In this document: positions 1 to 64,000 of the stretch, in pieces
How the letters are laid out: each line of letters opens with the position of its first letter
How positions within the stretch are numbered: the first letter of the stretch is position 1
Origin: Hyphomonadaceae bacterium BL14
Lineage (GTDB): Bacteria > Pseudomonadota > Alphaproteobacteria > Caulobacterales > Maricaulaceae
NCBI GenBank assembly: GCA_027627705.1
Contig: CP091242.1
Span: forward strand, 2,344,677 to 2,408,676
Length of the DNA: 64,000 nucleotides
Direction: 5' to 3'
Notes under the pieces: model-generated
Told to the model about the DNA's origin: nothing
The model's database searches: none
The model's input: only the letters and a program-made list of their open reading frames with translations
Translations under genes and position numbers: made by a program

Positions 1-272
1 CCCTCAGGAACCAAGCCGTCCTCTACAGCCCGCCTGAACATGGCCAGAGCACCCCTCTGGGAGTTCCCGCCCCTAAAGGCAGAGACCCCCAGATCAGCTA
101 GGTTCAACTCGTCATCGAGAATGAGCCCATGCTTCGCGGCGTACCGCTCGGCTGCTGCCGTCTGGCGTCTCAGGCTGTCGCCCCTCGCCTGCTCTGGGGA
201 GCTGAACCGGACGTAAGAGTACGCTCGGGGCCTCTCAGGGGCCGGAGGTCTGGGGTCACTTTCGCGGGGCAT
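1..272 (-). CDS. Serine recombinase (resolvase/integrase family), N-terminal part, runs off the window
   Basis: Read from an ATG at 272, the minus strand gives 90 codons that are open to the window edge. After a 17-residue leader comes YSYVRFSSPEQARG followed by DSLRRQ. This is the resolvase N-terminal signature, with the catalytic serine in the Y-x-R-x-S context and the arginine pair downstream. A further stretch (DLGVSAFRGGNSQRGAL) matches the usual DxGxSaf...RpgL region. An AGGA ribosome site lies about 8 bases upstream of the ATG. The gene points away from the truncated comM gene, and its start is about 100 bp from the junction, the arrangement expected of a large serine integrase beside its attachment site. 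The DNA is less GC-rich than the chromosome to its right. The family call is firm. Phage, ICE or other island cannot be decided from this fragment. Confidence 0.85.
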   Translation of the reverse strand, partial: MPRESDPRPPAPERPRAYSYVRFSSPEQARGDSLRRQTAAAERYAAKHGLILDDELNLADLGVSAFRGGNSQRGALAMFRRAVEDGLVPE

Positions 273-365
273 GGCCGTCCTAATCGCAGTGTCTTGGCAG
301 GGTTTAGGCGGGGTCCGCCGAGCTTGTCGAGAGCCGGTTTCACCCTTCGTGGCGACCTAGGTCTC

Positions 366-380
366 CACGATCTAAACATG
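366..380. other. Probable attachment-site junction (element / comM)
   Basis: Homology to ComM begins abruptly at about base 375, with the codons for N-M-L-M-I-G just before Walker A. Everything to the left is unrelated to ComM and leads into the recombinase gene. In an intact family member this point reads G-G-H-N-x-L-M-I-G-P-P-G. The exact crossover bases cannot be fixed without the other end of the element. Confidence 0.6.
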
Positions 381-1292
381 CTCATGATCGGCCCGCCGGG
401 CGCAGGCAAATCCATGCTGGCGGCGCGCGCCCCGGGCCTGTTGCCGCCGCTGGATGCGCGCGAGCTCTTGGAAGTGTCCATGATCCAGTCCGTGGCCGGT
501 CTGGTGGAGCGCGGCCGCCTGTCGCGCACGCGCCCCTTCCGCGCCCCGCATCACTCGGCCTCCATGGCCGCCATGGTGGGCGGCGGATCGCGCATCAAGC
601 CGGGCGAGGCGTCGCTGGCCCATCACGGTGTGCTCTTCCTGGATGAGCTTCCGGAGTTCCACCCCCAGGTGCTCGACAGTCTGCGCCAGCCGCTGGAGAC
701 AGGGGAGATCGCCGTGGCCCGCGCCAATCAGCGCGTCACCTTCCCGGCCCGCTTCCAGCTTATCGCCGCGATGAATCCCTGCCGCTGCGGCTGGGCCGGG
801 CAGAATGGCCAGGCTTGCGGGCGCGGTCCGCGCTGTGTGGACAGCTATCAGGCGCGGGTGTCGGGACCGATGATGGACCGGATCGACCTCCAGATCGACG
901 TGCCGCCGGTCACGCCGGCCGATCTCGCCTTGCCCCCGGCACCCGAGGGTACGGCGGAAGCCGCCGCTCGGGTCGCCCGGGCGCGCGCCGCCCAGACCGA
1001 ACGCGGCGGGCTCAATGCCCGCCTGTCCGGCGACCGGCTCGACAGCGCCACCGCGCCCGATGCGGCCGGGCGTGATCTGCTGGCGCGGGCGTCTGAGGCC
1101 ATGGGCCTCACCGCGCGGGCCTATCACCGCATCTTGCGCGTGGCGCGCACCATCGCCGATCTCGACGGCGCTGACGCCGTGCGCCGCATCCATGTCGCCG
1201 AAGCGCTCAGCGCCCGCCGGGTGCGCGCGGCCACCGAAGCGGTGTCACGCCCCGGCGCGCGCAGCGCCTCGTCCGCGCTCGGGCTGCGCTAG
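375..1292 (+). pseudogene. comM: comM / yifB Mg-chelatase-like AAA+ ATPase, 5'-truncated
   Basis: The remaining 305 codons encode Walker A (GPPGAGKS, bases 390-413), the Walker B region FLDELPEF, the zinc-type cluster NPCRCGW...ACGRGPRC, the sensor and arginine-finger segment DRIDLQIDVPPV, and the C-terminal helical domain of the ComM/YifB family. Intact members are about 510 residues, so roughly 200 N-terminal residues (the LonC-like domain) are missing. The open frame continues leftward into unrelated element DNA, so any start there is artificial. ComM is a hexameric helicase that aids branch migration during natural transformation. The lost portion presumably lies at the far end of the integrated element. 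The protein is very probably inactive while the element is in place. Confidence 0.85.
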
Positions 1293-1340
1293 CGCCGGGC
1301 ACCGGCATGCGGCGCGGTACAGCCAGGGTCACAGGCAGCG

Positions 1341-2474
1341 TCAGAGGCAGCGATACGATGCGTCAATCAGCGCCTGGGCGCGGGCATCGCCGACCAGCAC
1401 GTCCATCTGCCGGTTCATCACATAGGCGCCCGACAGGCCGCGCACCGGATCGGCGAACACGCAGCTGCCGCCAAACCCGTAATGACCTACCGTGCGCGGC
1501 TCGGGCCCGAACGCGCCGCTGGCGCGATTGATCATCACGCCGGCGGCAAAACTCAGATCAAAGGGCAAAACCCGGTCAGGTCCCGCCGCGCGGGGTTTGA
1601 GCGCGGCGGCGAGCGTGTCGTGCCCCAGGAACGCCTCGCCATCCAGCCGTCCCTCACAGGCGAAGGGTGCCATCAGCCGGGCCAGCGACAGGGCCGTGGC
1701 GTGGGCGTTGGCCGCAGGCAGCTCGGCGCTGCGCCAGGCCGCAGCGCCCTTGCGTCCCGGCGAGGAGCCGGGATTGAGGAAGGCGGCCTGTTTTTCCGGC
1801 GTGATGGTCCCCAGATTTGGCGCGCGCGCCGGCAAGACATGCTCGGCGGCGCGGGCGTGCTCGGCCTCGGGCAGGCCGATATGGCAGTCAATCCCGCGCG
1901 GGCCGGCGACCATCTCACGCAAAATTCCGCCTACCGAACGACCGTTCGTATCTGCCCGGCGCGCAATAGCGTCGGCCAGCACGCCGAAGCTCAGCGGGTG
2001 GTAGCCGGACCCGTCGCCCGGCGTCCACAGGGGGACCATGGCAGCGAAATGGGCTTCCATCCTGCCGCGGTCAAACCAGTCGGCGGGCTCGATGCCCGCT
2101 ACCGGGCCGGGCAATCCCGCCTGATGGGACAGGGCCTGGGCGATGGTCACATCCCCCTTGCCCTCAGCGGCGAAGTCGGGCCACAGCGCGCTGACCGGCG
2201 CGTCATAGTCAAGTCGCCCCTGATCAACCAGCCAGGCCATGACCAGCGCCGTCACCGCCTTGCCGCTGGAGAAGACCGGGACAAGCGTGTCCGGTGCCCA
2301 GGGCCGGGTGCGCGCCCGGTCTGCCCAGCCGGCGCGGAGATCGCAGAGAACCTCACCGTTCCGGATCAGCGCAAACGCCGCGCCCAGCTCGCCGCGGGTG
2401 GCGAAATTCTCTTCAAAGACTGCGCGCACCGGCTCAAAGCCGGGCGCCAGCGCGCCATGGATCTCGATGCTCAT
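1341..2474 (-). CDS. Beta-lactamase-fold serine hydrolase (EstB / family VIII esterase type)
   Basis: The 377-residue protein carries the SxxK motif S-S-G-K at residues 69-72, the active-site serine/lysine pair of class C beta-lactamases and family VIII esterases. A Y-H-P-L-S-F-G segment in the middle corresponds to the YxN/YxS motif, and the C-terminal GHYGFGGS takes the place of the KTG/HxG box. No signal peptide is visible, which favours a cytoplasmic esterase or peptidase over a periplasmic beta-lactamase. It is transcribed alone, convergent with the comM remnant. The ATG at 2474 has no clear ribosome site. A 12-bp tandem repeat lies just upstream. The substrate cannot be predicted. Confidence 0.8.
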   Translation of the reverse strand: MSIEIHGALAPGFEPVRAVFEENFATRGELGAAFALIRNGEVLCDLRAGWADRARTRPWAPDTLVPVFSSGKAVTALVMAWLVDQGRLDYDAPVSALWPDFAAEGKGDVTIAQALSHQAGLPGPVAGIEPADWFDRGRMEAHFAAMVPLWTPGDGSGYHPLSFGVLADAIARRADTNGRSVGGILREMVAGPRGIDCHIGLPEAEHARAAEHVLPARAPNLGTITPEKQAAFLNPGSSPGRKGAAAWRSAELPAANAHATALSLARLMAPFACEGRLDGEAFLGHDTLAAALKPRAAGPDRVLPFDLSFAAGVMINRASGAFGPEPRTVGHYGFGGSCVFADPVRGLSGAYVMNRQMDVLVGDARAQALIDASYRCL

Positions 2475-2503
2475 GGGAGCGGGCTAGCGCGCCGCGCGCC
2501 CCA

Positions 2504-2551
2504 GTGCAAGCGGGCGTGCAAGCCAGTGTGCAAGCGGGTGTGCGAGCGCGC
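2504..2551. repeat. Four tandem 12-bp repeats (GTGCAAGCGGGY type)
   Basis: Four successive 12-base units begin GTGCAAGC, GTGCAAGC, GTGCAAGC and GTGCGAGC. They fill the gap between the start of the serine hydrolase gene and the stop codon of the kinase/DUF429 gene. The last unit ends one base before that stop codon. Such short arrays change copy number easily. Confidence 0.85.
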
Positions 2552-4180
2552 TTACGCCCAGATCGCCATGCGCAGGCCGCGCGCGTCGCGCGGCGGGTCC
2601 TCAGGCACGTACAATGCCGCTCCCGCCGCGATGCGCTGTGCCGTCAAAAGGCACAGGCCGGCATCAATGAGATCATCGGGCGCGGCCTGGGCCTTCCTGA
2701 ACGGATGCGGCTCGAACAGGTTCGCCGCCAGACCATGGGCGGCCAGCAGGGCCAGCCGCTCAGCCCGGCCTTCGGGCGTTTTCTTGCTATGGATTGCCGG
2801 CGCGCCGGTGAGGGCGGCGATGGTTGTCTCAGGGTGGGTCTCAAATACGCAGCCTTCGAGCAAGGGCGTCATCGCCGCGTCGATTTCCAGAATCTTTTTG
2901 AACAGGGCAAAGGACTGGGCGGCCACGCCCTTGCCTCCGGCGGCCCGGTTCAGCGCATCGGCCTCGGCGCGGGTGCGCCCCTCAAACGCTGCGCGCAGGG
3001 GCGTGGGAAAGATGGAGCTGCGCCGCGCGCCCAGCATGGCCTTCGCCGCCCGCTCGCAGGCACGCCCGCCCAATCCGTCGGGCTCCGGGCGCTCGGGCAG
3101 GCCAATGGGCATGTCCACGGCGATGATCTGGGCGCCGGTGTCCAGCGCCTCGGCAAAGCTCGCAAAAAACCCCACGCGCAGCGCTTCGATCCCGTTCATG
3201 TCCGCCATCACCCCGATCCAGCCGCCGGGACAGCCGTCCAGCCCCATGGCGAAGGCGGGCCGCCGTGCGCCCGCGCGCCCGGTCTGCCCGGCGGGCGCGG
3301 GTGTGAAGGGGGCCGGGTCCGTCAGGCTGTCCTGCGAGATTGCCAGCGCCGGGGCACCCGCCGGGGTCCGGCTCAGCACATGGCTGACCCGTCCGGCTGC
3401 GGTCCGGGCGGCGCCGGCCCAGCTTGCGCCGGACAGCCGCGCCGCCAGAGCGCTGGCGGCGAACAGATCGCCCGTGCCATTGGGTGTGCGCGATCCGGCA
3501 CCGAGGCGGGCGGTCTCGAAACCCACCGCTGGCTGGCTGCCCTCCAGCACCAGCACGCCCAGCCTGTCCGGCCCGGCAGGCGACGAGGTGATCAGGGCCG
3601 CCGGTGCCAGCCCGCGCGCCGCCGTCCCGGCCTCTTGCGTCGTCGTGATGGGCCGGCCCGCGAGCCAGGCCAGTTCGAACACATTGGGCGTGATCAAGTC
3701 GGCCAGCGGGATCAGGCGCGTGGCGATGCCCATGGCCGTGGCCCGCGGCACATACAGCCCGTCATCGCGCCCGTCCGGGGTGCCGTCGCCCATAATCGGG
3801 TCGACCATGACCAGAAGGCCCGGGTTCTGCGCCCGCGCGCCCGCTATGAAGCGCGCCGCAGCCTCGGCCTGACCGGGGCTTGCCATATAGCCGGTCAGGA
3901 TGGCGCGGGCTATGCCCGGCACCCCCGTAGCGGCCAGCGCATCCAGCAGGCTTGCGAAATCGGCGTCCGGCAGCGCCGCCCCGCCTGTGGGGCCCAGCCC
4001 CGGATGACGGCCGAAATTGACGGTGGGTGCCAGGCAGGTCTCGATCCCCGCGCCATGCAGGACACGCACGCTGAGGCTCCCGCCCACCGGGCTGCCAGCC
4101 AGCTGGGAGCTGATCACGATCACCGTGCCAATGTCGCGCTTGGCGGGGGCGGGCTGAAGCGGGCGGCTGGCGCGGGTCAT
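2552..4180 (-). CDS. Fusion of pyridoxal-kinase-like (PfkB/PdxY) domain with DUF429 domain
   Basis: The 542-residue protein has two parts. Residues ~17-280 resemble pyridoxal kinase PdxY/PdxK of the ribokinase superfamily: GGSLSVRVLHGAGI (33-46), the D-P-I-M-G-D block (127-132), T-P-N-x-x-E-L (164-170) and the catalytic N-G-T-G-D (234-238, Asp238 as base). After a Pro/Ala-rich linker (285-307), residues ~310-542 form a DUF429 domain with MGLDGCPGGW (312-321) and AVDMPIGLPE, which look RNase-H-like. Kinase members normally end near 280-290 residues, so the C-terminal half is an addition. The gene is divergent from the CitE-like gene with about 24 bp between starts. The kinase part probably phosphorylates pyridoxal or a related pyrimidine. 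The function of DUF429 is not known to me. Confidence 0.75.
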   Translation of the reverse strand: MTRASRPLQPAPAKRDIGTVIVISSQLAGSPVGGSLSVRVLHGAGIETCLAPTVNFGRHPGLGPTGGAALPDADFASLLDALAATGVPGIARAILTGYMASPGQAEAAARFIAGARAQNPGLLVMVDPIMGDGTPDGRDDGLYVPRATAMGIATRLIPLADLITPNVFELAWLAGRPITTTQEAGTAARGLAPAALITSSPAGPDRLGVLVLEGSQPAVGFETARLGAGSRTPNGTGDLFAASALAARLSGASWAGAARTAAGRVSHVLSRTPAGAPALAISQDSLTDPAPFTPAPAGQTGRAGARRPAFAMGLDGCPGGWIGVMADMNGIEALRVGFFASFAEALDTGAQIIAVDMPIGLPERPEPDGLGGRACERAAKAMLGARRSSIFPTPLRAAFEGRTRAEADALNRAAGGKGVAAQSFALFKKILEIDAAMTPLLEGCVFETHPETTIAALTGAPAIHSKKTPEGRAERLALLAAHGLAANLFEPHPFRKAQAAPDDLIDAGLCLLTAQRIAAGAALYVPEDPPRDARGLRMAIWA

Positions 4181-4204
4181 GCTGGTCTTGTAAGGCTTGC
4201 AGTC

Positions 4205-5104
4205 ATGACTGGCGAGCCGTCATCCATGCTTTACCCGCGGCGTTTGCGCTCGGCGCTTTACACGCCCGGTGACCGTCCGCGCGCCATCGCGAAAGCTGCA
4301 GGGCTGGATGCGGACGCCCTGATCCTCGATCTGGAAGACGCCGTGGCGCCGGACCGCAAGGCCGAAGCCCGCGCCGCCGCGCCGGACGCCATCGCGGCGT
4401 TTCGCCAGGCCGGGCGGTATAGCGTGCTGCGCATCCATGCGCCGGGCGACCGGGAAACCGCTGCCGACCTGCCCTGCGTGGCCGCGGCACAATCCGATGC
4501 GGTGCTGGTGGCAAAGGCCGAGGATTGCGGCGCGCTGGCCGATCTGCGCTCGGGCCTGACCTCTGCCGGCTGGTGCGGCCGGCTCTGGCTGATGATCGAA
4601 ACCCCGCGCGGCGTGTTCCTGGCCGAGCAATTGGCCACCGCGCCGGGCCTGGCGCAGGCGCTGGGCGTGTCGGTGCTGGTGGCGGGCGGCAATGATCTGG
4701 CCGAAGGCCTGCGCCTGCCTGCCGGCTCCGCCCGGCGCGCCGGTCTGGTGCCGCATCTGGCCCGGCTGGTGCTGGCGGCGCGCGCGGCGGACCTGGCTGT
4801 GCTCGACGGGGTGTATAACGCCCATACCGACGCGGCGGGGTTCATTGAAGAGGCGCAGGAGGCGCGCGCGCTGGGCTTTGACGGCAAGACGCTGATCCAT
4901 CCCGCCCAGATCGATCCGTGCCATGCAGCCTTCAGGCCCGGCGCGGATGAAATCGCGCACGCGCGCGCCATCATCGCCGCCTTTGACGATCCTGCCAGCG
5001 CCGGGCGCGGTGCCATCGCGGTCGATGGCGTGATGGCAGAGCGCCTGCATCTGGATGCCGCCCGCGCCCTGTTGGCTGCCGCAGAGCCCGGCGAGAAAGG
5101 CTGA
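4205..5104 (+). CDS. HpcH/HpaI aldolase / citrate lyase beta family (CitE-like CoA-ester lyase)
   Basis: The 299-residue protein fits the CitE/malyl-CoA lyase TIM-barrel family. RSALYTPGDRPRAI near the N terminus, ADALILDLEDAVAP with the metal/CoA-site acidic residues, LWLMIETPRGVF carrying the metal-ligand glutamate, VAGGNDLAEGLR, and FDGKTLIHPAQID near the C terminus are all present in family order. Members act as citrate lyase beta, malyl-CoA or beta-methylmalyl-CoA lyases, or (3S)-malyl-CoA thioesterases. No citrate lyase partner genes are nearby, so a malyl-CoA-type role is more likely. An ATG at 4226 is an alternative start. arsC follows six bases after the stop, suggesting an operon. 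Confidence 0.85.
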   Translation: MTGEPSSMLYPRRLRSALYTPGDRPRAIAKAAGLDADALILDLEDAVAPDRKAEARAAAPDAIAAFRQAGRYSVLRIHAPGDRETAADLPCVAAAQSDAVLVAKAEDCGALADLRSGLTSAGWCGRLWLMIETPRGVFLAEQLATAPGLAQALGVSVLVAGGNDLAEGLRLPAGSARRAGLVPHLARLVLAARAADLAVLDGVYNAHTDAAGFIEEAQEARALGFDGKTLIHPAQIDPCHAAFRPGADEIAHARAIIAAFDDPASAGRGAIAVDGVMAERLHLDAARALLAAAEPGEKG

Positions 5105-5110
5105 AAATCC

Positions 5111-5452
5111 ATGGAAATCTGGCACAATCCGCGCTGCTCGAAATCACGCGAGGCGCTCGCGCTCCTGCGCGGGACAGGCATTGATCCCGAGGTGCGCCTC
5201 TATCTCGACCGGCCGCCCACAGTGGCCGAGCTGGACTCCGTCATCGCCGCGCTGGGGCTTGCCTGCGCCCACGACCTGATCCGCACAGGCGAGCCGGATT
5301 ACAAGGCGGCCGGCCTGTCACGCGGCTGCAGTGACGCCGAGTTGATCGCCGCCATGGCCGCCCATCCCAAGCTCATCGAACGCCCGATCCTGATTGACAG
5401 CGGCCTCGCCGTGATCGGCCGCCCGCCCGAGCGGGTGATGGAGCTGGTTTAG
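5111..5452 (+). CDS. arsC: ArsC-family glutaredoxin-dependent reductase
   Basis: The 113-residue protein has the thioredoxin-fold ArsC motif IWHNPRCSKSREAL, with the catalytic cysteine at position 9 in the N-P-x-C-S-K-S-R context, and the C-terminal KLIERPILI...VIGRPPE that closes the arsenate site. Length is typical. ArsC with glutaredoxin reduces arsenate to arsenite. Related YfgD-like proteins share the motif and have other or unknown roles. No arsenite pump or arsenic regulator is adjacent. The gene is probably co-transcribed with the CitE-like gene. A family-1 palindromic repeat lies just after the stop. Confidence 0.8.
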   Translation: MEIWHNPRCSKSREALALLRGTGIDPEVRLYLDRPPTVAELDSVIAALGLACAHDLIRTGEPDYKAAGLSRGCSDAELIAAMAAHPKLIERPILIDSGLAVIGRPPERVMELV

Positions 5453-5486
5453 GGTGGCTCCTGGCAGGTCGGGACACCAATACGTT

Positions 5487-5604
5487 TGTTTTCCCGGCCG
5501 ACCGCAGGGAGCGCCGGGACCCATCCACCGATCATCTCCGCTTGTCGAGGCGGCTCAATCCTGTGGGGATGGGTCCCGGGTCGGCTACGCCGCCCGGGAA
5601 AACA
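5487..5604. repeat. Cloverleaf palindromic repeat, family 1, copy 1
   Basis: Outer arms TGTTTTCCCGG / CCCGGGAAAACA enclose inner arms CCGGGACCCATCC / GGGATGGGTCCCGG. Short variable side segments lie between outer and inner arms. The copy sits between two convergent genes (arsC and moeB), where a folded structure could end transcription from both sides. Confidence 0.85.
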
Positions 5605-5631
5605 GGATTGCAGCGAACAGGAGCTGCCCCC

Positions 5632-6378
5632 TCACCCCGCGCCGCACGCCTTGCAATCGGGATCGCGGTGCAGGCGCACGGTGCGGGCGCGGCCTGACAG
5701 GCCGTCATGGATGACAAGGCGCCCGATCAGCGGCTCGCCCGCGCCGGTGATCAGCTTGATGGCTTCCAGTGCCATCAGCGATCCGATCACCCCCGTCAGC
5801 GCCCCGACAATACCGGCCTCAGCGCAGGTCTCCGCATCGGGCGGACTGTCCGGTACCCAGCATTGATAGCAGGGCGCGTCCGGTGCCCGATGCGGCGCGA
5901 ACACGCCTACCTGCCCGTCCCAACGCCCTACCGCGCCGGACACCAGCGGAATACGGGCGGCCAGCGCGGCGCGGTTCACAGCGAAGCGGGTCGCAAAATC
6001 ATCGCAGCCGTCCAACACCAGGTCGGCGCCCGCCAACAGGCCGGGCAAGGTCGCATCATCGGCGGCGAGGACGCGCGCATCAATGTCCAGCGAGGGGTCG
6101 AGATCGGTCAGCGCCTCGGCGGCGCGCTCGGCTTTGCGCCGCCCCACATCCTGCGTCCGGTACAGGATCTGGCGCTGGAGATTGTCCAGGCTCACCACAT
6201 CGGGCTCGGCGATGCGGATCGCGCCGACCCCCGCCGCAGCCAGATACAGCGCCGCCGGCGCCCCCAGCCCACCCGCGCCGATGATCACGATCCGCGCACG
6301 CGACAGGCGCTGCTGGCCGGGGCCGCCGATCTCCTTCAGCAGGATATGGCGGGCATGGCGGACGGAATGGACGGGCAA
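5632..6378 (-). CDS. moeB: HesA/MoeB/ThiF-family adenylyltransferase, likely MoeB
   Basis: The 248-residue E1-like protein has the nucleotide-binding GAGGLGAP loop (~35-42), SLDNLQRQILY with the conserved arginine, and VLDGCDDFATR. Two Cys pairs, C-Y-Q-C and a C-terminal C-K-A-C, should bind structural zinc. There is no C-terminal rhodanese domain, so it matches the short MoeB/ThiF form. MoeB adenylates the C terminus of MoaD for molybdopterin synthesis, and ThiF does the same for ThiS. The neighbours do not discriminate, and MoeB is preferred on length and the HARHILLKEIGG start. Transcribed alone. Confidence 0.8.
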   Translation of the reverse strand: MPVHSVRHARHILLKEIGGPGQQRLSRARIVIIGAGGLGAPAALYLAAAGVGAIRIAEPDVVSLDNLQRQILYRTQDVGRRKAERAAEALTDLDPSLDIDARVLAADDATLPGLLAGADLVLDGCDDFATRFAVNRAALAARIPLVSGAVGRWDGQVGVFAPHRAPDAPCYQCWVPDSPPDAETCAEAGIVGALTGVIGSLMALEAIKLITGAGEPLIGRLVIHDGLSGRARTVRLHRDPDCKACGAG

Positions 6379-6480
6379 GGGGTGTCTCCTGTTGGCCGCG
6401 CGTCAGTCAGCTTGGGTTCAGCCTTGCTGTCTAGGCTTATGACGGCGATAACACAGTCCATAGCCTTCAGGAGAGGTCCC

Positions 6481-6903
6481 ATGCGTCACATTCTGATCCT
6501 CGCGGCAAGCGCGCTGGCGCTGGCAGGCTGCGCCACCTCGGAAGGCTACCGCCAGCAGACCGAGCAGTTTCTGGGTGCCCATTCCGACACGCTGGTCCTG
6601 GAATATGGCTCGCCGCGGGCGCGCGACCGCCTGTCAGACGGCTCGGAAGTATGGACCTATCTGTCGCGTGAACAGCGCTATCAGTCGGGCGGCTACCGCT
6701 CCATCCCGCGCGAGCGGCGCATCAGCTACCGCGATGAGCAAGGCCGCGTGCGCGAGCGTATCGAGCAATATACCGACACCGTCTACGAGCCGCCGCGCGA
6801 ATGGACGGTGCAGTGCGAAACCCGCTTCGTGATCGCGCCCGACCGCCGCGTGGTGGATTTCCGCTTCCAGGGCGAGGGCTGCATCGCGCCGGAGATTTAC
6901 TGA
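6481..6903 (+). CDS. Outer-membrane-type lipoprotein, SmpA/OmlA-like
   Basis: The 140-residue protein starts with a classic lipoprotein signal, a short basic N terminus, a hydrophobic stretch and the lipobox L-A-G-C at residues ~15-18. The mature part contains VLEYGSPRARDRLSDGSEVW, reminiscent of the SmpA/OmlA fold in which a dG...W segment follows a G-x-P turn, then a Tyr/Arg-rich charged region and one conserved-looking C-x-T-R-F. An AGGAGAGGTCCC ribosome site immediately precedes ATG 6481. Function unknown. The SmpA resemblance is weak. Confidence 0.7.
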   Translation: MRHILILAASALALAGCATSEGYRQQTEQFLGAHSDTLVLEYGSPRARDRLSDGSEVWTYLSREQRYQSGGYRSIPRERRISYRDEQGRVRERIEQYTDTVYEPPREWTVQCETRFVIAPDRRVVDFRFQGEGCIAPEIY

Positions 6904-6960
6904 AGAGAGGCTTTTCGCTCCCTTCCCCCTAAGGGAAGGGCGGGCAGCCCCATAAAGCCT

Positions 6961-7079
6961 GCTTTCCCGGGCGAGCGGAGCGAGACCCGGACCCATCCAC
7001 CGATGCTTTCCGCCGCCTGTGCCGCCCAGACTTCGCGAGATGGGTCCCGGATATTTGCTGACGCAAATTCCGGGAAAGC
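6961..7079. repeat. Cloverleaf palindromic repeat, family 1, copy 2
   Basis: Outer arms GCTTTCCCGG / CCGGGAAAGC and inner arms CCGGACCCATCCACCGAT / GATGGGTCCCGG. The right side segment forms its own hairpin TTTGC-tgac-GCAAA. It lies just downstream of the lipoprotein gene. Confidence 0.85.
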
Positions 7080-7183
7080 ACGGCTCTGCACCCAACCCCG
7101 CCTTGTCTTGGCGAAACCCGGACCCGCCAAAGCCGTTCGCAGATTCACAGAGTGAATGCGAGTGCCCGCCCTCACGCAAAAGT

Positions 7184-7200
7184 ACTTTACATCGCAAAGT
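7184..7200. promoter_or_regulatory. Candidate operator of the downstream winged-helix regulator
   Basis: Inverted repeat ACTTT-N7-AAAGT, about 70 bases upstream of the membrane-protein start. It sits in the short non-repeat stretch where a promoter for the two-gene operon must lie. Small regulators of this type usually repress their own operon, so this is the best autoregulatory site. Inferred from position and symmetry only. Confidence 0.4.
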
Positions 7201-7270
7201 GCATCATGATATCCAGTCCTCAAGCCCGGCGATCCAGCCTGGCGCATAGTTGAGGAAAGGACACACGATC

Positions 7271-7900
7271 ATGACGGCACGCGACACAAATCCCTCGGGC
7301 GACGACCTCGCCTATCTCAGCGCCATCGCCCGCTCGGGCGAGGATGCGCCGCTGCTCGGCGGGCGGTTTCTGATTTGGTGGGCGGGGCTCACCAGCCTGG
7401 TCATCCTGGCCCACTGGGCGTCCATGATGGGCTTTGGCCCGCTCGGCACCGGGGCGGTCTGGCCGCTCTGGATCGGCTATATCGTGATCGGCTCGGCCGG
7501 ACAGGCGGTCCTGGTTTACTCCATCCGCCACAAGCCGGGTCAGGGTGCGCCGGCCAACCGCACTGAAGCCGCCGTCTGGATGAGCGCCGGCCTGGGCATT
7601 GGCGCGATCTTTCTGGGTGTCGTGGCAGGCGTGCAGGGCGGGCTGCTGCAGCCGGTGTATTTCAACGTCCTCCTGCCGGTCGCGCTGGCGGCTTACGGGA
7701 CAGCCTGGATGACGGTGGCGCAGGTGTCGCGCCGGGTCGGGCTGTATGCGCCCGCCTTGCTGGCCTTTGCCGGTGCCGGTGCAGGCATGGCGTTCGCGGC
7801 GACCCACTGGGTCTATCCGGTTGCGGCGCTGGCGCTGTTCGGGTCGTCTGTGCTGCCGGGCTTTGTGATGCTGCGCAGCGAGCCGCGGAGCCTGAGCTGA
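7271..7900 (+). CDS. Six-segment integral membrane protein of unknown function
   Basis: The 209-residue protein has a short polar N terminus and about six hydrophobic segments (~30-55, 60-82, 100-122, 124-145, 155-175, 180-198), with no recognisable catalytic motif. ATG 7271 is chosen over an upstream ATG at 7250 because AGGAAAGGA lies at the right distance before it. Its stop overlaps the start of the winged-helix regulator (TGATG), so the two are translationally coupled. Such pairs commonly consist of a membrane protein and its autorepressor. Confidence 0.75.
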   Translation: MTARDTNPSGDDLAYLSAIARSGEDAPLLGGRFLIWWAGLTSLVILAHWASMMGFGPLGTGAVWPLWIGYIVIGSAGQAVLVYSIRHKPGQGAPANRTEAAVWMSAGLGIGAIFLGVVAGVQGGLLQPVYFNVLLPVALAAYGTAWMTVAQVSRRVGLYAPALLAFAGAGAGMAFAATHWVYPVAALALFGSSVLPGFVMLRSEPRSLS

Positions 7901-8199
7901 TGGGCGCGTTCGATCCACAGGGGCTCGATGACGTCATCCACGGCAAGCTGCGCCTGGCGGTGATGAGCTATCTGTCCGCGGTGGACGATGCCAGCTTCAC
8001 CGAGCTGCGCGAACGCACCGGCGCCAGCGACGGCAATCTCTCGGTTCAGCTGCGCAAGCTGGAGGAGGCGGGATATGTGGACCAGGACAAGCAATTCGTC
8101 GACCGGCGCCCCCATACACGGGTGCGCATGACGCCGGACGGACGCAAAGCCTGGATCGCCTATCTCGACGCCCTGCGGGAAATGCTCGGACAGGGGTGA
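7900..8199 (+). CDS. Winged-helix transcriptional regulator (MarR/ArsR-like, short)
   Basis: The 99-residue protein is a single winged-helix domain: HGKLRLAVMSYLS, FTELRERTGASDGNLSVQLRKLEEAGYV as the helix-turn-helix, then DRRPHTRVRMTPDGRKAW as the wing, and a short dimerisation helix. It is the compact type usually paired with a membrane protein. Its ATG overlaps the stop codon of the preceding gene. It probably represses this operon through the ACTTT/AAAGT site near 7190. The ligand is unknown. Confidence 0.85.
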   Translation: MGAFDPQGLDDVIHGKLRLAVMSYLSAVDDASFTELRERTGASDGNLSVQLRKLEEAGYVDQDKQFVDRRPHTRVRMTPDGRKAWIAYLDALREMLGQG

Positions 8200-8213
8200 G
8201 GGTTGCTTGCCCC

Positions 8214-8336
8214 CTGTTTTCCCGGAATGGGCGCAGCCCATGTCCGGGACCCATCCCCCATAGCGTCCAGCCGCCTCAACCGTTGATGCGATGGTGGATG
8301 GGTCCCGGCTTGGCTTTCAGCCAGCCGGGAAAACAG
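8214..8336. repeat. Cloverleaf palindromic repeat, family 1, copy 3
   Basis: Outer arms CTGTTTTCCCGG / CCGGGAAAACAG, inner arms CCGGGACCCATCC / GGATGGGTCCCGG. Side hairpins are ATGGGC-gca-GCCCAT on the left and TGGCT-ttc-AGCCA on the right. It lies between the convergent regulator gene and sucD. Confidence 0.88.
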
Positions 8337-8352
8337 AAGAAGAAAGCGCCTC

Positions 8353-9261
8353 CTACCCCTTCAACACCTCTACCAGTGTCGCGCCCATGCGGGCCGGGCT
8401 GTCGGCCACAGTGATGCCGGCCGATTTCATCGCGTCGATCTTGTCGTCAGCACCGCCCTTGCCGCCCGCCACGATGGCACCGGCATGCCCCATGGTGCGG
8501 CCCGGCGGGGCGGTGCGCCCGGCGATGAAGCCGACCATGGGCTTCTTGCGGCCCTTCCTGGCTTCATCCTTGATGAACTGGGCGGCCTCTTCCTCGGCCG
8601 CGCCGCCGATCTCGCCGATCATGATGATCGACTGGGTGGCGTCATCGGCCAGGAACAGCTCCAGCATGTCGATGAATTCGGTGCCTTTCACCGGGTCGCC
8701 GCCAATGCCCACCGCCGTGGTCTGGCCGAGACCCACGCGGCTGGTCTGGAACACCGCTTCATAGGTGAGGGTGCCCGAGCGCGACACCACGCCCACGCTG
8801 CCCTTCTTGAAGATGGAGCCCGGCATGATGCCGATCTTGCACTCTTCGGGCGTCAGCACGCCGGGGCAGTTGGGCCCCAGAAGGCGCGAGGCGGAGCGGT
8901 CGAGACGCGCCTTCACCCGCACCATGTCCATCACTGGAATGCCTTCGGTGATGCAGGTAATCAGCTCAATGCCCGCATCGATCGCCTCGATGATGGCGTC
9001 GGCGGCGCCCGCGGGCGGGACATAGATCACCGAGGCGTCGGCCCCGGTGGCCTCGCGCCCTTCAGCGACGGAGGCGAAGATCGGCAGGGAGGCCGCGCCG
9101 TCCAGCCCGCTGGTCCAGCTCTCGCCGCCCTTCTTGGGATGCACGCCGCCCACCATGCGGGTGCCGTAATAGGCCAGCGCCTGTTCGGTGTGGAAGGTGC
9201 CGGTCTTGCCGGTCAGGCCCTGGACGAGGACTTTGGTGTTCTTGTTGACGAGAATGGACAT
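8353..9261 (-). CDS. sucD: Succinyl-CoA ligase (ADP-forming) alpha subunit
   Basis: The 302-residue protein opens [24 protein letters not shown], the CoA-binding Rossmann domain of SucD. It carries [21 protein letters not shown] and the conserved C-P-G-V, plus GHAGAIV with the phosphorylated active-site histidine near residue 244. Length and motifs are canonical. It forms an alpha2-beta2 or alpha-beta enzyme with SucC, converting succinyl-CoA to succinate with nucleotide synthesis. An AAAGGA ribosome site precedes the ATG. Unusually, its partner sucC is separated from it by a toxin-antitoxin cluster of about 1 kb. Confidence 0.97.
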
Positions 9262-9284
9262 GGGATTCCTTTGATACGCAGCGG

Positions 9285-9695
9285 TCAGATGAACGGGTTG
9301 ATCACGGTCACATCGCCATAGGCCTGACCGTGATTGAGATCTTCGGAATAGACGGTCCTGGCGCCGAGCTTTTCTGCCGCGGCGAGGATGGCGGCGTCCC
9401 AGTAGCGGATCTGGTAGCGCTGGGCGAGCGCCATGGCGCGAAACACCAGCGGCGCATCAATCGGCTGGAACGGTTTTCGCGACAATTGGCGGACCCAGAC
9501 TTCCGCTGTCTCCGGCGCCATGGGCGGTTTGCCCTTGCGCACCGCGTTGAAATAGAACTCGCCCAGTGTTTGCGCCGAAACGCCGAAATCCGTCGTCAGG
9601 AGGCCCTGCGCGATTGCATGCTTTTCCGGGGCGCTTCTCTGGGCGCCCGCTGCGTAGAGCAGGATGTTGGTGTCCAGAAACGTCTCAACGGTCAA
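9285..9695 (-). CDS. vapC: PIN-domain endoribonuclease toxin, VapC family
   Basis: The 136-residue PIN domain contains [10 protein letters not shown] (first acidic residue), a mid-protein glutamate in [17 protein letters not shown], and the late acidic motif YSEDLNHG, so the metal-binding acidic set is complete. VapC toxins cut tRNA or rRNA and are held by a cognate antitoxin. The start is TTG at 9695, which overlaps the end of the antitoxin gene by 11 bp and has AGGA about 9 bases upstream. Overlap and weak start fit translational coupling that keeps toxin below antitoxin. Confidence 0.88.
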
Positions 9696-9936
9696 AGCGC
9701 GGGCTTCCTGAATAGGTCTCGTCCCGGCTGGGCGTCCAGTCCCCCATGTCCCACGATCCTTCGCGCGACAGCTTCAAAAGCTCCTGCGTCACCGTGTCGC
9801 CTTCGCGCTCTTCCTGCACGACCCGTTCCAGATATTCGCGCACCATCGCATTGACCGTTGTGCGCCGCACGGCCGCGACCACGCGGGCGCGGTCCAGCAG
9901 ATCATCGTCGATGGCGAGGGTGAGGTTCTTGGTCAT
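9685..9936 (-). CDS. vapB: VapB-type antitoxin
   Basis: The 83-residue protein begins TKNLTLAIDDDLLDRARVVA, followed by TTVNAMVREYLERV. This is a ribbon-helix-helix DNA-binding pattern typical of antitoxins paired with PIN toxins. The polar C-terminal tail (GSWDMGDWTPSRDE) is the likely toxin-binding part. It overlaps vapC downstream by 11 bp and the upstream gene by four bases (ATGA), giving a three-gene unit. Confidence 0.82.
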   Translation of the reverse strand: MTKNLTLAIDDDLLDRARVVAAVRRTTVNAMVREYLERVVQEEREGDTVTQELLKLSREGSWDMGDWTPSRDETYSGSPRFDR

Positions 9937-10172
9937 GGGCGGCGAAATCCCACATAAATGTCCGCGCGCAGCGGACGATGGCGGCCCGCAGCGCGCTCAT
10001 ATCTGGCGACAATCTCGAGCAGCGCCTCGTCTGCCACGCCCGGATCAGCGTGCGCCTCGGCCATGGCGGAAAGCAGGTCCGCCGCCAGCGCGTCCACGCT
10101 CACGCCCATCGCCTCCGCCACGGGCCGGGCGCGGAGGATGATGGCGTCATCGATGGCAAGACTTTGGGTCAA
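9933..10172 (-). CDS. Second antitoxin-like ribbon-helix-helix protein
   Basis: The 79-residue protein runs TQSLAIDDAIILRARPVAEAM then GVSVDALAADLLSAM, which lines up with the N terminus of the VapB-like protein beside it (LAIDDxxLxRARxVA...VxAxxxxxL). The C terminus RHRPLRADIYVGF is different. I prefer a TTG start at 10172 with GTGGAG in front. A GTG at 10184 is possible but lies inside the operator palindrome and lacks a ribosome site. It could be a duplicated antitoxin or a DNA-binding co-regulator. Only one PIN toxin is present. Confidence 0.65.
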   Translation of the reverse strand: MTQSLAIDDAIILRARPVAEAMGVSVDALAADLLSAMAEAHADPGVADEALLEIVARYERAAGRHRPLRADIYVGFRRP

Positions 10173-10181
10173 GCGGCGCTC

Positions 10182-10210
10182 CACGGATTATGTGTAACAC
10201 ATAACCCGTG
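10182..10210. promoter_or_regulatory. 29-bp near-perfect palindrome, toxin-antitoxin operator
   Basis: Arms CACGG and TTATGTGT are mirrored by ACACATAA and CCGTG around a central A at 10196. Only one symmetric pair mismatches. It covers the region just upstream of, and overlapping, the first gene of the antitoxin cluster, where antitoxin-toxin complexes normally bind to repress. This is the most symmetric site of its kind in the window. Confidence 0.75.
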
Positions 10211-10257
10211 GACAGTCCGCGTTCAAGACCGAGACCGGGCGGACCAGGCGTGGAGCC

Positions 10258-11451
10258 CTACCCCCGCACCGCCTTCACGATCTTTTGCGCCGCGTCATCG
10301 AGATCGTCGGCGCTGGTGATGTCCAGCCCGCTCTCATTGAGAATCTTTTTGCCGAGCTCGACATTCGTGCCTTCCAGGCGCACCACCAGCGGCACTTTCA
10401 GGCCGACTTCCTTCACCGCGGCGACCACGCCCTCGGCGATGACGTCGCAGCGCATGATGCCGCCGAAGATATTGACCAGAATGCCTTTGACGTTTTCGTC
10501 GGCGGTGATGATCTTGAAGGCGTGGGTCACCTTCTCCTTGCTGGCGCCGCCGCCCACATCGAGGAAGTTGGCCGGCTCCGCGCCATAGAGCTTGATGATG
10601 TCCATGGTCGCCATGGCCAGGCCCGCGCCGTTGACCATGCAGCCGATCTCGCCATCGAGCGCGATGTAGGCAAGGTCGTATTTGGAGGCCTCGATCTCCT
10701 TGTCGTCCTCCTCGGTCAGGTCGCGCAGGGCGCGCACATCGTCGTGGCGGAACAGGGCGTTGCCGTCAAAGCTGACCTTGGCGTCCAGCACGCGCAGGCG
10801 ACCGTTCTCCATAACGATGAGCGGGTTGATCTCCAGCATGCTCATGTCTTTTTCGGTGAAGGCCCGGTACAGGATCGGGGCCAGCGCCAGCATGTCCTCG
10901 CGCGCCGCACCGTCCAGATTCAGCGCCCGGGCGAGAGCGTCACCATCGGTTTCGGTGACGCCCGCTTGCGGGTCGATATTGACCGTGATGATCTTCTCCG
11001 GGGTGTGCTCGGCCACATCCTCGATGTCCATCCCGCCCTCGGTGGAGACCACGAAGGCCACCCGGCCGGTGTCGCGATTGACCAGCAGGGACAGGTAAAG
11101 CTCGCGCGCGATATCGGCGCCGTCCTCGATATACAGCCGGTTCACCTGACGGCCCGCCGGGCCGGTCTGGTGGGTGACCAGCGTATTGCCCAGCATCTCA
11201 CGCGCATGGGCCTCCACATCGTCCTTGGTGAAGGCGAGCCGCACGCCGCCCTTGGCGTCGGCAGGCAGCTCCTTGAACTTGCCCTTACCGCGCCCGCCGG
11301 CGTGGATCTGGGATTTCACAACCCAGAGCGGACCGGGAAGCTGATCGGCAGCCTGACGCGCCTCTGCGACGGAAAACACAGCGATGCCGTCGGCGACGGG
11401 TGCGCCAAAGGATTTCAGCAGGGCCTTGGCCTGGTGCTCGTGGATGTTCAT
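10258..11451 (-). CDS. sucC: Succinyl-CoA ligase (ADP-forming) beta subunit
   Basis: The 397-residue protein starts [16 protein letters not shown], an ATP-grasp domain ([16 protein letters not shown]), followed by EINPLIV with the magnesium-binding residues and the C-terminal [14 protein letters not shown]...[14 protein letters not shown] segment that binds nucleotide and contacts SucD. Length is canonical. An in-frame upstream extension to 11511 is not supported by the family. It lies upstream of the toxin-antitoxin cluster and sucD on the same strand. Transcription of sucD may therefore pass through the cluster, or sucD may have its own promoter. Confidence 0.97.
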
Positions 11452-11580
11452 GGGGCCGGACACTCTTTGTCTTGGAGGAGAAATCGGAGGGTGCGGACGC
11501 GTTGTCCGCAACGGTGGAAATGCCGGTGGCGGTTATAACACCGCGGCCCGCGCTGGCAACGCACCTGTCTGTGACAGCGG

Positions 11581-11919
11581 TCAGCCGCGGGCGGGTGCCA
11601 GCCGCGTGCTGATGGCGCCAGCCGCCCAGCCCAGCCCACCCGCCAGCCCTGCGGTGAGGGCGAGCACCACCGGCAAGGGATCGCCCGCGCAGGCGCCCGA
11701 GGCGTTGCCCGCTTCACAGGCCTCCAGCGCGCGCTCGATCCCCGATGCCAGCGCCAGCGCCCCCAACTGCCCGGCCAGTACCGGCAGGCCGGTGCCCAGC
11801 AGCGTCCAGCCCAGCCAGGCGGTGAAGCTCAGGGCTTTCAGGCGCGCCCGCAGCCACAGCGCGGCACCCACGCCGAGCGCCGCCGGAACCACGATCGCCA
11901 GAATCGCCAGCACGGTCAT
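11581..11919 (-). CDS. Small membrane protein of unknown function
   Basis: The 112-residue protein has three or four hydrophobic segments (~1-25, 35-60, 82-102) and two cysteines (C68, C77) in a polar loop EACEAGNASGACAGD that could form a disulfide. Its ATG overlaps the stop of the MFS gene (ATGA), so it is the second gene of a two-gene operon and may be an accessory of the transporter. No family recognised. Confidence 0.6.
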   Translation of the reverse strand: MTVLAILAIVVPAALGVGAALWLRARLKALSFTAWLGWTLLGTGLPVLAGQLGALALASGIERALEACEAGNASGACAGDPLPVVLALTAGLAGGLGWAAGAISTRLAPARG

Positions 11920-13187
11920 GGCTGCGGGCCCGATGCGGGTACGGGCTCGGGTTCAGGCTCCGCGTCGGGCGTGTCGATCTCGGCCAGCTCTGCCGAGGTG
12001 GCGCTGAGATAGACGAAGGGCTCCCGCTCCTCCTCGCGCACCGGCTTGCGCACCGAGCGGCGCCACAGCATGCCGGCGGCCAGAATGGCACTGAACACGG
12101 CGGCGAACAGGAACAGGCCGCGCGCCCCCAGCGGCCCGGCATAGGCGATGCCGGACAGTATCGGGCCCAGCACTGCGCCTGCCGCCCAGACCAGCAGTGT
12201 GCCCGAGGCGATAGCGGGCAGGTCCTCCACCCGCGAGCGGTCGGCGGCATGGGCGACCCCCACCGCGTAATAGGCCAGACTCGATGCGCCCCACAGACCC
12301 GCCAGAACCGCCCCGCCAATCAGGCCGGGATTGAGCAGCACCGCCAGCAGGATCGCGAACAGGGCCGACAGGGCGGCCAGGCCGGCAATCACCAGGCGCC
12401 GGTCAAGCCGGTCGGAAATCCAGCCTGCCGGCCACTGCACCAGCATGGCGAGGGTATAGACCACCGCCAGCACAAGCGCCGCAGCCCCAGCGGGCGAGTC
12501 CGCCTGCAGGGTTTCAGCCCAGATCGGTATGAAGGCGAGCGTGCCGGTATTGACGATACCGGCAAAGAACACGGCCGCCGCGGCGGCCGGCGCGATGGTC
12601 AAAAGGCGCAGCGGCGACACCGTCGTCCCTGTAGGCAGGGCAGGCTGGCCGCGTCCGGTGAACACGATGGGGATCAGGGCCAGCGACAGGAAAATCCCGG
12701 CCACCACAAACGTGTCGCCCAGCATCAGCCCGCTCAGCGCAATCACGAAGGGCCCCAGGATCAGGCCGAAGCGCCCGACAATCTGATAGGCCGAGATCAC
12801 CGTCCCGCGCCGTTCCGACGGGGTTGCATCGGCGATCCAGCTTTCGGCCACGGCGAAAATCCCGGCTGCGCAGATCCCGAAGGCAAAGCGCGACAGCAGC
12901 CACCAGATGAAATCGGAGCCCAGCGCCAGCGCCAGCGTCGTGGCCGCCGCGCCCCCGGCATAGGCCGCATAGGCGCGGATATGGCCGATGGAGCGGATAA
13001 TGCCCGGTGCGGTGAACGCCCCGGCCATGAAGCCGGCGCTATAGCCCGCCACCACCGCGCCGATGGACAGGGCCGACCACTGGGCCGCGTTCATTACCAG
13101 CGGCAGGGCTACACCCAGCGCGCCCAGCGCCACCTGCAACAGCAAGGTGGCGGCCATGACGGTGGCGACATTGCGATAAATCATCAT
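11916..13187 (-). CDS. Major facilitator superfamily transporter
   Basis: The 423-residue protein has about twelve hydrophobic segments. It carries the MFS signature between TM2 and TM3, the TM4-5 region IADATPSERRGTVISAYQIVGRFGLILGPF resembling the arginine-containing motif, and GWISDRLDRRLVI between TM8 and TM9. The length fits a 12-TM drug/metabolite antiporter. The C-terminal cytoplasmic tail (~390-423) is acidic and Pro/Glu-rich (PDAEPEPEPVPASG). The substrate is not predictable. It overlaps the next small membrane gene. Confidence 0.85.
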   Translation of the reverse strand: MMIYRNVATVMAATLLLQVALGALGVALPLVMNAAQWSALSIGAVVAGYSAGFMAGAFTAPGIIRSIGHIRAYAAYAGGAAATTLALALGSDFIWWLLSRFAFGICAAGIFAVAESWIADATPSERRGTVISAYQIVGRFGLILGPFVIALSGLMLGDTFVVAGIFLSLALIPIVFTGRGQPALPTGTTVSPLRLLTIAPAAAAAVFFAGIVNTGTLAFIPIWAETLQADSPAGAAALVLAVVYTLAMLVQWPAGWISDRLDRRLVIAGLAALSALFAILLAVLLNPGLIGGAVLAGLWGASSLAYYAVGVAHAADRSRVEDLPAIASGTLLVWAAGAVLGPILSGIAYAGPLGARGLFLFAAVFSAILAAGMLWRRSVRKPVREEEREPFVYLSATSAELAEIDTPDAEPEPEPVPASGPQP

Positions 13188-13296
13188 GGCGGGCGGAGCC
13201 TCGCTCGGGCGGTGCGAACAGACCGGGGCAACACATCACGGACCCCGCTGTGGCGCAACCCGCCGGGTCTGCCCGGCCTGCTGATCCCGGCTGCGC

Positions 13297-13833
13297 TTAA
13301 CCCAGGCGCGCCAGGCGCGCGGCCATCCAGTCCAGTGAGGCGGGCCCGGCACCGCGCAGCGCCAGATACAGACCCAGCGCCCCCCACGCCAGCGTGGTGG
13401 GCCAAGCCTCGGGCAGGATGAACAGGATATGCCACAGCGCGCCCGCCGCTGCCGCCAGCCCGGCCAGACGGGTCAAAAACCCCAGCGCCAGGCTCGCCGT
13501 GATCGCCAGCGCCAGCGCCAGCAGCGCCATGGCCGTCAGCTGCGGGTCGATCTGATTCTGCGTCCAGATGCGCGCCGCCGCCACCAGGCCCGGCTCCGGC
13601 GCGATCCAGGCCCGCCAGTCCATCGCGTCGGCGAGCGGCAGGGCATTGGCGCGGCCCCAGGTCCAGAACTGCGCCCCCAGCGCAAAACGCGCCAGCAACC
13701 CGGCCAGCAAATCCACGCCGCTGGCCCCGGCACGGCGCCCGCCGTCCGGCTGCGCCGGATCCGCATGCGCCAGTTCCGGGCCTTCGCCATCATACAGCGC
13801 CGCAAAGCGCGTCTCGGGTTTGTCGTCGGCCAT
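13297..13833 (-). CDS. Four-helix membrane protein, DoxX-like
   Basis: The 178-residue protein has a 45-residue polar N terminus then about four hydrophobic segments. DLLAGLLARFALGAQFWTWGR in the first helix and LGFLTRLAGLAAAAG in the third resemble the DoxX/DUF417 four-helix architecture. ATG 13833 has GGAGGGG in front. DoxX relatives take part in thiosulfate oxidation or redox protection, but the match is at fold level only. It lies between sucB and the MFS gene on the same strand. Confidence 0.6.
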   Translation of the reverse strand: MADDKPETRFAALYDGEGPELAHADPAQPDGGRRAGASGVDLLAGLLARFALGAQFWTWGRANALPLADAMDWRAWIAPEPGLVAAARIWTQNQIDPQLTAMALLALALAITASLALGFLTRLAGLAAAAGALWHILFILPEAWPTTLAWGALGLYLALRGAGPASLDWMAARLARLG

Positions 13834-13949
13834 GTCCCCTCCGGCCCTCACCGCACCATGGCGCTAAAGGCACGCGCAGTTCAACAGGTTGCGCGGCTGA
13901 GTCTGGGCCAGCGTGGCGGCGGGGCCACAGGCAGGGTGTCAGGCTGCCC

Positions 13950-15206
13950 CTAGATATCCAGCAACAGCCGCTGCGGGTTTTCCAGGCTGTCCTTGACGCG
14001 CACCAGGAAGGTGACGGCTTCCTTGCCGTCCACGATGCGGTGGTCATAGGACAGGGCCAGATACATCATCGGGCGGATTTTCACCTCGCCATTGATGGCC
14101 ATGGGGCGGTCCTGGATTTTGTGCATGCCCAGAATGCCGGCTTGCGGCGCGTTCAGGATGGGCGAGCTCATCAGCGAGCCGTACACGCCCCCGTTGGAGA
14201 TGGTGAAGGTGGCGCCCTGCATGTCCTCGATGGCCAGCTTGCCGTCGCGGGCGCGCTTGCCCAGCTCGCCGATGTCAGACTCGATTCTCGCCAGGGACTT
14301 GACGTCACAATCGCGCGCCACCGGCACGACCAGGCCCTTGTCAGTGCCCACGGCCACGCCGATGTCGTAGTAATTCTTGTAGATGATGTCAGTCCCGTCG
14401 ATCTCGGCATTGACGGCGGGCACGTCTTTCAGCGCGGCGACGCAGGCCTTCACGAAGAAGCTCATAAAGCCCAGCTTCACCCCGTGCCTGGCGGTGAAGT
14501 CGTCCTGGACCTGTTTGCGCAAATTCATGATCGCGCTCATGTCCGCCTCGTTATACGTGGTCAGCATGGCGGCGGTGTTCTGGGCGTCTTTCAGGCGGCG
14601 CGCGATGGTCTGGCGCAGGCGGGTCATTTTCACGCGCTCTTCGCGCGGGCCGGTCTCGCGGGGCTTGGAGGCTTCCGATTTGGGCGTCTCGGCCGTGGCC
14701 GCCGGTGCCGCTGCGCCGCCTTCCAGGGCTTTGAGCGCATCGCCCTTAGTCACCCGGCCATCCTTGCCGGTGCCCTCGACGGACTTGAGGTCCAGATCGT
14801 TTTCCTCAGCCACCCGCCGGGCGGCGGGCATGGCCTTGTTTGCGTCGCCAGACACCGCGCTTTCAGCCGGTTTGTCCTCAGGCTTGGCGGGCTTGTCCTG
14901 CGCGGCCTTGGCGTCGGACTTTGTCTCCTGCGCAGTCTGGTCTTTGCCGCTGTCAGCGCCCTTGCCAGGCGCGCCGGCCTCGATCTCGCCCAGCACCGCC
15001 CCGATCTCGACGGTTTCACCTTCCTTGGCCGTGATTTTGGAGATCACGCCATCGTCCTCGGCGCGCACTTCCACGGCGACCTTGTCGGTCTCCAGCTCCA
15101 CCAGCACGTCGTCGCGCTTCACGGCGTCGCCTTCGGATACCTGCCAGGCACCGACAGTGGCTTCGGAAACGGATTCGCCCAGGGTCGGGACTTTGATCTC
15201 GGTCAT
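13950..15206 (-). CDS. sucB: Dihydrolipoyllysine succinyltransferase (E2 of 2-oxoglutarate dehydrogenase)
   Basis: The 418-residue protein has a lipoyl domain (residues 1-77, lipoylated lysine in [11 protein letters not shown]), a flexible Ala/Lys/Glu-rich linker, a peripheral-subunit-binding domain (~125-160, [16 protein letters not shown]) and a catalytic acyltransferase core ending in [14 protein letters not shown], with the catalytic His and Asp. It transfers succinyl to CoA inside the 2-oxoglutarate dehydrogenase complex. It starts 50 bp after the sucA stop on the same strand. The E3 subunit gene is not in this window. Confidence 0.97.
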
Positions 15207-15255
15207 GTCAGGTCTTTCTTCACACGAGGGGGTGTGCGGCGAGGTTTGCGGCGGC

Positions 15256-18252
15256 TCAGGACGGGTCGTCGCCCAGGGCGGATTCGATCAGGGCCTTCTG
15301 CTGAGCCTGGTGGCGTGACAGCAGGCCGGTGGCGGTAGAGGCGGACGGTGCCCGGCCGGCATAGCGCGGACGCGCACTGCGGGTGTCGGACTTGTCCAGG
15401 CAGAACTCGATATAGGGCTCGACGAAGGTCCATGCGCCCATATTCTTGGGCTCTTCCTGGCACCAGACCACGTCGGCATTGGGGAAGCGCTTGAGCTCGT
15501 CGATCACCGATTTGGCCGGGAAGGGATAGAATTGCTCGACGCGCAGCAGATAGGCATCATCCTGACCACGCGCCTCGCGCGCCTCGAGAAGGTCATAATA
15601 CACCTTGCCCGAGCACAGCACGACGCGGCGGATCTCCTCGTCGGGCTTCAGCGTGATTTCGGTGCGGCCCGGCGCGATGTCATCGCGGCCTTCGCGCACC
15701 CTGGCGTCGGCGTCATCCCACAAGACGCGGTGGAAGCTGGAGCCCGGACCGAACTCGGCCAGCGCGCTGATGCAGCGCTTGTGGCGCAGCAGGCTCTTGG
15801 GCGTCATCAGGATCAGCGGCTTGCGGAAGCCGCGATGGATCTGCCGGCGCAAAATGTGGAAGTAATTGGCCGGGGTGGAGCAATTGGCCACCTGCATATT
15901 GTCTTCGGCGCACTGCTGAAGGAAGCGCTCGAGGCGTGCGCTGGAGTGCTCGGGACCCTGACCCTCATAGCCGTGGGGCAGAAGCATCACCAGGCCCGAC
16001 ATGCGCAGCCATTTGCGCTCGGCCGAGGAGATGAACTGGTCGACGATCATCTGCGCACCGTTGGCGAAATCGCCGAACTGGGCTTCCCACATCACCAGCG
16101 TGTTGGGTGCGGAGGTGGAATAGCCGTACTCAAAGCCCAGCACCGCCTCTTCCGAGAGCATGGTGTCGATCACTTCATAGCGCGCCTGGCCCTCGGCCAG
16201 ATGGTTGAGCAGGGTATGGCGCTCCTGGGTGTCCTGGTCGATGATGTGCGAATGGCGCTGGGAGAAGGTCCCGCGACCGGAATCCTGGCCCGACAGGCGC
16301 ACCGGGAAGCCTTCGTTGAGCAGCGTGCCAAAGGCCAGATGCTCGGCCGTGGCCCAGTCAATGCCGTCGCCCTCCTCCAGCACCGCCTTGCGCCGGCCTT
16401 CGATGACGCGCTTGAGGGTGCGGTGGATATTGATGCCGTCGGGAATCGTGGTCATGGCGTCGGCGACGGATTTGAGCGCATCCAGCTCCACCGCCGTCTG
16501 GCCGCGCCGGTCGTCTTCTTCGGGCAGGCCCAGGCCTGACCAGACGCCATCCAGCCAGTCGGCCTTGTTGGCCTTGTAGTCCTTGCCCGAATCGAACTCG
16601 GCGTCGAGGAAGTCATTGAACTCGGCGACCCAGCGGTCAATGTCGTCCTGGGTGACGACGCCTTCGTCGATCAGGCGCTGGCCATACAGCTCCAGCGTCG
16701 TCGCGTGGTTGGCGATGGCCCGGTACATGATGGGCTGGGTGAAGGACGGGTCGTCGCCTTCGTTGTGGCCGAAGCGGCGGTAGCAGAACATGTCCACCAC
16801 CACGTCCTTGCCGAAGAGCTGGCGGTATTCGGCCGCCACTTTGGCGGCGTAGACCACCGCTTCGGGATCATCGCCATTGGCGTGGAAGATGGGCGCCTGC
16901 ACCATCAGCGCCACGTCGGACGGATAGGGCGAGGAGCGCGAATCGCGCGGATCGGTGGTGAAGCCGATCTGGTTGTTGACCACGAAATGCACGGCCCCGC
17001 CGGTGCGGTGACCCTTCAGGCCCGACAGGCCGAAGCACTCGGCCACAATGCCCTGGCCCGCGAATGCCGCGTCGCCATGAAGCAGGAGCGGCAGGACCTT
17101 GTGGCTCGACGGTTCGCCCGTCTCGCGCAGGAGCTTGCTCATCTTGGCGCGCGCCTTGCCCAGCACCACCGGATTGACGGCTTCCAGGTGGGACGGGTTC
17201 GGGCTCAGCGACAGATGGACCTTGTTGCCATCAAACTCGCGGTCCGATGACGAGCCCAGATGGTATTTCACGTCGCCCGACGCATAGTCGGCATTGCCCA
17301 GCGAATCCCCGCCCTGGAACTCGTGGAAGATCACGTGATAGGGCTTGGCCATCACCGCGCCGAGCACGTTGAGCCGCCCGCGATGGGGCATGCCGATGAT
17401 GATTTCCTCGACGCCCATGGCGCCGCCGCGCTTGATCACCTGTTCCAGCGCCGGGATCAGCGACTCGCCGCCGTCCAGACCAAAGCGCTTGGTGCCGGGA
17501 TAGCGCTTGTGGAGGAAGCGCTCGAAGCCTTCGGTCTCGATGATCTTGCGCAGGATGGCGCGCTTGCCCTTCTTGGAGAAGGCCACGCCCTTGTCCGGCC
17601 CCTCGATGCGTTCCTGCAGCCAGGCTTTCTCTTCGGGGTTGGAGATATGCATGAACTCCACCGCAAAGGTGGAGCAATAGGTGCGCTTGAGAATCTCCAG
17701 CATCTGGCGGACCGTGGCGGTCTCCAGCCCCAGATAGCCATTGATGAAAATCTCCCGGTCCATATCCGCTTCGGTGAAGCCGTAGGTTTCCGGCTCCAGC
17801 TCGGGTTGGGGACCAAAATCGGTCAGACCCAGCGGATCAAGATCGGCCGCCAGATGACCGCGCATGCGGAAGGCACGAATCAGCATGATGGCGGCAATGG
17901 AATCCTTGACCGCCTTGTGCACGTCGGCGGGCGACGCTGCGGGCCCTGAGCGCTTGGCGATCACATCCGGCAGGGCGGGCAGTACCGCCTCCACATCGCC
18001 CAGCGCGCCGATCAGATCGCCCTTGGCGCGGCGTGGCCAGTCCTTGCGCCGCCAGGCCGGACCGCCGGCCGCATGGGTCTGGTCAGCGGCCGCGTCGCCC
18101 ATCTCGTCAAAGAAAGCACGCCAGGACGCCGGTACGGACGCCGGGTCCTCGGCGTATTGAGCGGCCATCTGTTCGAGCCAGGCGGCATTGCCGCCGAACA
18201 GGAACGCTGTGTCGAGAAACGTCTGATTCTGGGAGGAGCGAGCGTCAGCCAT
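15256..18252 (-). CDS. sucA: 2-oxoglutarate dehydrogenase E1 component
   Basis: The 998-residue thiamine-diphosphate enzyme begins with the E1o-specific N terminus [21 protein letters not shown] that docks E2. It then has [31 protein letters not shown], the ThDP/Mg region and [11 protein letters not shown], ending in [10 protein letters not shown] and RPRYAGR. It decarboxylates 2-oxoglutarate and succinylates the lipoyl arm of SucB. ATG 18252 matches the family start. Another ATG three codons upstream (18261) has a better GGA spacing and cannot be excluded. It is the first gene of sucA-sucB. Confidence 0.97.
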
Positions 18253-18481
18253 AAAAACCATGTGTCCGCGAACGGAAGACGCGCCCCGGGGCGCGCGGGC
18301 GAAGGGTTGCACGCTATGTATGACCGTTTGTGGCGAAACGGAAGCCTGACGCGCGCCAGTTCGGCGCCTTTGACGGCATTAAGTCGCCCGGCGGCGCGCA
18401 CGGGTGCGCAGCGCGCCATTAATCCGTCATGGGGCACAAATACACCGTGCCGGAGCGCATGACCCCCCCTTCGCTTGAGCC

Positions 18482-18724
18482 ATGAACCGGTGTGGAACAG
18501 GTCTGGCGCGCCTGCGTACCGATGCCGCCCGGCTGGGCGCGCGCTGTGCGGTGAGTGGCTGCGCGCGTACCGATCAGCTGACTGCGGCCCTGGACGCGGG
18601 CACCCATTACGTTTCAGGCCCTCTCGTGGGGCCCGTGGTGCGCACGGTGTGCGCGCCCTATAAACTCGACCCGGCCGCCGCGGCCAATCCGGCCCCGGCA
18701 CCGCAAAAAGGGATATCCTCATGA
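18482..18724 (+). CDS. Small Cys-containing protein of unknown function upstream of BLUF gene
   Basis: The 80-residue product has no family I recognise. It contains CAVSGC (residues 22-27) and a later lone cysteine in RTVCAPYKLD, and ends in an Ala/Pro-rich tail. Its stop overlaps the BLUF ATG by four bases (ATGA), the usual sign of translational coupling and the main reason to believe it is a gene. The ribosome site is weak. It could be a partner of the photoreceptor or merely a leader cistron. Confidence 0.5.
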   Translation: MNRCGTGLARLRTDAARLGARCAVSGCARTDQLTAALDAGTHYVSGPLVGPVVRTVCAPYKLDPAAAANPAPAPQKGISS

Positions 18725-19218
18725 CCAGGCCATCCGGCGAACCGCTGATCCGCGTCGTCTACCAGTCAACCAGCCTGATCAGCCGCATCGAAGTGGCCTT
18801 TCGTGCAGAACTGGCCTCGATTCTGGAATCCAGTGCGCGGCGCAATCCGGCGCTCGGCATTACCGGCGTGCTGATCTATGAACGCGGACGCTGGATTCAG
18901 TTGCTCGAAGGCCCGGCCAGCTCGGTCGACGCCTTGCTCGATTCCATCGAGATCGATGTGCGCCACGGCATGTTCCAGATTCTCTGGCGCACACCGGCCG
19001 GGACGCGCATGTTCGAAAACTGGTCCATGGCCTTCATGGATGCGGGTGCGGTGCCGCTGCCCGCAGACGCCGCCAGCCCCTGGGAGCGCGCCGGGCCGAT
19101 GGAGCTGGCTGCCCGCCTCGCCTTCGCCGCTGAACATTTGTCCGTGCTCAGCGTACCCGGATCCGACACCCCGGCTGATGTCAGGCAGCGCTTCCATCAG
19201 CCGTCTGCGTGCGCATGA
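18721..19218 (+). CDS. BLUF-domain blue-light photoreceptor
   Basis: The 165-residue protein is a BLUF domain (residues ~9-108) plus a short helical tail. The flavin-site residues are all present: Tyr14 (VVYQS), Asn42 (RRNPALGITG), Gln60 (WIQLLEGP), Trp101 and Met103 (NWSMAF). The spacing from Asn to Gln to Trp is the same as in AppA. DVRHGMFQIL adds the family IxxDxRH block. BLUF proteins bind FAD and change hydrogen bonding around the Gln/Tyr pair on blue light. With no output domain fused, it must act through a partner. The 3' end overlaps the convergent Nudix gene by 38 bp. Confidence 0.92.
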   Translation: MTRPSGEPLIRVVYQSTSLISRIEVAFRAELASILESSARRNPALGITGVLIYERGRWIQLLEGPASSVDALLDSIEIDVRHGMFQILWRTPAGTRMFENWSMAFMDAGAVPLPADAASPWERAGPMELAARLAFAAEHLSVLSVPGSDTPADVRQRFHQPSACA

Positions 19219-19717
19219 CCGGAACCGGCGCAGCCTCGCCCCGGGCTGCGCGCCAATCATCCAGCGCCCAGCGCACAGACGGGAAAGCCAGCGCGCCAAA
19301 CGGCAGATCGTCCCAGGCCCGCAAGGCAACCTCCAGGCTTTCCGGACCCGGAGCGACGCTTGAGACCAGGCTGGCACGGAAGAAGACCTGCACCTGGGAA
19401 ATGCGCGGTACGGAATAGACGGCGATCAGGCCCTCCAGAGTGATATCGGCCATAGCCTCCTCGCGGGCCTCGCGCATGGCGGCCTGCTCCACGCTTTCAC
19501 CAAGCTCCATATAGCCTGCAGGCAGGGTCCAAAGGCCCTTGCCGGGCTCAATTGCGCGGCGGCAGATCAGGATACGGCCCTGATCGTCCGTGACCACCGC
19601 GCCCGCGACGATCTTCGGATTGACATAGTCGATGAAGCCGCAATCGGCGCACACGCGCCGCGTGCGGTCCTCGCCGTCAGGGGTTTTCAACTCGAACCGG
19701 GGTGAGCGGTCTGCCAT
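19181..19717 (-). CDS. Nudix hydrolase with N-terminal zinc-ribbon-like segment
   Basis: The 178-residue protein starts near a short Cys pair (CADCGFIDYVNPK) and has a complete Nudix box from GYMELGE through REAREEA, the Mg-binding loop-helix-loop. The layout resembles the small NudC/ADP-ribose-pyrophosphatase-like proteins that hydrolyse NADH, ADP-ribose or related nucleotides. ATG 19717 has GGAG ten bases upstream, and an extension to 19858 is not supported. The gene converges with and overlaps the BLUF gene by 38 bp at the 3' ends. Confidence 0.85.
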   Translation of the reverse strand: MADRSPRFELKTPDGEDRTRRVCADCGFIDYVNPKIVAGAVVTDDQGRILICRRAIEPGKGLWTLPAGYMELGESVEQAAMREAREEAMADITLEGLIAVYSVPRISQVQVFFRASLVSSVAPGPESLEVALRAWDDLPFGALAFPSVRWALDDWRAARGEAAPVPVMRTQTADGSAA

Positions 19718-19841
19718 GGCGAGGCTCTCCGTAAGCGGCGGCGCGCCGTGTCCTTCATCCGTACAAGGAGCGGGATATAATTGAATCGTCACGAAAAACG
19801 CGTAGAGTGCACACAATCGGTGGTCTGAGGGCAGGTCAAGC

Positions 19842-20390
19842 ATGGGGCACGCTGGCAAATCAGAGGCGCTGAGATTCGATCTTGCAGCGTCTCCCGGGCA
19901 CTTGCTTCATCGCGCCCAGCAATTCGCGTCCGAGCGCTTTTCCGAGGCGACGGGGGGCGTGGAGCTGACCCAGCGTCAGTTTGCCGTGCTGTGCGCGGTG
20001 CATGACGCTGAAGGCCTGACCCAGACCCAGCTGGTCCAGGCCACCGGCATAGATCGCTCCACCCTGGCCGAGCTGGTCTCGCGCATGGCGGCCAAGGGCC
20101 TGCTGCTGCGCGAAAAGGCCGAAGGCGACGGGCGCGCCAACGCCGTGCGCTTCACCGATGAGGGCCGCGCCCTCTACCAGACCGCCATTGACGGCGCGCG
20201 CGCCGCTGACGAAGCGATCCTTTCGGCCCTGCCCAAGAACAAGCGCGCCAGCTTCGCCGAGGCGCTCGCGCGCATTTCCCGCGCGGTGGATCTGGGTGCC
20301 GAGGCGGCCCGGGCGGAAGCCAAGGACGCCAAGTCGGACAAGAAGGCCGGCGACAAGAAAAAGAAAAAGAAGAAGAAAAAAGACAGATGA
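19842..20390 (+). CDS. MarR-family regulator with poly-lysine tail
   Basis: The 182-residue protein has a MarR winged helix: LTQRQFAVLCAVHDAEGLTQTQLVQATGIDRSTLAELVSRMAAKGLL as recognition region and EGDGRANAVRFTDEGRALY as wing, then dimerisation helices to ~150. The C terminus is unusual, a Lys/Asp/Ala-rich tail ending in nine consecutive lysines (KKAGD then K9, D, R). The core is typical, the tail is not. A tail like this would bind nucleic acid non-specifically. It is divergent from the Nudix gene. Confidence 0.85.
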   Translation: MGHAGKSEALRFDLAASPGHLLHRAQQFASERFSEATGGVELTQRQFAVLCAVHDAEGLTQTQLVQATGIDRSTLAELVSRMAAKGLLLREKAEGDGRANAVRFTDEGRALYQTAIDGARAADEAILSALPKNKRASFAEALARISRAVDLGAEAARAEAKDAKSDKKAGDKKKKKKKKKDR

Positions 20391-20391
20391 A

Positions 20392-20435
20392 GCGCCATCG
20401 GCAAAAGCGGGAACCGGCTTTCGGGACCATGGCGC
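20392..20435. repeat. Imperfect palindrome after the MarR gene
   Basis: Outer arms GCGCCAT / ATGGCGC enclose AAAGC-GGGAACCG-GCTTT, a REP-like hairpin of the type common in alphaproteobacterial intergenic DNA. It starts one base after the MarR stop and may protect or terminate that transcript. Confidence 0.5.
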
Positions 20436-20461
20436 GTCACAACAGACAGCCAAAATGTACC

Positions 20462-20491
20462 GCCTGACGCTGTCAGGCTGCAAAACGTTTT
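20462..20491. terminator. Possible terminator hairpin
   Basis: GCCTGAC-gct-GTCAGGC followed on the plus strand by TGCAAAACGTTTT lies between the convergent MarR and ccmG genes. The seven-base stem is good but the T-run is short and displaced. Confidence 0.35.
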
Positions 20492-20495
20492 AGCC

Positions 20496-21059
20496 CTACC
20501 AGCGCGAGGCTTCGCGCAGTGCCTCGTGGTCCACGGGCGCGCCGCCGGCTTCGCGCCAGGCCGGTTCCAGATGGCGCATCCAGACAATATCGGTCAGCGC
20601 CCCGCGCCAGCGGGCACGGATGCGGCCCTCACCATCAATCACGAAGGTTTCCGGCGCGCCGGTGACGCCCAGCTCGAACGCGGCGCGCCCTTCCGGATCA
20701 TCGGCCAGCCCCGCAAACGGATCGCCCAGCTCGGCCAGAAAGGCGCGGGCGCGGTCGGGCCGGTCCCGGTAGACAATGCCATAGATCGGCGCGCCTGAGG
20801 CATGCAGCGCCATCAGCACCGGATGCTCCACCCGGCAGGGCGGGCACCATGATCCCCAGATATTGAGCAGGTACGGGCCTTCCACGCTCGCCGGATCATA
20901 AGGGCCGCGGCCGCCGCGAAATTCTTCGAGCGCCATCGTGGGCAGGGGCCGGCCTTCATGAATGTCGTGACCGGGCGAAGGCGCCAGCAGCGCCACCGCC
21001 AGCGCCGCCAGAATGAGCGCGATCACCGTCAGCGGGGCCCAGACGATCAGCCGGTTCAT
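20496..21059 (-). CDS. ccmG: Thiol:disulfide interchange protein for cytochrome c maturation
   Basis: The 187-residue protein has one N-terminal membrane anchor (~5-27) and a periplasmic thioredoxin fold. The catalytic motif W-C-P-P-C is preceded by LLNIWGSW, and the late GAPETFVIDGEGRI contains the conserved cis-proline region of CcmG/DsbE. It reduces the apocytochrome CXXCH cysteines for haem attachment. It overlaps ccmD by four bases and is the last gene of ccmC-ccmD-ccmG. Confidence 0.92.
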   Translation of the reverse strand: MNRLIVWAPLTVIALILAALAVALLAPSPGHDIHEGRPLPTMALEEFRGGRGPYDPASVEGPYLLNIWGSWCPPCRVEHPVLMALHASGAPIYGIVYRDRPDRARAFLAELGDPFAGLADDPEGRAAFELGVTGAPETFVIDGEGRIRARWRGALTDIVWMRHLEPAWREAGGAPVDHEALREASRW

Positions 21060-21250
21060 GGCGCGCTGTCACCGTGCCGGGGGGGCTGTGCCATCTCGGC
21101 CTCCAGTGCCGCCAGCCTTGCCCGTGTCCGGGCGCTGTCGCGCAGGATCAGCAGGGTGAGCGCGCCGACGCACAGCGTGGTGACGCCCCACGCCCCCCAG
21201 ACCCATCCCGCATACCCGCCCATGGCGGCCCATTCGGCCACCGCACTCAT
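21056..21250 (-). CDS. ccmD: Haem exporter accessory protein CcmD
   Basis: The 64-residue protein has a single transmembrane helix (~14-38) preceded by GGYAGWVWGAWGVT and followed by a charged helix RDSARTRARLAALEAEM, the usual CcmD layout. CcmD helps release holo-CcmE from the CcmABC complex. It overlaps ccmC and ccmG by four bases each, confirming the reading frame. Confidence 0.88.
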   Translation of the reverse strand: MSAVAEWAAMGGYAGWVWGAWGVTTLCVGALTLLILRDSARTRARLAALEAEMAQPPRHGDSAP

Positions 21251-21993
21251 AACGCCAGCTCCTCGGCTTCCAGGCGCTGTTCGCGCCGGCGCAAAAGGAC
21301 ATCGGCCCGGCGTTGCGCAATGAGCGTGCGCATGGCGGTGAGCACCAGAGCTGTCATCAGCGCCGTGAAGCCCAGCGCCATCACCAGCAGCGGCCAGAGC
21401 TGGCTGGCGTGAATGGTCGGGCCGTCAAAGCGGAAGACGCTGGCGGGCTGGTGCAGTGTATTCCACCAGTCCACTGAGAACTTGATGATCGGCAGGTTGA
21501 TCAGGCCGGCCATTGCCAGAATGGCACCCGAACGCGCGGCCAGGCGCTCGTCCTCAATGGCGGCGCGCAGGGCGATATAGCCCAGAAACAACAGGAACAG
21601 CACCAGCATGGAGGTCAGGCGCGCATCCCATACCCACCACGCGCCCCACATGGGCCGGCCCCAGATCGCGCCGGTGACCAGGCACAGGAAGGCGAACACC
21701 GCCCCCACCGGCGCCAGCGAGCGGGCGGCAAGGTCGGCCAGGTTATGGCGCCAGACAAAATAGACGAAGCTCGCAACGCCCATGCCCGCATAGGCCGCCA
21801 TGGCCAGCCACGCGGCGGGCACGTGGACATACATGATGCGCACGGTGTCCGACTGCTGATAGTCCGGCGGCGAGATCACCAGCGCCCAGGGGATGCCCAC
21901 AAGGAACAACACCCCCGCCAGCGCCCACATGGCGGGCACGAGCACCCGCGCCAGGCGCTCGAAGCGTTCAGGATTGGCCAGATAGCTCCACAT
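21247..21993 (-). CDS. ccmC: Haem exporter permease CcmC
   Basis: The 248-residue protein has six transmembrane segments. The tryptophan-rich signature loop GAIWGRPMWGAWWVWDARLTS presents haem to CcmE, and the flanking histidines are in YVHVPAAWLA and WNTLHQPAS. Start ATG 21993 (MWSYLANPERF) matches the family. Extension to 22035 is unlikely. The ATP-binding CcmA and permease CcmB genes are not immediately upstream, where mscL lies instead, so the ccm genes are split in this genome. Confidence 0.93.
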   Translation of the reverse strand: MWSYLANPERFERLARVLVPAMWALAGVLFLVGIPWALVISPPDYQQSDTVRIMYVHVPAAWLAMAAYAGMGVASFVYFVWRHNLADLAARSLAPVGAVFAFLCLVTGAIWGRPMWGAWWVWDARLTSMLVLFLLFLGYIALRAAIEDERLAARSGAILAMAGLINLPIIKFSVDWWNTLHQPASVFRFDGPTIHASQLWPLLVMALGFTALMTALVLTAMRTLIAQRRADVLLRRREQRLEAEELAL

Positions 21994-22068
21994 GTGTGCT
22001 GACCTAGCGGGCGCAGGCTGCGGCGGCAAGATCAACCGGGCGCCGGCAGGCTGCGGCCCTGCGACGCG

Positions 22069-22509
22069 CTATGGCTCTGCGCGCCGGGCCAGCAGGTCGC
22101 GAATCTCTTCCAGCAGCGCCACATCGGCGGGTTTTGCCGGCGCTTCGGGTGTTTCCGCTTCGGCCTCTTCCGCCTTGCCCACTGCGGCCAGCCGGTTCAT
22201 GGCGCGCACCAGCATGAACAGGGCGAAGGCGACGATGATGAAGCTGATCACGGCATTGACGAACAGGCCGTAATTGATCGTCGCGGCACCCGCCTCGCGC
22301 GCAGCGGCCAGGCTGGGATACTCGGCCCGGTCCAGCGCCAGAAACAGATTGGAGAAATCCACCCCGCCCAGCAGCAACCCGATGGGCGGCATCAGAATGT
22401 CATTCACAAACGAGGTGACGATGGTGGAAAACGCCCCGCCCAGAATGAAGCCGACCGCCAGGTCGACCACATTGCCACGCATGGCGAAGGCTTTGAATTC
22501 ATTGAGCAT
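22069..22509 (-). CDS. mscL: Large-conductance mechanosensitive channel
   Basis: The 146-residue protein begins [31 protein letters not shown], the S1 helix and first membrane helix with the pore-lining VGxIxGxAF pattern. [20 protein letters not shown] follows, then the second membrane helix [22 protein letters not shown] and a cytoplasmic helix ending [10 protein letters not shown]. The pentameric channel opens on hypo-osmotic shock. Length is typical. Transcribed alone. Confidence 0.97.
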
Positions 22510-22698
22510 GTGTTGTGATCCGGATGGGTTGACCGGCCATCATCATGACCTGATCGCCTGGGCGCGGCAATGACTTGGACGTCGAAAAGAGCAAGCACAG
22601 CGCGGGCGGGGCCGCCGGTTCGCGGTGTGTCACGATGCGCTTGCGGTATTGCCTGAGCATCGGGCTGCGCAAAGCTCACGCCGTGAGCCCGCGGGCCT

Positions 22699-22983
22699 TC
22701 AGCTCTTGCCATCCACGCGTTCGCGCAATTCCTTGCCGGTCTTGAAGAAGGGCACGTGCTTTTCCTTGACCGACACCTGTTCGCCGGTGCGCGGGTTGCG
22801 GCCTTCGCGCGGCGGACGGTGGCGGACGGAGAAGGCACCGAAGCCGCGCAGCTCCACCCGGTCGCCGCGTTCAAGGGCGGCGGCGATTTCTTCCAGAACG
22901 GTGTTCACAACGCGCTCCAGATCCTTCTGGTAGAGGTGAGGATGAGCTTGGGCGAGCTGGTCGATGAGTTCGGATTTGATCAT
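22699..22983 (-). CDS. ihfB: Integration host factor subunit beta
   Basis: The 94-residue protein is a complete HU/IHF fold: [17 protein letters not shown], then [44 protein letters not shown], the DNA-intercalating arm with the conserved proline, and [14 protein letters not shown]. The N-terminal IKSEL and HPHL are IHF-beta-like rather than HU-like. IHF bends DNA for recombination, replication and transcription. It sits downstream of rpsA on the same strand, the common proteobacterial order, but a strong terminator separates them. Confidence 0.93.
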
Positions 22984-23060
22984 GAGGGGACCCCTTGTCG
23001 AGCACGACTTTAGGGAGTCCGGACAAGTGGCGTCAATCGCCAAAAATTCATCCCGGTAAA

Positions 23061-23092
23061 GAAAAACCCCCGGCGCAGGTCTGCGCCGGGGG
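23061..23092 (-). terminator. Rho-independent terminator of rpsA
   Basis: On the minus strand an 11-bp perfect stem CCCCCGGCGCA / TGCGCCGGGGG with a four-base loop is followed by TTTTTC and more T. It begins about 30 bases after the rpsA stop. Confidence 0.92.
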
Positions 23093-23123
23093 CTGTATCG
23101 TCAACAACGATGGCGCGCAGGCG

Positions 23124-24836
23124 CTATTCGTCGTCGCCCTTGGTGGCTTCCTGCTTCTTCAGCGCAGCGCCCAGAATATCGCCCAGCGAGGCGCCGGAAT
23201 CCGACGAGCCGTACTGTTCGACCGCGTCTTTTTCCTCGGCGACTTCGAGCGCCTTGACCGACACCGACACCCGGCGGGTGGCCTTGTCGATCTGGGTGAC
23301 GCGCGCGTCCACCTTGTCGCCGACCGCAAAGCGCTCGGGGCGCTGCTCGGCGCGGTCACGCGACAGATCGGACTTGCGGATGAAGGCCTTGACCTGATTG
23401 TCCGGGCCCAGCGCCACTTCGATACCGCCGGTGGTCACTTCGGTCACGGTGCAGGTGACGGTCTGACCGCGCTTGTAGGCGCCGTCTTCCATCGGATCGC
23501 CGCCCAGCTGCTTGACGCCGAGGGAGACGCGCTCCTTCTCGATATCCACGTCCAGCACCTTGGCGCGCACGATATCGCCCTTCTTGTAGTCCTGGATGGC
23601 GTCTTCGCCGGCGCGGTCCCAGTCGAGATCCGACAGGTGCACCATGCCGTCAATTTCCTCGTCCACGCCGATGAACAGGCCGAACTCGGTGATATTCTTG
23701 ACCTCGCCCTCAACCTCGGAACCGGTGGGGTGGGTTTCAGCGAAGATTTCCCACGGATTGCGCTGGGTCTGCTTGATGCCCAGCGACACGCGGCGCTTTT
23801 CGGAATCCACGTCCAGCACCATCACCTCGACCTCCTGGGAGGTGGCGACGATCTTGCCTGGGTGGATGTTCTTCTTGGTCCAGCTCATTTCCGAGACGTG
23901 CACCAGGCCTTCGACGCCCGGCTCCAGCTCCACGAAGGCGCCGTACTCGGCGATATTGGTCACGCGGCCGGTGAAGGTCGCGCCCACCGGATACTTGGCG
24001 CCCACGCCTTCCCACGGGTCGGACTGCAACTGCTTCATGCCCAGCGAGATGCGCTGGGTGTCCTTGTTGATCTTGATGATCTGGACTTTCATCGTCTGGC
24101 CAACCTCGACCACTTCGCTGGGATGGCCCACGCGGCTCCAGCTCATGTCGGTGACATGCAGCAGGCCGTCAATGCCGCCCAGGTCCACGAACGCGCCGTA
24201 ATCGGTGATGTTCTTGACCACACCTTCGCGCACTTCGCCCTCGGCCAGCTGACCGACCAGCTCGGCGCGCTGCTCGGCGCGGGATTCTTCCAGAACAGCG
24301 CGGCGCGACACCACGATATTGCCGCGCGGACGGTCCATTTTCAGGATCGCGAAGGGCTGTTCCTTGTTCATCAGCGGGGTGACGTCGCGCACCGGGCGGA
24401 TGTCCACCTGGCTGCCCGGCAGGAAGGCGCTGGCACCGCCCAGATCGACGGTGAAGCCGCCCTTGACCCGGCCGACAATGGCGCCGGTGACCGGCTCCTT
24501 GCCTTCAAACTGCTGCTCCAGACGGTCCCAGGCCTCTTCGCGGCGCGCCTTGTCGCGCGACAGGACCGCTTCGCCCATGGCGTTCTCGATGCGCTCCAGG
24601 AACACTTCGACCGTGTCGCCCGCCTTGGGAGCGCCGCCGCCGGGTCCGGTGAACTCGCGCACGGAAATGCGCCCTTCGGTCTTCAGACCGACGTCAATGA
24701 TGACGATGTCGTTTTCAACGGAGGTGACGCGGCCCTGAACGACCGAGCCTTCCATCAGGTCGCGGCCGGCCAGGCTCGCTTCCAGCATCTGGGAGAAGTC
24801 ATCACGGCTCGGGGCCGAGGTGGAGGTTTGAGACAT
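23124..24836 (-). CDS. rpsA: 30S ribosomal protein S1
   Basis: The 570-residue protein contains six S1/OB-fold repeats. Each repeat carries the characteristic G-x-V-x-x-I-x-x-[FY]-G-[AL]-F-[VI] and H-[VI]-S-[ED]-[ML] motifs, such as NITDYGAFVDLGGIDGLLHVTDMSW and NIAEYGAFVELEPGVEGLVHVSEMSW. The C-terminal tail is short and acidic. S1 brings mRNA to the 30S subunit and unfolds leaders. Its leader contains a GC-rich hairpin. A strong terminator follows, separating it from ihfB. Confidence 0.97.
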   Translation of the reverse strand: MSQTSTSAPSRDDFSQMLEASLAGRDLMEGSVVQGRVTSVENDIVIIDVGLKTEGRISVREFTGPGGGAPKAGDTVEVFLERIENAMGEAVLSRDKARREEAWDRLEQQFEGKEPVTGAIVGRVKGGFTVDLGGASAFLPGSQVDIRPVRDVTPLMNKEQPFAILKMDRPRGNIVVSRRAVLEESRAEQRAELVGQLAEGEVREGVVKNITDYGAFVDLGGIDGLLHVTDMSWSRVGHPSEVVEVGQTMKVQIIKINKDTQRISLGMKQLQSDPWEGVGAKYPVGATFTGRVTNIAEYGAFVELEPGVEGLVHVSEMSWTKKNIHPGKIVATSQEVEVMVLDVDSEKRRVSLGIKQTQRNPWEIFAETHPTGSEVEGEVKNITEFGLFIGVDEEIDGMVHLSDLDWDRAGEDAIQDYKKGDIVRAKVLDVDIEKERVSLGVKQLGGDPMEDGAYKRGQTVTCTVTEVTTGGIEVALGPDNQVKAFIRKSDLSRDRAEQRPERFAVGDKVDARVTQIDKATRRVSVSVKALEVAEEKDAVEQYGSSDSGASLGDILGAALKKQEATKGDDE

Positions 24837-24879
24837 GGGTTGCTTTCTGAAAAGAGACGGTTTCGGTTTGCTGAAACAA

Positions 24880-24899
24880 GCCGCCCCTTCAAGGGCGGC
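24880..24899 (-). promoter_or_regulatory. Hairpin in the rpsA leader
   Basis: GCCGCCC / GGGCGGC with a six-base loop lies 44 bases upstream of the rpsA ATG in the transcript. S1 represses its own synthesis through leader structure in E. coli. Whether this hairpin plays that role here is a guess. The remaining ~200 bases up to the next gene hold no other recognisable feature. Confidence 0.35.
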
Positions 24900-25103
24900 G
24901 CGCGGGGCTGCGTGGAGCAGCGCGGCGGCGCAAACGCGGGGTCTGGCGCTGCCCGTCCCGGTCTTGCGGGCGGTCAGGCGCGGGTTGAAGACATGGACGG
25001 CACGAAGCCGCCCGGCGAGGGGCCTCCGGCGGGCCGGAAGCGCGCGCGTACTTACGCTATCGCCGGGTTGAGAGCAAGGGCGAGGCGGCGCCGGGCCTGG
25101 TGT

Positions 25104-26441
25104 CTACAGCCCCCCGCCGACCCGGTTCTTCCAATAGCCCACATCCTCGGCATACTTGCCCACAACCTCGCCCAGCACGGCGTTAAGGCGCAATGTGTGG
25201 AAGCTGATCCATTCGCCCTGGTCGATCTCTTCCAGGCACTTCATCGAGCTGGTGAGGAAAAACGCGTAGAGCGCGGCCACCAGGATGAAGAGGATGATGA
25301 ACACCCAGCCCAGCGCCGCAATGGTGTCAAACGGGCTGAGGCCGGTGAAGGAGGCGAGGATGGCGAGCAATCCCACCAGCGCGCCAAGGAAGGCCGCCGG
25401 CACGAAGATCAGGTAATAGCTGGAATTGCGCCGGATCTGGAACACGGTGTTGCGCACATAGGTCTCGATGAAAAACACCCGCAGGGCGAACCAGTTGATG
25501 TTCAGCGCCCACAGCCGGGCCTCGTCGGCCAGCTGTTTGGAGTCGCGCTCCTGACCCACCGTGACGGATTTGGCCTTGCCGATGGCGGTGCGGTAATGAT
25601 CGTTCACCCGGGCGAGATAACGGGTGAGGAAATTGGCCGTCTCGCGCGCGGTGTTGCGCTGATACGGGCTGTACTCGGCATAATACAGCGCCCACATCAC
25701 CAGCGCGGCCAGCGCGCACGAGCCCGCGCCCGCGATCAGCGAGGACAGCTGCGCGCCGGTGATCGGCCCGGCGGCCTCATCGGCGATCGGGCTCATGGCC
25801 GCGATCACACCGGTGTCGTTCAGCACGATATTGAGCAGCAGCACCCCGCCCAGAATGAGCGAGAACCAGATCGCCAGCTTGCGCACATTGGCGTTCATCA
25901 GCTTGCGGCTCTCATTCAGGAGATACAGAACCCCGCTGTCGGAGTCATGGAATTGCCGCGCGATCACCGCGCCCTCCACATCCTCGAACAGGGCGCGCGG
26001 GTCGGCCTCGATGGGCACCCGGCCGGCCAGGAAGGTGTTGGCCAGCTTGGCGTAGTCTTTCGCCAGATCGTCGGTCAACTCCTCGGGCATGCGCATGTAT
26101 CCCACGCGCACCGACATCCAGTTGAAGAACACGCCCCGGCGCGAGATGAAGCTTTCCTCGTGGGCGAAATCATCGCCCAGCGCCGTTTCGGTGAGGGTGT
26201 GGTGGCTGGACACGGCGGCCGCTGCAACCGCCTCCACCGCCTCGTCGCCCACATTCAGCGCCGTGCGCCGCCCGGCACCCAGAAGCCGCAGGATCAGCCG
26301 GTAGGGGAAGGTGGCGGCGCGCAGGATCGCGCTGATCAAGGGCCGCGCGCTGGCGCGGGCGATGAACACCACCAGCGCCAGGATCAGCCCGGCGGCCAGG
26401 CCGGCGATAAACCAGGTTGTCACAGACAGGCCTTCGCCCAT
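25104..26441 (-). CDS. Multi-pass membrane protein of unknown function
   Basis: The 445-residue protein has a hydrophobic N-terminal helix (~8-30), a long soluble segment (~60-190), a pair of membrane segments (~195-225 and ~245-270), a soluble region, and three closely spaced helices (~345-435). The soluble parts are rich in conserved-looking aromatic/acidic stretches such as FFNWMSVRVGYMRMPEEL. ATG 26441 was preferred to an upstream ATG at 26495. I do not recognise a family. A bare TTAACCCTTAA element lies upstream. Monocistronic. Confidence 0.65.
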   Translation of the reverse strand: MGEGLSVTTWFIAGLAAGLILALVVFIARASARPLISAILRAATFPYRLILRLLGAGRRTALNVGDEAVEAVAAAAVSSHHTLTETALGDDFAHEESFISRRGVFFNWMSVRVGYMRMPEELTDDLAKDYAKLANTFLAGRVPIEADPRALFEDVEGAVIARQFHDSDSGVLYLLNESRKLMNANVRKLAIWFSLILGGVLLLNIVLNDTGVIAAMSPIADEAAGPITGAQLSSLIAGAGSCALAALVMWALYYAEYSPYQRNTARETANFLTRYLARVNDHYRTAIGKAKSVTVGQERDSKQLADEARLWALNINWFALRVFFIETYVRNTVFQIRRNSSYYLIFVPAAFLGALVGLLAILASFTGLSPFDTIAALGWVFIILFILVAALYAFFLTSSMKCLEEIDQGEWISFHTLRLNAVLGEVVGKYAEDVGYWKNRVGGGL

Positions 26442-26579
26442 GGGCGCACTCTCCCCTCCTGCTCGCGCTGGCGCCCCCTCAGGCCCGCACAGCACTCAGG
26501 GGCGGCAGTCTAGCCCGGCGCGGGCACCGGGGCGAGGGGCGTTAACCCTTAAATCGCGTCAAGGCTTCAGACGGGCGCT

Positions 26580-27242
26580 TCAGAAGGGCACCCAGTTGCG
26601 CCGCCGCGAATAGGCGAGATAGCCCACATTCGCCCCGGCCCGGAAACCCACGCCCGAGCGGATCGGGGCCAGGGTGATGTCGTCGGCGCGCTGATAATTC
26701 ACGCCCAGGCCCGCCACGAAATAGGCCGAGCCCTCCACGCCGGGAAAGCGCTGGTAGAGCAAATCGGTATTGTCGAGATTATAGACCAGGGTGAACACCC
26801 GGCTGGCATTGCCGCCGGCGTCAAACCCCACCGACGGGCCCTGCCAGTATACCTTGCGGCGCGCCTCGCCCGACTTCATCACCAGCCAGCCTTCGCCATA
26901 GCGCAGGCCCACGCCGATAGCGGCGGACAGCTCCTCGCCCGCGATATAGCCCACGGGCCGGCCCAGATCGGAGAACACCCGTTCCAGCGCGCTGGCGGCG
27001 GCTTCGGCGGTGACGCCGAAGAAATCAGCCGCCGCCTCCACCAGCTCGTCTTCCGAATAGGTGTCGATATTGTCCTGATAGGCGCTGGGCTGTCCGTATT
27101 CAGGCTGCCCCGCCGGAGACGCATCGGCGCGCGCGCCGGACTGTGCGGATCCCGATTGGCCCGAACCGCTGGCGCTGCAGGCGGCAAGCACGGCCGCCAT
27201 GGCCAGGGCAGCGGCGGCGCGAAGGGGGAGGGAAAGGGTCAT
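26580..27242 (-). CDS. DUF1134-family lipoprotein / secreted protein
   Basis: The 220-residue protein has a signal sequence ending in the lipobox L-A-A-C (~19-22), a low-complexity Ser/Gly/Gln linker, and a ~150-residue domain. That domain contains DFFGVTAEAAASALERVF, GRPVGYIAGEE, GEGWLVMKSGEARRKVYWQGPSVGFDAGGNASRVFTLVYNL and SAYFVAGLGVNYQ. This is the DUF1134 pattern, widespread in alphaproteobacteria and of unknown function, probably at the outer membrane. Confidence 0.85.
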   Translation of the reverse strand: MTLSLPLRAAAALAMAAVLAACSASGSGQSGSAQSGARADASPAGQPEYGQPSAYQDNIDTYSEDELVEAAADFFGVTAEAAASALERVFSDLGRPVGYIAGEELSAAIGVGLRYGEGWLVMKSGEARRKVYWQGPSVGFDAGGNASRVFTLVYNLDNTDLLYQRFPGVEGSAYFVAGLGVNYQRADDITLAPIRSGVGFRAGANVGYLAYSRRRNWVPF

Positions 27243-27329
27243 CAGGGCGGTCCTTAACTGGGCGCGTCGGCGCGCAAATGTCTCACATCGACCCTCACGC
27301 AGGATTGAGGCAGGCTTTGGGCGTGAAGG

Positions 27330-27344
27330 TTAGCGCTGGGTTAA
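27330..27344. promoter_or_regulatory. CtrA-like box (one mismatch)
   Basis: TTAG-N7-TTAA, one base off the CtrA consensus TTAA-N7-TTAA, about 90 bases upstream of the DUF1134 gene. CtrA is the cell-cycle regulator of Caulobacterales-type bacteria. A single match by eye is weak evidence. Confidence 0.3.
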
Positions 27345-27422
27345 CGGGCGGGCGCGCACGCCGGCTGACGCCGTGCATCCATTACGACCCCATCCGCCTT
27401 TCGATCCTTGCTGAGCCATTTT

Positions 27423-27521
27423 CGCAAGCGTCGCAGCCAGTCAAGGACGGCCCTCCGGGCCGCCGCCGTGCGGCGACCGAGCTCAGCTCGGTCGTCCTTG
27501 ACAGGCTGCGATCGCCTTGCG
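27423..27521. repeat. Cloverleaf repeat, family 2, copy A
   Basis: Outer stem CGCAAGCG...CGCAGCC / GGCTGCG...CGCCTTGCG continues through the conserved GTCAAGGACG / CGTCCTTGAC. It encloses three small hairpins: GGCCC-tcc-GGGCC, GCCGC-cgt-GCGGC and ACCGAGC-tca-GCTCGGT. It lies between the divergent DUF1134 and lepA genes. See copy B at 33446. Confidence 0.8.
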
Positions 27522-27708
27522 GTTTCCTCCAGCATGGAACGATGGGGAGGATTGACCCCCGGCGCCCGCCAAGCCTTGGGCGTCGCTCCCGGTCAAATGC
27601 ATTTCCCCGGCCCTCCAGCCCGGCCGCGGCGCCCCCCGGCCGCTATTGCGCGCACCTCACCGCCTGTTCCGCTTGGCGCGGGGCGGCGCCAGTGCTAACT
27701 CCCGCGCC

Positions 27709-29517
27709 ATGAGCACAGATCCCGCCCTGATCCGCAATTTCTCCATCGTGGCCCATATCGACCACGGCAAATCCACCCTGGCCGACCGTCTGATCCAGAT
27801 GACGGGCGGGCTGACCGCGCGCGAGATGACCGAACAGGTCCTCGACAATATGGATATCGAGAAAGAGCGCGGCATCACCATCAAGGCCCAGACCGTGCGG
27901 CTGGAATACCCGGCCAAGGACGGCAAGACCTATGTGCTCAACCTGATCGACACGCCCGGACACGTCGACTTCGCCTACGAGGTCTCGCGTTCGCTCTACG
28001 CCTGCGAGGGCGCGCTTCTGGTGGTGGATGCCGCGCAAGGCGTCGAGGCCCAGACGCTGGCCAATGTGTATCAGGCCATCGATGTGAATCTGGAAATCGT
28101 GCCGGTGCTCAACAAGATCGACCTGCCCGCCGCCGATCCCGACCGGGTGCGCGAGCAGATCGAGGATGTGATCGGCATCGAGGCCCATGACGCGCTGGAA
28201 ATCTCCGCCAAGACGGGGCTGGGGATCGACACGGTGCTGGAAGCCATCGTCACCCGCCTGCCCGCGCCCAAGGCCGGCGATCCGAACGCGCCGCTCAAGG
28301 CGCTGCTGGTGGACAGCTGGTATGACCCGTATCTGGGCGTGATCTGCCTGGTGCGCATCATGGAAGGCACGCTGAAAAAGGGCATGCGCGTGCGCCTGAT
28401 GGGCGTGGGGGCGAGCTATGGCGTGGACGGGGTGGGTGTATTCCGCCCGGCCAAGGAAACCGTGGCCGAGCTGGGGCCCGGCGAGATTGGCTTCCTCAAC
28501 GCCTCCATCAAACAGGTGCGCGATGCGCGCGTGGGCGACACCATCACCGAGGAAAAACGCCCCACGGCCGCCGCCCTGCCGGGCTTCAAACCGGCGGTGC
28601 CGGTGGTGTTCTGCGGCCTGTTTCCGGTGGATTCAAACGACTTTGACGATCTGCGCGATGCCGTGGAGCGTCTGGCGCTCAACGACGCCTCGTTCAGCTT
28701 TGAAATGGAATCGTCGGCCGCGCTGGGCTTCGGCTTCCGCTGCGGCTTCCTGGGGCTCTTGCATCTCGAGGTCATCCGCGAGCGGCTGGAGCGCGAATAC
28801 AATGTCGACCTGATCACCACCGCGCCCTCGGTGATCTACAAGATCAACCTCACCGACGGCGCGGTGCTGGACCTGCACAATCCCGCCGACATGCCCGACC
28901 CGGTCAAGATCGAGACCATCGCCGAACCCTGGATCAAGGCCACCATCCTCGTCCCCGACGAGTATCTGGGCGGCGTTCTGAAACTCTGCGAGGACCGGCG
29001 CGGCATCCAGCGCGACCTCACCTATGCGGGCAGCCGCGCCATGCTGGTCTATGAACTGCCCCTCAACGAGGTGGTGTTCGATTTCTATGACCGGCTGAAA
29101 TCGGTCACCAAGGGCTATGCCAGCTTCGACTATCAGTTCATCGAGCACCGCGAGGGCGATCTGGTACGCATGTCGGTGCTGGTCAATGAAGAGCCGGTGG
29201 ACGCCCTGTCCATGATCGTGCACCGCACCCGCGCCGACATGCGCGGCCGCGGCATGTGCGAGCGCCTCAAAGACCTGATCCCGCGCCACCAGTTCAAAAT
29301 CCCGATCCAGGCCGCCATTGGCGGCCGCGTGATCGCCCGCGAAACCATCGCCGCCCTGCGCAAGGACGTGACCGCCAAATGCTATGGCGGCGACGCCAGC
29401 CGCAAACGCAAACTGCTGGACAAACAAAAAGCCGGCAAAAAGAAAATGCGCCAGTACGGCAATGTGGAAATCCCGCAGGAAGCGTTTATTGCGGCGCTGA
29501 AGATGGATCAGGATTAG
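27709..29517 (+). CDS. lepA: Elongation factor 4 (LepA)
   Basis: The 602-residue translational GTPase has G1 [14 protein letters not shown], the switch region [14 protein letters not shown]3 DTPGHVDF and G4 [10 protein letters not shown]. The LepA-specific C-terminal domain follows ([14 protein letters not shown], ending [23 protein letters not shown]). LepA acts on stalled or mistranslocated ribosomes and on 30S biogenesis. ATG 27709 ([20 protein letters not shown]) is the family start. The upstream extension is not. Confidence 0.97.
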
Positions 29518-29656
29518 GGGGTGGGTGCCACCCCATCCCCCTGCATCCCCCCGCTTGACCCCTGCGCCGCCATCGTGAAGCTGGCGCGCTTCCCGGCCTT
29601 CGGCGTCCTGCGCCGCCACGGGGGCTCACGGGACGGCATCCATCGAAGGAATTCAC

Positions 29657-30451
29657 ATGACGCGGCTGGCGGCGGTTTTTGAAGGGTTGCGGGCTGAAGG
29701 CCGGGCCGGGTTTGTCGCCTATGTCATGGCCGGCGATCCCGATGCCGATACGACACTGGCCATGATGCGGGGCCTCGCCGATGGCGGGGCGGACATACTG
29801 GAGCTGGGCGTGCCGTTCACCGATCCCATGGCCGACGGCCCTGTGATCCAGCGCGCGGCGATCCGGGCGCTGGCCGGCGGGATGACTCTGGCGGGCGTGC
29901 TGGACCTGACCAAACGCTTTCGCGCCACCCACCCGGACACGCCGGTCATCCTGATGGGCTATGCCAACCCGTTTCACGCCATGGGCTATGAGGCGTTTGC
30001 GCTGGCCGCGGCTGAGGCCGGGGCCGACGGGGTGATCTGTGTGGATATTCCGCCCGAGGAGGATGCCCCCCTGCGCACGGCGCTGGAGGCCGGCGGGCTC
30101 GCCTTTGTGCGCCTGGCCGCCCCCACCACCGATGATGCGCGCCTGCCCCAGGTGGCGGCGCATTGCTCGGGCTTCGTCTATTATGTCTCCACCACGGGCG
30201 TCACGGGTGCCGGATCGGGCGCCACATCGGACATCGCCGGCGCCGTGGCGCGGGTACGCGCTGCCAGCGGGCTTCCCGTGGCGGTGGGTTTTGGCGTAAA
30301 AACACCCGGACGCGCCGCGGAAATCGCAGCTGTAGCCGACGCTGTGGTGGTCGGATCGGCCATTGTCGAGGCGCTGGAGACACACGGGGCGCAGGCCGCG
30401 CTGACCATTGCGCGCGATCTGGCCGCCGCCACCCACCAGGCGCGCCAATAG
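29657..30451 (+). CDS. trpA: Tryptophan synthase alpha chain
   Basis: The 264-residue TIM barrel carries the catalytic Glu in ILELGVPFTDPMADGP, the second catalytic Asp near IQRAAIRAL, and the phosphate-binding PVAVGFGVKTPGRA and ADAVVVGSAIVEAL. It cleaves indole-3-glycerol phosphate. trpB, usually just upstream in this group, is not here (lepA is). accD follows 81 bases later on the same strand, a frequent alphaproteobacterial arrangement. Confidence 0.96.
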   Translation: MTRLAAVFEGLRAEGRAGFVAYVMAGDPDADTTLAMMRGLADGGADILELGVPFTDPMADGPVIQRAAIRALAGGMTLAGVLDLTKRFRATHPDTPVILMGYANPFHAMGYEAFALAAAEAGADGVICVDIPPEEDAPLRTALEAGGLAFVRLAAPTTDDARLPQVAAHCSGFVYYVSTTGVTGAGSGATSDIAGAVARVRAASGLPVAVGFGVKTPGRAAEIAAVADAVVVGSAIVEALETHGAQAALTIARDLAAATHQARQ

Positions 30452-30532
30452 GACGACGCACGACGGACGGGCTATTGACGGCACAGCGCGCCATCCAACC
30501 CCGCCCGAGGATCAGACAGGAGCAATGCATTC

Positions 30533-31411
30533 ATGAGCTGGCTGCAGAGACTGACCCCGCCGGGCGTCCAGAAAATGTTCGACAAGCGCGACACGCCGGA
30601 AAATCTCTGGGTGAAATGCCCGGTCTCGGGCGAGATGGTGTTCACCAAGGATCTCGAAGCCGGCCTTCACGTCACGCCCGCCGGCCATCACATGCGCATC
30701 GGCCCGGCCCTGCGCTTCAAATACACGTTTGACGGCGCCTGGGCCGATATCGCCCTGCCCGAGGTGGCGCGCGATCCGCTCAAATTCCGCGATGACAAGC
30801 CCTATACCAGCCGCCTGACCGCCGCGCGCAAGAAGACCGGCCGCGACGACGCCATGGCCATCGGCGTGGGCTCGATCCGCGGCGTGGAAACCACCGTGCT
30901 GGTGCAGGATTTCGCCTTCATGGGCGGCTCGCTGGGCATGGGCGCGGGCGAGGCCTTCATCCGCGCCTGCGAGACGGCCGTCGCCCGGCGCACGCCGCTG
31001 GTGGTGTTCACCGCCGCAGGCGGCGCGCGCATGCAGGAGGGCTGCCTGTCGCTCATGCAGATGCCGCGCACCACGCTGGGGGTGGAAATGCTCAAAGACG
31101 CGCGCCTGCCCTATATCGTCGTGCTCACCGACCCCACCACGGGCGGTGTCACGGCCAGCTACGCCATGCTGGGCGATGTCCACATCGCCGAACCCGGCGC
31201 CCTCATCGGTTTTGCCGGCCAGCGCGTGATCGAACAAACCATCCGCGAAAAACTCCCCGAAGGCTTCCAGCGCTCCGAATACCTGCTGGCCAAGGGCATG
31301 GTGGACAAGGTGGTCGCCCGCAAAGACCTGCCCAAGACGCTGGGCAATCTGTTGCGCGTGCTGCTGAAGCGCCCCGCTGCGGCGCAAGTGCCCGCGACGG
31401 TGGAGGCGTAA
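30533..31411 (+). CDS. accD: Acetyl-CoA carboxylase carboxyltransferase subunit beta
   Basis: The 292-residue protein has the crotonase-type carboxyltransferase core: [84 protein letters not shown]. It joins AccA to form malonyl-CoA for fatty acid synthesis. The N-terminal zinc-ribbon region keeps its outline ([14 protein letters not shown] ... [11 protein letters not shown]), but only the first of the four expected zinc cysteines remains. From memory, this loss is seen in other alphaproteobacterial AccD proteins. The usual partner folC does not follow. Confidence 0.95.
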
Positions 31412-31429
31412 GGGGGGTGAGCTCCACTT

Positions 31430-31548
31430 TGTTTTCCCGGGCGGCGCAGCCGGCCCGGGACCCATCCACCGATGCTTTCCGCTGTCGCGGCGGGTCAACT
31501 GTGTCGGGGTGGGTCCCGGATAACCGCTTCGCGGTTTCCGGGAAAAAC
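31430..31548. repeat. Cloverleaf palindromic repeat, family 1, copy 4
   Basis: Outer arms TGTTTTCCCGG / CCGGGAAAAACA, inner arms CCGGGACCCATCCACCGATG / GGTGGGTCCCGG. The right side hairpin is AACCGC-ttc-GCGGTT. It lies between convergent accD and the SFPD-repeat gene. Confidence 0.87.
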
Positions 31549-31576
31549 ACGGGGGGAGGCGAGCGCCACCGTCAGA

Positions 31577-31915
31577 TCACCTCAACCCCGGAAAGCTCTC
31601 CACCGCCTGAACCCGCAGATCGGGGAAGCTTGTCACGTACTGGATGGTGAAGTCGGGGAAGCTGTCCACTTCGCGCCAGCGGCCGCACCGGTCGGGGAAG
31701 CTGTCCACCCATTGCACGCGCAGGTCCGGGAAGCTGGAGACGATCTGGACGCGAATGTCGGGAAAGCTCGTGACCACTTTCACCCGGCCCTGCAGCACCT
31801 GGCCGTTATAGGTGCAGTCCGGGGCGATGTCCGCCGCGTGCCCCTGAGTGAGCCCCTGAACGTGCGCCGACGCCAGCGCCAGCGCCGCCAGCGTGTTGAG
31901 GCCGCCTATGAGCAT
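31577..31915 (-). CDS. Secreted SFPD-repeat protein
   Basis: The 112-residue protein has a signal peptide (~1-20, cleavage near ASA-H), one cysteine pair (C34 and a later C), and then six copies of an 11-residue unit built on V-x-S-F-P-D-[IL]-[RT]-[VI]-Q-x. The copies begin VVTSFPDI, IVSSFPDL, WVDSFPDR, EVDSFPDF, YVTSFPDL and AVESFPGL. One spacer is stretched by two residues (DRCGRWRE). Such a regular short unit suggests a small beta-solenoid or stacked hairpins. I recall similar uncharacterised proteins in other bacteria but no function. ATG 31915 has a strong GGGGAGG site. Confidence 0.8.
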   Translation of the reverse strand: MLIGGLNTLAALALASAHVQGLTQGHAADIAPDCTYNGQVLQGRVKVVTSFPDIRVQIVSSFPDLRVQWVDSFPDRCGRWREVDSFPDFTIQYVTSFPDLRVQAVESFPGLR

Positions 31916-31986
31916 CCCCGCCTCCCCTATCGCGAATGAAGGGGGAAGGCTGGCGGGGCGGGGATGAATGCGGGGTGAACTCACAC

Positions 31987-32120
31987 CTGTTTTCCCGGGC
32001 GCCCCGGCCGTGAGCCGGGGCGAACCGGGACCCATCCACCCTGCCTCTCCACCGCATAAGCGGCTCAAAAAATTGGGGGATGGGTCCCGGATAACCGCGT
32101 CGCGGTTTCCGGGAAAACAG
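31987..32120. repeat. Cloverleaf palindromic repeat, family 1, copy 5
   Basis: Outer arms CTGTTTTCCCGG / CCGGGAAAACAG, inner arms CCGGGACCCATCCACC / GGGGGATGGGTCCCGG. Side hairpins are CGCCCCGGC-cgtga-GCCGGGGCG on the left and AACCGC-gtc-GCGGTT on the right. It is the clearest copy of the four-arm fold. Confidence 0.9.
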
Positions 32121-32147
32121 GGGTTGGGTGGAGGATGAGACCCCCCC

Positions 32148-32945
32148 TCACCCCCGCTTCGGCGGCATCGGCACAAACGCCGACACCCGCGCCACATACG
32201 CCTCATAGCCGGGGCGCGATTTCTTCAGGCCGCGCTCCAGCAGCGGCGCGCCGGACCAGCGCATCAGCGTCCAGGTGACAAACAGCGGGCCGATCACCGC
32301 GAACAGGCCGGGCGTGGTTTCGGCGGCAATCAGCCAGATGCCCCACCAGGCGCAGGCCTCGCCGAAATAATTGGGGTGGCGGCTCCAGCCCCACACACCG
32401 GTATCGAGCACCTTGCCCTTATTGGCGGGGTCGGCCTTGAAGCGGGTGAGCTGGATGTCGGCGATCGTCTCATAGGCGATCCCGAACACGGCGAGTGCCA
32501 TGCCGGCGAAGGCGAGAACGCCGAAGGCCGCCGGCTGCGCCGCCACCTGGCCGAGCTGAACGGGCAGGCTGGCGATGAACAGGAGGCCCGCCTGCGGCCC
32601 GAACACGAACAGGGCGGTGGTCTTGCCAAAGCCCCAGCCGCGCTTTTCGTGCGCCTGGCGCACCAGGGCGGCATAGCGCTTGTCGGCGCCCTCATGGCGC
32701 CAGCGCCAGAACAGATACCCGCCCAGGCGCAGGCCCCAGACCAGGGCGAGGCCGGCAATCACCAGCTGGCGCATCTCCCAGCCATCGGCCAGCACAAAGC
32801 TTGTCACCGCCATCAGCGTGATGCCCAGCGCCCAGAACGCATCCACGAAGCTGGGGTCGCGCGTGCGCTGGGCGGCGAGCCACAGCGCGGCGAACAGCAC
32901 GATCACGATGGCCGCGTTTGCGGCGAGCAGGGCAAGGGCGGACAT
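32148..32945 (-). CDS. DUF1295 / steroid 5-alpha-reductase-like membrane protein
   Basis: The 265-residue protein has about seven hydrophobic segments. The hallmark C-terminal region has TGVWGWSRHPNYFGEACAWWGIWL followed by a G-P-L-F-V-T-W-T-L stretch and KKSRPGYEAYVARVSAFVP. This is the isoprenylcysteine methyltransferase/5-alpha-reductase (DUF1295) pattern, where the R-H-P-N-Y motif binds cofactor. The substrate is unknown. Length is normal. Confidence 0.85.
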   Translation of the reverse strand: MSALALLAANAAIVIVLFAALWLAAQRTRDPSFVDAFWALGITLMAVTSFVLADGWEMRQLVIAGLALVWGLRLGGYLFWRWRHEGADKRYAALVRQAHEKRGWGFGKTTALFVFGPQAGLLFIASLPVQLGQVAAQPAAFGVLAFAGMALAVFGIAYETIADIQLTRFKADPANKGKVLDTGVWGWSRHPNYFGEACAWWGIWLIAAETTPGLFAVIGPLFVTWTLMRWSGAPLLERGLKKSRPGYEAYVARVSAFVPMPPKRG

Positions 32946-33130
32946 GGCGGCTCCGGGTCAGGCGGGATTCGAAGCGTGGAGCCTAGCGGGGGCGGGCGGC
33001 GATGTCGCGGGGGGATGTGAGGGGGGGGGGTGCAAGCATTCTTCCCCTCCCCCTCTTGCGCTGGGGTGGGGGACTGAAGCTGGGCAAGCAGCAGGAAGCG
33101 ACCCTATCACGCAACGCATGCTGTCGAGCC

Positions 33131-33158
33131 CCCTCTCCCCCATTTATGGGGGAGAGGG
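33131..33158. repeat. Perfect 13-bp stem hairpin
   Basis: CCCTCTCCCCCAT-tt-ATGGGGGAGAGGG. It is the first of two C/G-purine hairpins in the 670-base gene-free stretch 32946-33615. The rest of that stretch holds a half copy of repeat family 1 and a full copy of family 2. Confidence 0.8.
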
Positions 33159-33238
33159 TAGGGTGAGGGGGCAGACCTCTCCGCCGCATCTGGCGCCGCC
33201 GCGTTGGGCTGGACCGTCGGTGCACCCCTCACCTTTAT

Positions 33239-33263
33239 CCTCTCCCCTCTGAGAGGGGAGAGG
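33239..33263. repeat. Perfect 11-bp stem hairpin
   Basis: CCTCTCCCCTC-tga-GAGGGGAGAGG, similar in style to the hairpins at 33131 and 35970. Probably the same class of REP-like element. Confidence 0.75.
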
Positions 33264-33312
33264 GGGCCTTGACGCAGCGTTTCTTCCGGAATTGCCATAG
33301 CCCGGCTTCAAG

Positions 33313-33376
33313 CCGCCTCGGCGGCGGAGGGGAGCGGTGGATGGGTCCCGGGTCGGCTATGCCGCCCGGGAAAACA
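33313..33376. repeat. Family 1 repeat, right half only (copy 6)
   Basis: The sequence from GCCGCCTCGGCGG through GGTGGATGGGTCCCGGG to CCGGGAAAACA matches the right half of the other copies. The matching left half is absent, so this copy cannot close its outer stem. Confidence 0.75.
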
Positions 33377-33445
33377 AAGAGGCGAAACGGGAGGCATCCC
33401 GATCATACGCCCAGTCCTGCCCCTAACCCCATGAAAGCCGATTGT

Positions 33446-33551
33446 CGCAAGCGCTCCGGCGGGTCAAGGCTGACCGGGCTCCGCCCGGTCACCGCATGCG
33501 GCGCCCCGGATTTAATCCGGGGTGGCCTTGACGCGCCGGAGACGCCTTGCG
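33446..33551. repeat. Cloverleaf repeat, family 2, copy B
   Basis: Outer stem CGCAAGCG.TCCGGCG / CGCCGGA..CGCCTTGCG continues through the conserved GTCAAGGC / GCCTTGAC. It encloses three hairpins: GACCGGGC-tcc-GCCCGGTC, CCGCATGCGG and CCCCGGAT-tta-ATCCGGGG. Compared with copy A, the middle stem and all inner hairpins have different bases that still pair. Confidence 0.8.
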
Positions 33552-33615
33552 GGAGACTCGGCATGGGGTTTGAGGGGCATGTGGGTTCTCTTTCCCACTA
33601 GCCCAGCACAAACCC

Positions 33616-34083
33616 CTACCTCACCAGCCACCGCCAACCGCCCATGCCGGCGAGCATGGCGGCCAGGAAGATATACACCTCGCCCATGCCCAGCGCTGCT
33701 GCGGACAAGGCCGGGCCGGGGCAGAAGCCGGCCAGGCCCCAGCCGGCGCCGAACAGGGCCGCGCCGCCGATCAGGCGCGGGTCCAGCTGGCGGGCGGTGG
33801 GCAGGGAGAAGCTGCCGGCGAAAAGCGGCTTGCCGCGCGGAAGGATGAGCCGGTAGCCGATGGCGGTCACCCCCATGGCGCCGCCCATGACGAAGGCCAG
33901 AGACGGGTCCCATGTTCCGGCCACATCCAGGAAGTTGAGCACCTTGGCTGGGTTGATCATGTCGGAGATGACGAGGCCCAGCCCGAACAGCAGGCCGGCC
34001 CCCAGCGCGGCCAGCGGCAGGGCCAGAGCGGCGGACGGGGCGGGCGCGGAGGGCGCGGGGCGGGTGGTGTGTGTGTCGGTCAT
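33616..34083 (-). CDS. YeeE/YedE-family sulfur transporter, half-size (PmpB-like)
   Basis: The 155-residue protein has four hydrophobic segments, with FGLGLVISDMINPAKVLNFLDVAGTWDPSLAFVMGGAMG and FGAGWGLAGFCPGPALSAAALG. These carry the cysteine-containing G-x-C-P-G-P loop of YeeE/YedE (DUF395) proteins. Half-size members work as pairs to move thiosulfate or other sulfur species. Its partner is the adjacent gene, eight bases upstream. The pair is divergent from an ArsR regulator and an ETHE1-like dioxygenase, placing it in persulfide metabolism. Confidence 0.88.
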   Translation of the reverse strand: MTDTHTTRPAPSAPAPSAALALPLAALGAGLLFGLGLVISDMINPAKVLNFLDVAGTWDPSLAFVMGGAMGVTAIGYRLILPRGKPLFAGSFSLPTARQLDPRLIGGAALFGAGWGLAGFCPGPALSAAALGMGEVYIFLAAMLAGMGGWRWLVR

Positions 34084-34091
34084 GGCGGGCC

Positions 34092-34520
34092 TCATGCAAT
34101 CAGATGGCGGGTGATGAAGACGGTGGCGGCGCCCGCGGTCATGAACACGGCCACGGAGACCAGGCTGCGCGGGGAGAACAGGCTCAGCCCGCACACGCCG
34201 TGGCCCGAGGTGCAGCCCGAGCCCATCTGCGTGCCCACGCCCACCATGAGGCCGGCGGCGATCAGGGTCAGGGGGCCCGCCTCGATGGTCACAGCCACCG
34301 GTCCGGCGGCGAGCATCACGATCAGCGGTGCGGCGATCAGGCCGGCGACGAAGGCGAGGCGCCAGAGCCGGTCGGGCACGGACGGGCCGATCAGCCCGCC
34401 GGCAATGCCGGATATCCCGGCAATGCGGCCATTGGCGGCCATCAGCCAGACAGCCGACAGGCCGATCAGCGCGCCGCCGATCAAGGCGGAGACCGGGGTG
34501 AAGGGGGTGACAGCGTCCAT
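34092..34520 (-). CDS. YeeE/YedE-family sulfur transporter, half-size (PmpA-like)
   Basis: The 142-residue membrane protein has ALIGLSAVWLMAANGRIAGISGI and the second signature GVGTQMGSGCTSGHGVCGLSLFSPRSL, with the substrate-contacting cysteines of the YeeE/YedE fold. ATG 34520 has AAAGGA eight bases upstream, and a TTG at 34526 is less likely. With the downstream half it forms a complete transporter. Divergent transcription from the ArsR gene suggests shared control from the palindrome at 34593. Confidence 0.88.
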   Translation of the reverse strand: MDAVTPFTPVSALIGGALIGLSAVWLMAANGRIAGISGIAGGLIGPSVPDRLWRLAFVAGLIAAPLIVMLAAGPVAVTIEAGPLTLIAAGLMVGVGTQMGSGCTSGHGVCGLSLFSPRSLVSVAVFMTAGAATVFITRHLIA

Positions 34521-34592
34521 GGGCAATCCTTTCGTGAACGGGGGGCGGCTCGCGAACCGGGTGAGGCGTCTCGCCGCGCCACGGCCCCTTGA

Positions 34593-34608
34593 TTATCAGT
34601 TTTGATAA
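34593..34608. promoter_or_regulatory. Candidate operator for the ArsR/BigR-type regulator
   Basis: Perfect inverted repeat TTATCA-gttt-TGATAA in the AT-rich centre of the 156-base divergent intergenic region. It lies next to a TATATG that could be a -10 element for the rightward operon. Position and symmetry make it the likely regulator site for both directions. Confidence 0.6.
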
Positions 34609-34676
34609 ATGATATATGTGAGGACGAAACGCAAGAGGCTTTGCATCACGCAAGGCCCGAACGCCAGGACGCCGAT

Positions 34677-35057
34677 ATGGACCGGACCCACACACTGACG
34701 CCGTACGAGGCCACCTCTTCCCCCGGCATCGACATCGCCCAGCTGCGCACGCGCGCCGGGGAGGTGAGCGGCTTGCTCAAGCTGCTCGCCAATCCTGGCC
34801 GCCTGCTGATCGCGTGCGAGCTGATGGATGGCGAGCGCACGGTCAGCCAGATCGAGCAGCGCACCGGCGTGCGCCAGCCCAATCTGTCGCGCGATCTCGC
34901 CCGCCTGCGTGCCGCCGGCCTGGTCGCCACGCGCCGCGACGGCAAGGCGGTGCATTACCGCCTCGCTGACGGGCGCATCCAGCGTCTGATGACCGCCCTG
35001 TGCGCGGCGTTTGCGTCAGACCTCAAGACACCCTCCCCCGAAGACAAGGACCTCTGA
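34677..35057 (+). CDS. bigR: ArsR-family regulator, BigR/SqrR-like
   Basis: The 126-residue protein has the ArsR winged helix: VSGLLKLLANPGRLLIACELMDGERTVSQIEQRTGVRQPNLSRDLARLRAAGLVATRRDGKAVHYRLADG. The cysteine in LIACEL and a second in TALCAAF lie at the positions that form the persulfide-sensing pair in BigR/SqrR. This, with the ETHE1-like gene two bases downstream, makes a persulfide sensor likely. AGGA sits nine bases before ATG 34677. A longer start at 34602 overlaps the promoter. Confidence 0.85.
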   Translation: MDRTHTLTPYEATSSPGIDIAQLRTRAGEVSGLLKLLANPGRLLIACELMDGERTVSQIEQRTGVRQPNLSRDLARLRAAGLVATRRDGKAVHYRLADGRIQRLMTALCAAFASDLKTPSPEDKDL

Positions 35058-35059
35058 TC

Positions 35060-35941
35060 ATGACCCACCAACCTGCCCGCCAACCCGACGTCAAAGCCTT
35101 CTTCGACCCGGCCACCAATACGGTGAGCTATGTGGTCTCGGACCCGGCGACGAAACACGCCGCCATCGTGGACTCCGTCCTCGACTACGACCCCAAATCC
35201 GGGCGCACCTCCAAGGCCAGCGCCGACGCCGTCATCGCCTTTGTGCGCGAGCAGGGCTTCACGGTGCAGTGGATCCTGGAGACCCATGTCCACGCCGACC
35301 ACCTGTCGGCCGCGCCGTATCTGAAGGACCAGGTCGGCGGCACGCTGGCCATCGGCTCCAATATCCGCACCGTGCAGGACGTGTTCGGCAAGGTGTTCAA
35401 TGCCGGCACCGAATTCGCCCGCGACGGCTCGCAGTTTGACCGCCTGTTCGAGGATGGCGAGACCTTCATGCTCGGCCAGATCGAGGCGAAGGCCCTCCAC
35501 ACGCCGGGCCACACGCCCGCCTGCATGACCTATGTGATCGGCGATGCGGGCTTTGTCGGCGACACGCTGTTCATGCCCGACTACGGCACCGCGCGCTGTG
35601 ACTTCCCCGGCGGCGACGCCCATGAGCTCTACCGCTCGATCCAGAAACTCTACGCCCTGCCGGACGAGACGCGCCTGTTCCTGTGCCACGACTATCTGCC
35701 CGAGGGCCGCGACACCTATCAGTGGGAAACCACAATCGGCGCCCAGAAGGCGGGCAATATCCACGTGCACCAGGGCGTCAGCGAGGCGGCCTTCGTCAAG
35801 ATGCGCACCGCGCGCGACGCGACGCTCGCCATGCCCGTGCTGATCCTGCCCTCGGTGCAGGTCAACATGCGCGCCGGCCACATGCCCCCGCCGGACGAGA
35901 ACGGCCTCACCTATCTGAAAATCCCGGTGGACGCGCTTTAG
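35060..35941 (+). CDS. blh: ETHE1/Blh-like persulfide dioxygenase (metallo-beta-lactamase fold)
   Basis: The 293-residue protein carries the metal-binding motif T-H-V-H-A-D-H-L, then HTPGHTPACMTY, GDTLFMPDYGTARCDFPGGDAHELYRSIQKLY and CHDYLPEGRDTYQWETT. The single-iron ETHE1 set (two His, one Asp) and the R-C-D-F substrate-site segment are present. ETHE1 enzymes oxidise glutathione persulfide to sulfite. Its start is two bases after the regulator stop, so the two are one operon. With the divergent YeeE/YedE pair this is a compact sulfide/persulfide tolerance module. Confidence 0.92.
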   Translation: MTHQPARQPDVKAFFDPATNTVSYVVSDPATKHAAIVDSVLDYDPKSGRTSKASADAVIAFVREQGFTVQWILETHVHADHLSAAPYLKDQVGGTLAIGSNIRTVQDVFGKVFNAGTEFARDGSQFDRLFEDGETFMLGQIEAKALHTPGHTPACMTYVIGDAGFVGDTLFMPDYGTARCDFPGGDAHELYRSIQKLYALPDETRLFLCHDYLPEGRDTYQWETTIGAQKAGNIHVHQGVSEAAFVKMRTARDATLAMPVLILPSVQVNMRAGHMPPPDENGLTYLKIPVDAL

Positions 35942-35969
35942 GGCGAGGAAGTCGCTCGCAAGCGCCCCT

Positions 35970-36081
35970 CCCTCCCCTTGAGGGGAGGGTTGGGGTGGGG
36001 TGATGGTGCCGCGCGTGTCAGATTCCAGCTGGCCGCCTGACGGCGGCGCCCCCACCCCGGCCCTCCCCCGGTGGGGGAGGG
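35970..36081. repeat. Pair of C/G-purine hairpins after the dioxygenase gene
   Basis: CCCTCCCC-ttga-GGGGAGGG (35970-35989) and CCCTCCCCC-ggt-GGGGGAGGG (36061-36081). The segments between them (TTGGGGTGGGG and CCCCCACCCC) can also pair, so the whole can form one long branched stem. It lies between convergent genes and may act as a two-way terminator. Confidence 0.7.
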
Positions 36082-36113
36082 AGAAGGGGCCTCGGTGTGG
36101 CCCTCACGCCCCC

Positions 36114-36896
36114 TCACCCCTCCTGCGCATTGTCCTCCCAGGTGTACTGGTCCTCATAGAGCGTGCCCTTGAGGAATCCCTTTTCCTTCGCCCAGCGGGG
36201 CAGGTTTCTGACGTTTCCGCACAGGGCGAGATAGACCAGATTGTGCATGCGCCGCCGCACCTCCAGCGCCGCCTCTTCCTGCCGCCGCTGGTACTCCGGG
36301 TCCGCCCTGGCCGGCAGGGGCAGGGCCTCCAGCACGCGGGCCGCGCCCAGCAGGCGCTCGGCCAAATTCATCGTCTGGGTGGCGGCTTTCAGCTCGCCGG
36401 CCTGCATCAGCGCTTCGGCCGCCCTCAGCGCCTGCTCCCCCGCCGCCCGCGCCTGCAGCGGATGGATGAAGACATGCGGCGGCTCATCCCCGGCCTCAGC
36501 CCCGGCCTCAGCCCCGGCGCAAGCCCCGGCCTCTGCGTCCGTCCCGGCGCCCGGCTCCGCGCCCCGGTCCTCGCCAGGCAAATCCAGCAGCTCGTCCATG
36601 ATCCGGTCGGCCGCGTCCGGCGCGTCTGGCGGGCCGCCCGCGCCTGCGCCGCCATCGCCACCGGCCGGTGCCAGCGCGGCGCGCCGCGCCCGGTCCTGCG
36701 CCGCGCTGAACACAGCCCGCGTGCGCGCCGAGGCGAGGTCCATGGTGCGCCAGCCCCGCTCCGCCGCCCAGCGGTGCAGGGTAGAGACCGGCACGCCCAG
36801 CTGGCGCGACACCTCATGCATCACCACCCCCGCCTCGCGCATGGCCCGCGCCGCCGCGATCAGGTCCGCCCGCTCATCATCTGTCCGGAAATTCAT
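36114..36896 (-). CDS. Helix-turn-helix protein with acidic Ala/Gly-rich linker, unknown function
   Basis: The 260-residue protein has an N-terminal helix-turn-helix (MREAGVVMHEVSRQLGVPVSTLHRWAAERGWR, ~20-50) of the terminase-small-subunit/transposase style. A low-complexity Ala/Gly/Glu/Asp linker (~75-145, with AEAGAE-type repeats from tandem DNA) follows, then a helical C-terminal domain (~155-260) with MNLAERLLGAARVLEAL and RRMHNLVYLALCGNVRNLPRWAKEKGFL. I do not recognise the family. The HTH suggests DNA binding. No phage genes are adjacent. ATG 36899/36896 fits better than 36956. Confidence 0.65.
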   Translation of the reverse strand: MNFRTDDERADLIAAARAMREAGVVMHEVSRQLGVPVSTLHRWAAERGWRTMDLASARTRAVFSAAQDRARRAALAPAGGDGGAGAGGPPDAPDAADRIMDELLDLPGEDRGAEPGAGTDAEAGACAGAEAGAEAGDEPPHVFIHPLQARAAGEQALRAAEALMQAGELKAATQTMNLAERLLGAARVLEALPLPARADPEYQRRQEEAALEVRRRMHNLVYLALCGNVRNLPRWAKEKGFLKGTLYEDQYTWEDNAQEG

Positions 36897-36967
36897 CATG
36901 GGCGGGAGTATGGGGGCGGTTGGCAGGGAGGGGGGTAAGCTCCTTTCTCCCGCCACGCCCCCACCCC

Positions 36968-37088
36968 CTGTTTTCCCGGAATTTGCGAAGCAAATATCCG
37001 GGACCCATCACGACACCTCTAAACCGCCCAGGCGGCGGACAAGACCGGTGGCTGGGTCCCGGGTCTCCCTCCGGTCGCCTGGGAAAAC
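36968..37088. repeat. Cloverleaf palindromic repeat, family 1, copy 7
   Basis: Outer arms CTGTTTTCCCGG / CTGGGAAAACA, inner arms CCGGGACCCA / TGGGTCCCGG. The left side hairpin is ATTTGC-gaa-GCAAAT. The inner loop holds a second hairpin-like ACCGCC...GGCGG. Confidence 0.85.
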
Positions 37089-37126
37089 ACCGGTGTTTGA
37101 TCTAATCACCACCACACCCCCCACAC

Positions 37127-37257
37127 CTGCCTTCCCGGAAACCCCGGCCTTGAGCCGGGGTTATCCGGGACCCATCTCGACACCTCTGAACCGCCTCGAC
37201 GGTGGAGATGATCGGTGGATGGGTCCCGGGCCTCCCTCCGGTCGCCCGGGAAAACAG
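37127..37257. repeat. Cloverleaf palindromic repeat, family 1, copy 8
   Basis: Outer arms CTGCCTTCCCGG / CCGGGAAAACAG, inner arms CCGGGACCCAT / ATGGGTCCCGG. The left side hairpin is AACCCCGGC-ctt-GAGCCGGGGTT. It is in tandem with copy 7 and marks the left border of the AT-rich island. The next ~105 bases to 37362 hold nothing recognisable. Confidence 0.87.
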
Positions 37258-37362
37258 GGTGAGTTGGTTTGAGCCCCCATGGCGCATGGCGAGAGGGGGG
37301 GGAGGGGTGGGGAAATGGGTGTGTCCCGGGTTTCCCCGTTGGGCAAGCTAGCGCCGCTATAC

Positions 37363-39828
37363 CTAGATTGAAGACAAAGCGTCGTCCAAAAGTTCTATCT
37401 GCCTCTCAAATTTGATTTGCTCACCTTTCAAAGTCCTTTGATTTGAAAGCTTATGAACTCGATCAGCGGCAATATTACGAAACAGTAAACATTTATTTAT
37501 TACAGTCGAATTCAGGTCAGGTTTCTTCCTATTAACCATCTGGACAAGTGGCTCCAAAGCGCGTAGTGGATAAACAAGCTCATGTTCATTGCAGTTCTCT
37601 ATATTATCAATAATAATATTAAGTGCTTCTTCGGCCGCCTCATTTAAATCAATGCCGATTTCACTGACCGCAGCTGGCCTTAATAGGAATCTTGCAATTT
37701 GATTATTAACTTGCTTGAGATCTTAATTAACACCCTTCATGCGCCCGTAGCGCCGAGAGTTTAGAAATCGCTTGTAGGCCGGTTCGAAATTCCCCACTTC
37801 ACAATCAGACATACCATACTGTAACCAGAACTGGTCATTAGTTCGAAACCCAGGTTCAGAAGATAGATGTTGATAAAACCGATGAACAGATTGAGCCCGG
37901 TTCTCCGAAGCCGAAAACACTTCACGGACAAAGCGAAACTTCATGCATTCAATAAAAAGTTGTTTTATTTTAATATCGAATAACGAAGCCTGATGAAAAC
38001 TGATCATAATTTTCGCAAGCAGTGGAACTGTGTCTAAATCTCAAAATGGGTCTGACTGTAACAAAAATGTACACAAAGCTCTCGATTTAGGAATAACAAG
38101 TTTAAATCCATCGCTAGTAAATATATCATTTGCCCTAATATTCATAATGGCGGCATGTATTTGTCCAATATCAAAGTCCAGCCATCCCAAAATATCCTGA
38201 GCGGAAAAAGTTCCGCCTGAGCGTGCCATGCCGGCTATCAGCAACCCTGCGATCGGACGCTTATCAAGATCGTTCTGTAGGACCATTTCTTGAAATAGCT
38301 GATTGATGCGCCGACCAGCAGAACCTTGCTTAAATAGATAGCTCACCAAGCTGCGAAGTTCGCGCCCGCACCTTTTAATAATAAAGTCTCTGGTAGGGCC
38401 TCGCCAGTCAGGCATCTCACCCCAAAAGCCAGTTCTCTCTAAAAGAAAATCAAATTGTTCAACCTCATAATCATCAAGATCAGAGACATCGTGCATTTCA
38501 AAATTTTTAATTCCAGATAGAGTCTTGCTTACGTCTGAATGTCGTTGTCTCATAAAGTGAGTATCGAATACAGCAACAAGTCGATGTGTAGTGCGAAGGC
38601 TTTCAGAAACAGTTTCAAGTTCGTTTAGATGCCTGGAGGCGTCATCGAAAATAAAAACAGCCTTTTCTATGCGCTTCTGGATTTCATGGATCTCACTCAT
38701 AATATATGGATCTAGATTGTCAATATAAAAAGCCTGACACCCCTCGGAAGCAAATAAGATCGATATCTGCTCTGCGACGAATGTCTTGCCCGAAACAGCG
38801 TTCCCATAAATAATAAAGCGGCGTAGATTGTCAGAATGCCTATCAATTACCTTTCTTGTTGCTGTGCGGACAGGAAATAATTTCTCGGCATTTGCGTCAG
38901 AAATTTGATAAGCGAATGCCGAATAGTCAAATAATGAATTGATGAATACGTCAGAAATCTCGAAATTCTCATATGGTTCGGGTGACCATTTAATTTCTTC
39001 TACGAGACTCGGTGTGATCAGATCAATTTCATCGACTTGAAAGGCGGAAATGCTAGCGGCAAGATCCTCTGCAGTCTGAAGCACAATTTTGCCGAGGCGC
39101 GCCAGTCTCTGTATATCGCGTTGCGAGCTATCCGGGTGAATAAAAAAATGGGTTTTCTGTCGGAGTTCTGGTCTAGATGAGAGGATATCTCGGACAGCAG
39201 CATCATTCGCGGAGTATCCTATAAACACGATTGCTTCACAAACGCTCAACTCACGCGAAAGCTTCTTAAACAAAGGGGAGTCTCTATTGCTTCTTTCAAT
39301 ATATGAATTAGTCGAAAGAACCAAGTGAGGTGGCTCTTGTGAATCATTGATGTCCGCCGCCCTGCCGTTCAGGTATACAAGTGGCGTCAAATTCAATCGA
39401 GCAGTCTCTAGATCAGTGTATCGACTAATGGGGTAAAATCGTTGATCACGTGACTCGCCACCGATTTCGAGGATATTATCGAAGTTTGTTGTGAAACATG
39501 ATCGCCATGGTAAACAGGTAAGCACGGAATGAAATGCCTGAAGCTTGACCGCCGTAAGCTGGTGATACAAAAAGGAGCGTACTTTGTCCGCGCCAATTTT
39601 GTCTTCAAGAAGTTGCGAAAGCTCGTAAAACTCAATGAACTCATGCTCTGAAAATGAAAGCAAACTTTTAAACTGTTCAATTAAGGTGCTGGTACTTGGA
39701 ACTTTTCCGTCAGAGTGCTCTGCGCCTATAGAAAATCCAGCACCAAAAAAGGCGACAGCGCGACCGAGAAGAATTTTAGTTAGGAGATGTGGGGGCGCTG
39801 AATTGTCGAATTCCTCGTTCAAAGACAA
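37363..39828 (-). pseudogene. SIR2-domain / P-loop NTPase defence-type gene with two in-frame stops
   Basis: One minus-strand frame runs 822 codons, from TTG at 39828 (or 39822, better spaced after AAAGG) to TAG at 37363. It is broken only by TGA at 38041-38043 and TAA at 37723-37725. The first piece (595 aa) has a SIR2-like N terminus (FFGAGFSIG at ~28-36, CFTTNFDN, VYLNGRA, FIGYSANDAAVRD) and an NTPase domain (Walker A YGNAVSGKT, Walker B AVFIFDDAS). The pieces after each stop (105 and 119 codons) remain helical and protein-like, with FWLQYGMSDCEVGNFEPAYKRF resembling TPR-type sensor repeats. SIR2-STAND proteins deplete NAD on phage infection. Both stops could arise by C-to-T changes from CGA and CAA. 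The DNA is strikingly AT-rich. Confidence 0.78.
38041..39828 (-). CDS. SIR2 + P-loop NTPase, product that would be made if translation ends at the first stop
   Basis: This 595-residue product keeps both the SIR2-like domain (~25-265) and the whole NTPase core with helical lid (~290-560), but lacks about 225 residues of C-terminal sensor repeats. If functional it would be a truncated NADase. If the sensor is needed for control it may be silent or toxic. Given as an alternative reading of the pseudogene entry. Confidence 0.5.
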   Translation of the reverse strand: MSLNEEFDNSAPPHLLTKILLGRAVAFFGAGFSIGAEHSDGKVPSTSTLIEQFKSLLSFSEHEFIEFYELSQLLEDKIGADKVRSFLYHQLTAVKLQAFHSVLTCLPWRSCFTTNFDNILEIGGESRDQRFYPISRYTDLETARLNLTPLVYLNGRAADINDSQEPPHLVLSTNSYIERSNRDSPLFKKLSRELSVCEAIVFIGYSANDAAVRDILSSRPELRQKTHFFIHPDSSQRDIQRLARLGKIVLQTAEDLAASISAFQVDEIDLITPSLVEEIKWSPEPYENFEISDVFINSLFDYSAFAYQISDANAEKLFPVRTATRKVIDRHSDNLRRFIIYGNAVSGKTFVAEQISILFASEGCQAFYIDNLDPYIMSEIHEIQKRIEKAVFIFDDASRHLNELETVSESLRTTHRLVAVFDTHFMRQRHSDVSKTLSGIKNFEMHDVSDLDDYEVEQFDFLLERTGFWGEMPDWRGPTRDFIIKRCGRELRSLVSYLFKQGSAGRRINQLFQEMVLQNDLDKRPIAGLLIAGMARSGGTFSAQDILGWLDFDIGQIHAAIMNIRANDIFTSDGFKLVIPKSRALCTFLLQSDPF

Positions 39829-39860
39829 GCCTTTATCTTCCTAAAGCAGAAAATAGCATT

Positions 39861-39890
39861 ATCATACTTTCCATTTTTGACGGTTGGCAA
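39861..39890 (-). promoter_or_regulatory. Sigma70-type promoter of the SIR2 gene
   Basis: On the minus strand TTGCCA, 18 bases, then TATGAT, with transcription expected to start about 25-30 bases before the TTG start codon. It sits in AT-rich island DNA. By-eye match only. Confidence 0.45.
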
Positions 39891-39949
39891 GGCGACTGAG
39901 TGACGACATTTAACTTCGAGATGATTGTGCCCCAGCCAACGGCACCCCC

Positions 39950-42145
<2,196 letters not shown>

Positions 42146-42249
42146 GAGCGACAATATGGCCCTGCCACCCCGGCTTGAACAGACGCGCAAGTGTTGGTTA
42201 ACCGGGCCGGGGCAGTGTAGCTGCCAATCCACGCAGGTGCGGGAAGGTC

Positions 42250-42753
42250 ATGTCAGGCAGTTTTGAACGGGTGCGGGTCCTGATTCTTGAGGACAATGTG
42301 CACATGTCGACCATCCTGCGCACGATCCTGCAGGGGTTTGGCGTGCGCACGATCACCGAAACCCGCGACGCTGCGGACGCGTTCGAGATGATGCGCAATG
42401 CCAATCCCGATCTGGCGCTGGTCGATTACATGCTCGGCGATGTGGACGGGCTCGAGTTTACACGGCTGATCCGCACTGCCACGGACAGCCCGAACAAATA
42501 CCTGCCCATCATCATGGTCTCCGGCCATACCGACCGCAGCCGGGTGATGGAGGCGATCAATGCCGGCGTGAATGAGTACCTGGCCAAGCCGGTGCGGCCA
42601 GTGGATCTTTACAACCGCCTGGTCTCGATGATCGAACGCCCGCGCCGCTTTGTGAAGGCTCCGGGCTATTTCGGTCCCGACCGCCGCCGCCGCCAGGATC
42701 CGCGCTATACCGGCCGGAAGCGGCGCTCGACCGACGTTCCCGACGAGGAGTGA
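42250..42753 (+). CDS. Single-domain response regulator (CheY-like) with basic C terminus
   Basis: The 167-residue protein has a full receiver domain (residues ~8-125): acidic pair E13-D14 in ILEDN, phospho-acceptor Asp in LALVDYMLGDVDG, the switch Ser in IIMVSGHTD and Lys in YLAKPVRPVDL. The tail contains YFGPDRRRRQ and RKRRS, a basic segment seen in many alphaproteobacterial receiver proteins. It has no output domain. Its start faces uvrB, and TTAACC between the genes is a CtrA-like half-site. No kinase is adjacent. Confidence 0.88.
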   Translation: MSGSFERVRVLILEDNVHMSTILRTILQGFGVRTITETRDAADAFEMMRNANPDLALVDYMLGDVDGLEFTRLIRTATDSPNKYLPIIMVSGHTDRSRVMEAINAGVNEYLAKPVRPVDLYNRLVSMIERPRRFVKAPGYFGPDRRRRQDPRYTGRKRRSTDVPDEE

Positions 42754-42765
42754 GGCAACGGTACG

Positions 42766-43320
42766 CTAGGGCGCGCCGGCACTGTCCCGGTGCACCGGAT
42801 ATACCAGTGCCCCGGTGTCAAAGCCCAGCGCCTCGAGCCCGGCCAGGCGCGCGGCCAGCACGCTGTCGTCCATGTGCCGGGTGCGTGAGAGAACCCAAAG
42901 ATAGCGCCCGCGCGGCTCGCTCACCACGGCCCACTGGTACCCGGCCTGGTCCAGCTCGATCACCCAGTAATCGCCCCAGAAGGGTCCAAAGAAGGACACC
43001 TCCAGCTTCGCGTTGCCGGAGCCGGGGATGATGCGGGCGCGGCCGCGCGCCTCTTCCGCCCGTCCGTCCAGCCCGTCACGATAGCAGGTGTTGACCACGG
43101 AAAGCAGCCCGTCCTCCCGCATCGCATAATCGGCTGTCACGCCGTCGCAACCGCGCTCGAACCGGCTGTCATAGCGCGCGATCTCATACCAGCGGCCCAG
43201 ATAGCGCTCCAGATCCACCTGGGTAACGGTGGTCAGTGGCGCGTCGGAGCTGCGGCGTTCGGGCTGGGGCGCACAGGCGGCAAGTGCCGCCAGCGCGGCC
43301 AGAAGGACAAGGCGCATCAT
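42766..43320 (-). CDS. blc: Bacterial lipocalin (Blc-like lipoprotein)
   Basis: The 184-residue protein has a lipoprotein signal with lipobox L-A-A-C (~13-16). The lipocalin signature is LERYLGRWYEIARYDSRFERGC (G-x-W-Y), then a Cys likely paired with VVNTCYRDG, EVSFFGPFWGDYWVIELD and the third motif LWVLSRTRHMDD. Blc binds lysophospholipids at the outer membrane. Convergent with the response regulator. Two adjacent ATGs are possible starts. Confidence 0.93.
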   Translation of the reverse strand: MMRLVLLAALAALAACAPQPERRSSDAPLTTVTQVDLERYLGRWYEIARYDSRFERGCDGVTADYAMREDGLLSVVNTCYRDGLDGRAEEARGRARIIPGSGNAKLEVSFFGPFWGDYWVIELDQAGYQWAVVSEPRGRYLWVLSRTRHMDDSVLAARLAGLEALGFDTGALVYPVHRDSAGAP

Positions 43321-43389
43321 GGAAAAAGCTCCTAGTCTGGGGTGACAGACCTGAACCTAACACATGAACCGCCAAAACCGTTCGCGGCG

Positions 43390-44409
43390 TTACTGCGCAG
43401 CGTCCAGCAGGGCGTCGATCTCGGCGTTGGTGGTGCACCAGCTCGCCACGAAGCGGGCCGAGCCGTCCGGCCAGGCATAGAAGCCTGCACCGGCAGCTTG
43501 GAGCCGCTCGGCGACGGCCGGTTCAAGCCGGGCGAAGACTTCATTCCCGTCCACCGGGTGGGCAAGGCTGACCCCGTCAATGCGGCTCAGGCCATTGGCC
43601 AGATGCCCGGCGGCGCGGTTGGCCTGGCCGGCGAGCTTCAGCCAAAGGCCGCCATCCAGCCAGGCATCCAGCTGGGCGGCGATATAGCGCATCTTGGGTG
43701 CCATGTGGCCTGACCGTTTCTGGCGTGCCTGCAGGCGCGCGAAGCGGTCCATGACGGAAGGGAACAGGATCACCGCTTCCGCCGCCAGCGCCCCGGTCTT
43801 GGTGGCACCCAGGCACAGAATGTCCACGCCGGATTTCCAGGTCAGTGCCGCCGGACTGCACCTCAGACCTGCCAGCGCACTGGCGAAGCGGGCACCATCC
43901 ATGTGGATGCTGAGGCCCGCCGCCCGCGCCGGAGCGGTCAGCTGTGCGATCTCGTCCAGCGTGTAGGCACCTCCGGCCTCATTCAGCTGGGACAAGCTCA
44001 GCACCGCCGGGGGCGGCGCATGGACGAAGTCTGCCGGCCATTGGTTCAGGGCATCTTGCAGCGCTGCCGCGTCAATTTTGGCGTGGGCCCCGGGCAGGGG
44101 GAGGAGTTTGGCTCCGCCGGTAAAGAATTCCGGCGCGCCCCGTTCGTCGCGGTGGATATGAGCTTCGTCATGGCACAGCACCATGGCGTCCGACGGGCAC
44201 AGCACGGACAGCGCCAGCGCATTGGCCGCGGTGCCGGACACCGCGAACACCACTTTCAGATCGGTCTCGAACAGGTCCTTCAGGCGCGCTTCCACCCGCG
44301 GGCTGATGGCGTCTGCACCATAGCTGGGCGCGAAACCCTCATTGGCGCGGGCGATGGCCTCGATCAGAGCGGGATGGGCGGGGGCGGTGGTGTCGGACAG
44401 GAAATTCAT
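43390..44409 (-). CDS. ltaE: Low-specificity L-threonine aldolase
   Basis: The 339-residue PLP enzyme starts MNFLSDTTAPAHPALIEAI, a family start. It has AVSGTAANALALSVL, CHDEAHIHRDERGAPEFFTGGAKL, IHMDGARFASAL and the PLP-binding lysine in LCLGATKTGALAAEA. It cleaves L-threonine or allo-threonine to glycine and acetaldehyde. The extension to 44484 is not supported. Monocistronic and divergent from the acyl-CoA dehydrogenase gene. Confidence 0.93.
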   Translation of the reverse strand: MNFLSDTTAPAHPALIEAIARANEGFAPSYGADAISPRVEARLKDLFETDLKVVFAVSGTAANALALSVLCPSDAMVLCHDEAHIHRDERGAPEFFTGGAKLLPLPGAHAKIDAAALQDALNQWPADFVHAPPPAVLSLSQLNEAGGAYTLDEIAQLTAPARAAGLSIHMDGARFASALAGLRCSPAALTWKSGVDILCLGATKTGALAAEAVILFPSVMDRFARLQARQKRSGHMAPKMRYIAAQLDAWLDGGLWLKLAGQANRAAGHLANGLSRIDGVSLAHPVDGNEVFARLEPAVAERLQAAGAGFYAWPDGSARFVASWCTTNAEIDALLDAAQ

Positions 44410-44522
44410 GATGCGCAATCGAGCGCGCCCGGGCGGCGGCGTCAATGCCTTGCAGCCGCACTGGATTGAACGCACCCCGGACACCGCTAGACTGCGGCGG
44501 TCATTCGACCGAAGGAGCCGCC

Positions 44523-45698
44523 ATGCCCGTGTCTGATCCCGTCGCCCGGCCGTTTGATACGCCCGAGCGAAAGGCGTTCCGCGACAGCGTGGAGCGGTTC
44601 ATCGCGCGCGAGATCGCGCCCCATGGCGATGACTGGGATGAGGCAGGGGATTTCCCGTGGGCCCTGCATGAGAAAGCTGGCGCGTTGGGCCTGTTCGGGT
44701 TCGGGATTTCTGAAGATTATGGCGGTTCAGGATTTGACGACGCCTTCATGCGCCTCGATGCCGGTACGGCGCTGGGCTATGCGGGCGTGGGCGGGGTGAA
44801 TGCGTCGCTCGGCTCGCGTAATATCATGACCGGACCTATCGCGCGGCTTGCGCCCGAGGACGTCAAACGCGCGGTGCTGCCCGGGATCGTGTCGGGCCGC
44901 ACCGGCGGGGCGCTGGCGATGACCGAACCGTCCGGTGGATCGGATCTTGCCCGGATGAGAACCCGCGCCCGGCGCGACGGTGATCACTGGATGATCGATG
45001 GCGAAAAGACCTTCATCACCGGCGGGATGAAGGCGTCCTGGTTCGTGGTCGGCGCGCGCACGGGCGGCGACGGGTTTGGCGGGATTTCGCTGTTCCTCGT
45101 GCCCGGTGATGCGCCGGGTTTCACGCGTGCGGCCATCGCGCGCAAGATGGGCTGGTGGTCTTCGGACACGGCCACGCTTCACTTTGAATCCTGCCGTATT
45201 CCGGCGGATGCGCAACTGGGCGAGGAGGGCAGCTGCCTCTTCGCGATCATGGACAATTTCAATTACGAGCGCCTCGCGTTGGCAGCAGGTTGCCTCGGCA
45301 TGGCCCGCCGCTGCCTCGATGATGCGGTAGACTGGGCCCGGGTACGCGAGACCTTCGGCAAGCCGCTGATCCGCCATCAGGTCATCCGCCACAAGCTGGC
45401 CGAGATGAGCGCGCGCATTGATGCGCTGGACGGGTATCTGCAAATCCTCGCTGCCGCGATCAACGCGGCGCTGGAGACGGGAGGCCCGCTCCCCGCTGCC
45501 GGCCTGGCGAAAGCGAAATTCCTGGCGTCGGGAACCGCCGAGTATTGCGCCAGCGAGGCGATGCAGGTGCTGGGCGGCGCGGGTTATCTGCGCGGCTGCG
45601 CCATCGAGCGCATTTACCGCGAGGTCAAGGTGATGGCCATTGGCGGCGGGTCGGAGGAGATCATGCGCGACCTCGCCGCCCGCCAGATGGGGCTGTAG
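44523..45698 (+). CDS. Acyl-CoA dehydrogenase
   Basis: The 391-residue flavoprotein has the ACAD signatures GALAMTEPSGGSDLARMRTRA and a C-terminal MQVLGGAGYLRGCAIERIYREVKVMAIGGGSEEIMRDLAARQMG. The usual catalytic Glu of short/medium-chain enzymes is replaced (I-G-G-G-S). A Glu in FNYERLALAAGCLG is placed like that of the long-chain/isovaleryl/citronellyl type. The substrate is thus probably a branched or long acyl-CoA. GAAGGAG precedes ATG 44523. Works with the ETF encoded at 57618-59308. Confidence 0.92.
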   Translation: MPVSDPVARPFDTPERKAFRDSVERFIAREIAPHGDDWDEAGDFPWALHEKAGALGLFGFGISEDYGGSGFDDAFMRLDAGTALGYAGVGGVNASLGSRNIMTGPIARLAPEDVKRAVLPGIVSGRTGGALAMTEPSGGSDLARMRTRARRDGDHWMIDGEKTFITGGMKASWFVVGARTGGDGFGGISLFLVPGDAPGFTRAAIARKMGWWSSDTATLHFESCRIPADAQLGEEGSCLFAIMDNFNYERLALAAGCLGMARRCLDDAVDWARVRETFGKPLIRHQVIRHKLAEMSARIDALDGYLQILAAAINAALETGGPLPAAGLAKAKFLASGTAEYCASEAMQVLGGAGYLRGCAIERIYREVKVMAIGGGSEEIMRDLAARQMGL

Positions 45699-45710
45699 CC
45701 CCTCAATCAA

Positions 45711-45758
45711 AAGCGTTTTCGAACCGCGAAACCGGTTTCCGAGGTGCTGAAAAACGCT
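45711..45758. repeat. REP-like palindrome after the acyl-CoA dehydrogenase gene
   Basis: Outer arms AGCGTTTT / AAAACGCT enclose a perfect 12-base palindrome GAAACCGGTTTC. The element lies exactly between convergent genes. Similar motifs occur in many alphaproteobacterial genomes (from memory). Possible bidirectional terminator. Confidence 0.7.
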
Positions 45759-47450
45759 CTAGGCCACGGCGCCTGGCTGATGTGGTGGCAGGAGGCTCTT
45801 GATCGCAGAGAGCTTGTCTCCGGCGTCCGGCTGTGCGGATTCCTGCCGTCCCATTTGCGAGGCGAGCAGGCGCATCGCACGGGCCTGCGCATCCTGGCGG
45901 CAGCGCCCCACCGGCAGGACACCTGAAGAGGCGAGCTTCAGCAAGGCAATCGCCCGGTCCAGAGCGGCCTGGTTCAACGCCTCGATGCGGGCCAGAATCT
46001 TTGTTTCGTCCAGCGTCTGCAGGCCCAGCGCGTCGAACGCATCGGCCAGTTCGGCCTTGTCCGCGGCCGGAAAGGCACCTTTCAGGGCGCGCGCCTGCAG
46101 GCGGGTCAGGCACGACAGGCGCTCCAGTGGCTGACCCGGACCGCGCACGAACCAGGCTTGTGTCTCGGTGGTGGTCAGGCGGGCGCGCATGTAGCCCGCG
46201 AGCTTCTTCTTGTTGGCCTCGCCCACGATATTGTCCTCCATGGCGAACAGGCGCTCGAGGAGCGCCGGCACGCCGTCTGCACCCGCCAGCGCCTCACTGA
46301 CCGCTTCGGGCGAGAGCAAGCGCCCGGATCTTGCTGTGAAGGCCTCGACCAGCGCCGTCGGGTGCAGGTCCGGACCTGACACTCTGATCAGGCGCTGGGC
46401 GAGCTGCCGCGAGAGCTCGACTTCCGCCATTACGCTGCGCGGCCGCAGGCGCTTGGGCGAGCGCAAATGCGCGAGTATCCGGCTGGCGATTTCGCCGCGG
46501 CTGTCCGGCAGGTCGCCTGCCGCGAACCGGGCGGCCATCCGGTGCGCTGCAGGCGGCGCGCCCGCGAGGTCGGCATGATCTGCCCGGCCTTCATAAAGGC
46601 TGGTCAAGCGCTCCAGGATGACTCCGGTGTCATCCCCATGGCCGGTGATCGCATTCATGGCGGGGTCGAACGTCAGAAACTCGGCCAGAAAGGCGTCAGC
46701 CTGGGCCAGCGCAAAACTGCGCGCCTCAGGTTTGGCAGGCAGCGAGTCGAGCATATCGAGGATGCGCGCCGTTTTTGTCTTGAGGTCAGGCGCATCCGCC
46801 AGCCGTTCCGCAATCGCCCGCCGCATCCGTCTCTCAGGCCCGCCCTCGTCGAGAATTTTCTCGGTCAGTTCAGCGAATGTCCGCGCTTCGGGCAGCGCCT
46901 TTGCGCTGGCGGCCTCGCGCCGGGCTTCAGTGGCCGCGCGCTCAATGAGGGCGTTAAGCTGCTTCATGAAGGCCTGCACCGGCGCGCCGGTGGACTGGGC
47001 GCGCGCTATGGCGACCTTTTGCACGGCGTGCTGGAGATCGGTCTCTGATCCGTCCAGATCCTCGATAAGATCGGGGCGGCTGAGCAGCTCGAGCGGACAG
47101 ATCTGGCGGCGTTCCAGCCAGCCGGACAGGACGCGCCTGATCGTGTCGCGTGCCGCCGCGCCAAAGAAGTCCGAAGGCGTGACGCAGGGCAGGCTGGCGT
47201 CTGCCTCGGCGTTTTTGTCGTTGGCGAATCGCTCCGGTCCCGCCTCGAAGATCGGGCCGCCGCGGAACGCGCCCTCTTGTGCGTTCCAGACCTCGCGCAC
47301 CACGCGCACCGATCCGTCGGGCAGGGAGTCTTTCAGCTTTTGGGCCAGCTTCAGTGCCGCTTCGCGGCTGGACAGCGCCTCGACCATGGACCAGGAGGCT
47401 TTGCGGTGTTTCTTGACGAACACCTCGAAATGAATGTCTGAACCCGTCAT
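45759..47450 (-). CDS. Large soluble alpha-helical protein of unknown function
   Basis: The 563-residue protein has no signal peptide, membrane helix or catalytic motif that I recognise. The N terminus (~1-70) has a small domain with HFEVFVKKHRKASWSMVEALSSREAALKLAQKL. The rest is helical and charged, with repeated Ala/Leu/Arg helices and a conserved-looking MEDNIVGEANKKKLAGYMRARL near ~420. It is divergent from chvI with a 157-base shared region, so it could be part of the ChvI regulon. Probably a conserved alphaproteobacterial protein of unstudied role. Confidence 0.7.
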   Translation of the reverse strand: MTGSDIHFEVFVKKHRKASWSMVEALSSREAALKLAQKLKDSLPDGSVRVVREVWNAQEGAFRGGPIFEAGPERFANDKNAEADASLPCVTPSDFFGAAARDTIRRVLSGWLERRQICPLELLSRPDLIEDLDGSETDLQHAVQKVAIARAQSTGAPVQAFMKQLNALIERAATEARREAASAKALPEARTFAELTEKILDEGGPERRMRRAIAERLADAPDLKTKTARILDMLDSLPAKPEARSFALAQADAFLAEFLTFDPAMNAITGHGDDTGVILERLTSLYEGRADHADLAGAPPAAHRMAARFAAGDLPDSRGEIASRILAHLRSPKRLRPRSVMAEVELSRQLAQRLIRVSGPDLHPTALVEAFTARSGRLLSPEAVSEALAGADGVPALLERLFAMEDNIVGEANKKKLAGYMRARLTTTETQAWFVRGPGQPLERLSCLTRLQARALKGAFPAADKAELADAFDALGLQTLDETKILARIEALNQAALDRAIALLKLASSGVLPVGRCRQDAQARAMRLLASQMGRQESAQPDAGDKLSAIKSLLPPHQPGAVA

Positions 47451-47484
47451 CGCCTGCTCGCCCCCAGGAAGAAGCCCGGCTCAA

Positions 47485-47515
47485 CCATGGCGCCATGGGC
47501 TTAACCTTGCGTAAC
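47485..47515. promoter_or_regulatory. Palindrome and CtrA-like half-sites in the chvI divergent region
   Basis: CCATGGCGCCATGG is a perfect 14-base palindrome (47485-47498), and three bases further comes TTAA-N7-TAAC, close to a CtrA box. Both lie between the divergent 563-residue protein gene and chvI. Functional assignment is tentative. Confidence 0.3.
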
Positions 47516-47607
47516 CATGTCTTGCCGGGGCAGTGTGCATGGATAAGCTGCATCGTTAGAGCTTCAGGGCCGCGACTCGCTTGCGGCGGCAGACAAGGGC
47601 GCGCACC

Positions 47608-48312
47608 ATGGCCACGATCACGCTGGTGGATGATGACGAGAACATCCTCACCTCGGTCTCCATTTTTCTGGAGAATGAGGGGTACAAGGTGCGCACCTAT
47701 ACAGACGGGGCCACGGCCCTGCCCGAACTGACCGCCCAGCCGCCCGATCTGGCAATTTTCGACATCAAGATGCCGCGTATGGACGGGCTTGAGCTGCTGC
47801 GCCGTGTGCGTCAGTCCTCCAATCTGCCCGTTATTTTTCTTACGTCCAAGGACGGCGAATTTGACGAGGCGCTGGGGCTGGATCTCGGCGCAGACGACTA
47901 TATCGCCAAGCCCTTCTCCCATCAGCTGCTGGCGCGCCGGGTCAAGGCTGTGCTGCGCCGGGCGCAATTTGATCCTGAACTGGGCGGCACGCCGGGCGAT
48001 AGCGATCACAAGGCGATCCATCGCGGCAAGCTGACCATGGACCCCAACCGCCATGCCTGCGCCTGGGAAGGACGCCAGGTCCGCCTGACCGTGACAGAAT
48101 TCCTGATCCTGCAGGCCCTGGCCCACCGGCCTGGCTTCGTGAAGAGCCGCGACAATCTCATGGACGCGGCCTATGACGATCAGGTCTATGTCGATGACCG
48201 CACCATCGACAGCCACATCAAGCGTATTCGCAAGAAATTCCGCGAGGTGGATTCGACCTTTGACGGGATCGAGACCCTTTATGGCGTCGGCTATCGTTAC
48301 AAGGAGGCTTAG
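47608..48312 (+). CDS. chvI: Response regulator ChvI (OmpR/PhoB family)
   Basis: The 234-residue protein has a receiver domain (LVDDDEN acidic pocket, phospho-Asp in [39 protein letters not shown]) and an OmpR-type winged helix ([54 protein letters not shown]). These match alphaproteobacterial ChvI closely. With ChvG it controls envelope, acid-stress and symbiosis/virulence functions. The downstream kinase starts four bases after its stop. Confidence 0.93.
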
Positions 48313-48316
48313 GCGC

Positions 48317-49924
48317 ATGCGCGCAGGCGCGCGCTGGCTACTGCAGCGGGCCCCGCGCCTGCGGATGCCCCGGCTGTGGATGCTGATTGCAGCGATCAAC
48401 GCGGCCGTGCTGTTCGTGATGCTGCTGGGCCTCGTTGCCATCACCGAAGCCCGGCGCGGCGTCGTGGCGGCCAAGCTCGATTCCCTGACTGCCCAGGCCG
48501 AAATCATCGCCAGCGTCATCACCGAGACGGCGGTCTATGGCGATCCGCCCGGGCCGCGCATGGACAATGACTCCGCGCGTGAAGTGCTGCGGCGCCTGTC
48601 CTCGCTCTACGTGCCCGATCAGTCGCGCGCCATCCTGCATGCACCCGGACCGGCGCGTATCGCTGACAGTGACCTGATTGCGGGTCAGGTCGAGATCACG
48701 CCGCTCCCGCCGCCGGGCCAGGCCCTGGCCCCGCCGTCCCGACCGCTGGGCAACTGGTTCGGCGCAATGCTCGAGCCTTTTTCCATACTTTGGACGACGC
48801 CTGAATCGCGCGCCTATCTGGAGCTGACGCTCAATGAAGAGGTGGCGCTGGCTTTTGAGACGGGCGAGCCTCAGCGCGGGGTGCGGCGCGGGGCCGACGG
48901 GGTGCGCGTGGTCTCGGTGACCCTGCCGATCCAGCTTATTCAGGCCGTGGTCGGTACAGTAACCTATGAATCCTACGATCTGGACAATCTGATCGCCGAG
49001 GAGCGGGTCTTCCTGCTGGTCTTCGTGCTGTTCGCTGCCGGGATCATCGCGGTGGGCACGATTGTGTTGACCGTCTCGATTGCCGGGCCGCTGGCCAGAT
49101 TGTCCGAGGCGGCCAGGCGGGTGCGTCTGGCGGGCGGATCACGCGTGCCGCTGCCTGATTTTGGCGGGCGAAGCGACGAGATTGGGGCCTTGTCGACGGC
49201 TTTCAGCCAGATGACCAACGCGCTCTACGACCGGCTGGATGCTATTGAAAGCTTCGCCGCCGACGTCGCCCACGAAATCAAGAATCCGCTCACCTCGATT
49301 CGCTCTGCGGCCGAAACCCTGCCGCTGGCGCGGGACGACGCCCAGCGCGCGCGGCTGATCGCGGTGATCCAGCATGATGTGCGCCGGCTGGACCGGCTGA
49401 TCACAGACATCTCCAACGCCTCCAGGCTGGATGCGGAGCTGGCGCGCGAGGATCTGGCGCTGGTTGATGTCCGCCGCCTGCTCGGCGATATCGCCAGCCT
49501 GCACCGCCAGGATGCGCAAGACGCACCGGCGCGCGTGGTGGTGGATGCAGGGTCAGGCGCTCTGCTGATGCGCGGCCATGAAGGACCGCTGAGCCGTGTA
49601 TTCATCAATCTGGTGGACAACGCCCTCACATTCTCCCCGCCCGGGGGCGTGGTTCGGGTGACGGCGCGTCGCTTGGGCACCGCCGACGGACGGCTCATCG
49701 TGACGGTTGAAGATGACGGCCCGGGCATTCCGCCTGAAAGCCTGGAAGCGATTTTCGATCGTTTCCACACGCGCCGGCCGGAAGGAACGGCCTTCGGTTC
49801 CCACTCCGGTCTGGGCCTCGCCATCGCCCGGCAGATCGTCAGCGCGCATGGCGGGGTGATACGCGCCGGAAACCGGGCTGAGGGCGGCGCAGTGTTCACC
49901 GTTGACCTGCCGGCCGCCCGCTGA
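48317..49924 (+). CDS. chvG: Sensor histidine kinase ChvG
   Basis: The 535-residue kinase has TM1 (~20-45), a periplasmic sensor (~46-225), TM2 (~228-255), a HAMP linker (GPLARLSEAARRVR), the H-box FAADVAHEIKNPLTSIRSAAETL with the phospho-accepting His, and the ATPase boxes INLVDNALTFSPPGG, VEDDGPGIPPE, IFDRFHTRRPEG and SGLGLAIARQI. AAGGAGG sits nine bases before ATG 48317, and the longer open frame overlaps chvI. In relatives the periplasmic protein ExoR controls ChvG. ExoR is not in this window. Confidence 0.93.
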   Translation: MRAGARWLLQRAPRLRMPRLWMLIAAINAAVLFVMLLGLVAITEARRGVVAAKLDSLTAQAEIIASVITETAVYGDPPGPRMDNDSAREVLRRLSSLYVPDQSRAILHAPGPARIADSDLIAGQVEITPLPPPGQALAPPSRPLGNWFGAMLEPFSILWTTPESRAYLELTLNEEVALAFETGEPQRGVRRGADGVRVVSVTLPIQLIQAVVGTVTYESYDLDNLIAEERVFLLVFVLFAAGIIAVGTIVLTVSIAGPLARLSEAARRVRLAGGSRVPLPDFGGRSDEIGALSTAFSQMTNALYDRLDAIESFAADVAHEIKNPLTSIRSAAETLPLARDDAQRARLIAVIQHDVRRLDRLITDISNASRLDAELAREDLALVDVRRLLGDIASLHRQDAQDAPARVVVDAGSGALLMRGHEGPLSRVFINLVDNALTFSPPGGVVRVTARRLGTADGRLIVTVEDDGPGIPPESLEAIFDRFHTRRPEGTAFGSHSGLGLAIARQIVSAHGGVIRAGNRAEGGAVFTVDLPAAR

Positions 49925-49936
49925 CGCGGCGCCGGG

Positions 49937-49957
49937 GCCACACCGTGTGGCTCTTCT
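49937..49957 (+). terminator. Possible terminator after chvG
   Basis: GCCACAC-c-GTGTGGC followed by TCTTCT, 13 bases after the chvG stop. The one-base gap means two pairs must open to form a loop, and the T-run is weak. The 121 bases between chvG and the EIIA gene contain no hprK. Confidence 0.35.
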
Positions 49958-50045
49958 GCCCGCGAGGCCTTTTCGCGAGTGCGAAACCTAGCTTACATAT
50001 GACGGATCCATATCCGCCTGAGGAACAGGAATTGTACGCGTCGCC

Positions 50046-50450
50046 ATGATCGGCATCGTCGTCGTCTCACATGGCCGTCTGGCTGACGAGCTGATCCTGG
50101 CCGCCGAGCACGTGGTGGGGCCGCTTCAGGCGTGCAGCGCTGTCTCGATCGGGCCGGACGATGATATGGAGCTGCGCCGCAATGACATCCGGGCGGCCAT
50201 CGAGGCGTCTGACGGCGGCGAGGGCGTCATCGTGATTACGGACATGTTCGGCGGCACGCCCTCGAACCTGTCGATCTCGTTGCTGGAGCGCGGCCGGGTC
50301 GAGGTCATCGCCGGTGCCAATCTGCCCATGATGATCAAGCTGGCCGAAGCGCGCTCCCGCTTGCCGCTCAGCGCTCTGGCCGACAGCGTCAGTGCGGCGG
50401 GCAAGCGCTATATCGCCGTGGCCTCGCAGCTTCTCGACGGCCCGGCATGA
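50046..50450 (+). CDS. PTS EIIA component, mannose family (regulatory PTS)
   Basis: The 134-residue protein has the phosphorylatable His in IVVVSHGRLADELI (His9), DMFGGTPSNLSISLL and VIAGANLPMMIKL, the EIIA-Man/ManX fold. In alphaproteobacteria this protein is part of a PTS without sugar permeases that signals carbon/nitrogen state and is controlled through HPr and HPr kinase. It overlaps the HPr gene by four bases. Confidence 0.93.
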   Translation: MIGIVVVSHGRLADELILAAEHVVGPLQACSAVSIGPDDDMELRRNDIRAAIEASDGGEGVIVITDMFGGTPSNLSISLLERGRVEVIAGANLPMMIKLAEARSRLPLSALADSVSAAGKRYIAVASQLLDGPA

Positions 50451-50719
50451 CCACGCAGCGTACGGTGACCATCTGCAACCCGCGCGGGCTGCATGCGCGG
50501 GCTTCGGCGAAATTCGTCGCCCAGGCGGCACCGTTTGATGCCCGGATCACCGTGGTGCGCGAGGGCGAGGAGGTGGCCGCCGATTCGATCATGGAGCTCT
50601 TGATGCTCGCCGCCGGACCCGGCTGTGAGATTACCATCCGGGCTGAGGGCTCAGAAGCGGAGGCGGCAGTGATTGCGCTGGCAGACCTGGTTGAATCAGG
50701 GTTTGGCGAGCTCGGCTGA
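50447..50719 (+). CDS. ptsH: Phosphocarrier protein HPr
   Basis: The 90-residue protein carries ICNPRGLHARASAKF (His16, phosphorylated by EI) and the Ser46-type regulatory site in ADSIMELLMLAAGPG. It passes phosphate to the EIIA protein encoded just upstream. The regulatory serine is kept even though hprK, the kinase that modifies it, is absent from its usual position before the EIIA gene. The 3' end overlaps the convergent HAD phosphatase gene by 24 bp. Confidence 0.94.
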   Translation: MTTQRTVTICNPRGLHARASAKFVAQAAPFDARITVVREGEEVAADSIMELLMLAAGPGCEITIRAEGSEAEAAVIALADLVESGFGELG

Positions 50720-51247
50720 GCTGCGTTCTTCCAGTATCGCTGCCACCAGGGCGTCGAGCGGCTGGCCACCGTCATGCAGATATCCCGGCACGCCGGCACG
50801 CCGGGCCGCTTCCAGATCACTCGCCCTGTCGCCCACCATGAAACTCGTCTGCGCGGGCGCGCCAGCGTCGGCCAGCGCGCGCAGTACCATGCCGGGGTTG
50901 GGCTTGCGGTCGGGGTGGCTGGCGGCGCGATAGCGCGCCACCACCGCCTCGGCATGGTAGGGGCAGTAATACCAGGCGTCCACGCGCGCGCCCCGGGTGT
51001 CCAGTGTCTGCGCCATGGCACGGTGGAACGCCTGCACATCGGCTTCACTGCACAGCCCGCGCGCCACGGCAGACTGGTTTGTGACCACGGCGATCTGAAA
51101 TCCGGCTGCCCGCGCGAGAATCAGCGCGGCGGCGGCGCCGGGCATCCAGGTGATCTGATCCGGGTCGGTCTGGTGTGGCTTGTCCACAATCAGCACGCCG
51201 TCGCGGTCGAACAAGGCCAGAGGGGGTCCGGAGGCGGGAGCCAACAT
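50696..51247 (-). CDS. HAD-IIIA phosphatase, GmhB/histidinol-phosphatase-like
   Basis: The 183-residue protein has the HAD motif I LALFDRDGVLI (Asp nucleophile and acid/base Asp), motif II VVTNQSAVARG, a zinc-loop relic YYCPYHAEAV, KPNPGM and motif IV FMVGDRASDLEAARRAGV. This matches D-glycero-D-manno-heptose-1,7-bisphosphate 7-phosphatase (GmhB), used for LPS core heptose. The Cys/His zinc loop is incomplete, so substrate choice is less sure. ATG 51247 is chosen. The TTG at 51268 has no ribosome site. It is divergent from the RNA-modification operon. Confidence 0.8.
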   Translation of the reverse strand: MLAPASGPPLALFDRDGVLIVDKPHQTDPDQITWMPGAAAALILARAAGFQIAVVTNQSAVARGLCSEADVQAFHRAMAQTLDTRGARVDAWYYCPYHAEAVVARYRAASHPDRKPNPGMVLRALADAGAPAQTSFMVGDRASDLEAARRAGVPGYLHDGGQPLDALVAAILEERSSAELAKP

Positions 51248-51284
51248 CAGGGGTATCGCGCTGTGCAATCAAAGATCGATTACT

Positions 51285-51290
51285 TATAAT
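51285..51290 (+). promoter_or_regulatory. Consensus -10 box upstream of the RNA-modification operon
   Basis: A perfect TATAAT lies 135 bases before ATG 51426 in otherwise GC-rich DNA. The -35 region (around 51262, TGTGCA) is poor, so activation or a weak promoter is possible. The leader of about 130 bases contains ACCGGA-a-TCCGGT (51383-51395), a small palindrome. Confidence 0.5.
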
Positions 51291-51425
51291 GCCCCCTGCT
51301 CCGGTTGTCGCGCCGTCCTGATCCCGCTGTGCGCTCTGTGGCGGCGGGCTGGACAAGACGGTCGCGTACGGCGAGAGGTGACACCGGAATCCGGTCCGTA
51401 TAGCGGAGCTTTGAGAGGCGAGGCG

Positions 51426-52427
51426 ATGGCGCGCGGCGCAAAACGCAAAGGCACCAGCAGCGCCAAGCCGGGCAATCGCGGCGGTGGCGGCGCCGGTGCG
51501 CGCCGGCAGCAATTCCTCACCCGCGCTGCGCGTGTGTTCGATGTGCCCGAAGGCGTCGCCGAGGCGATGATGAGCCAGGGCCGGCGCCAGAGCCTGCGCT
51601 TCAATCCGCTGGCGGGCGTATCGCGACCTGACTTTGACGCGCAATTGGCACCCTGGGGCGAGGCCCTGATTCCGATCGACTGGTGCGACGGTGCCTGGCA
51701 TCTCGATCTGGAGCCGGGCCAGGCTTTGCCCGATCCGCTCTTCTCCAGTGGTCAGGCCTTCATCCAGAACGCCTCAAGCTTCGTGCCGGCCCTGGCGCTG
51801 GACCCGCAGCCGGGCGAGCGCATTCTCGATCTGTGCGCGGCCCCGGGCGGCAAGACTTCCCACATTGCCGCGCTTACCGGCAACAGGGCTGAAATCTGGG
51901 CCAATGACGCCCTGCCCGCGCGCTTGCCCAAGCTCAATGAAGTGCTCGGTCTTCTCCATGTGCGCACCGCGTCCGTGACCGCCCACCCCGGCCAGTTCAT
52001 TGACCGGTTCCTGGAGGGACCGTTTGACCGCATTCTCATCGATGCCCAGTGCACGGGCGAGGGGATGATTGACCTGCGCCGCGCGGCGACCTTGCGCTAC
52101 TGGTCCATGGAGCGTGTCGTCGAGTACAGCCGCCTGCAGCGCAAGATGCTGATGGCCGCCTCCAGACTGCTCAAGCCGGGTGGGGTGCTGGTGTATTCCA
52201 CCTGCACGCTGGCACCGGAAGAAAACGAAGCATCGGTGAACCACCTTCTCACCCACGCCCCGGATATGAGCCTGGAGCCTATTGAAATCGCAGCCCTCGG
52301 CCTGATCCCCGCCCGCACCCGCTGGGAGGGCGAGAGCTTTGATCCCAGCCTGACCATGGCGTGCCGCGTCTCGCCCAGCCGGTTCATGGAAGCGTTCTTT
52401 GTCGCGCGCCTGCGAAAGGACGCCTGA
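51426..52427 (+). CDS. RsmF/NSUN-type rRNA cytosine-C5 methyltransferase
   Basis: The 333-residue protein has a basic N terminus (1-30) and a complete Nol1/Nop2/Sun-type methylase core: FSSGQAFIQNASSFV, SAM motif CAAPGGKT (137-144), motif IV DAQCTGEG with Cys209, and motif VI YSTCTLAPEENE with catalytic Cys260. The normal Pro of motif IV (D-x-P-C-S-G) is Gln here. It lacks the NusB-like domain of RsmB and is nearer RsmF, which makes m5C1407 in E. coli 16S rRNA, but the C-terminal PUA-like part is missing. Its stop overlaps the next start (TGATG). First gene of the operon. Confidence 0.85.
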   Translation: MARGAKRKGTSSAKPGNRGGGGAGARRQQFLTRAARVFDVPEGVAEAMMSQGRRQSLRFNPLAGVSRPDFDAQLAPWGEALIPIDWCDGAWHLDLEPGQALPDPLFSSGQAFIQNASSFVPALALDPQPGERILDLCAAPGGKTSHIAALTGNRAEIWANDALPARLPKLNEVLGLLHVRTASVTAHPGQFIDRFLEGPFDRILIDAQCTGEGMIDLRRAATLRYWSMERVVEYSRLQRKMLMAASRLLKPGGVLVYSTCTLAPEENEASVNHLLTHAPDMSLEPIEIAALGLIPARTRWEGESFDPSLTMACRVSPSRFMEAFFVARLRKDA

Positions 52428-53512
52428 TGGAGTTGCGCCCCACCTTGCCCCTCGGTGTTGTGGACAGCCCGCTCTTCGTGCCCGATGCCACCTATGGGGC
52501 GATCAAGGGGCTGGGTGCGGACGAGCTGCCGGCGGCGGGCGTGCGCGTCCTGATGGCCAACGCATTCCATTTGATGCGCTCACCGGGGGTGACGCGGATC
52601 AAGGCGCTGGGCGGGCTGAAAAAAATGATGGGCTGGTCCGGCGTGCTGATGACCGATTCCGGCGGCTTTCAGGCCCTGTCTCTGATCCGGGAGAATGCCG
52701 GGCGCGGGCGAATCACGGCGCGTGGGCTGGACTTTGCTTTCGAGGACGGCGCGAAAGTGCAGCTCACCCCGGAAAAAGCCATCACCACCCAGCTGCGTCT
52801 GGGCGGGGACATATTATTCTGTCTGGATGACTGCACCCGGCCCGAGGACCCCGAGGCCGAGCAGGTCCTGTCTGTCGAGCGCACCATCGCCTGGGCGCGC
52901 GCCTGCAAGGATGCCTTCGCCGCCCAGCTGGGCAAGCGCGAGCGCGATCCGGACCGGCCCCGCCTGTGGGGCGTGGTGCAGGGCGGGCAATCGCCGGACT
53001 TGCGCCGACAGTGCGCTGAAGCCCTGCTGGAAATCGGGTTTGACGGGTACGGCTTCGGCGGCTGGCCGCTGGATTCCGATGGCAAGCTGCTCACCGACAC
53101 GCTGGCGCTGGTGCGTGATCTGATCCCGGCGCAGTTTCCGCTGCACGCGCTGGGCGTCGGCCACCCGGTCTCGGTCGCGGCGTGCGGGCGCATGGGCTAT
53201 ACGCTGTGCGACAGTGCCCTGCCGACACGGGACGCCCGGCGCGGGCGCCTCTACTGCTTCCGTGGCGATGTTCCCGCGATTGAGGGCGATGACTGGTTCA
53301 AGACCCTGTACCTCGCCGACGAGGTGCATGCGCGCAATGACGCGCCGATCTCGGAACAGTGCGAATGCCTGACCTGCCGCACCTATAGCCGGGGCTATCT
53401 GCACCATTTGTTCAAGCGCGACGAACCGCTCTACTGGCGCCTGGCCACCATTCATAACCTCTGGTTCATGCGCCAGGTGACGGATCTGGTCGCGGCGGAG
53501 CGTGCGGCGTGA
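52427..53512 (+). CDS. Divergent tRNA-guanine transglycosylase (Tgt) paralogue
   Basis: The 361-residue TIM-barrel protein keeps the Tgt catalytic set: MTDSGGFQ (75-82, Asp77), LDDC (133-136), VVQGGQSPDLR, nucleophile Asp262 in CDSALPTRDARRG, and the zinc site C312, C314, C317 with H343. It departs from housekeeping Tgt in several blocks. NAFHLMRSPG replaces NTYHLxLRPG, and GGWPLDSDGK replaces the invariant G-G-L-x-V-G-E. Standard Tgt swaps guanine 34 of tRNA for queuine precursors. Altered blocks and its place between two rRNA-methylase-type genes suggest another RNA target. ATG at 52427 and GTGA at the end couple it to both neighbours. Confidence 0.85.
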   Translation: MELRPTLPLGVVDSPLFVPDATYGAIKGLGADELPAAGVRVLMANAFHLMRSPGVTRIKALGGLKKMMGWSGVLMTDSGGFQALSLIRENAGRGRITARGLDFAFEDGAKVQLTPEKAITTQLRLGGDILFCLDDCTRPEDPEAEQVLSVERTIAWARACKDAFAAQLGKRERDPDRPRLWGVVQGGQSPDLRRQCAEALLEIGFDGYGFGGWPLDSDGKLLTDTLALVRDLIPAQFPLHALGVGHPVSVAACGRMGYTLCDSALPTRDARRGRLYCFRGDVPAIEGDDWFKTLYLADEVHARNDAPISEQCECLTCRTYSRGYLHHLFKRDEPLYWRLATIHNLWFMRQVTDLVAAERAA

Positions 53513-54327
53513 GCGCGCCGGAGCCGGGCGCATCCAAACCAGGCGCGCTGGACGAGGTGGTGGCGCAGGTGCGCGCGGCGTCGAAATCGCGCGACATCCT
53601 GCCTGCGCTGATCGAGCGGCTGGCCGCGCGCGAGCTGTCCGCCGGTATCGCTCCGCGCGAGGCGGTCAAGCGGGTCAAGCGCCAGCTCCACCAGTCGGGT
53701 GGGGCGTATTTTGCCGGCAAGCCGGCCTATGCCCGCTGGTTGAAGGCGCTGGAGGCGGCGGACTCGGACGCGCGCCAGGCCGAGCTCAAGCGCCAGTTCA
53801 CCATTCACCGCTCCATGGCAGAGCGCGCCGGATCGCTGGAATCCTATTACGCAGGGCTGTTTGCCGGGATTGATGCGCCGTCCTGCGTCCTTGACGTCGC
53901 CTGCGGGCTGAACCCGCTGGGGCGGCCGTGGATGCCGGTGCAGCCGGAGCGATACCGCGCCTGTGACATCTATCTCGACATGCTGGATTTCGTGGCGCGC
54001 GCCTCGGTGCTTTCAGGCTATGGGGTCGAGACCTTCGCTCACGATCTTGCTGCCGGTGCGCCGGACGAGGATGGCGCGGATGTGGTTCTGGCGCTGAAAA
54101 CCCTGCCCTGCCTAGACCAGATCGAGCCGGGTGCGGGCGCGCGGCTCGTCGCCGGGCTGACGGCGCGCCACATCATCGTGACCTATCCCCTGCTGAGCCT
54201 GGGCGGGCGTGAGAAGGGCATGGACGCCCATTACCGGCGCAGTTTTGAGGCTGTCGCACACGCGAGCGGGCGTCAGGTGTCGGAATTGTCGCTGCCGGGC
54301 GAGCTGGGCTTCCGCCTGTCGCGCTGA
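53509..54327 (+). CDS. 16S rRNA (guanine1405-N7)-methyltransferase family (Rmt/FmrO type)
   Basis: The 272-residue protein matches the aminoglycoside-resistance methylase family along its length. It has an N-terminal helical rRNA-binding domain with AVKRVKRQLHQSGGAYF (~52-68), HRSMAER (100-106), the SAM motif VLDVACGLNPLGRPWM (127-142), ACDIYLDMLDF, LALKTLPCLDQ (193-204) and VTYPLLSLGGREKGMDAHYRRSFE (224-247), ending in ELGFRL. Known members methylate N7 of G1405 in helix 44 and block gentamicin/kanamycin-type drugs. Base composition matches the chromosome, so it is resident, not newly acquired. GTG start overlaps the Tgt-like stop. The 3' end overlaps rsmI by 55 bp, tail to tail. Confidence 0.85.
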   Translation: MSAPEPGASKPGALDEVVAQVRAASKSRDILPALIERLAARELSAGIAPREAVKRVKRQLHQSGGAYFAGKPAYARWLKALEAADSDARQAELKRQFTIHRSMAERAGSLESYYAGLFAGIDAPSCVLDVACGLNPLGRPWMPVQPERYRACDIYLDMLDFVARASVLSGYGVETFAHDLAAGAPDEDGADVVLALKTLPCLDQIEPGAGARLVAGLTARHIIVTYPLLSLGGREKGMDAHYRRSFEAVAHASGRQVSELSLPGELGFRLSR

Positions 54328-55055
54328 CGCTTTTTCGTTCCGGCGTCGGGGTCAGGCGGCGGCACGCTGGCGCCGTCGAACACCACCATCACCTCGCCGC
54401 GTGGCGGCTCGGGGAAGCGGGTGATCAGGGCGCTGACCGGTCCGCGGGCCGTCTCCTCGAACATTTTCGTGATTTCCAAGCATACCGCGGCCTCGATATC
54501 GCCGAACACGGCCAGCGCATCCTCCAGCAGGCCTGGCAGACGGTGGGGGGCCTCCATCATCACTAGCGTCGCCTGATGGCGCCGAGCGCGGTCCAGCCAG
54601 TTGCGCCGCTGGCCGCTCTTGCGCGGGGGAAAGCCCAGAAACACGAACTCGTGGGGGGGCAGATTGGACAGAACCAGCGCGCTGAGCACCGAGGACGCGC
54701 CCGGGATCACCCGTACGGGCAGCGCGCGCTCGTACACGGCGGCCACCACACGAAAGCCCGGATCATTGATCCCTGGCATGCCGGCATCGCTGCACAGCGC
54801 CACGGTCTGTCCGCGCGCGATCAGATCGGCAATGCCGCCAGCGCTGTGGCGCTCATTATGGTCGTGGCAGGCGATCAGGCGCTGGGGCGAAATGCCGTAG
54901 TGATCCAGAAGCTTGCGCGTATGGCGCGTGTCCTCGGCAGCCACCACGTCCGCCTCCTTGAGGATGCGCACGGCGCGGTAGGTCATATCTTCCAGGTTGC
55001 CGATGGGCGTGGCCACCAGATAGAGCGTTCCGGGCTCCTCGCGTCCATCCATCAC
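54273..55055 (-). CDS. rsmI: 16S rRNA (cytidine1402-2'-O)-methyltransferase
   Basis: The 260-residue protein is a tetrapyrrole-methylase-fold SAM enzyme with TLYLVATPIGNLEDMTYRAVRIL, AAEDTRHTRKLLDHY, LCSDAGMPGINDPGF and VRVIPGASSVLSALVLS, followed by FVFLGFPPRKSGQRRNWL and APHRLPGLLED, all RsmI. It 2'-O-methylates C1402 in the decoding centre. The C-terminal tail is basic and short. Usually rsmI adjoins yraN and an lpoA-like gene. Here it converges on the Rmt-type gene with 55 bp overlap. GTG 55055 has AGGAG seven bases upstream, with ATG 55052 as alternative. Confidence 0.93.
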   Translation of the reverse strand: MMDGREEPGTLYLVATPIGNLEDMTYRAVRILKEADVVAAEDTRHTRKLLDHYGISPQRLIACHDHNERHSAGGIADLIARGQTVALCSDAGMPGINDPGFRVVAAVYERALPVRVIPGASSVLSALVLSNLPPHEFVFLGFPPRKSGQRRNWLDRARRHQATLVMMEAPHRLPGLLEDALAVFGDIEAAVCLEITKMFEETARGPVSALITRFPEPPRGEVMVVFDGASVPPPDPDAGTKKRQRDRRKPSSPGSDNSDT

Positions 55056-55182
55056 AAGCGTGCTCCTGGCTCGCCGCCGGTCAGGGGCAGGCTGCTAACA
55101 GCTTATCAGAGAAAACGGAAGCCGGGTCGGGCGGAACCGCCGCGCGTGCAGCGGATGCAGCGGCTGTGCCCATGGCGGCCAG

Positions 55183-55824
55183 TTGGGTGCGGCCGCCGGA
55201 TCGGGCCGGCCCTTTGTCAATTTCACGCCCAGCCAGGCCGCCGACATTGCCCCGATCGAGGCGCTGGCGCGCGCCCACGGCGCGCCGCTGGCGGGCAAGG
55301 ATGGCAAGACTGGCCAGACGCTGGTGAAGACGGCGCTGGCACCGGCCCTGCGCGACCGGGCTTTGCGTGTGGAGGGGTGGTACTCCACAAATCTGCTGGG
55401 CAATCTGGACGGCTATGTGCTCGACGATCCGGACTCGCGTGCGTCCAAGATCGGTGCCAAGCGGTCGGTTCTGGACCAGATTCTGGGCTATACGGTGGAC
55501 AACCACATCATCAATATCTGCTACCATCCGCCCAAGGGCGACATGAAGGAAGCCTGGGACAGCATCGACCTGGCCGGATTTCTCGGTCAGCCCATGCAGA
55601 TGAAGATCAACTTCCTGTGCGCGGACTCCATCCTGGCGGCGCCCCTGGTGATCGAGCTGGCGCGCCTGTGCGATATCGCCCAGCAGCGCGGCCTGTCCGG
55701 CTGCATCCGCGAGTTCGCCGTGTTCTTCAAATCGCCCCAGGGCTTCAACGGCACCGTGCCTGAGCATGGGTTTCACGCCCAGCAATCCATGCTGGACGCC
55801 TGGCTGGCCCGTCACGCGCAGTAG
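55183..55824 (+). pseudogene. Inositol-3-phosphate synthase, C-terminal half only
   Basis: The 213 codons match the catalytic C-terminal part of myo-inositol-1-phosphate synthase: GRPFVNFTPSQAADIAPIEALA, LAGKDGKTGQTLVKTAL, WYSTNLLGNLDGYVL, SKIGAKRSVLDQIL and INFLCADSILAAPLVIELARL. The N-terminal NAD-binding Rossmann portion (over 100 residues, including GxGGNN-type loop) is absent. Upstream DNA up to the rsmI start carries no in-frame continuation and only a TTG as start. It is therefore a 5'-truncated remnant, probably cut when rsmI was placed here. It cannot be an active synthase. Confidence 0.78.
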
Positions 55825-55837
55825 GCCGCACGGGCGT

Positions 55838-56353
55838 CTAGCCGTCGCGCTTGGCCTGGGCTTTCTTGATCTGCTGAGACACCCGCCCGGCCTCGCGCGG
55901 ATCGGCGATCTGCTCGCGCTTGTCGCTGGTATTCTTCTGCATGCCCTTGCCGGCGGTGCGCGATCCCGGACGCGCGGTCTTCGGGGCGGCGCGCTTCATG
56001 GCCAGCGCCTTCTTCATGCCCGACCGGGTCTCCTCGCGTCCGGCAGACGCGCTGCGCCGGGCATGTTCGGCGTTCAGGCGCTTGAGCGCGCTGGCCAGCG
56101 CCGCGGCTTTTTCCCTGGACCCCAGATTATCGGCTGCCGGCTTGGCGCCCTGGGCCTGGGCCTTGCCGCGCATCTCGCGGCGCTGGCGCTTGGAGATATC
56201 CAATGCGCGCTGGCGGCGTTCGCGCACCAGCTTGCGGGTGTCGGCCAGCGTCTTGTCGTCCAGCGAGGACAGGGCGGGGTGGTGCGAACGCTCGACCAGC
56301 TCCAGCTCATCCTTGGTGAACAGGCGGGCTTCGTCCTTGCGGCTGACGGCCAT
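55838..56353 (-). CDS. Small highly basic protein of unknown function
   Basis: The 171-residue protein is rich in Lys, Arg and Ala. It starts MAVSRKDEARLFTKDELELVERSHHPALSSL, and runs through helical basic stretches (KLVRERRQRALDISKRQRREMRGKA) to an almost unstructured Lys/Arg tail. Nucleic-acid binding is plausible. I recognise similar uncharacterised proteins in alphaproteobacteria but no function. GGAG precedes ATG 56353. Confidence 0.65.
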   Translation of the reverse strand: MAVSRKDEARLFTKDELELVERSHHPALSSLDDKTLADTRKLVRERRQRALDISKRQRREMRGKAQAQGAKPAADNLGSREKAAALASALKRLNAEHARRSASAGREETRSGMKKALAMKRAAPKTARPGSRTAGKGMQKNTSDKREQIADPREAGRVSQQIKKAQAKRDG

Positions 56354-56485
56354 GGGCTTGTCTCCTTCAATCAGACGTCTTGTCCTATCATCCTTGTAAA
56401 TCGCGCCCATTGCAAAGGCGCGGCGTTGCTAAGGACTGGTCGGTGGAGCGGGCGTTCGAGGCGGTGGAGCAGGAGAGACGCCTGC

Positions 56486-57096
56486 TCAGCGTACGGACCC
56501 TGGCTCGCTGTACGCTGAAAGGTCACCCGTATAGTCCCGCCTGATCCATGCGGGAGGGCCGGGACGGACATCAACCAGCCGCCCCTGGTCAAAGGTGAGG
56601 ACAAGCTTGGGGCTCTGCGCCGCCACCGAGTTGTCATAGACGAGACCTTTGTCGGCCAGCCTCACCGCTGCCGGGACAAGCCGGGCCGTCCGGTTATGCC
56701 GCTCGCGGATTTTCGTTTCCGGAACAGAGTGTCCGCCCGTCGCGCTCCGGTAAGCAACTCGCGCCACGGAGAGGTCGGGGCTGTCGATCCCCACATGCAT
56801 CACCCAGACGGTGTAGCCCTGCGCTCGCGCCGCCTGCACGAGTTCAAGCTTTGAGGGATGCGAGAACACGGCCTCCGTGACGAAGTCACGCCCTGCGAGA
56901 GCATCGCGTTGCGCCTCTCGGTGCCGATCTCGGCGGCCTTGTATGCGGCCTACGGGCTGGGATCGCAGAGCTCGTCGCGTTGAATTATGTCGGCATTGAT
57001 GAAGGGAGCTTTGAAGGCGGGCGCCACACGGGTCAAATACAAGGCCGATTTGCCGGCGCCGTTCGGGCCGGCGAGCAGTATCAGGGTCGGATTCAT
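56486..57096 (-). pseudogene. Zeta-type toxin (UDP-GlcNAc kinase family), broken
   Basis: From ATG 57096 the frame reads NPTLILLAGPNGAGKSALYL (Walker A), PFINADIIQRDEL, then a TAG stop where family members continue (AAYKAAEIGTERRNAML). After LSQG a one-base loss shifts the frame, and the protein resumes RDFVTEAVFSHPSKLELVQAA, VWVMHVGIDSPDLSVARVA, RERHNRTARLV and LVYDNSVAAQSPKLVLTF. All zeta-toxin landmarks are present, but the gene has one nonsense codon and one frameshift. Zeta toxins phosphorylate UDP-sugars and poison cell-wall synthesis. It lies 89 bases after an intact antitoxin gene. Confidence 0.82.
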
Positions 57097-57185
57097 TCCT
57101 CAGGCGGAGCGTCCGCTTGGACGATCCTGCCCGACGCATCAAGGCCGGGCGCTTGCCCGCTCCCGCGCAGCTTGGCAAAGAACGC

Positions 57186-57452
57186 TTACTCGTCCGGGCC
57201 GGGCTCGGACATCCTGACGAGAAAGCGCTCAGACCAGATCGCTTTTTCGTCTGCGGAGAGGCGGCCTGTCTCGAGTTCACCACTGAGCGCCTGCGAGATT
57301 TTTGCGTGATCCAGTCTGCCTGATCGCTCAATGGCGCGGCCAAGACGCGCCCAGTGGGTGATCTGGCCGGCGAGCGACCGGCTCTGCACTTCGGCTTCGG
57401 TGCGCGCATCGTCGATGAGCGACTCGTCGGCGAATTTGACAGACTTGGCCAT
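57186..57452 (-). CDS. Antitoxin of the ParD/TraY-like type, partner of the broken zeta toxin
   Basis: The 88-residue protein begins AKSVKFADESLIDDARTEAEVQSRSLAGQITHWARLGRAIERSG, a ribbon-helix-helix DNA-binding pattern common in antitoxins linked to zeta-like toxins in proteobacteria. An acidic toxin-binding C terminus follows. ATG 57452 has GGAGGTG in front. It remains intact although the toxin gene downstream is dead, so it now serves at most as a regulator or as protection against related toxins. Confidence 0.75.
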   Translation of the reverse strand: MAKSVKFADESLIDDARTEAEVQSRSLAGQITHWARLGRAIERSGRLDHAKISQALSGELETGRLSADEKAIWSERFLVRMSEPGPDE

Positions 57453-57473
57453 AGGGCACCTCCAGTCATCAAA

Positions 57474-57490
57474 GGTGGCGTTTTGCCACC
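57474..57490. promoter_or_regulatory. Operator-like inverted repeat of the zeta-toxin operon
   Basis: GGTGGC-gtttt-GCCACC, 22-38 bases upstream of the antitoxin start, where the antitoxin would bind to repress its own promoter. Confidence 0.55.
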
Positions 57491-57551
57491 CGAGTGTCAA
57501 GGCGTCAGCAATTGGCGTATCCTGACCGCGATCTGCGCCCATCGCGGCAAT

Positions 57552-57587
57552 AAAAAACCCCGGAGCCGTGAAGGACTCCGGGGTTTT
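57552..57587 (-). terminator. Rho-independent terminator of etfBA
   Basis: Ten-base stem AACCCCGGAG / CTCCGGGGTT with a ten-base loop. T-runs flank it on both strands (AAAAAA before, TTTT after), so it can stop transcription from either side. It lies about 30 bases after the etfA stop. Confidence 0.92.
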
Positions 57588-57617
57588 GCAATGTGCCCGC
57601 CGGGAAGGCTTGGGAGC

Positions 57618-58559
57618 CTAGTAGCCAACCTTGCCGAGCTCTTCTTCCAGCTCGGGGACGGCCTTGAACAGGTCTGCGACCAGGCCGTAATCGGCGACCT
57701 GGAAGATCGGGGCTTCCTCATCCTTGTTGATGGCAACGATGACCTTGGAATCCTTCATCCCCGCCAGGTGCTGGATGGCGCCCGAAATGCCCACGGCGAT
57801 GTAGAGCTGGGGCGCGACCACCTTGCCGGTCTGGCCGACCTGGTAGTCATTCGGCACGAAGCCCGCATCCACCGCCGCGCGCGAGGCACCCACGGCGGCG
57901 CCCAGCTTGTCGGCGACCTTCTCGATGATGGCGAAATTCTCGCCCGAGCCCATGCCGCGCCCGCCGGAGATCACGATCTTGGCACCGGCGAGTTCCGGGC
58001 GGTCAGATTTGGACAGCTCCTCGCCGACGAATTTCGAGACAGGCTTCGGTGCCGGGGCCTCAATCGTCTGGACTGACGCCGAGCCGCCATCGCCGGCCTT
58101 TTCGAACGTGGTCGGACGCACGGTGATGACTTTTTTGGCATCCCTGGACTTCACCGTCATCATCGCATTGCCCGCATAGATGGGCCGCACGAAGGTGTCG
58201 GCGCTTTCCACCGAGGTGATGTCGGAAATCATGGCCACATCCAGCATGGCCGCGATGCGGGGCATGAAATTCTTGCCCGATGTGGTGGCCGGGGTGAGGA
58301 TCGCGTCATAGCTGTCAGCGATGCTCAGAACCAGCGCCTCCATGGCCTCGGCCAGGCGCTTTTCCAGCCCGTCCGCCTCGGCGTGCAGGACGGTTTTCAC
58401 GCCGTCGAGCTTCGCTGCAGCCTCGGCCACGGCCTTGGCGCCCTTGCCGGCGACCAGGACATGAATGTCCCCGCCGATTTTGGCGGCGGCGGTGACCGCG
58501 GCGCGCGTGGCGTCATTCAGGGCGGCGTTGTCGTGTTCGGCAATAACCAGGACGGACAT
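57618..58559 (-). CDS. etfA: Electron transfer flavoprotein alpha subunit
   Basis: The 313-residue protein has the alpha-ETF N-terminal domain ([18 protein letters not shown]) and the FAD-binding C-terminal domain with [91 protein letters not shown]. It accepts electrons from acyl-CoA dehydrogenases and passes them to ETF-ubiquinone oxidoreductase. Its ATG overlaps the etfB stop by one base. Confidence 0.97.
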
Positions 58560-59308
58560 TACAGCACCCCCGCTTCATTCTTCAGCTTGGAGACGAGCTC
58601 GGCGACGCTCTCCACCTTCACGCCGGCCTGGCGCTTGGGCGGCTCGGCGACTTTCAGCACTTCCAGGCGCGGCGCGATGTCGACGCCGTAATCGTCAGGT
58701 GTTTTCGCGTCGATGGGCTTGCGCTTGGCCTTCATGATGTTCGGCAGCGACGCATAGCGCGGCTCGTTCAGGCGCAGATCGGTCGTGACGATGGCCGGCA
58801 GGGCGATATGGATGGTCTGCAAACCGCCATCAATCTCGCGCGTGACTTTCAGCCCGTCACCGTCCTTCTCCACCTTGGAAGCAAAGGCCGCCTGCGGCCA
58901 GCCCAGCAGGGCGGCGAGCATCTGGCCGGTGGCATTGGTGTCGTCGTCAATCGCCTGCTTGCCCAGAATGACCAGGCCCGGCTGTTCCTCTTCGACGATA
59001 GCCTTGAGGATTTTGGCCACAGCCAGCGGCTCGACAATGCCGTCGGCGGCGACATGAATGCCGCGGTCGGCACCCATGGCCAGCGCCGTGCGGATCGTCT
59101 CCTGCGCCTGGGCCGGACCGACAGAGACGGCGACGATTTCCTCGGCCAGTCCCTTCTCCTTCATGCGGATCGCCTCTTCCACGGCAATCTCGCAGAACGG
59201 ATTCATGCTCATCTTCACATTGGCCAGATCGACCCCGCTCTGGTCCGGCTTGACGCGGACCTTCACGTTATAGTCGACCACCCGTTTGACGGGGACGAGG
59301 ATCTTCAT
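58559..59308 (-). CDS. etfB: Electron transfer flavoprotein beta subunit
   Basis: The 249-residue protein starts [19 protein letters not shown], and has [46 protein letters not shown] and the recognition-loop region [22 protein letters not shown] that inserts into acyl-CoA dehydrogenases. AMP is bound structurally. ATG 59308 is used. First gene of etfBA. Confidence 0.97.
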
Positions 59309-59503
59309 CAACGGCTCCGGTGCTTTCTGGTTGAACGTCTGGATCGCTGGTGCGGTGCCCGTCAGGCGCGCCGCTGTCAGCGCTGGAATCTAGGCGCGGA
59401 ACCTGCCCCCGCCACCTGTCGATGTCAACGGACGGTGCACAAATGTCCGGACAAATAGAACCGGCCGCCCGGCGGCGGGTCCGGCAGGGCCATAAACGCG
59501 CAC

Positions 59504-59529
59504 GGCCGGCGCTCGGGGGAGCGCCGGCC
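59504..59529. terminator. Strong hairpin after the YceI gene
   Basis: GGCCGGCGCTC-gggg-GAGCGCCGGCC, an 11-base perfect stem, 57 bases past the YceI stop on the minus strand. No T-run follows, so it may be an RNA-stability or factor-dependent structure rather than a simple terminator. Confidence 0.5.
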
Positions 59530-59585
59530 GGCAGGGATAGGCGCCGCCTCGGGGAGGGGCAGGCGCAAGGGTCGTTGGAGAGCGG

Positions 59586-60194
59586 CTATTCTTCGTCGGT
59601 GACCAGGGCCAGCTCGGTCTCGATCTCGATGGTGATCGCGTCCGACACGTTGGGCACGGCAAAGCCCATGCCCCAGTCGGAGCGCTGGATCACGCCCGAA
59701 GCCGAGAAGCCGGCCACTTCGCGCCCGCTCATCGGGTGCGGGCCGCGTTGGTTCAGCGTCACGTCCAGCGTGACCGGTCCGGTCTGGCCCAGAAGGGTCA
59801 GTTCACCGGTCATCACGCCGGTTTCGCCGTCTTCGGTCTGAAACCCGGTGCCGACGAAGCGTGCCGTGGCGTGCTCGGCGATGTTGAACAGGTCAGGCGA
59901 GTTGAGGTGATTGACGAAGCGGTCCTGGTCCGCGCCCACCCAGAAGCCACCATCCAAATTGAAAGTGACGTCGACGGTGGAGTTTTCCGGCGCTTCGAAA
60001 TCCAGGATCAGCACGCCGTCATAATCGGTGAAATGGAGCGACTGGCGCGACAGGCCCAGATGGTCCCAGGTCGCACGGATCGTGGTGTGGCTCTTGTCGA
60101 ACGCATACTCTTGCGGTTCGGCGAATGCCTCGGCGGACAGGGCCGGGGCGAGGAGGAAGGCTGCCAATGAGGCGGCTGCATAGGCGGTCTTCAT
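59586..60194 (-). CDS. YceI-family periplasmic lipid-binding-like protein
   Basis: The 202-residue protein has a signal peptide (~1-25, AEAFA), then the lipocalin-like YceI beta-barrel: YAFDKSHTTIRATWDHLGLSRQSLHF, VTFNLDGGFWVGADQDRFVNHLNSPDLFNIAEHATARFV and GELTLLGQTGPVTLDVTLN. Family members bind polyprenoid ligands or respond to pH/osmotic stress, and some assist cytochrome b561-type proteins. ATG 60194 gives the expected signal peptide. It is divergent from an ArsR-type gene. Confidence 0.9.
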   Translation of the reverse strand: MKTAYAAASLAAFLLAPALSAEAFAEPQEYAFDKSHTTIRATWDHLGLSRQSLHFTDYDGVLILDFEAPENSTVDVTFNLDGGFWVGADQDRFVNHLNSPDLFNIAEHATARFVGTGFQTEDGETGVMTGELTLLGQTGPVTLDVTLNQRGPHPMSGREVAGFSASGVIQRSDWGMGFAVPNVSDAITIEIETELALVTDEE

Positions 60195-60331
60195 GGGACG
60201 TCCCTTTGCTCTGCGAGTGATCACACGGACCAATGCGGCCATGCGCCGCACGCCTCAGGAGATATGGGCGCAACAGCGCGGGCGCCAGAGGGGGGGCGCG
60301 AAAACCTGTCTTTCCGGTGCGGAAACGCCGC

Positions 60332-60359
60332 TTGACTCATTTAGATAATTAGCTAAATA
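60332..60359 (+). promoter_or_regulatory. Promoter with operator in the spacer; likely leaderless transcript
   Basis: TTGACT, 16 bases, TAAATA, with start expected at or within a base or two of the ATG at 60367. An inverted repeat ATTTAG-N8-CTAAAT (60339-60358) fills the spacer and -10, ideal for repression by the ArsR protein encoded next. No ribosome site precedes the ATG. Confidence 0.6.
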
Positions 60360-60366
60360 ACAATTC

Positions 60367-60678
60367 ATGAACCGCGTATTCAAAGCCCTCGCTGATCCCA
60401 CGCGCCGCACGGTGCTGGAATTGCTGCGCCGCCATCCGATGACGGCAGGGGAGCTGTGCACCCATTTCACCGTGTCGAAGCCCACCATGTCGGCGCACTT
60501 CAACGTCCTCAAGGAAGCTGACCTCATCGAGGCGGACAAGCAGGGCGCAACCATCACCTACCGGCTGAAGCTGTCAGTGCTCGAAGATGCGCTGCTTGGC
60601 TTCGCCCAGACTTTCGGCATCGGCCCCGCCGCCGCGCCTGATAGCGGCCGCTCTCCCGAGGAAGGACCTCAATCATGA
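60367..60678 (+). CDS. ArsR-family autorepressor (SdpR-like)
   Basis: The 103-residue protein is a single winged helix: MNRVFKALADPTRRTVLELLRRHPMTAGELCTHFTVSKPTMSAHFNVLKEADLIEADKQGATITYRLKLSVLEDALLGFAQTF. It matches the SdpR type without metal-binding cysteines. It overlaps a small membrane protein gene by four bases (ATGA). SdpR-type regulators repress their operon and are relieved by interaction with the membrane partner. Confidence 0.88.
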   Translation: MNRVFKALADPTRRTVLELLRRHPMTAGELCTHFTVSKPTMSAHFNVLKEADLIEADKQGATITYRLKLSVLEDALLGFAQTFGIGPAAAPDSGRSPEEGPQS

Positions 60679-61094
60679 CCCGCTTGCTTCCCGCCATCGC
60701 CCTTGCTGTCGCGTTTCTGGCTCTGGCCGCCGGCCTGAAAATGGCTGAATCCGCTGGCCTACTGGGCGCTGACACAGCCCAGCGCGCCGTTCAGGTCATC
60801 ATCGGCCTGGGGCTGGCCGGCTTCGCCAACATGATGCCCAAGCGGATCGCGTCGCGCCGGATGTCGCTGCAGGCCGAGGGGCGGATGCAGACCGCCCGGC
60901 GCATGGGCGGCTGGTCCCTGACGCTGGCCGGTCTCGCCCACGCGGCCATCTGGGCGTTCGTACCGGTGAGCATCGCGGCGATCGCCTCGATGACAGTGGT
61001 TGGCGGGGCGCTCGCCGTCACCCTGGTGTTTGCAGTCCGGGCATGCCGCAGCGCGGGCAAGGATGCCCCGGCCGGGCCGGCGTCCGGTGACTGA
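60675..61094 (+). CDS. Small membrane protein, SdpI-like partner
   Basis: The 139-residue protein has four hydrophobic segments (~5-25, 35-55, 78-98, 100-122) with GLAGFANMMPKRI between the second and third, a phrase reminiscent of the GNxxPK loop of SdpI immunity/signal proteins. Its start overlaps the ArsR-type repressor stop. The pair probably acts as a membrane sensor and repressor. The ligand is unknown. Confidence 0.65.
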   Translation: MTRLLPAIALAVAFLALAAGLKMAESAGLLGADTAQRAVQVIIGLGLAGFANMMPKRIASRRMSLQAEGRMQTARRMGGWSLTLAGLAHAAIWAFVPVSIAAIASMTVVGGALAVTLVFAVRACRSAGKDAPAGPASGD

Positions 61095-61105
61095 GACGGA
61101 CCTGT

Positions 61106-61681
61106 CTACGGTGCCTTGCCCGGCACCCATTTCACATCGGCGCGGCCGTCGTCATTGGCGATGCGGGCGGCAACGAACAGTAAATCCGACAACCGGTTGA
61201 GATAGGTGATCACGGCCGGACTGACATTGCCGCCTGCGGCCATCAGCGCCGTGACACAGCGCTCGGCGCGCCGGGTGATGGTTCGCGCCAGGTGCAGGCG
61301 CGCGGACGCTTCGCTGCCACCGGGCAGGATGAAGCTGCCCAGCGCATTGAGCCTTGCGTTGAAGGCGTCGATGACGCCTTCGAGGCGCACCGTCTGTTCA
61401 GGCTTCATCCGAAGCGGCGTCCAGCTGCGCGGCGCCTCGCTCTCGGGCACGCACAGATCGGCACCCAGATCGAACAGATCATTCTGAATGCGCGTCAGCT
61501 CGGCGTGCAGCGGATCCTCCGGCTTCATCGCGGCTACGGCCAGCCCGATGGCGGCATTGGCCTCGTCCACCGTGCCATAGGCTTCCACGCGCGGATCATG
61601 CTTGTCGGCTTCGCTCATATCGCCCAGCCGCGTGCGGCCGTCATCGCCGGTGCGGGTATAGATGGTTGTCAGCTGCACCAT
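61106..61681 (-). CDS. Cob(I)alamin adenosyltransferase, PduO type
   Basis: The 191-residue protein contains IYTRTGDDGRTRLGD (ATP-binding N terminus), VEAYGTVDEANAAIG, FILPGGSEASARLHLARTITRRAER and YLNRLSDLLFVAARI, all PduO-type ATR landmarks. It transfers adenosyl from ATP to cob(I)alamin for coenzyme B12. ATG 61681 gives the family start (MVQLTTIYTRTGDDG). The open frame extends much further upstream, only because of GC bias opposite the hydrolase gene. Confidence 0.94.
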   Translation of the reverse strand: MVQLTTIYTRTGDDGRTRLGDMSEADKHDPRVEAYGTVDEANAAIGLAVAAMKPEDPLHAELTRIQNDLFDLGADLCVPESEAPRSWTPLRMKPEQTVRLEGVIDAFNARLNALGSFILPGGSEASARLHLARTITRRAERCVTALMAAGGNVSPAVITYLNRLSDLLFVAARIANDDGRADVKWVPGKAP

Positions 61682-61771
61682 GGCAGGCCTCCTCGGGATC
61701 GCTACCGACACACTTGTGCCATCGGGCCGTGGATTCAATACGGGCAGACGCTTTAGCGAAGGGAAACATCC

Positions 61772-62824
61772 ATGCTCGCCATCCTCATCGCCGCCGCAAT
61801 GCTTCAGGCCCCCCAGGACGTGGATGCCCGCGCCCGGGTGCTGCTGGAGGCGGCCGGCTCGCCTGGCGCCATGGTCGCCGTGATCGATGCAGACGGTGTC
61901 CGGGCCGGTGTGGCCGGCGTGCGGGTGCATGGCGGGGCGGTGGCGGTTACGCCGGATGATCTGTGGCATATGGGCTCCAACACCAAGGCGATGACGGCGA
62001 CTTTGGCGGCGCGGCTGGTGGAGCAGGGCGTGATCGGCTGGGACAGCACGATCGGGGACACGCTTGGCGCGCTCGATCTGGAGATCCATCCGGATCTGGC
62101 CGGCGCCGACCTTGTCAGCCTTCTGTCCCATCGCTCCGGCCTGGTGGCCAATGCCGGCATGCTCACGGCGCTGCGGCTGGCGGGGGCGGACACAGACCGG
62201 GATGCCGCCGCCGACCGGCTGGTCTATGCCCGCGCCGTCCTGGGCGCGCCGGGCGAAGCGCCGGGCGAATTTCTCTATTCGAACGCCGGCTATGTGATGG
62301 CCGCGCTCATGCTGGAGACCGCGGCGGGGGACACCTATGAAGCGCTGATGGCGCGCGAGGTGTTTGGTCCGCTGGGCATGGCCAGTGCCGGCTGGGGCCC
62401 GCCGGGGGTTGCCGGAACAGCCGATCAGCCACGCGGCCATCGCGGCGGCCTGTTCGGCCTGACCGTGGCCGAGCCGGGTGCCGGCGCCGATAATCCGCCG
62501 GCGATGAATTCTGCCGGCCGGGCCCATATGAGCGCTGCCGATCTCATGGCCTTCCTCGACCTTTACCGGCGCGGCGCGGCGGGAGAGGACACGGGATATC
62601 TCAGTGCGGACAGCTTTGCCCGGCTCCATGCCCCCGTGGGCGACTATGCGCTGGGCTGGGGCGTGCGGGCGGACGGGACGCTGACGCACTCGGGGTCGAA
62701 CACGATGTGGCTGGTCACCATGGTGGTGCATCCGGGCGAGGGCTGGGCGGGGGCCGCGGGCGTCAATGACGGGCGCCTGGAGCGGGTGTCAGGTCCGGTG
62801 CGCGCGGCGCTGGAGCGCGACTAG
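61772..62824 (+). CDS. Beta-lactamase-fold serine hydrolase, exported
   Basis: The 350-residue protein has a short hydrophobic N terminus (MLAILIAAAML) that may export it. It also has S-N-T-K (69-72) as SxxK, FLYSNAGY with YxN, and THSGSN as the HxG third motif. It fits the class C beta-lactamase/DD-peptidase-like hydrolases. Unlike the hydrolase at 1341 it has all three canonical motifs. The stop overlaps the convergent HIG1 gene by four bases. Confidence 0.87.
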   Translation: MLAILIAAAMLQAPQDVDARARVLLEAAGSPGAMVAVIDADGVRAGVAGVRVHGGAVAVTPDDLWHMGSNTKAMTATLAARLVEQGVIGWDSTIGDTLGALDLEIHPDLAGADLVSLLSHRSGLVANAGMLTALRLAGADTDRDAAADRLVYARAVLGAPGEAPGEFLYSNAGYVMAALMLETAAGDTYEALMAREVFGPLGMASAGWGPPGVAGTADQPRGHRGGLFGLTVAEPGAGADNPPAMNSAGRAHMSAADLMAFLDLYRRGAAGEDTGYLSADSFARLHAPVGDYALGWGVRADGTLTHSGSNTMWLVTMVVHPGEGWAGAAGVNDGRLERVSGPVRAALERD

Positions 62825-63027
62825 CCGCCGAACTGCTGCTTGGCCCAGACCGCGCCCAGAACAGCCAGAATGGCGATGAACTGAAACAGCACACGCGCGC
62901 GCATCAGCTTGTTCGACCAGGTGCGCCCGAATTCGCCGCCCCGGAACAGGGCATAGATGCCCGCGGCCAGAATCACGAAAACCGCGGCCATTGCGCCGTA
63001 TACGATTATATCTAGAAGTGTTGTCAT
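62821..63027 (-). CDS. HIG1-domain twin-transmembrane protein
   Basis: The 68-residue protein has two membrane helices (~5-28 and 45-64) joined by a basic loop FRGGEFGRTWSNKLMRARVL, the HIG1 pattern. Eukaryotic HIG1/Rcf1 proteins stabilise respiratory supercomplexes. Alphaproteobacterial members are common and, from memory, often sit near cob(I)alamin adenosyltransferase and etfBA, as here. Convergent with the serine hydrolase gene. Confidence 0.87.
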   Translation of the reverse strand: MTTLLDIIVYGAMAAVFVILAAGIYALFRGGEFGRTWSNKLMRARVLFQFIAILAVLGAVWAKQQFGG

Positions 63028-63099
63028 GCCGGTGCAGATAGGCTGTCAGCGTTTGCGTGGCAATGGCTGCGCCAGCGGTCATATGAGCGTGTAACCCGG

Positions 63100-63132
63100 T
63101 GTGCATATTGCTGGCAGTGCTTGCAATGCACC
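63100..63132. promoter_or_regulatory. Candidate TetR operator
   Basis: Interrupted inverted repeats GTGCAT...ATGCAC with inner TTGC...GCAA lie about 75-105 bases before the TetR start. Symmetry is imperfect and the spacing long. Confidence 0.3.
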
Positions 63133-63205
63133 GCAAAGCTGTATATCGGCCGCGCGCACTGCAGCCGGGGGGATGCGAACCAGGTATAGTGGGCGGGCTG
63201 ATTGA

Positions 63206-63838
63206 ATGCGGGATAATCTAGGCAAACGTAACACCCGGCGCGACGTGCGGCGCGAGGCCACACGCGGCGTTGTGCTCGAGGCTGCGCGGGAAGTTTTTCT
63301 GTCGGAAGGCTATCAGGGCGCGACCATCAAGATGATCGCTGACCGCGCCGGCGTCTCGGCCGGCACGGTGCTGAACGCCGAGCCGTCCAAGGCGGCGCTG
63401 CTCATGGCGATCATGCGCGGCCATTACGAGGGTGTGGCCGAGACCCTCGGCAATCTGGAATCGGCTCTGTCAGGCCGGGCCGGTGACCGCCTGTCGGCAC
63501 TGCTTCAGCAATTGCTGGATGCGCAGCTGCGTCAGGCCGAGCTGGCCAGTGCGGCAATCGGCCATAGCTGGCTGGTGCAGGACGAGGCTTTCCAGCGCGC
63601 GTTCGATTCCATGGAATTCGTCTGGGAGCCCGTCAAGCGGGTCCTGGCGGCGGGTGTGGAGGCCGGTGAGCTGCGCGCCGATCTCGACCAGGGCACGGCA
63701 TTTCTCGCCATTGTGGACCTGTTCTCAGGGGCCTTGCGTGAATCACGCAAGGCCTATGGGGAAGACCCACGCACGGCCCTGAGTGCACGGATTTCGCTTC
63801 TGGTCCGTGGCATGGCGGCCAACCCTAGCGGGGCCTGA
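63206..63838 (+). CDS. TetR-family transcriptional regulator
   Basis: The 210-residue protein has the TetR DNA-binding domain: TRGVVLEAAREVFLSEGYQGATIKMIADRAGVSAGTVLNAEPSKAALLMAIM. The usual Y-x-x-F-x-x-K after the helix-turn-helix is altered (N-A-E-P-S-K). An alpha-helical ligand/dimer domain follows (~60-205). It is probably a repressor. It overlaps the end of the convergent EamA transporter gene by 14 bp, and that transporter is a possible but unproven target. Confidence 0.87.
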   Translation: MRDNLGKRNTRRDVRREATRGVVLEAAREVFLSEGYQGATIKMIADRAGVSAGTVLNAEPSKAALLMAIMRGHYEGVAETLGNLESALSGRAGDRLSALLQQLLDAQLRQAELASAAIGHSWLVQDEAFQRAFDSMEFVWEPVKRVLAAGVEAGELRADLDQGTAFLAIVDLFSGALRESRKAYGEDPRTALSARISLLVRGMAANPSGA

Positions 63839-64000
63839 CCCGAGGCGGCGGCGCGGGCAGGCGGGGCCCGGTGCGCTGGGCGATATAGATGCCGGCCAGC
63901 ACCAGCCCCGCGCCGAACCATTGCAGGGTGACGAAGGCTTCTCCGAACAGAACCCAGCCTGCCGCCGCGGCCACGACCGGCTGCACCAGAATGATCAGCG
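63825..64000 (-). CDS. EamA/DMT-family permease, C-terminal end
   Basis: The last 57 codons read IILVQPVVAAAAGWVLFGEA, then FVTLQWFGAGLVLAGIYIAQ. This is the P-V-x-A-x-x-x-W-x-x-x-G-E motif of the second EamA repeat with its final membrane helix, ending in a Pro/Arg-rich tail at TAG 63825. The rest of the gene lies beyond the window. Confidence 0.82.
   Translation of the reverse strand, partial: LIILVQPVVAAAAGWVLFGEAFVTLQWFGAGLVLAGIYIAQRTGPRLPAPPPRVRPR

Follow-up and report, generated by a model that had tools for sequence, protein, structure and literature searches.

A Tgt paralogue adjoins Rmt-family genes in distant bacteria: a possible module for modification of the 16S rRNA decoding center

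RESULTS

Gene organization of the locus

We analyzed a stretch of 64,000 nt from Hyphomonadaceae bacterium BL14 (CP091242.1), which we call the window, and all coordinates refer to this whole stretch. It contains a cassette of four overlapping genes, one of which encodes a Tgt-like protein; for such cassette proteins we coined the name Tgt2. The features are as follows.

51426..52427, plus strand: RsmF-like 16S rRNA cytosine-C5 methyltransferase gene (333 aa, without a long C-terminal extension; PF01189, 154 bits)
52425..52429, plus strand: stop-start overlap TGATG of the RsmF-like gene and tgt2
52427..53512, plus strand: tgt2, paralogue of tRNA-guanine transglycosylase (PF01702, 297 bits)
53063..53074, plus strand: signature of Tgt2, Trp-Pro-Leu-Asp (from Trp213 and Pro214 of the protein), aligned with Zymomonas mobilis Leu231-Ala232-Val233-Gly234
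53509..53512, plus strand: start-stop overlap GTGA of tgt2 and rmt
53509..54327, plus strand: rmt, Rmt/FmrO-family homologue of 16S rRNA G1405-N7 methyltransferases (PF07091, 147 bits)
54273..54327, both strands: tail-to-tail overlap of rmt and rsmI, 55 bp
54273..55055, minus strand: rsmI, 16S rRNA C1402 2'-O-methyltransferase of a cassette-type lineage (TIGR00096, 201 bits)

The TGA of the RsmF-like gene (52425-52427) shares one base with the ATG of tgt2 (52427-52429), the GTG of rmt (53509-53511) overlaps the tgt2 stop codon (53510-53512), and rmt, ending at 54327, converges on minus-strand rsmI, ending at 54273. The stop-to-start overlaps and 55-bp convergence described in the original prediction were therefore seen again. 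Its start for the RsmF-like gene, 51285, was revised; the gene most likely begins at ATG 51426, since two genomes of the same genus share the N terminus MAR-AKRKG. We saw no step in base composition at the cassette. An Rfam scan of positions 48000 to 57000, preQ1 riboswitches included, yielded a single weak match, which did not reach its gathering score, and the same scan of seven loci returned a tRNA and nothing else. Searches of the window's genome by family and by pattern found no 16S rRNA, which is perhaps masked.

The methyltransferase genes of the cassette

The four predicted families were each matched by a profile, with PF01189, PF01702, PF07091, and TIGR00096 covering the RsmF-like, Tgt-like, Rmt-like, and RsmI proteins, respectively. 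The Rmt homologue exceeded the FmrO cut-off (147 versus 27 bits) and fell below that of the Rmt equivalog NF000466 (178 versus 250 bits); its nearest solved structure was Sgm (3lcu, 1.1e-40), and its gene was the only FmrO match in the genome. Thus, it shares the PF07091 family with the Arm/Rmt/Sgm G1405-N7 methyltransferases but differs from them in being chromosomal and in scoring under the equivalog cut-off. No Rmt relative was found in the viral contigs searched.

The RsmF-like protein has an RsmB/F methyltransferase domain and scored under the RsmF equivalog cut-offs (154 versus 588 and 185 versus 690 bits), with Thermus RsmF (185 bits, cut-off 690) as its best NCBIfam profile; cassette RsmF-like genes elsewhere also fell under these cut-offs. 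RsmI exceeded its own cut-off (201 versus 167.9 bits) and was the sole RsmI match in the genome. In a tree from which hits shorter than 200 residues had been dropped (L133, L140, and L141 are absent), the window RsmI grouped with RsmI of an Acidimicrobiia cassette, apart from RsmI of three other members of its genus, and carriers in the window's group had the cassette-type protein as their only RsmI. The cassette genes thus match the same family profiles as housekeeping RsmF, RsmI, RsmH, and RsmE and differ from the housekeeping genes in their placement beside tgt2-rmt.

Tgt2 forms a clade with an altered base pocket

The window Tgt2 exceeded the curated cut-off of the TGT family and was predicted to adopt the TGT fold, but scored below the cut-offs of the Tgt equivalog TIGR00430 (266.9 versus 306.75 bits) and of NF041059 (20.2 versus 200 bits), the profile of the DNA-guanine transglycosylase DpdA. 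DpdA is a TGT-fold enzyme with a non-tRNA substrate, DNA. We considered whether tgt2 was simply the ordinary tgt of this genome and rejected this, as a canonical copy was found in the same genome; such a copy accompanied Tgt2 in 21 of the 22 Tgt2 genomes tested. Tgt2 proteins formed a clade apart from canonical Tgt (SH-aLRT, 100).

We compared residues, in Z. mobilis Tgt numbering, between 72 Tgt2 sequences (65 genome loci, the window, and six plasmid copies) and 22 canonical proteins (21 usable from 29 reference loci, L092-L120, plus the window genome's own). Asp280 was present in 72/72 Tgt2 sequences and Asp102 in 69/69 non-gap sequences, as were Cys318 (71/72), Cys320 (71/72), Cys323 (71/71 non-gap), and His349 (72/72); we take the former two to be catalytic and the latter four to be zinc ligands. 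Guanine-binding residues were also retained, and Tgt2 appears to have kept the capacity to catalyze base exchange. In contrast, the Leu231-Ala232-Val233-Gly234-Glu235 segment of canonical Tgt (Z. mobilis and Escherichia coli enzymes of the queuosine pathway) is Trp-Pro-Leu-Asp-variable in Tgt2. The canonical residues are Leu (21/22), Ala or Ser (22/22), Val (21/22), and Gly (22/22), and those of Tgt2 are Trp (71/72), Pro (72/72), Leu (69/72), and Asp (67/72), with loss of the base-recognition switch Leu231-Ala232 and of a conserved Glu at 235. The floor of the ribose-34 pocket is changed from Val45 to Asp, from Leu68 mostly to Val or Met, and from Val282 mostly to Ala. Tgt2 also lacks the final ~20 residues of canonical Tgt, contains several insertions, and adjoins Rmt. 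The predicted fold and Thr285, Arg286, Arg289, Tyr330, and His333 are as in the tRNA enzyme.

Linkage of tgt2 and rmt across genomes

With Rmt as bait, we collected the 80 best-scoring of 299 loci, which are not independent, 73 of them being from Chloroflexota. Taking as adjacent any Tgt-like frame that lies upstream on the same strand and ends at most 150 bp from the Rmt frame, we found tgt2 immediately upstream of rmt in 67/80 loci (three of them, L048, L049, and L080, with contig-end Tgt2 fragments that lie outside the residue tables): 61/73 in Chloroflexota, 3/3 in Pseudomonadota, and single loci from Actinomycetota, Poribacteria, and Armatimonadota, which, like the single Azospirillaceae locus, lie on MAG contigs and may be mislabeled. 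Cultured environmental carriers include Longilinea arvoryzae KOME-1 (L078) and Dictyobacter kobayashii Uno11 (L023). Pairwise distances of Tgt2 and Rmt were correlated (r = 0.85), with none of 2000 permutations as high. Among 201 evenly drawn Chloroflexota genomes, at least two TGT matches, counted per genome irrespective of TGT type, were present in 37/39 FmrO-positive and 19/162 FmrO-negative genomes. The tgt2-rmt link is beyond chance. Rmt-bearing genomes without Tgt2 made up 9 of the 31 tested (eight with canonical Tgt only and one with no TGT).

Methyltransferase genes recurred in these neighborhoods. Within 3 kb of Rmt, we found RsmI in 30/80, RsmF in 33/80, and RsmE in 20/80 loci, the last in Chloroflexota only, and there was no RsmH match within 10 kb of Rmt in the 80 loci. 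Within 1.5 kb of Tgt2, RsmI was found in 22/53 and RsmF in 12/53 loci, compared to 0/29 for canonical Tgt, the flank being set at 1.5 kb because the canonical loci extend no further. In 22/67 loci, rsmI immediately preceded tgt2 in the same orientation; in L033 and L062, it lay directly upstream of Rmt without Tgt2. The Azospirillaceae contig has the order rmt-rsmF-rsmI-tgt2-rmt-Vut_1 (transporter). Vut_1 is missing from the window's genome and from 9/22 Tgt2 genomes. The original prediction of adjacency in related genomes thus holds for the tgt2-rmt pair but not for the full ordered trio rsmF-tgt2-rmt, which we saw only in the group to which the window belongs; in other groups, RsmF is located on the opposite side of the pair or past rsmI. 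The neighbor clusters that were given a family name, a subset of the total, comprised 16S methylases and a homologue of a precursor transporter, together with a gene of the histidine pathway at some loci.

The cassette on hospital plasmids

In the four of 12 best plasmid matches that we opened (H1, H3, H10, and H11), rmt lay downstream of a Tgt-like gene in 4/4, adjoining it in three and with one gene between in H1. The Rmt genes on hospital plasmids with tgt2 ahead are rmtD1, rmtG, and rmtB2; in one record each of armA, rmtB1, rmtC, rmtF1, and rmtH, no tgt was annotated within 4 kb. On pKP13f of Klebsiella pneumoniae Kp13, the order is rsmH-tgt2-rmtG-rsmI fragment. This operon and its relatives share with the window a tgt2-rmt core and decoding-site methylases, with tgt2 directly upstream of rmt and a C1402 methylase alongside (convergent rsmI in the window). 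However, pKP13f is a mobile plasmid, has RsmH where the window has the RsmF-like gene as first gene, and retains only an N-terminal fragment of RsmI. The earlier statement that no system with this combination had been described was too strong, as passages of a 2022 review mention that rmtG shares an operon with tgt, rsmH, and a gene given as "rsmL" (evidently rsmI), and passages of the Kp13 genome paper mention tgt-rmtG neighbors; in these passages, neither source proposes a function for tgt. Among the titles and abstract openings listed from the open-licence literature, none proposed that a Tgt acts on rRNA or described a cross-phylum tgt-rmt cassette, although such partial texts are a weak guide.

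DISCUSSION

A possible decoding-center module

We give about even weight to the explanation that these genes form a module for the decoding center (16S helix 44) in which Tgt2 exchanges a helix-44 guanine. As judged from its family, Rmt would methylate N7 of G1405, and RsmI, RsmF, and, elsewhere, RsmH or RsmE would be methylases of C1402, C1407, and U1498. These neighbor enzymes belong to the decoding-site set named in PMC12406665, which also reports that Sgm and RmtC block RsmF and that ArmA blocks RsmI. Since RsmF or RsmI is reportedly blocked by m7G1405 enzymes, the recurrence of such methylases beside Rmt would fit a requirement for partners able to act on m7G1405 ribosomes. The earlier idea of a set acting on one rRNA site is thus partly supported, by the recurrence of RsmI, RsmF, RsmE, and plasmid RsmH (16S positions 1402, 1407, and 1498), though not by a fixed trio.

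Canonical Tgt takes guanine or preQ1 through a peptide flip that the Tgt2 pocket would lack. On the reading with most support, Tgt2 would put a 7-deazaguanine-type base in place of a decoding-center guanine. The 5'-GU-3' steps G1494-U1495 and G1405-U1406 would be favored, because canonical Tgt acts on G before U (GUN anticodons) and because 2-deoxystreptamine aminoglycosides, which read N7 of G1494 and recognize both GU steps (PMC2754922), read both steps through guanine N7; drug binding might then be affected. More tentatively, at somewhat less than even confidence, we propose that Tgt2 puts such a base in place of G1494 or of G1405, the latter either before or after its methylation at N7, and that the module, which also includes RsmI, RsmF, and Rmt, moves between distant bacteria and is already on hospital plasmids. 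In the main explanation, too, the module would move between genomes. Tgt2 is not needed for Rmt action, since the nine genomes above lack it and the five Rmt records above have no tgt annotated within 4 kb.

Base exchange is known for tRNA and DNA; for rRNA, such a Tgt2 would, to our knowledge, be without precedent. If it acts on 16S rRNA, base exchange reaches the site of codon-anticodon checking, the presence of tgt beside rmtD1, rmtG, and rmtB2 on clinical plasmids is accounted for, and environmental Rmt genes are suggested to belong to a wider program of decoding-center modification, not to resistance alone.

Several observations count against the module reading: RsmI and RsmF are near in fewer than half of the loci, Vut_1 is missing as noted above, and an orphan Tgt2 is present in genome G264. 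The tRNA-enzyme fold and residues of Tgt2 count against an rRNA substrate.

Other explanations

The main rival, which is plausible but has well under even probability, is that Tgt2 is a second tRNA transglycosylase with a new base or tRNA set, so that the cassette tunes decoding from the tRNA and 16S sides and is linked to Rmt via aminoglycoside or translation stress. Three points weigh against a tRNA role: nearly all Tgt2 genomes tested already have a canonical Tgt, the ribose-34 pocket floor is altered, and the named neighbor families are those of the 16S methylases, the precursor-transporter homologue, and the histidine-pathway gene, although a tRNA enzyme may be present among the other neighbor clusters. 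Even with a tRNA substrate, Tgt2 would represent a Tgt subfamily of its own, whose base pocket has been rebuilt and whose place next to Rmt is preserved in distant bacteria.

It is also conceivable, but unlikely, that the cassette serves compensation only, with Rmt blocking the host RsmF and RsmI and so traveling with m7G1405-tolerant RsmF, RsmI, or RsmH, and with Tgt2 as a passenger or minor partner. The reported blocking by Sgm, RmtC, and ArmA, the sole cassette-type RsmI of window-group carriers, and the RsmI-Rmt pairs of L033 and L062 agree with this, and its RsmF/RsmI part is compatible with the decoding-center module. However, the most constant partner of Rmt is Tgt2, not RsmI or RsmF, and Tgt2 distances track those of Rmt.

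We consider it improbable that Tgt2 is an eraser, or the second step of a two-step modification, that exchanges out the m7G1405 made by Rmt. The tight pairing would suit such a role, as would Pro at 232, which is predicted to do away with the guanine-facing backbone NH of canonical Tgt, and 7-methylguanine is reported to be a competitive TGT inhibitor (PMC9299380), but inhibition by a free base does not show excision from RNA. An efficient eraser would also undo resistance, so the annotation of plasmid rmtD1, rmtG, and rmtB2 beside Tgt2 as resistance genes argues against it.

Finally, translation genes often cluster and most of the loci come from one phylum, but clustering of unrelated genes by chance is very improbable, given that the counts of 67/80 versus 0/29 rule out chance adjacency, that gene orders differ between groups, and that cassette-type RsmI accompanies the cassette in the window's genus.

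The cassette

The cassette is a real, recurrent, functionally coherent module, and its Tgt-like component, Tgt2, is a distinct subfamily. Re-reading of the sequence bore out the overlaps of the three genes with one another and, for the third gene, the 55 bp that it shares tail to tail with rsmI. The original prediction began the locus at 51285; the overlaps stood, and the best placement for the start of the RsmF-like gene is 51426. Profile searches placed the products in the RsmB/F, TGT, FmrO/Rmt, and RsmI families and found one FmrO and one RsmI match in the window's genome. A single-copy canonical tgt lies elsewhere in this genome and scores 509 bits, compared to 297 for the Tgt-like gene. 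In this canonical tgt (L001:1486-2604, minus strand), serine replaces two of the three zinc-ligand cysteines, as it does at both positions in 3 of 22 aligned canonical Tgts; Tgt2 retains the zinc ligands. The cassette is flanked by the following.

50046-50719, EIIA-man and HPr phosphotransferase genes, just upstream of the cassette (profile matches)
50699-51268, minus strand, HAD-IIIA phosphatase gene adjoining the cassette (profile match)
55183-55824, 213-aa open frame matching inositol-1-phosphate synthase domains, shorter than its matching NCBIfam profile (355 positions)

Adjacency of tgt2 and rmt

An alignment of 25 Rmt proteins, used as bait, identified 299 relatives in the genome collection, and the best 80 were taken as loci. 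We counted a Tgt-like frame as adjacent when it ended no more than 150 bp from the Rmt frame, upstream and on the same strand. The original prediction had called for a check of other genomes for conserved adjacency of the three genes; for the tgt2-rmt pair, we found tgt2 so placed in 67 of these best 80 of 299 loci: 61 of 73 from Chloroflexota, all three from Pseudomonadota (an Azospirillaceae locus plus two of the window's group), and the only locus each from Acidimicrobiia, Poribacteria, and Chthonomonadaceae. The non-Chloroflexota loci are MAG contigs, so their taxon labels may be wrong. Among the remaining 13, one (L068) has tgt2 1.8 kb upstream, with two inserted genes between. No TGT was found in 12 of the 80 Rmt loci, where the upstream sequence amounts to 2 bp in L082 and 150 bp in L055; the genome of L055 has a canonical Tgt only. 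The L068 insert (8184-10002) encodes an ATPase-like protein and a second protein, which we liken to a mobile defence pair.

In a second sample of 201 Chloroflexota genomes, not picked by likeness to the window, at least two TGT matches, a count that lumps Tgt2 with other second copies or split genes, were present in 37 of 39 FmrO-positive and 19 of 162 FmrO-negative genomes (Fisher p 7e-24, within one phylum and with non-independent genomes). An orphan Tgt2 (L152:2911-4230, minus strand, 431 bits) had no Rmt within the 7 kb fetched around it; its genome, G264, has an Rmt elsewhere (L036).

Decoding-centre methylases around the pair

Neighbour queries were named by family scans, RsmI and RsmH scoring above cut-offs and RsmE being named by family, while the RsmF-like query matched RsmF best yet fell under its cut-off. 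Within 3 kb of Rmt, RsmI was found in 30, RsmF-like in 33, and RsmE in 20 of the 80 loci. A second FmrO-family gene follows rmt within 100 bp on the same strand in 27/80 loci, all Chloroflexota (e.g., L024:10750-11607). Among 53 loci with full flanks, 22 have RsmI and 12 have RsmF no more than 1.5 kb from Tgt2, whereas each of these methylase families was found in none of 29 loci within the same distance of canonical Tgt. Gene orders around the pair vary among groups. A co-directional rsmI-tgt2-rmt order is seen in 22 of the 67 loci (19 Chloroflexota and one each from Poribacteria, Armatimonadota, and Azospirillaceae), the pair converges with rsmI in the window and in the Acidimicrobiia locus L014, and the Azospirillaceae locus L064 reads rmt-rsmF-rsmI-tgt2-rmt-Vut_1. 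Nine Anaerolineaceae-type loci (L017, L024, L025, L030, L031, L037, L066, L075, and L085) have a divergent RsmI paralogue directly 5' of tgt2, with an ordinary RsmI additionally 4 to 6 kb downstream in seven.

History in the genus

In the order (249 genomes), FmrO scored above cut-off in three, the window's genome and two others of its genus. Two further genomes of the genus, G138 and G173, have the same rsmF-rsmI pair without tgt2-rmt; their aligned gene ends lie 41 and 62 bp apart, compared to 1.9 kb in the window. In G128, G218, G208, and G034, rsmI aligns partially and the flanks not at all; G128, G218, and G034 form a separate group in the RsmI tree, where the RsmI of the window type instead pairs with that of the Acidimicrobiia cassette as its sister (97/92). 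A single RsmI match was found in each of the nine genomes of the genus. On the simplest reading, the cassette arrived with an RsmI of its own, the resident RsmI was lost, and tgt2-rmt was later lost from G138 and G173, since L014 has the same tgt2-rmt-rsmI layout. Alternatively, tgt2-rmt may have been gained between rsmF and rsmI.

The Tgt2 pocket

We aligned the window's canonical Tgt to Z. mobilis TGT for residue numbering. All 72 Tgt2 sequences retain Asp280, Gln203, and Gly230, and Asp102 and Asp156 are retained in every one with a residue at the position. In canonical Tgt, the Leu231/Ala232 peptide is described as flipping, with its carbonyl toward preQ1 or its NH toward guanine, and Glu235 as the partner of this switch (PMC3660597). 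In contrast, Leu231 is Trp in 71/72 Tgt2 sequences, Ala232 is Pro in 72/72, and no Glu is conserved at position 235. Proline has no NH, and therefore the guanine-type state should not form; from these residues, the pocket would be expected to prefer bases that carry a donor or a positive charge at position 7. Thus, Tgt2 looks active, with altered base choice and altered RNA fit.

Clinical plasmids

The 12 plasmid matches closest to Tgt2 share 43 to 46% identity with it, and we opened four records. tgt2 lies directly 5' of rmtD1 on 6411TF, in two copies, and of rmtG on pKP13f and, again in two copies, on pEc09; on the fourth, a metallophosphoesterase gene separates it from rmtB2 downstream. On pKP13f, the pair is preceded by an RsmH gene that scores above its cut-off and followed by a fragment of RsmI, its N-terminal part. 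A gene for a putative tRNA ribosyltransferase just 5' of rmtG is described in the Kp13 genome paper (PMC3904158), and according to a review citing Passarelli-Araujo 2019, rmtG shares an operon with rsmH, tgt, and rsmL (PMC9311965). The earlier statement that no such system had been described is thus too strong, the plasmid form of the operon being known; the literature searched yielded no account of the cross-phylum cassette, of Tgt2 as a subfamily, of its pocket signature, or of the RsmI replacement. No tgt annotation was present within 4 kb in one record each of rmtH, rmtC, rmtF1, rmtB1, and armA, and Rmt therefore does not require Tgt2.

Candidate targets of Tgt2

Sgm and RmtC are reported to block RsmF, and ArmA to block RsmI (PMC12406665); such blocking by Rmt-type enzymes would explain why methylases of the decoding-site set accompany Rmt. 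The decoding centre has two 5'-GU-3' steps, G1494-U1495 and G1405-U1406, which are candidate targets of Tgt2; the canonical Tgt substrate is likewise described as G before U, in GUN anticodons (PMC11703503). 2-Deoxystreptamine is reported to bind G1494 N7 and recognise both steps (PMC2754922), and plazomicin to contact N7 and O6 of G1405 (PMC8195987). A 7-deazaguanine at G1494 would take away one N7 while Rmt blocks the other. Exchange at a decoding-centre GU step is a hypothesis that fits rather than a result. The main rival is a role on tRNA. The boldest alternative is that Tgt2 removes m7G, in favour of which 7-methylguanine is reported as a TGT inhibitor (PMC9299380).

Vut_1 and possible precursor transport

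A homologue of Vut_1, the COG1738 YhhQ family, was not found in a search of the window's genome and lies within 6 kb in 21/80 loci (20 Chloroflexota and L064). E. coli is reported to require COG1738 YhhQ to transport preQ0 (PMC5372724). Among 22 Tgt2 genomes (the window's and 21 of the 22 from the canonical-Tgt co-occurrence test), 13 have Vut_1 and 21 have QueA.
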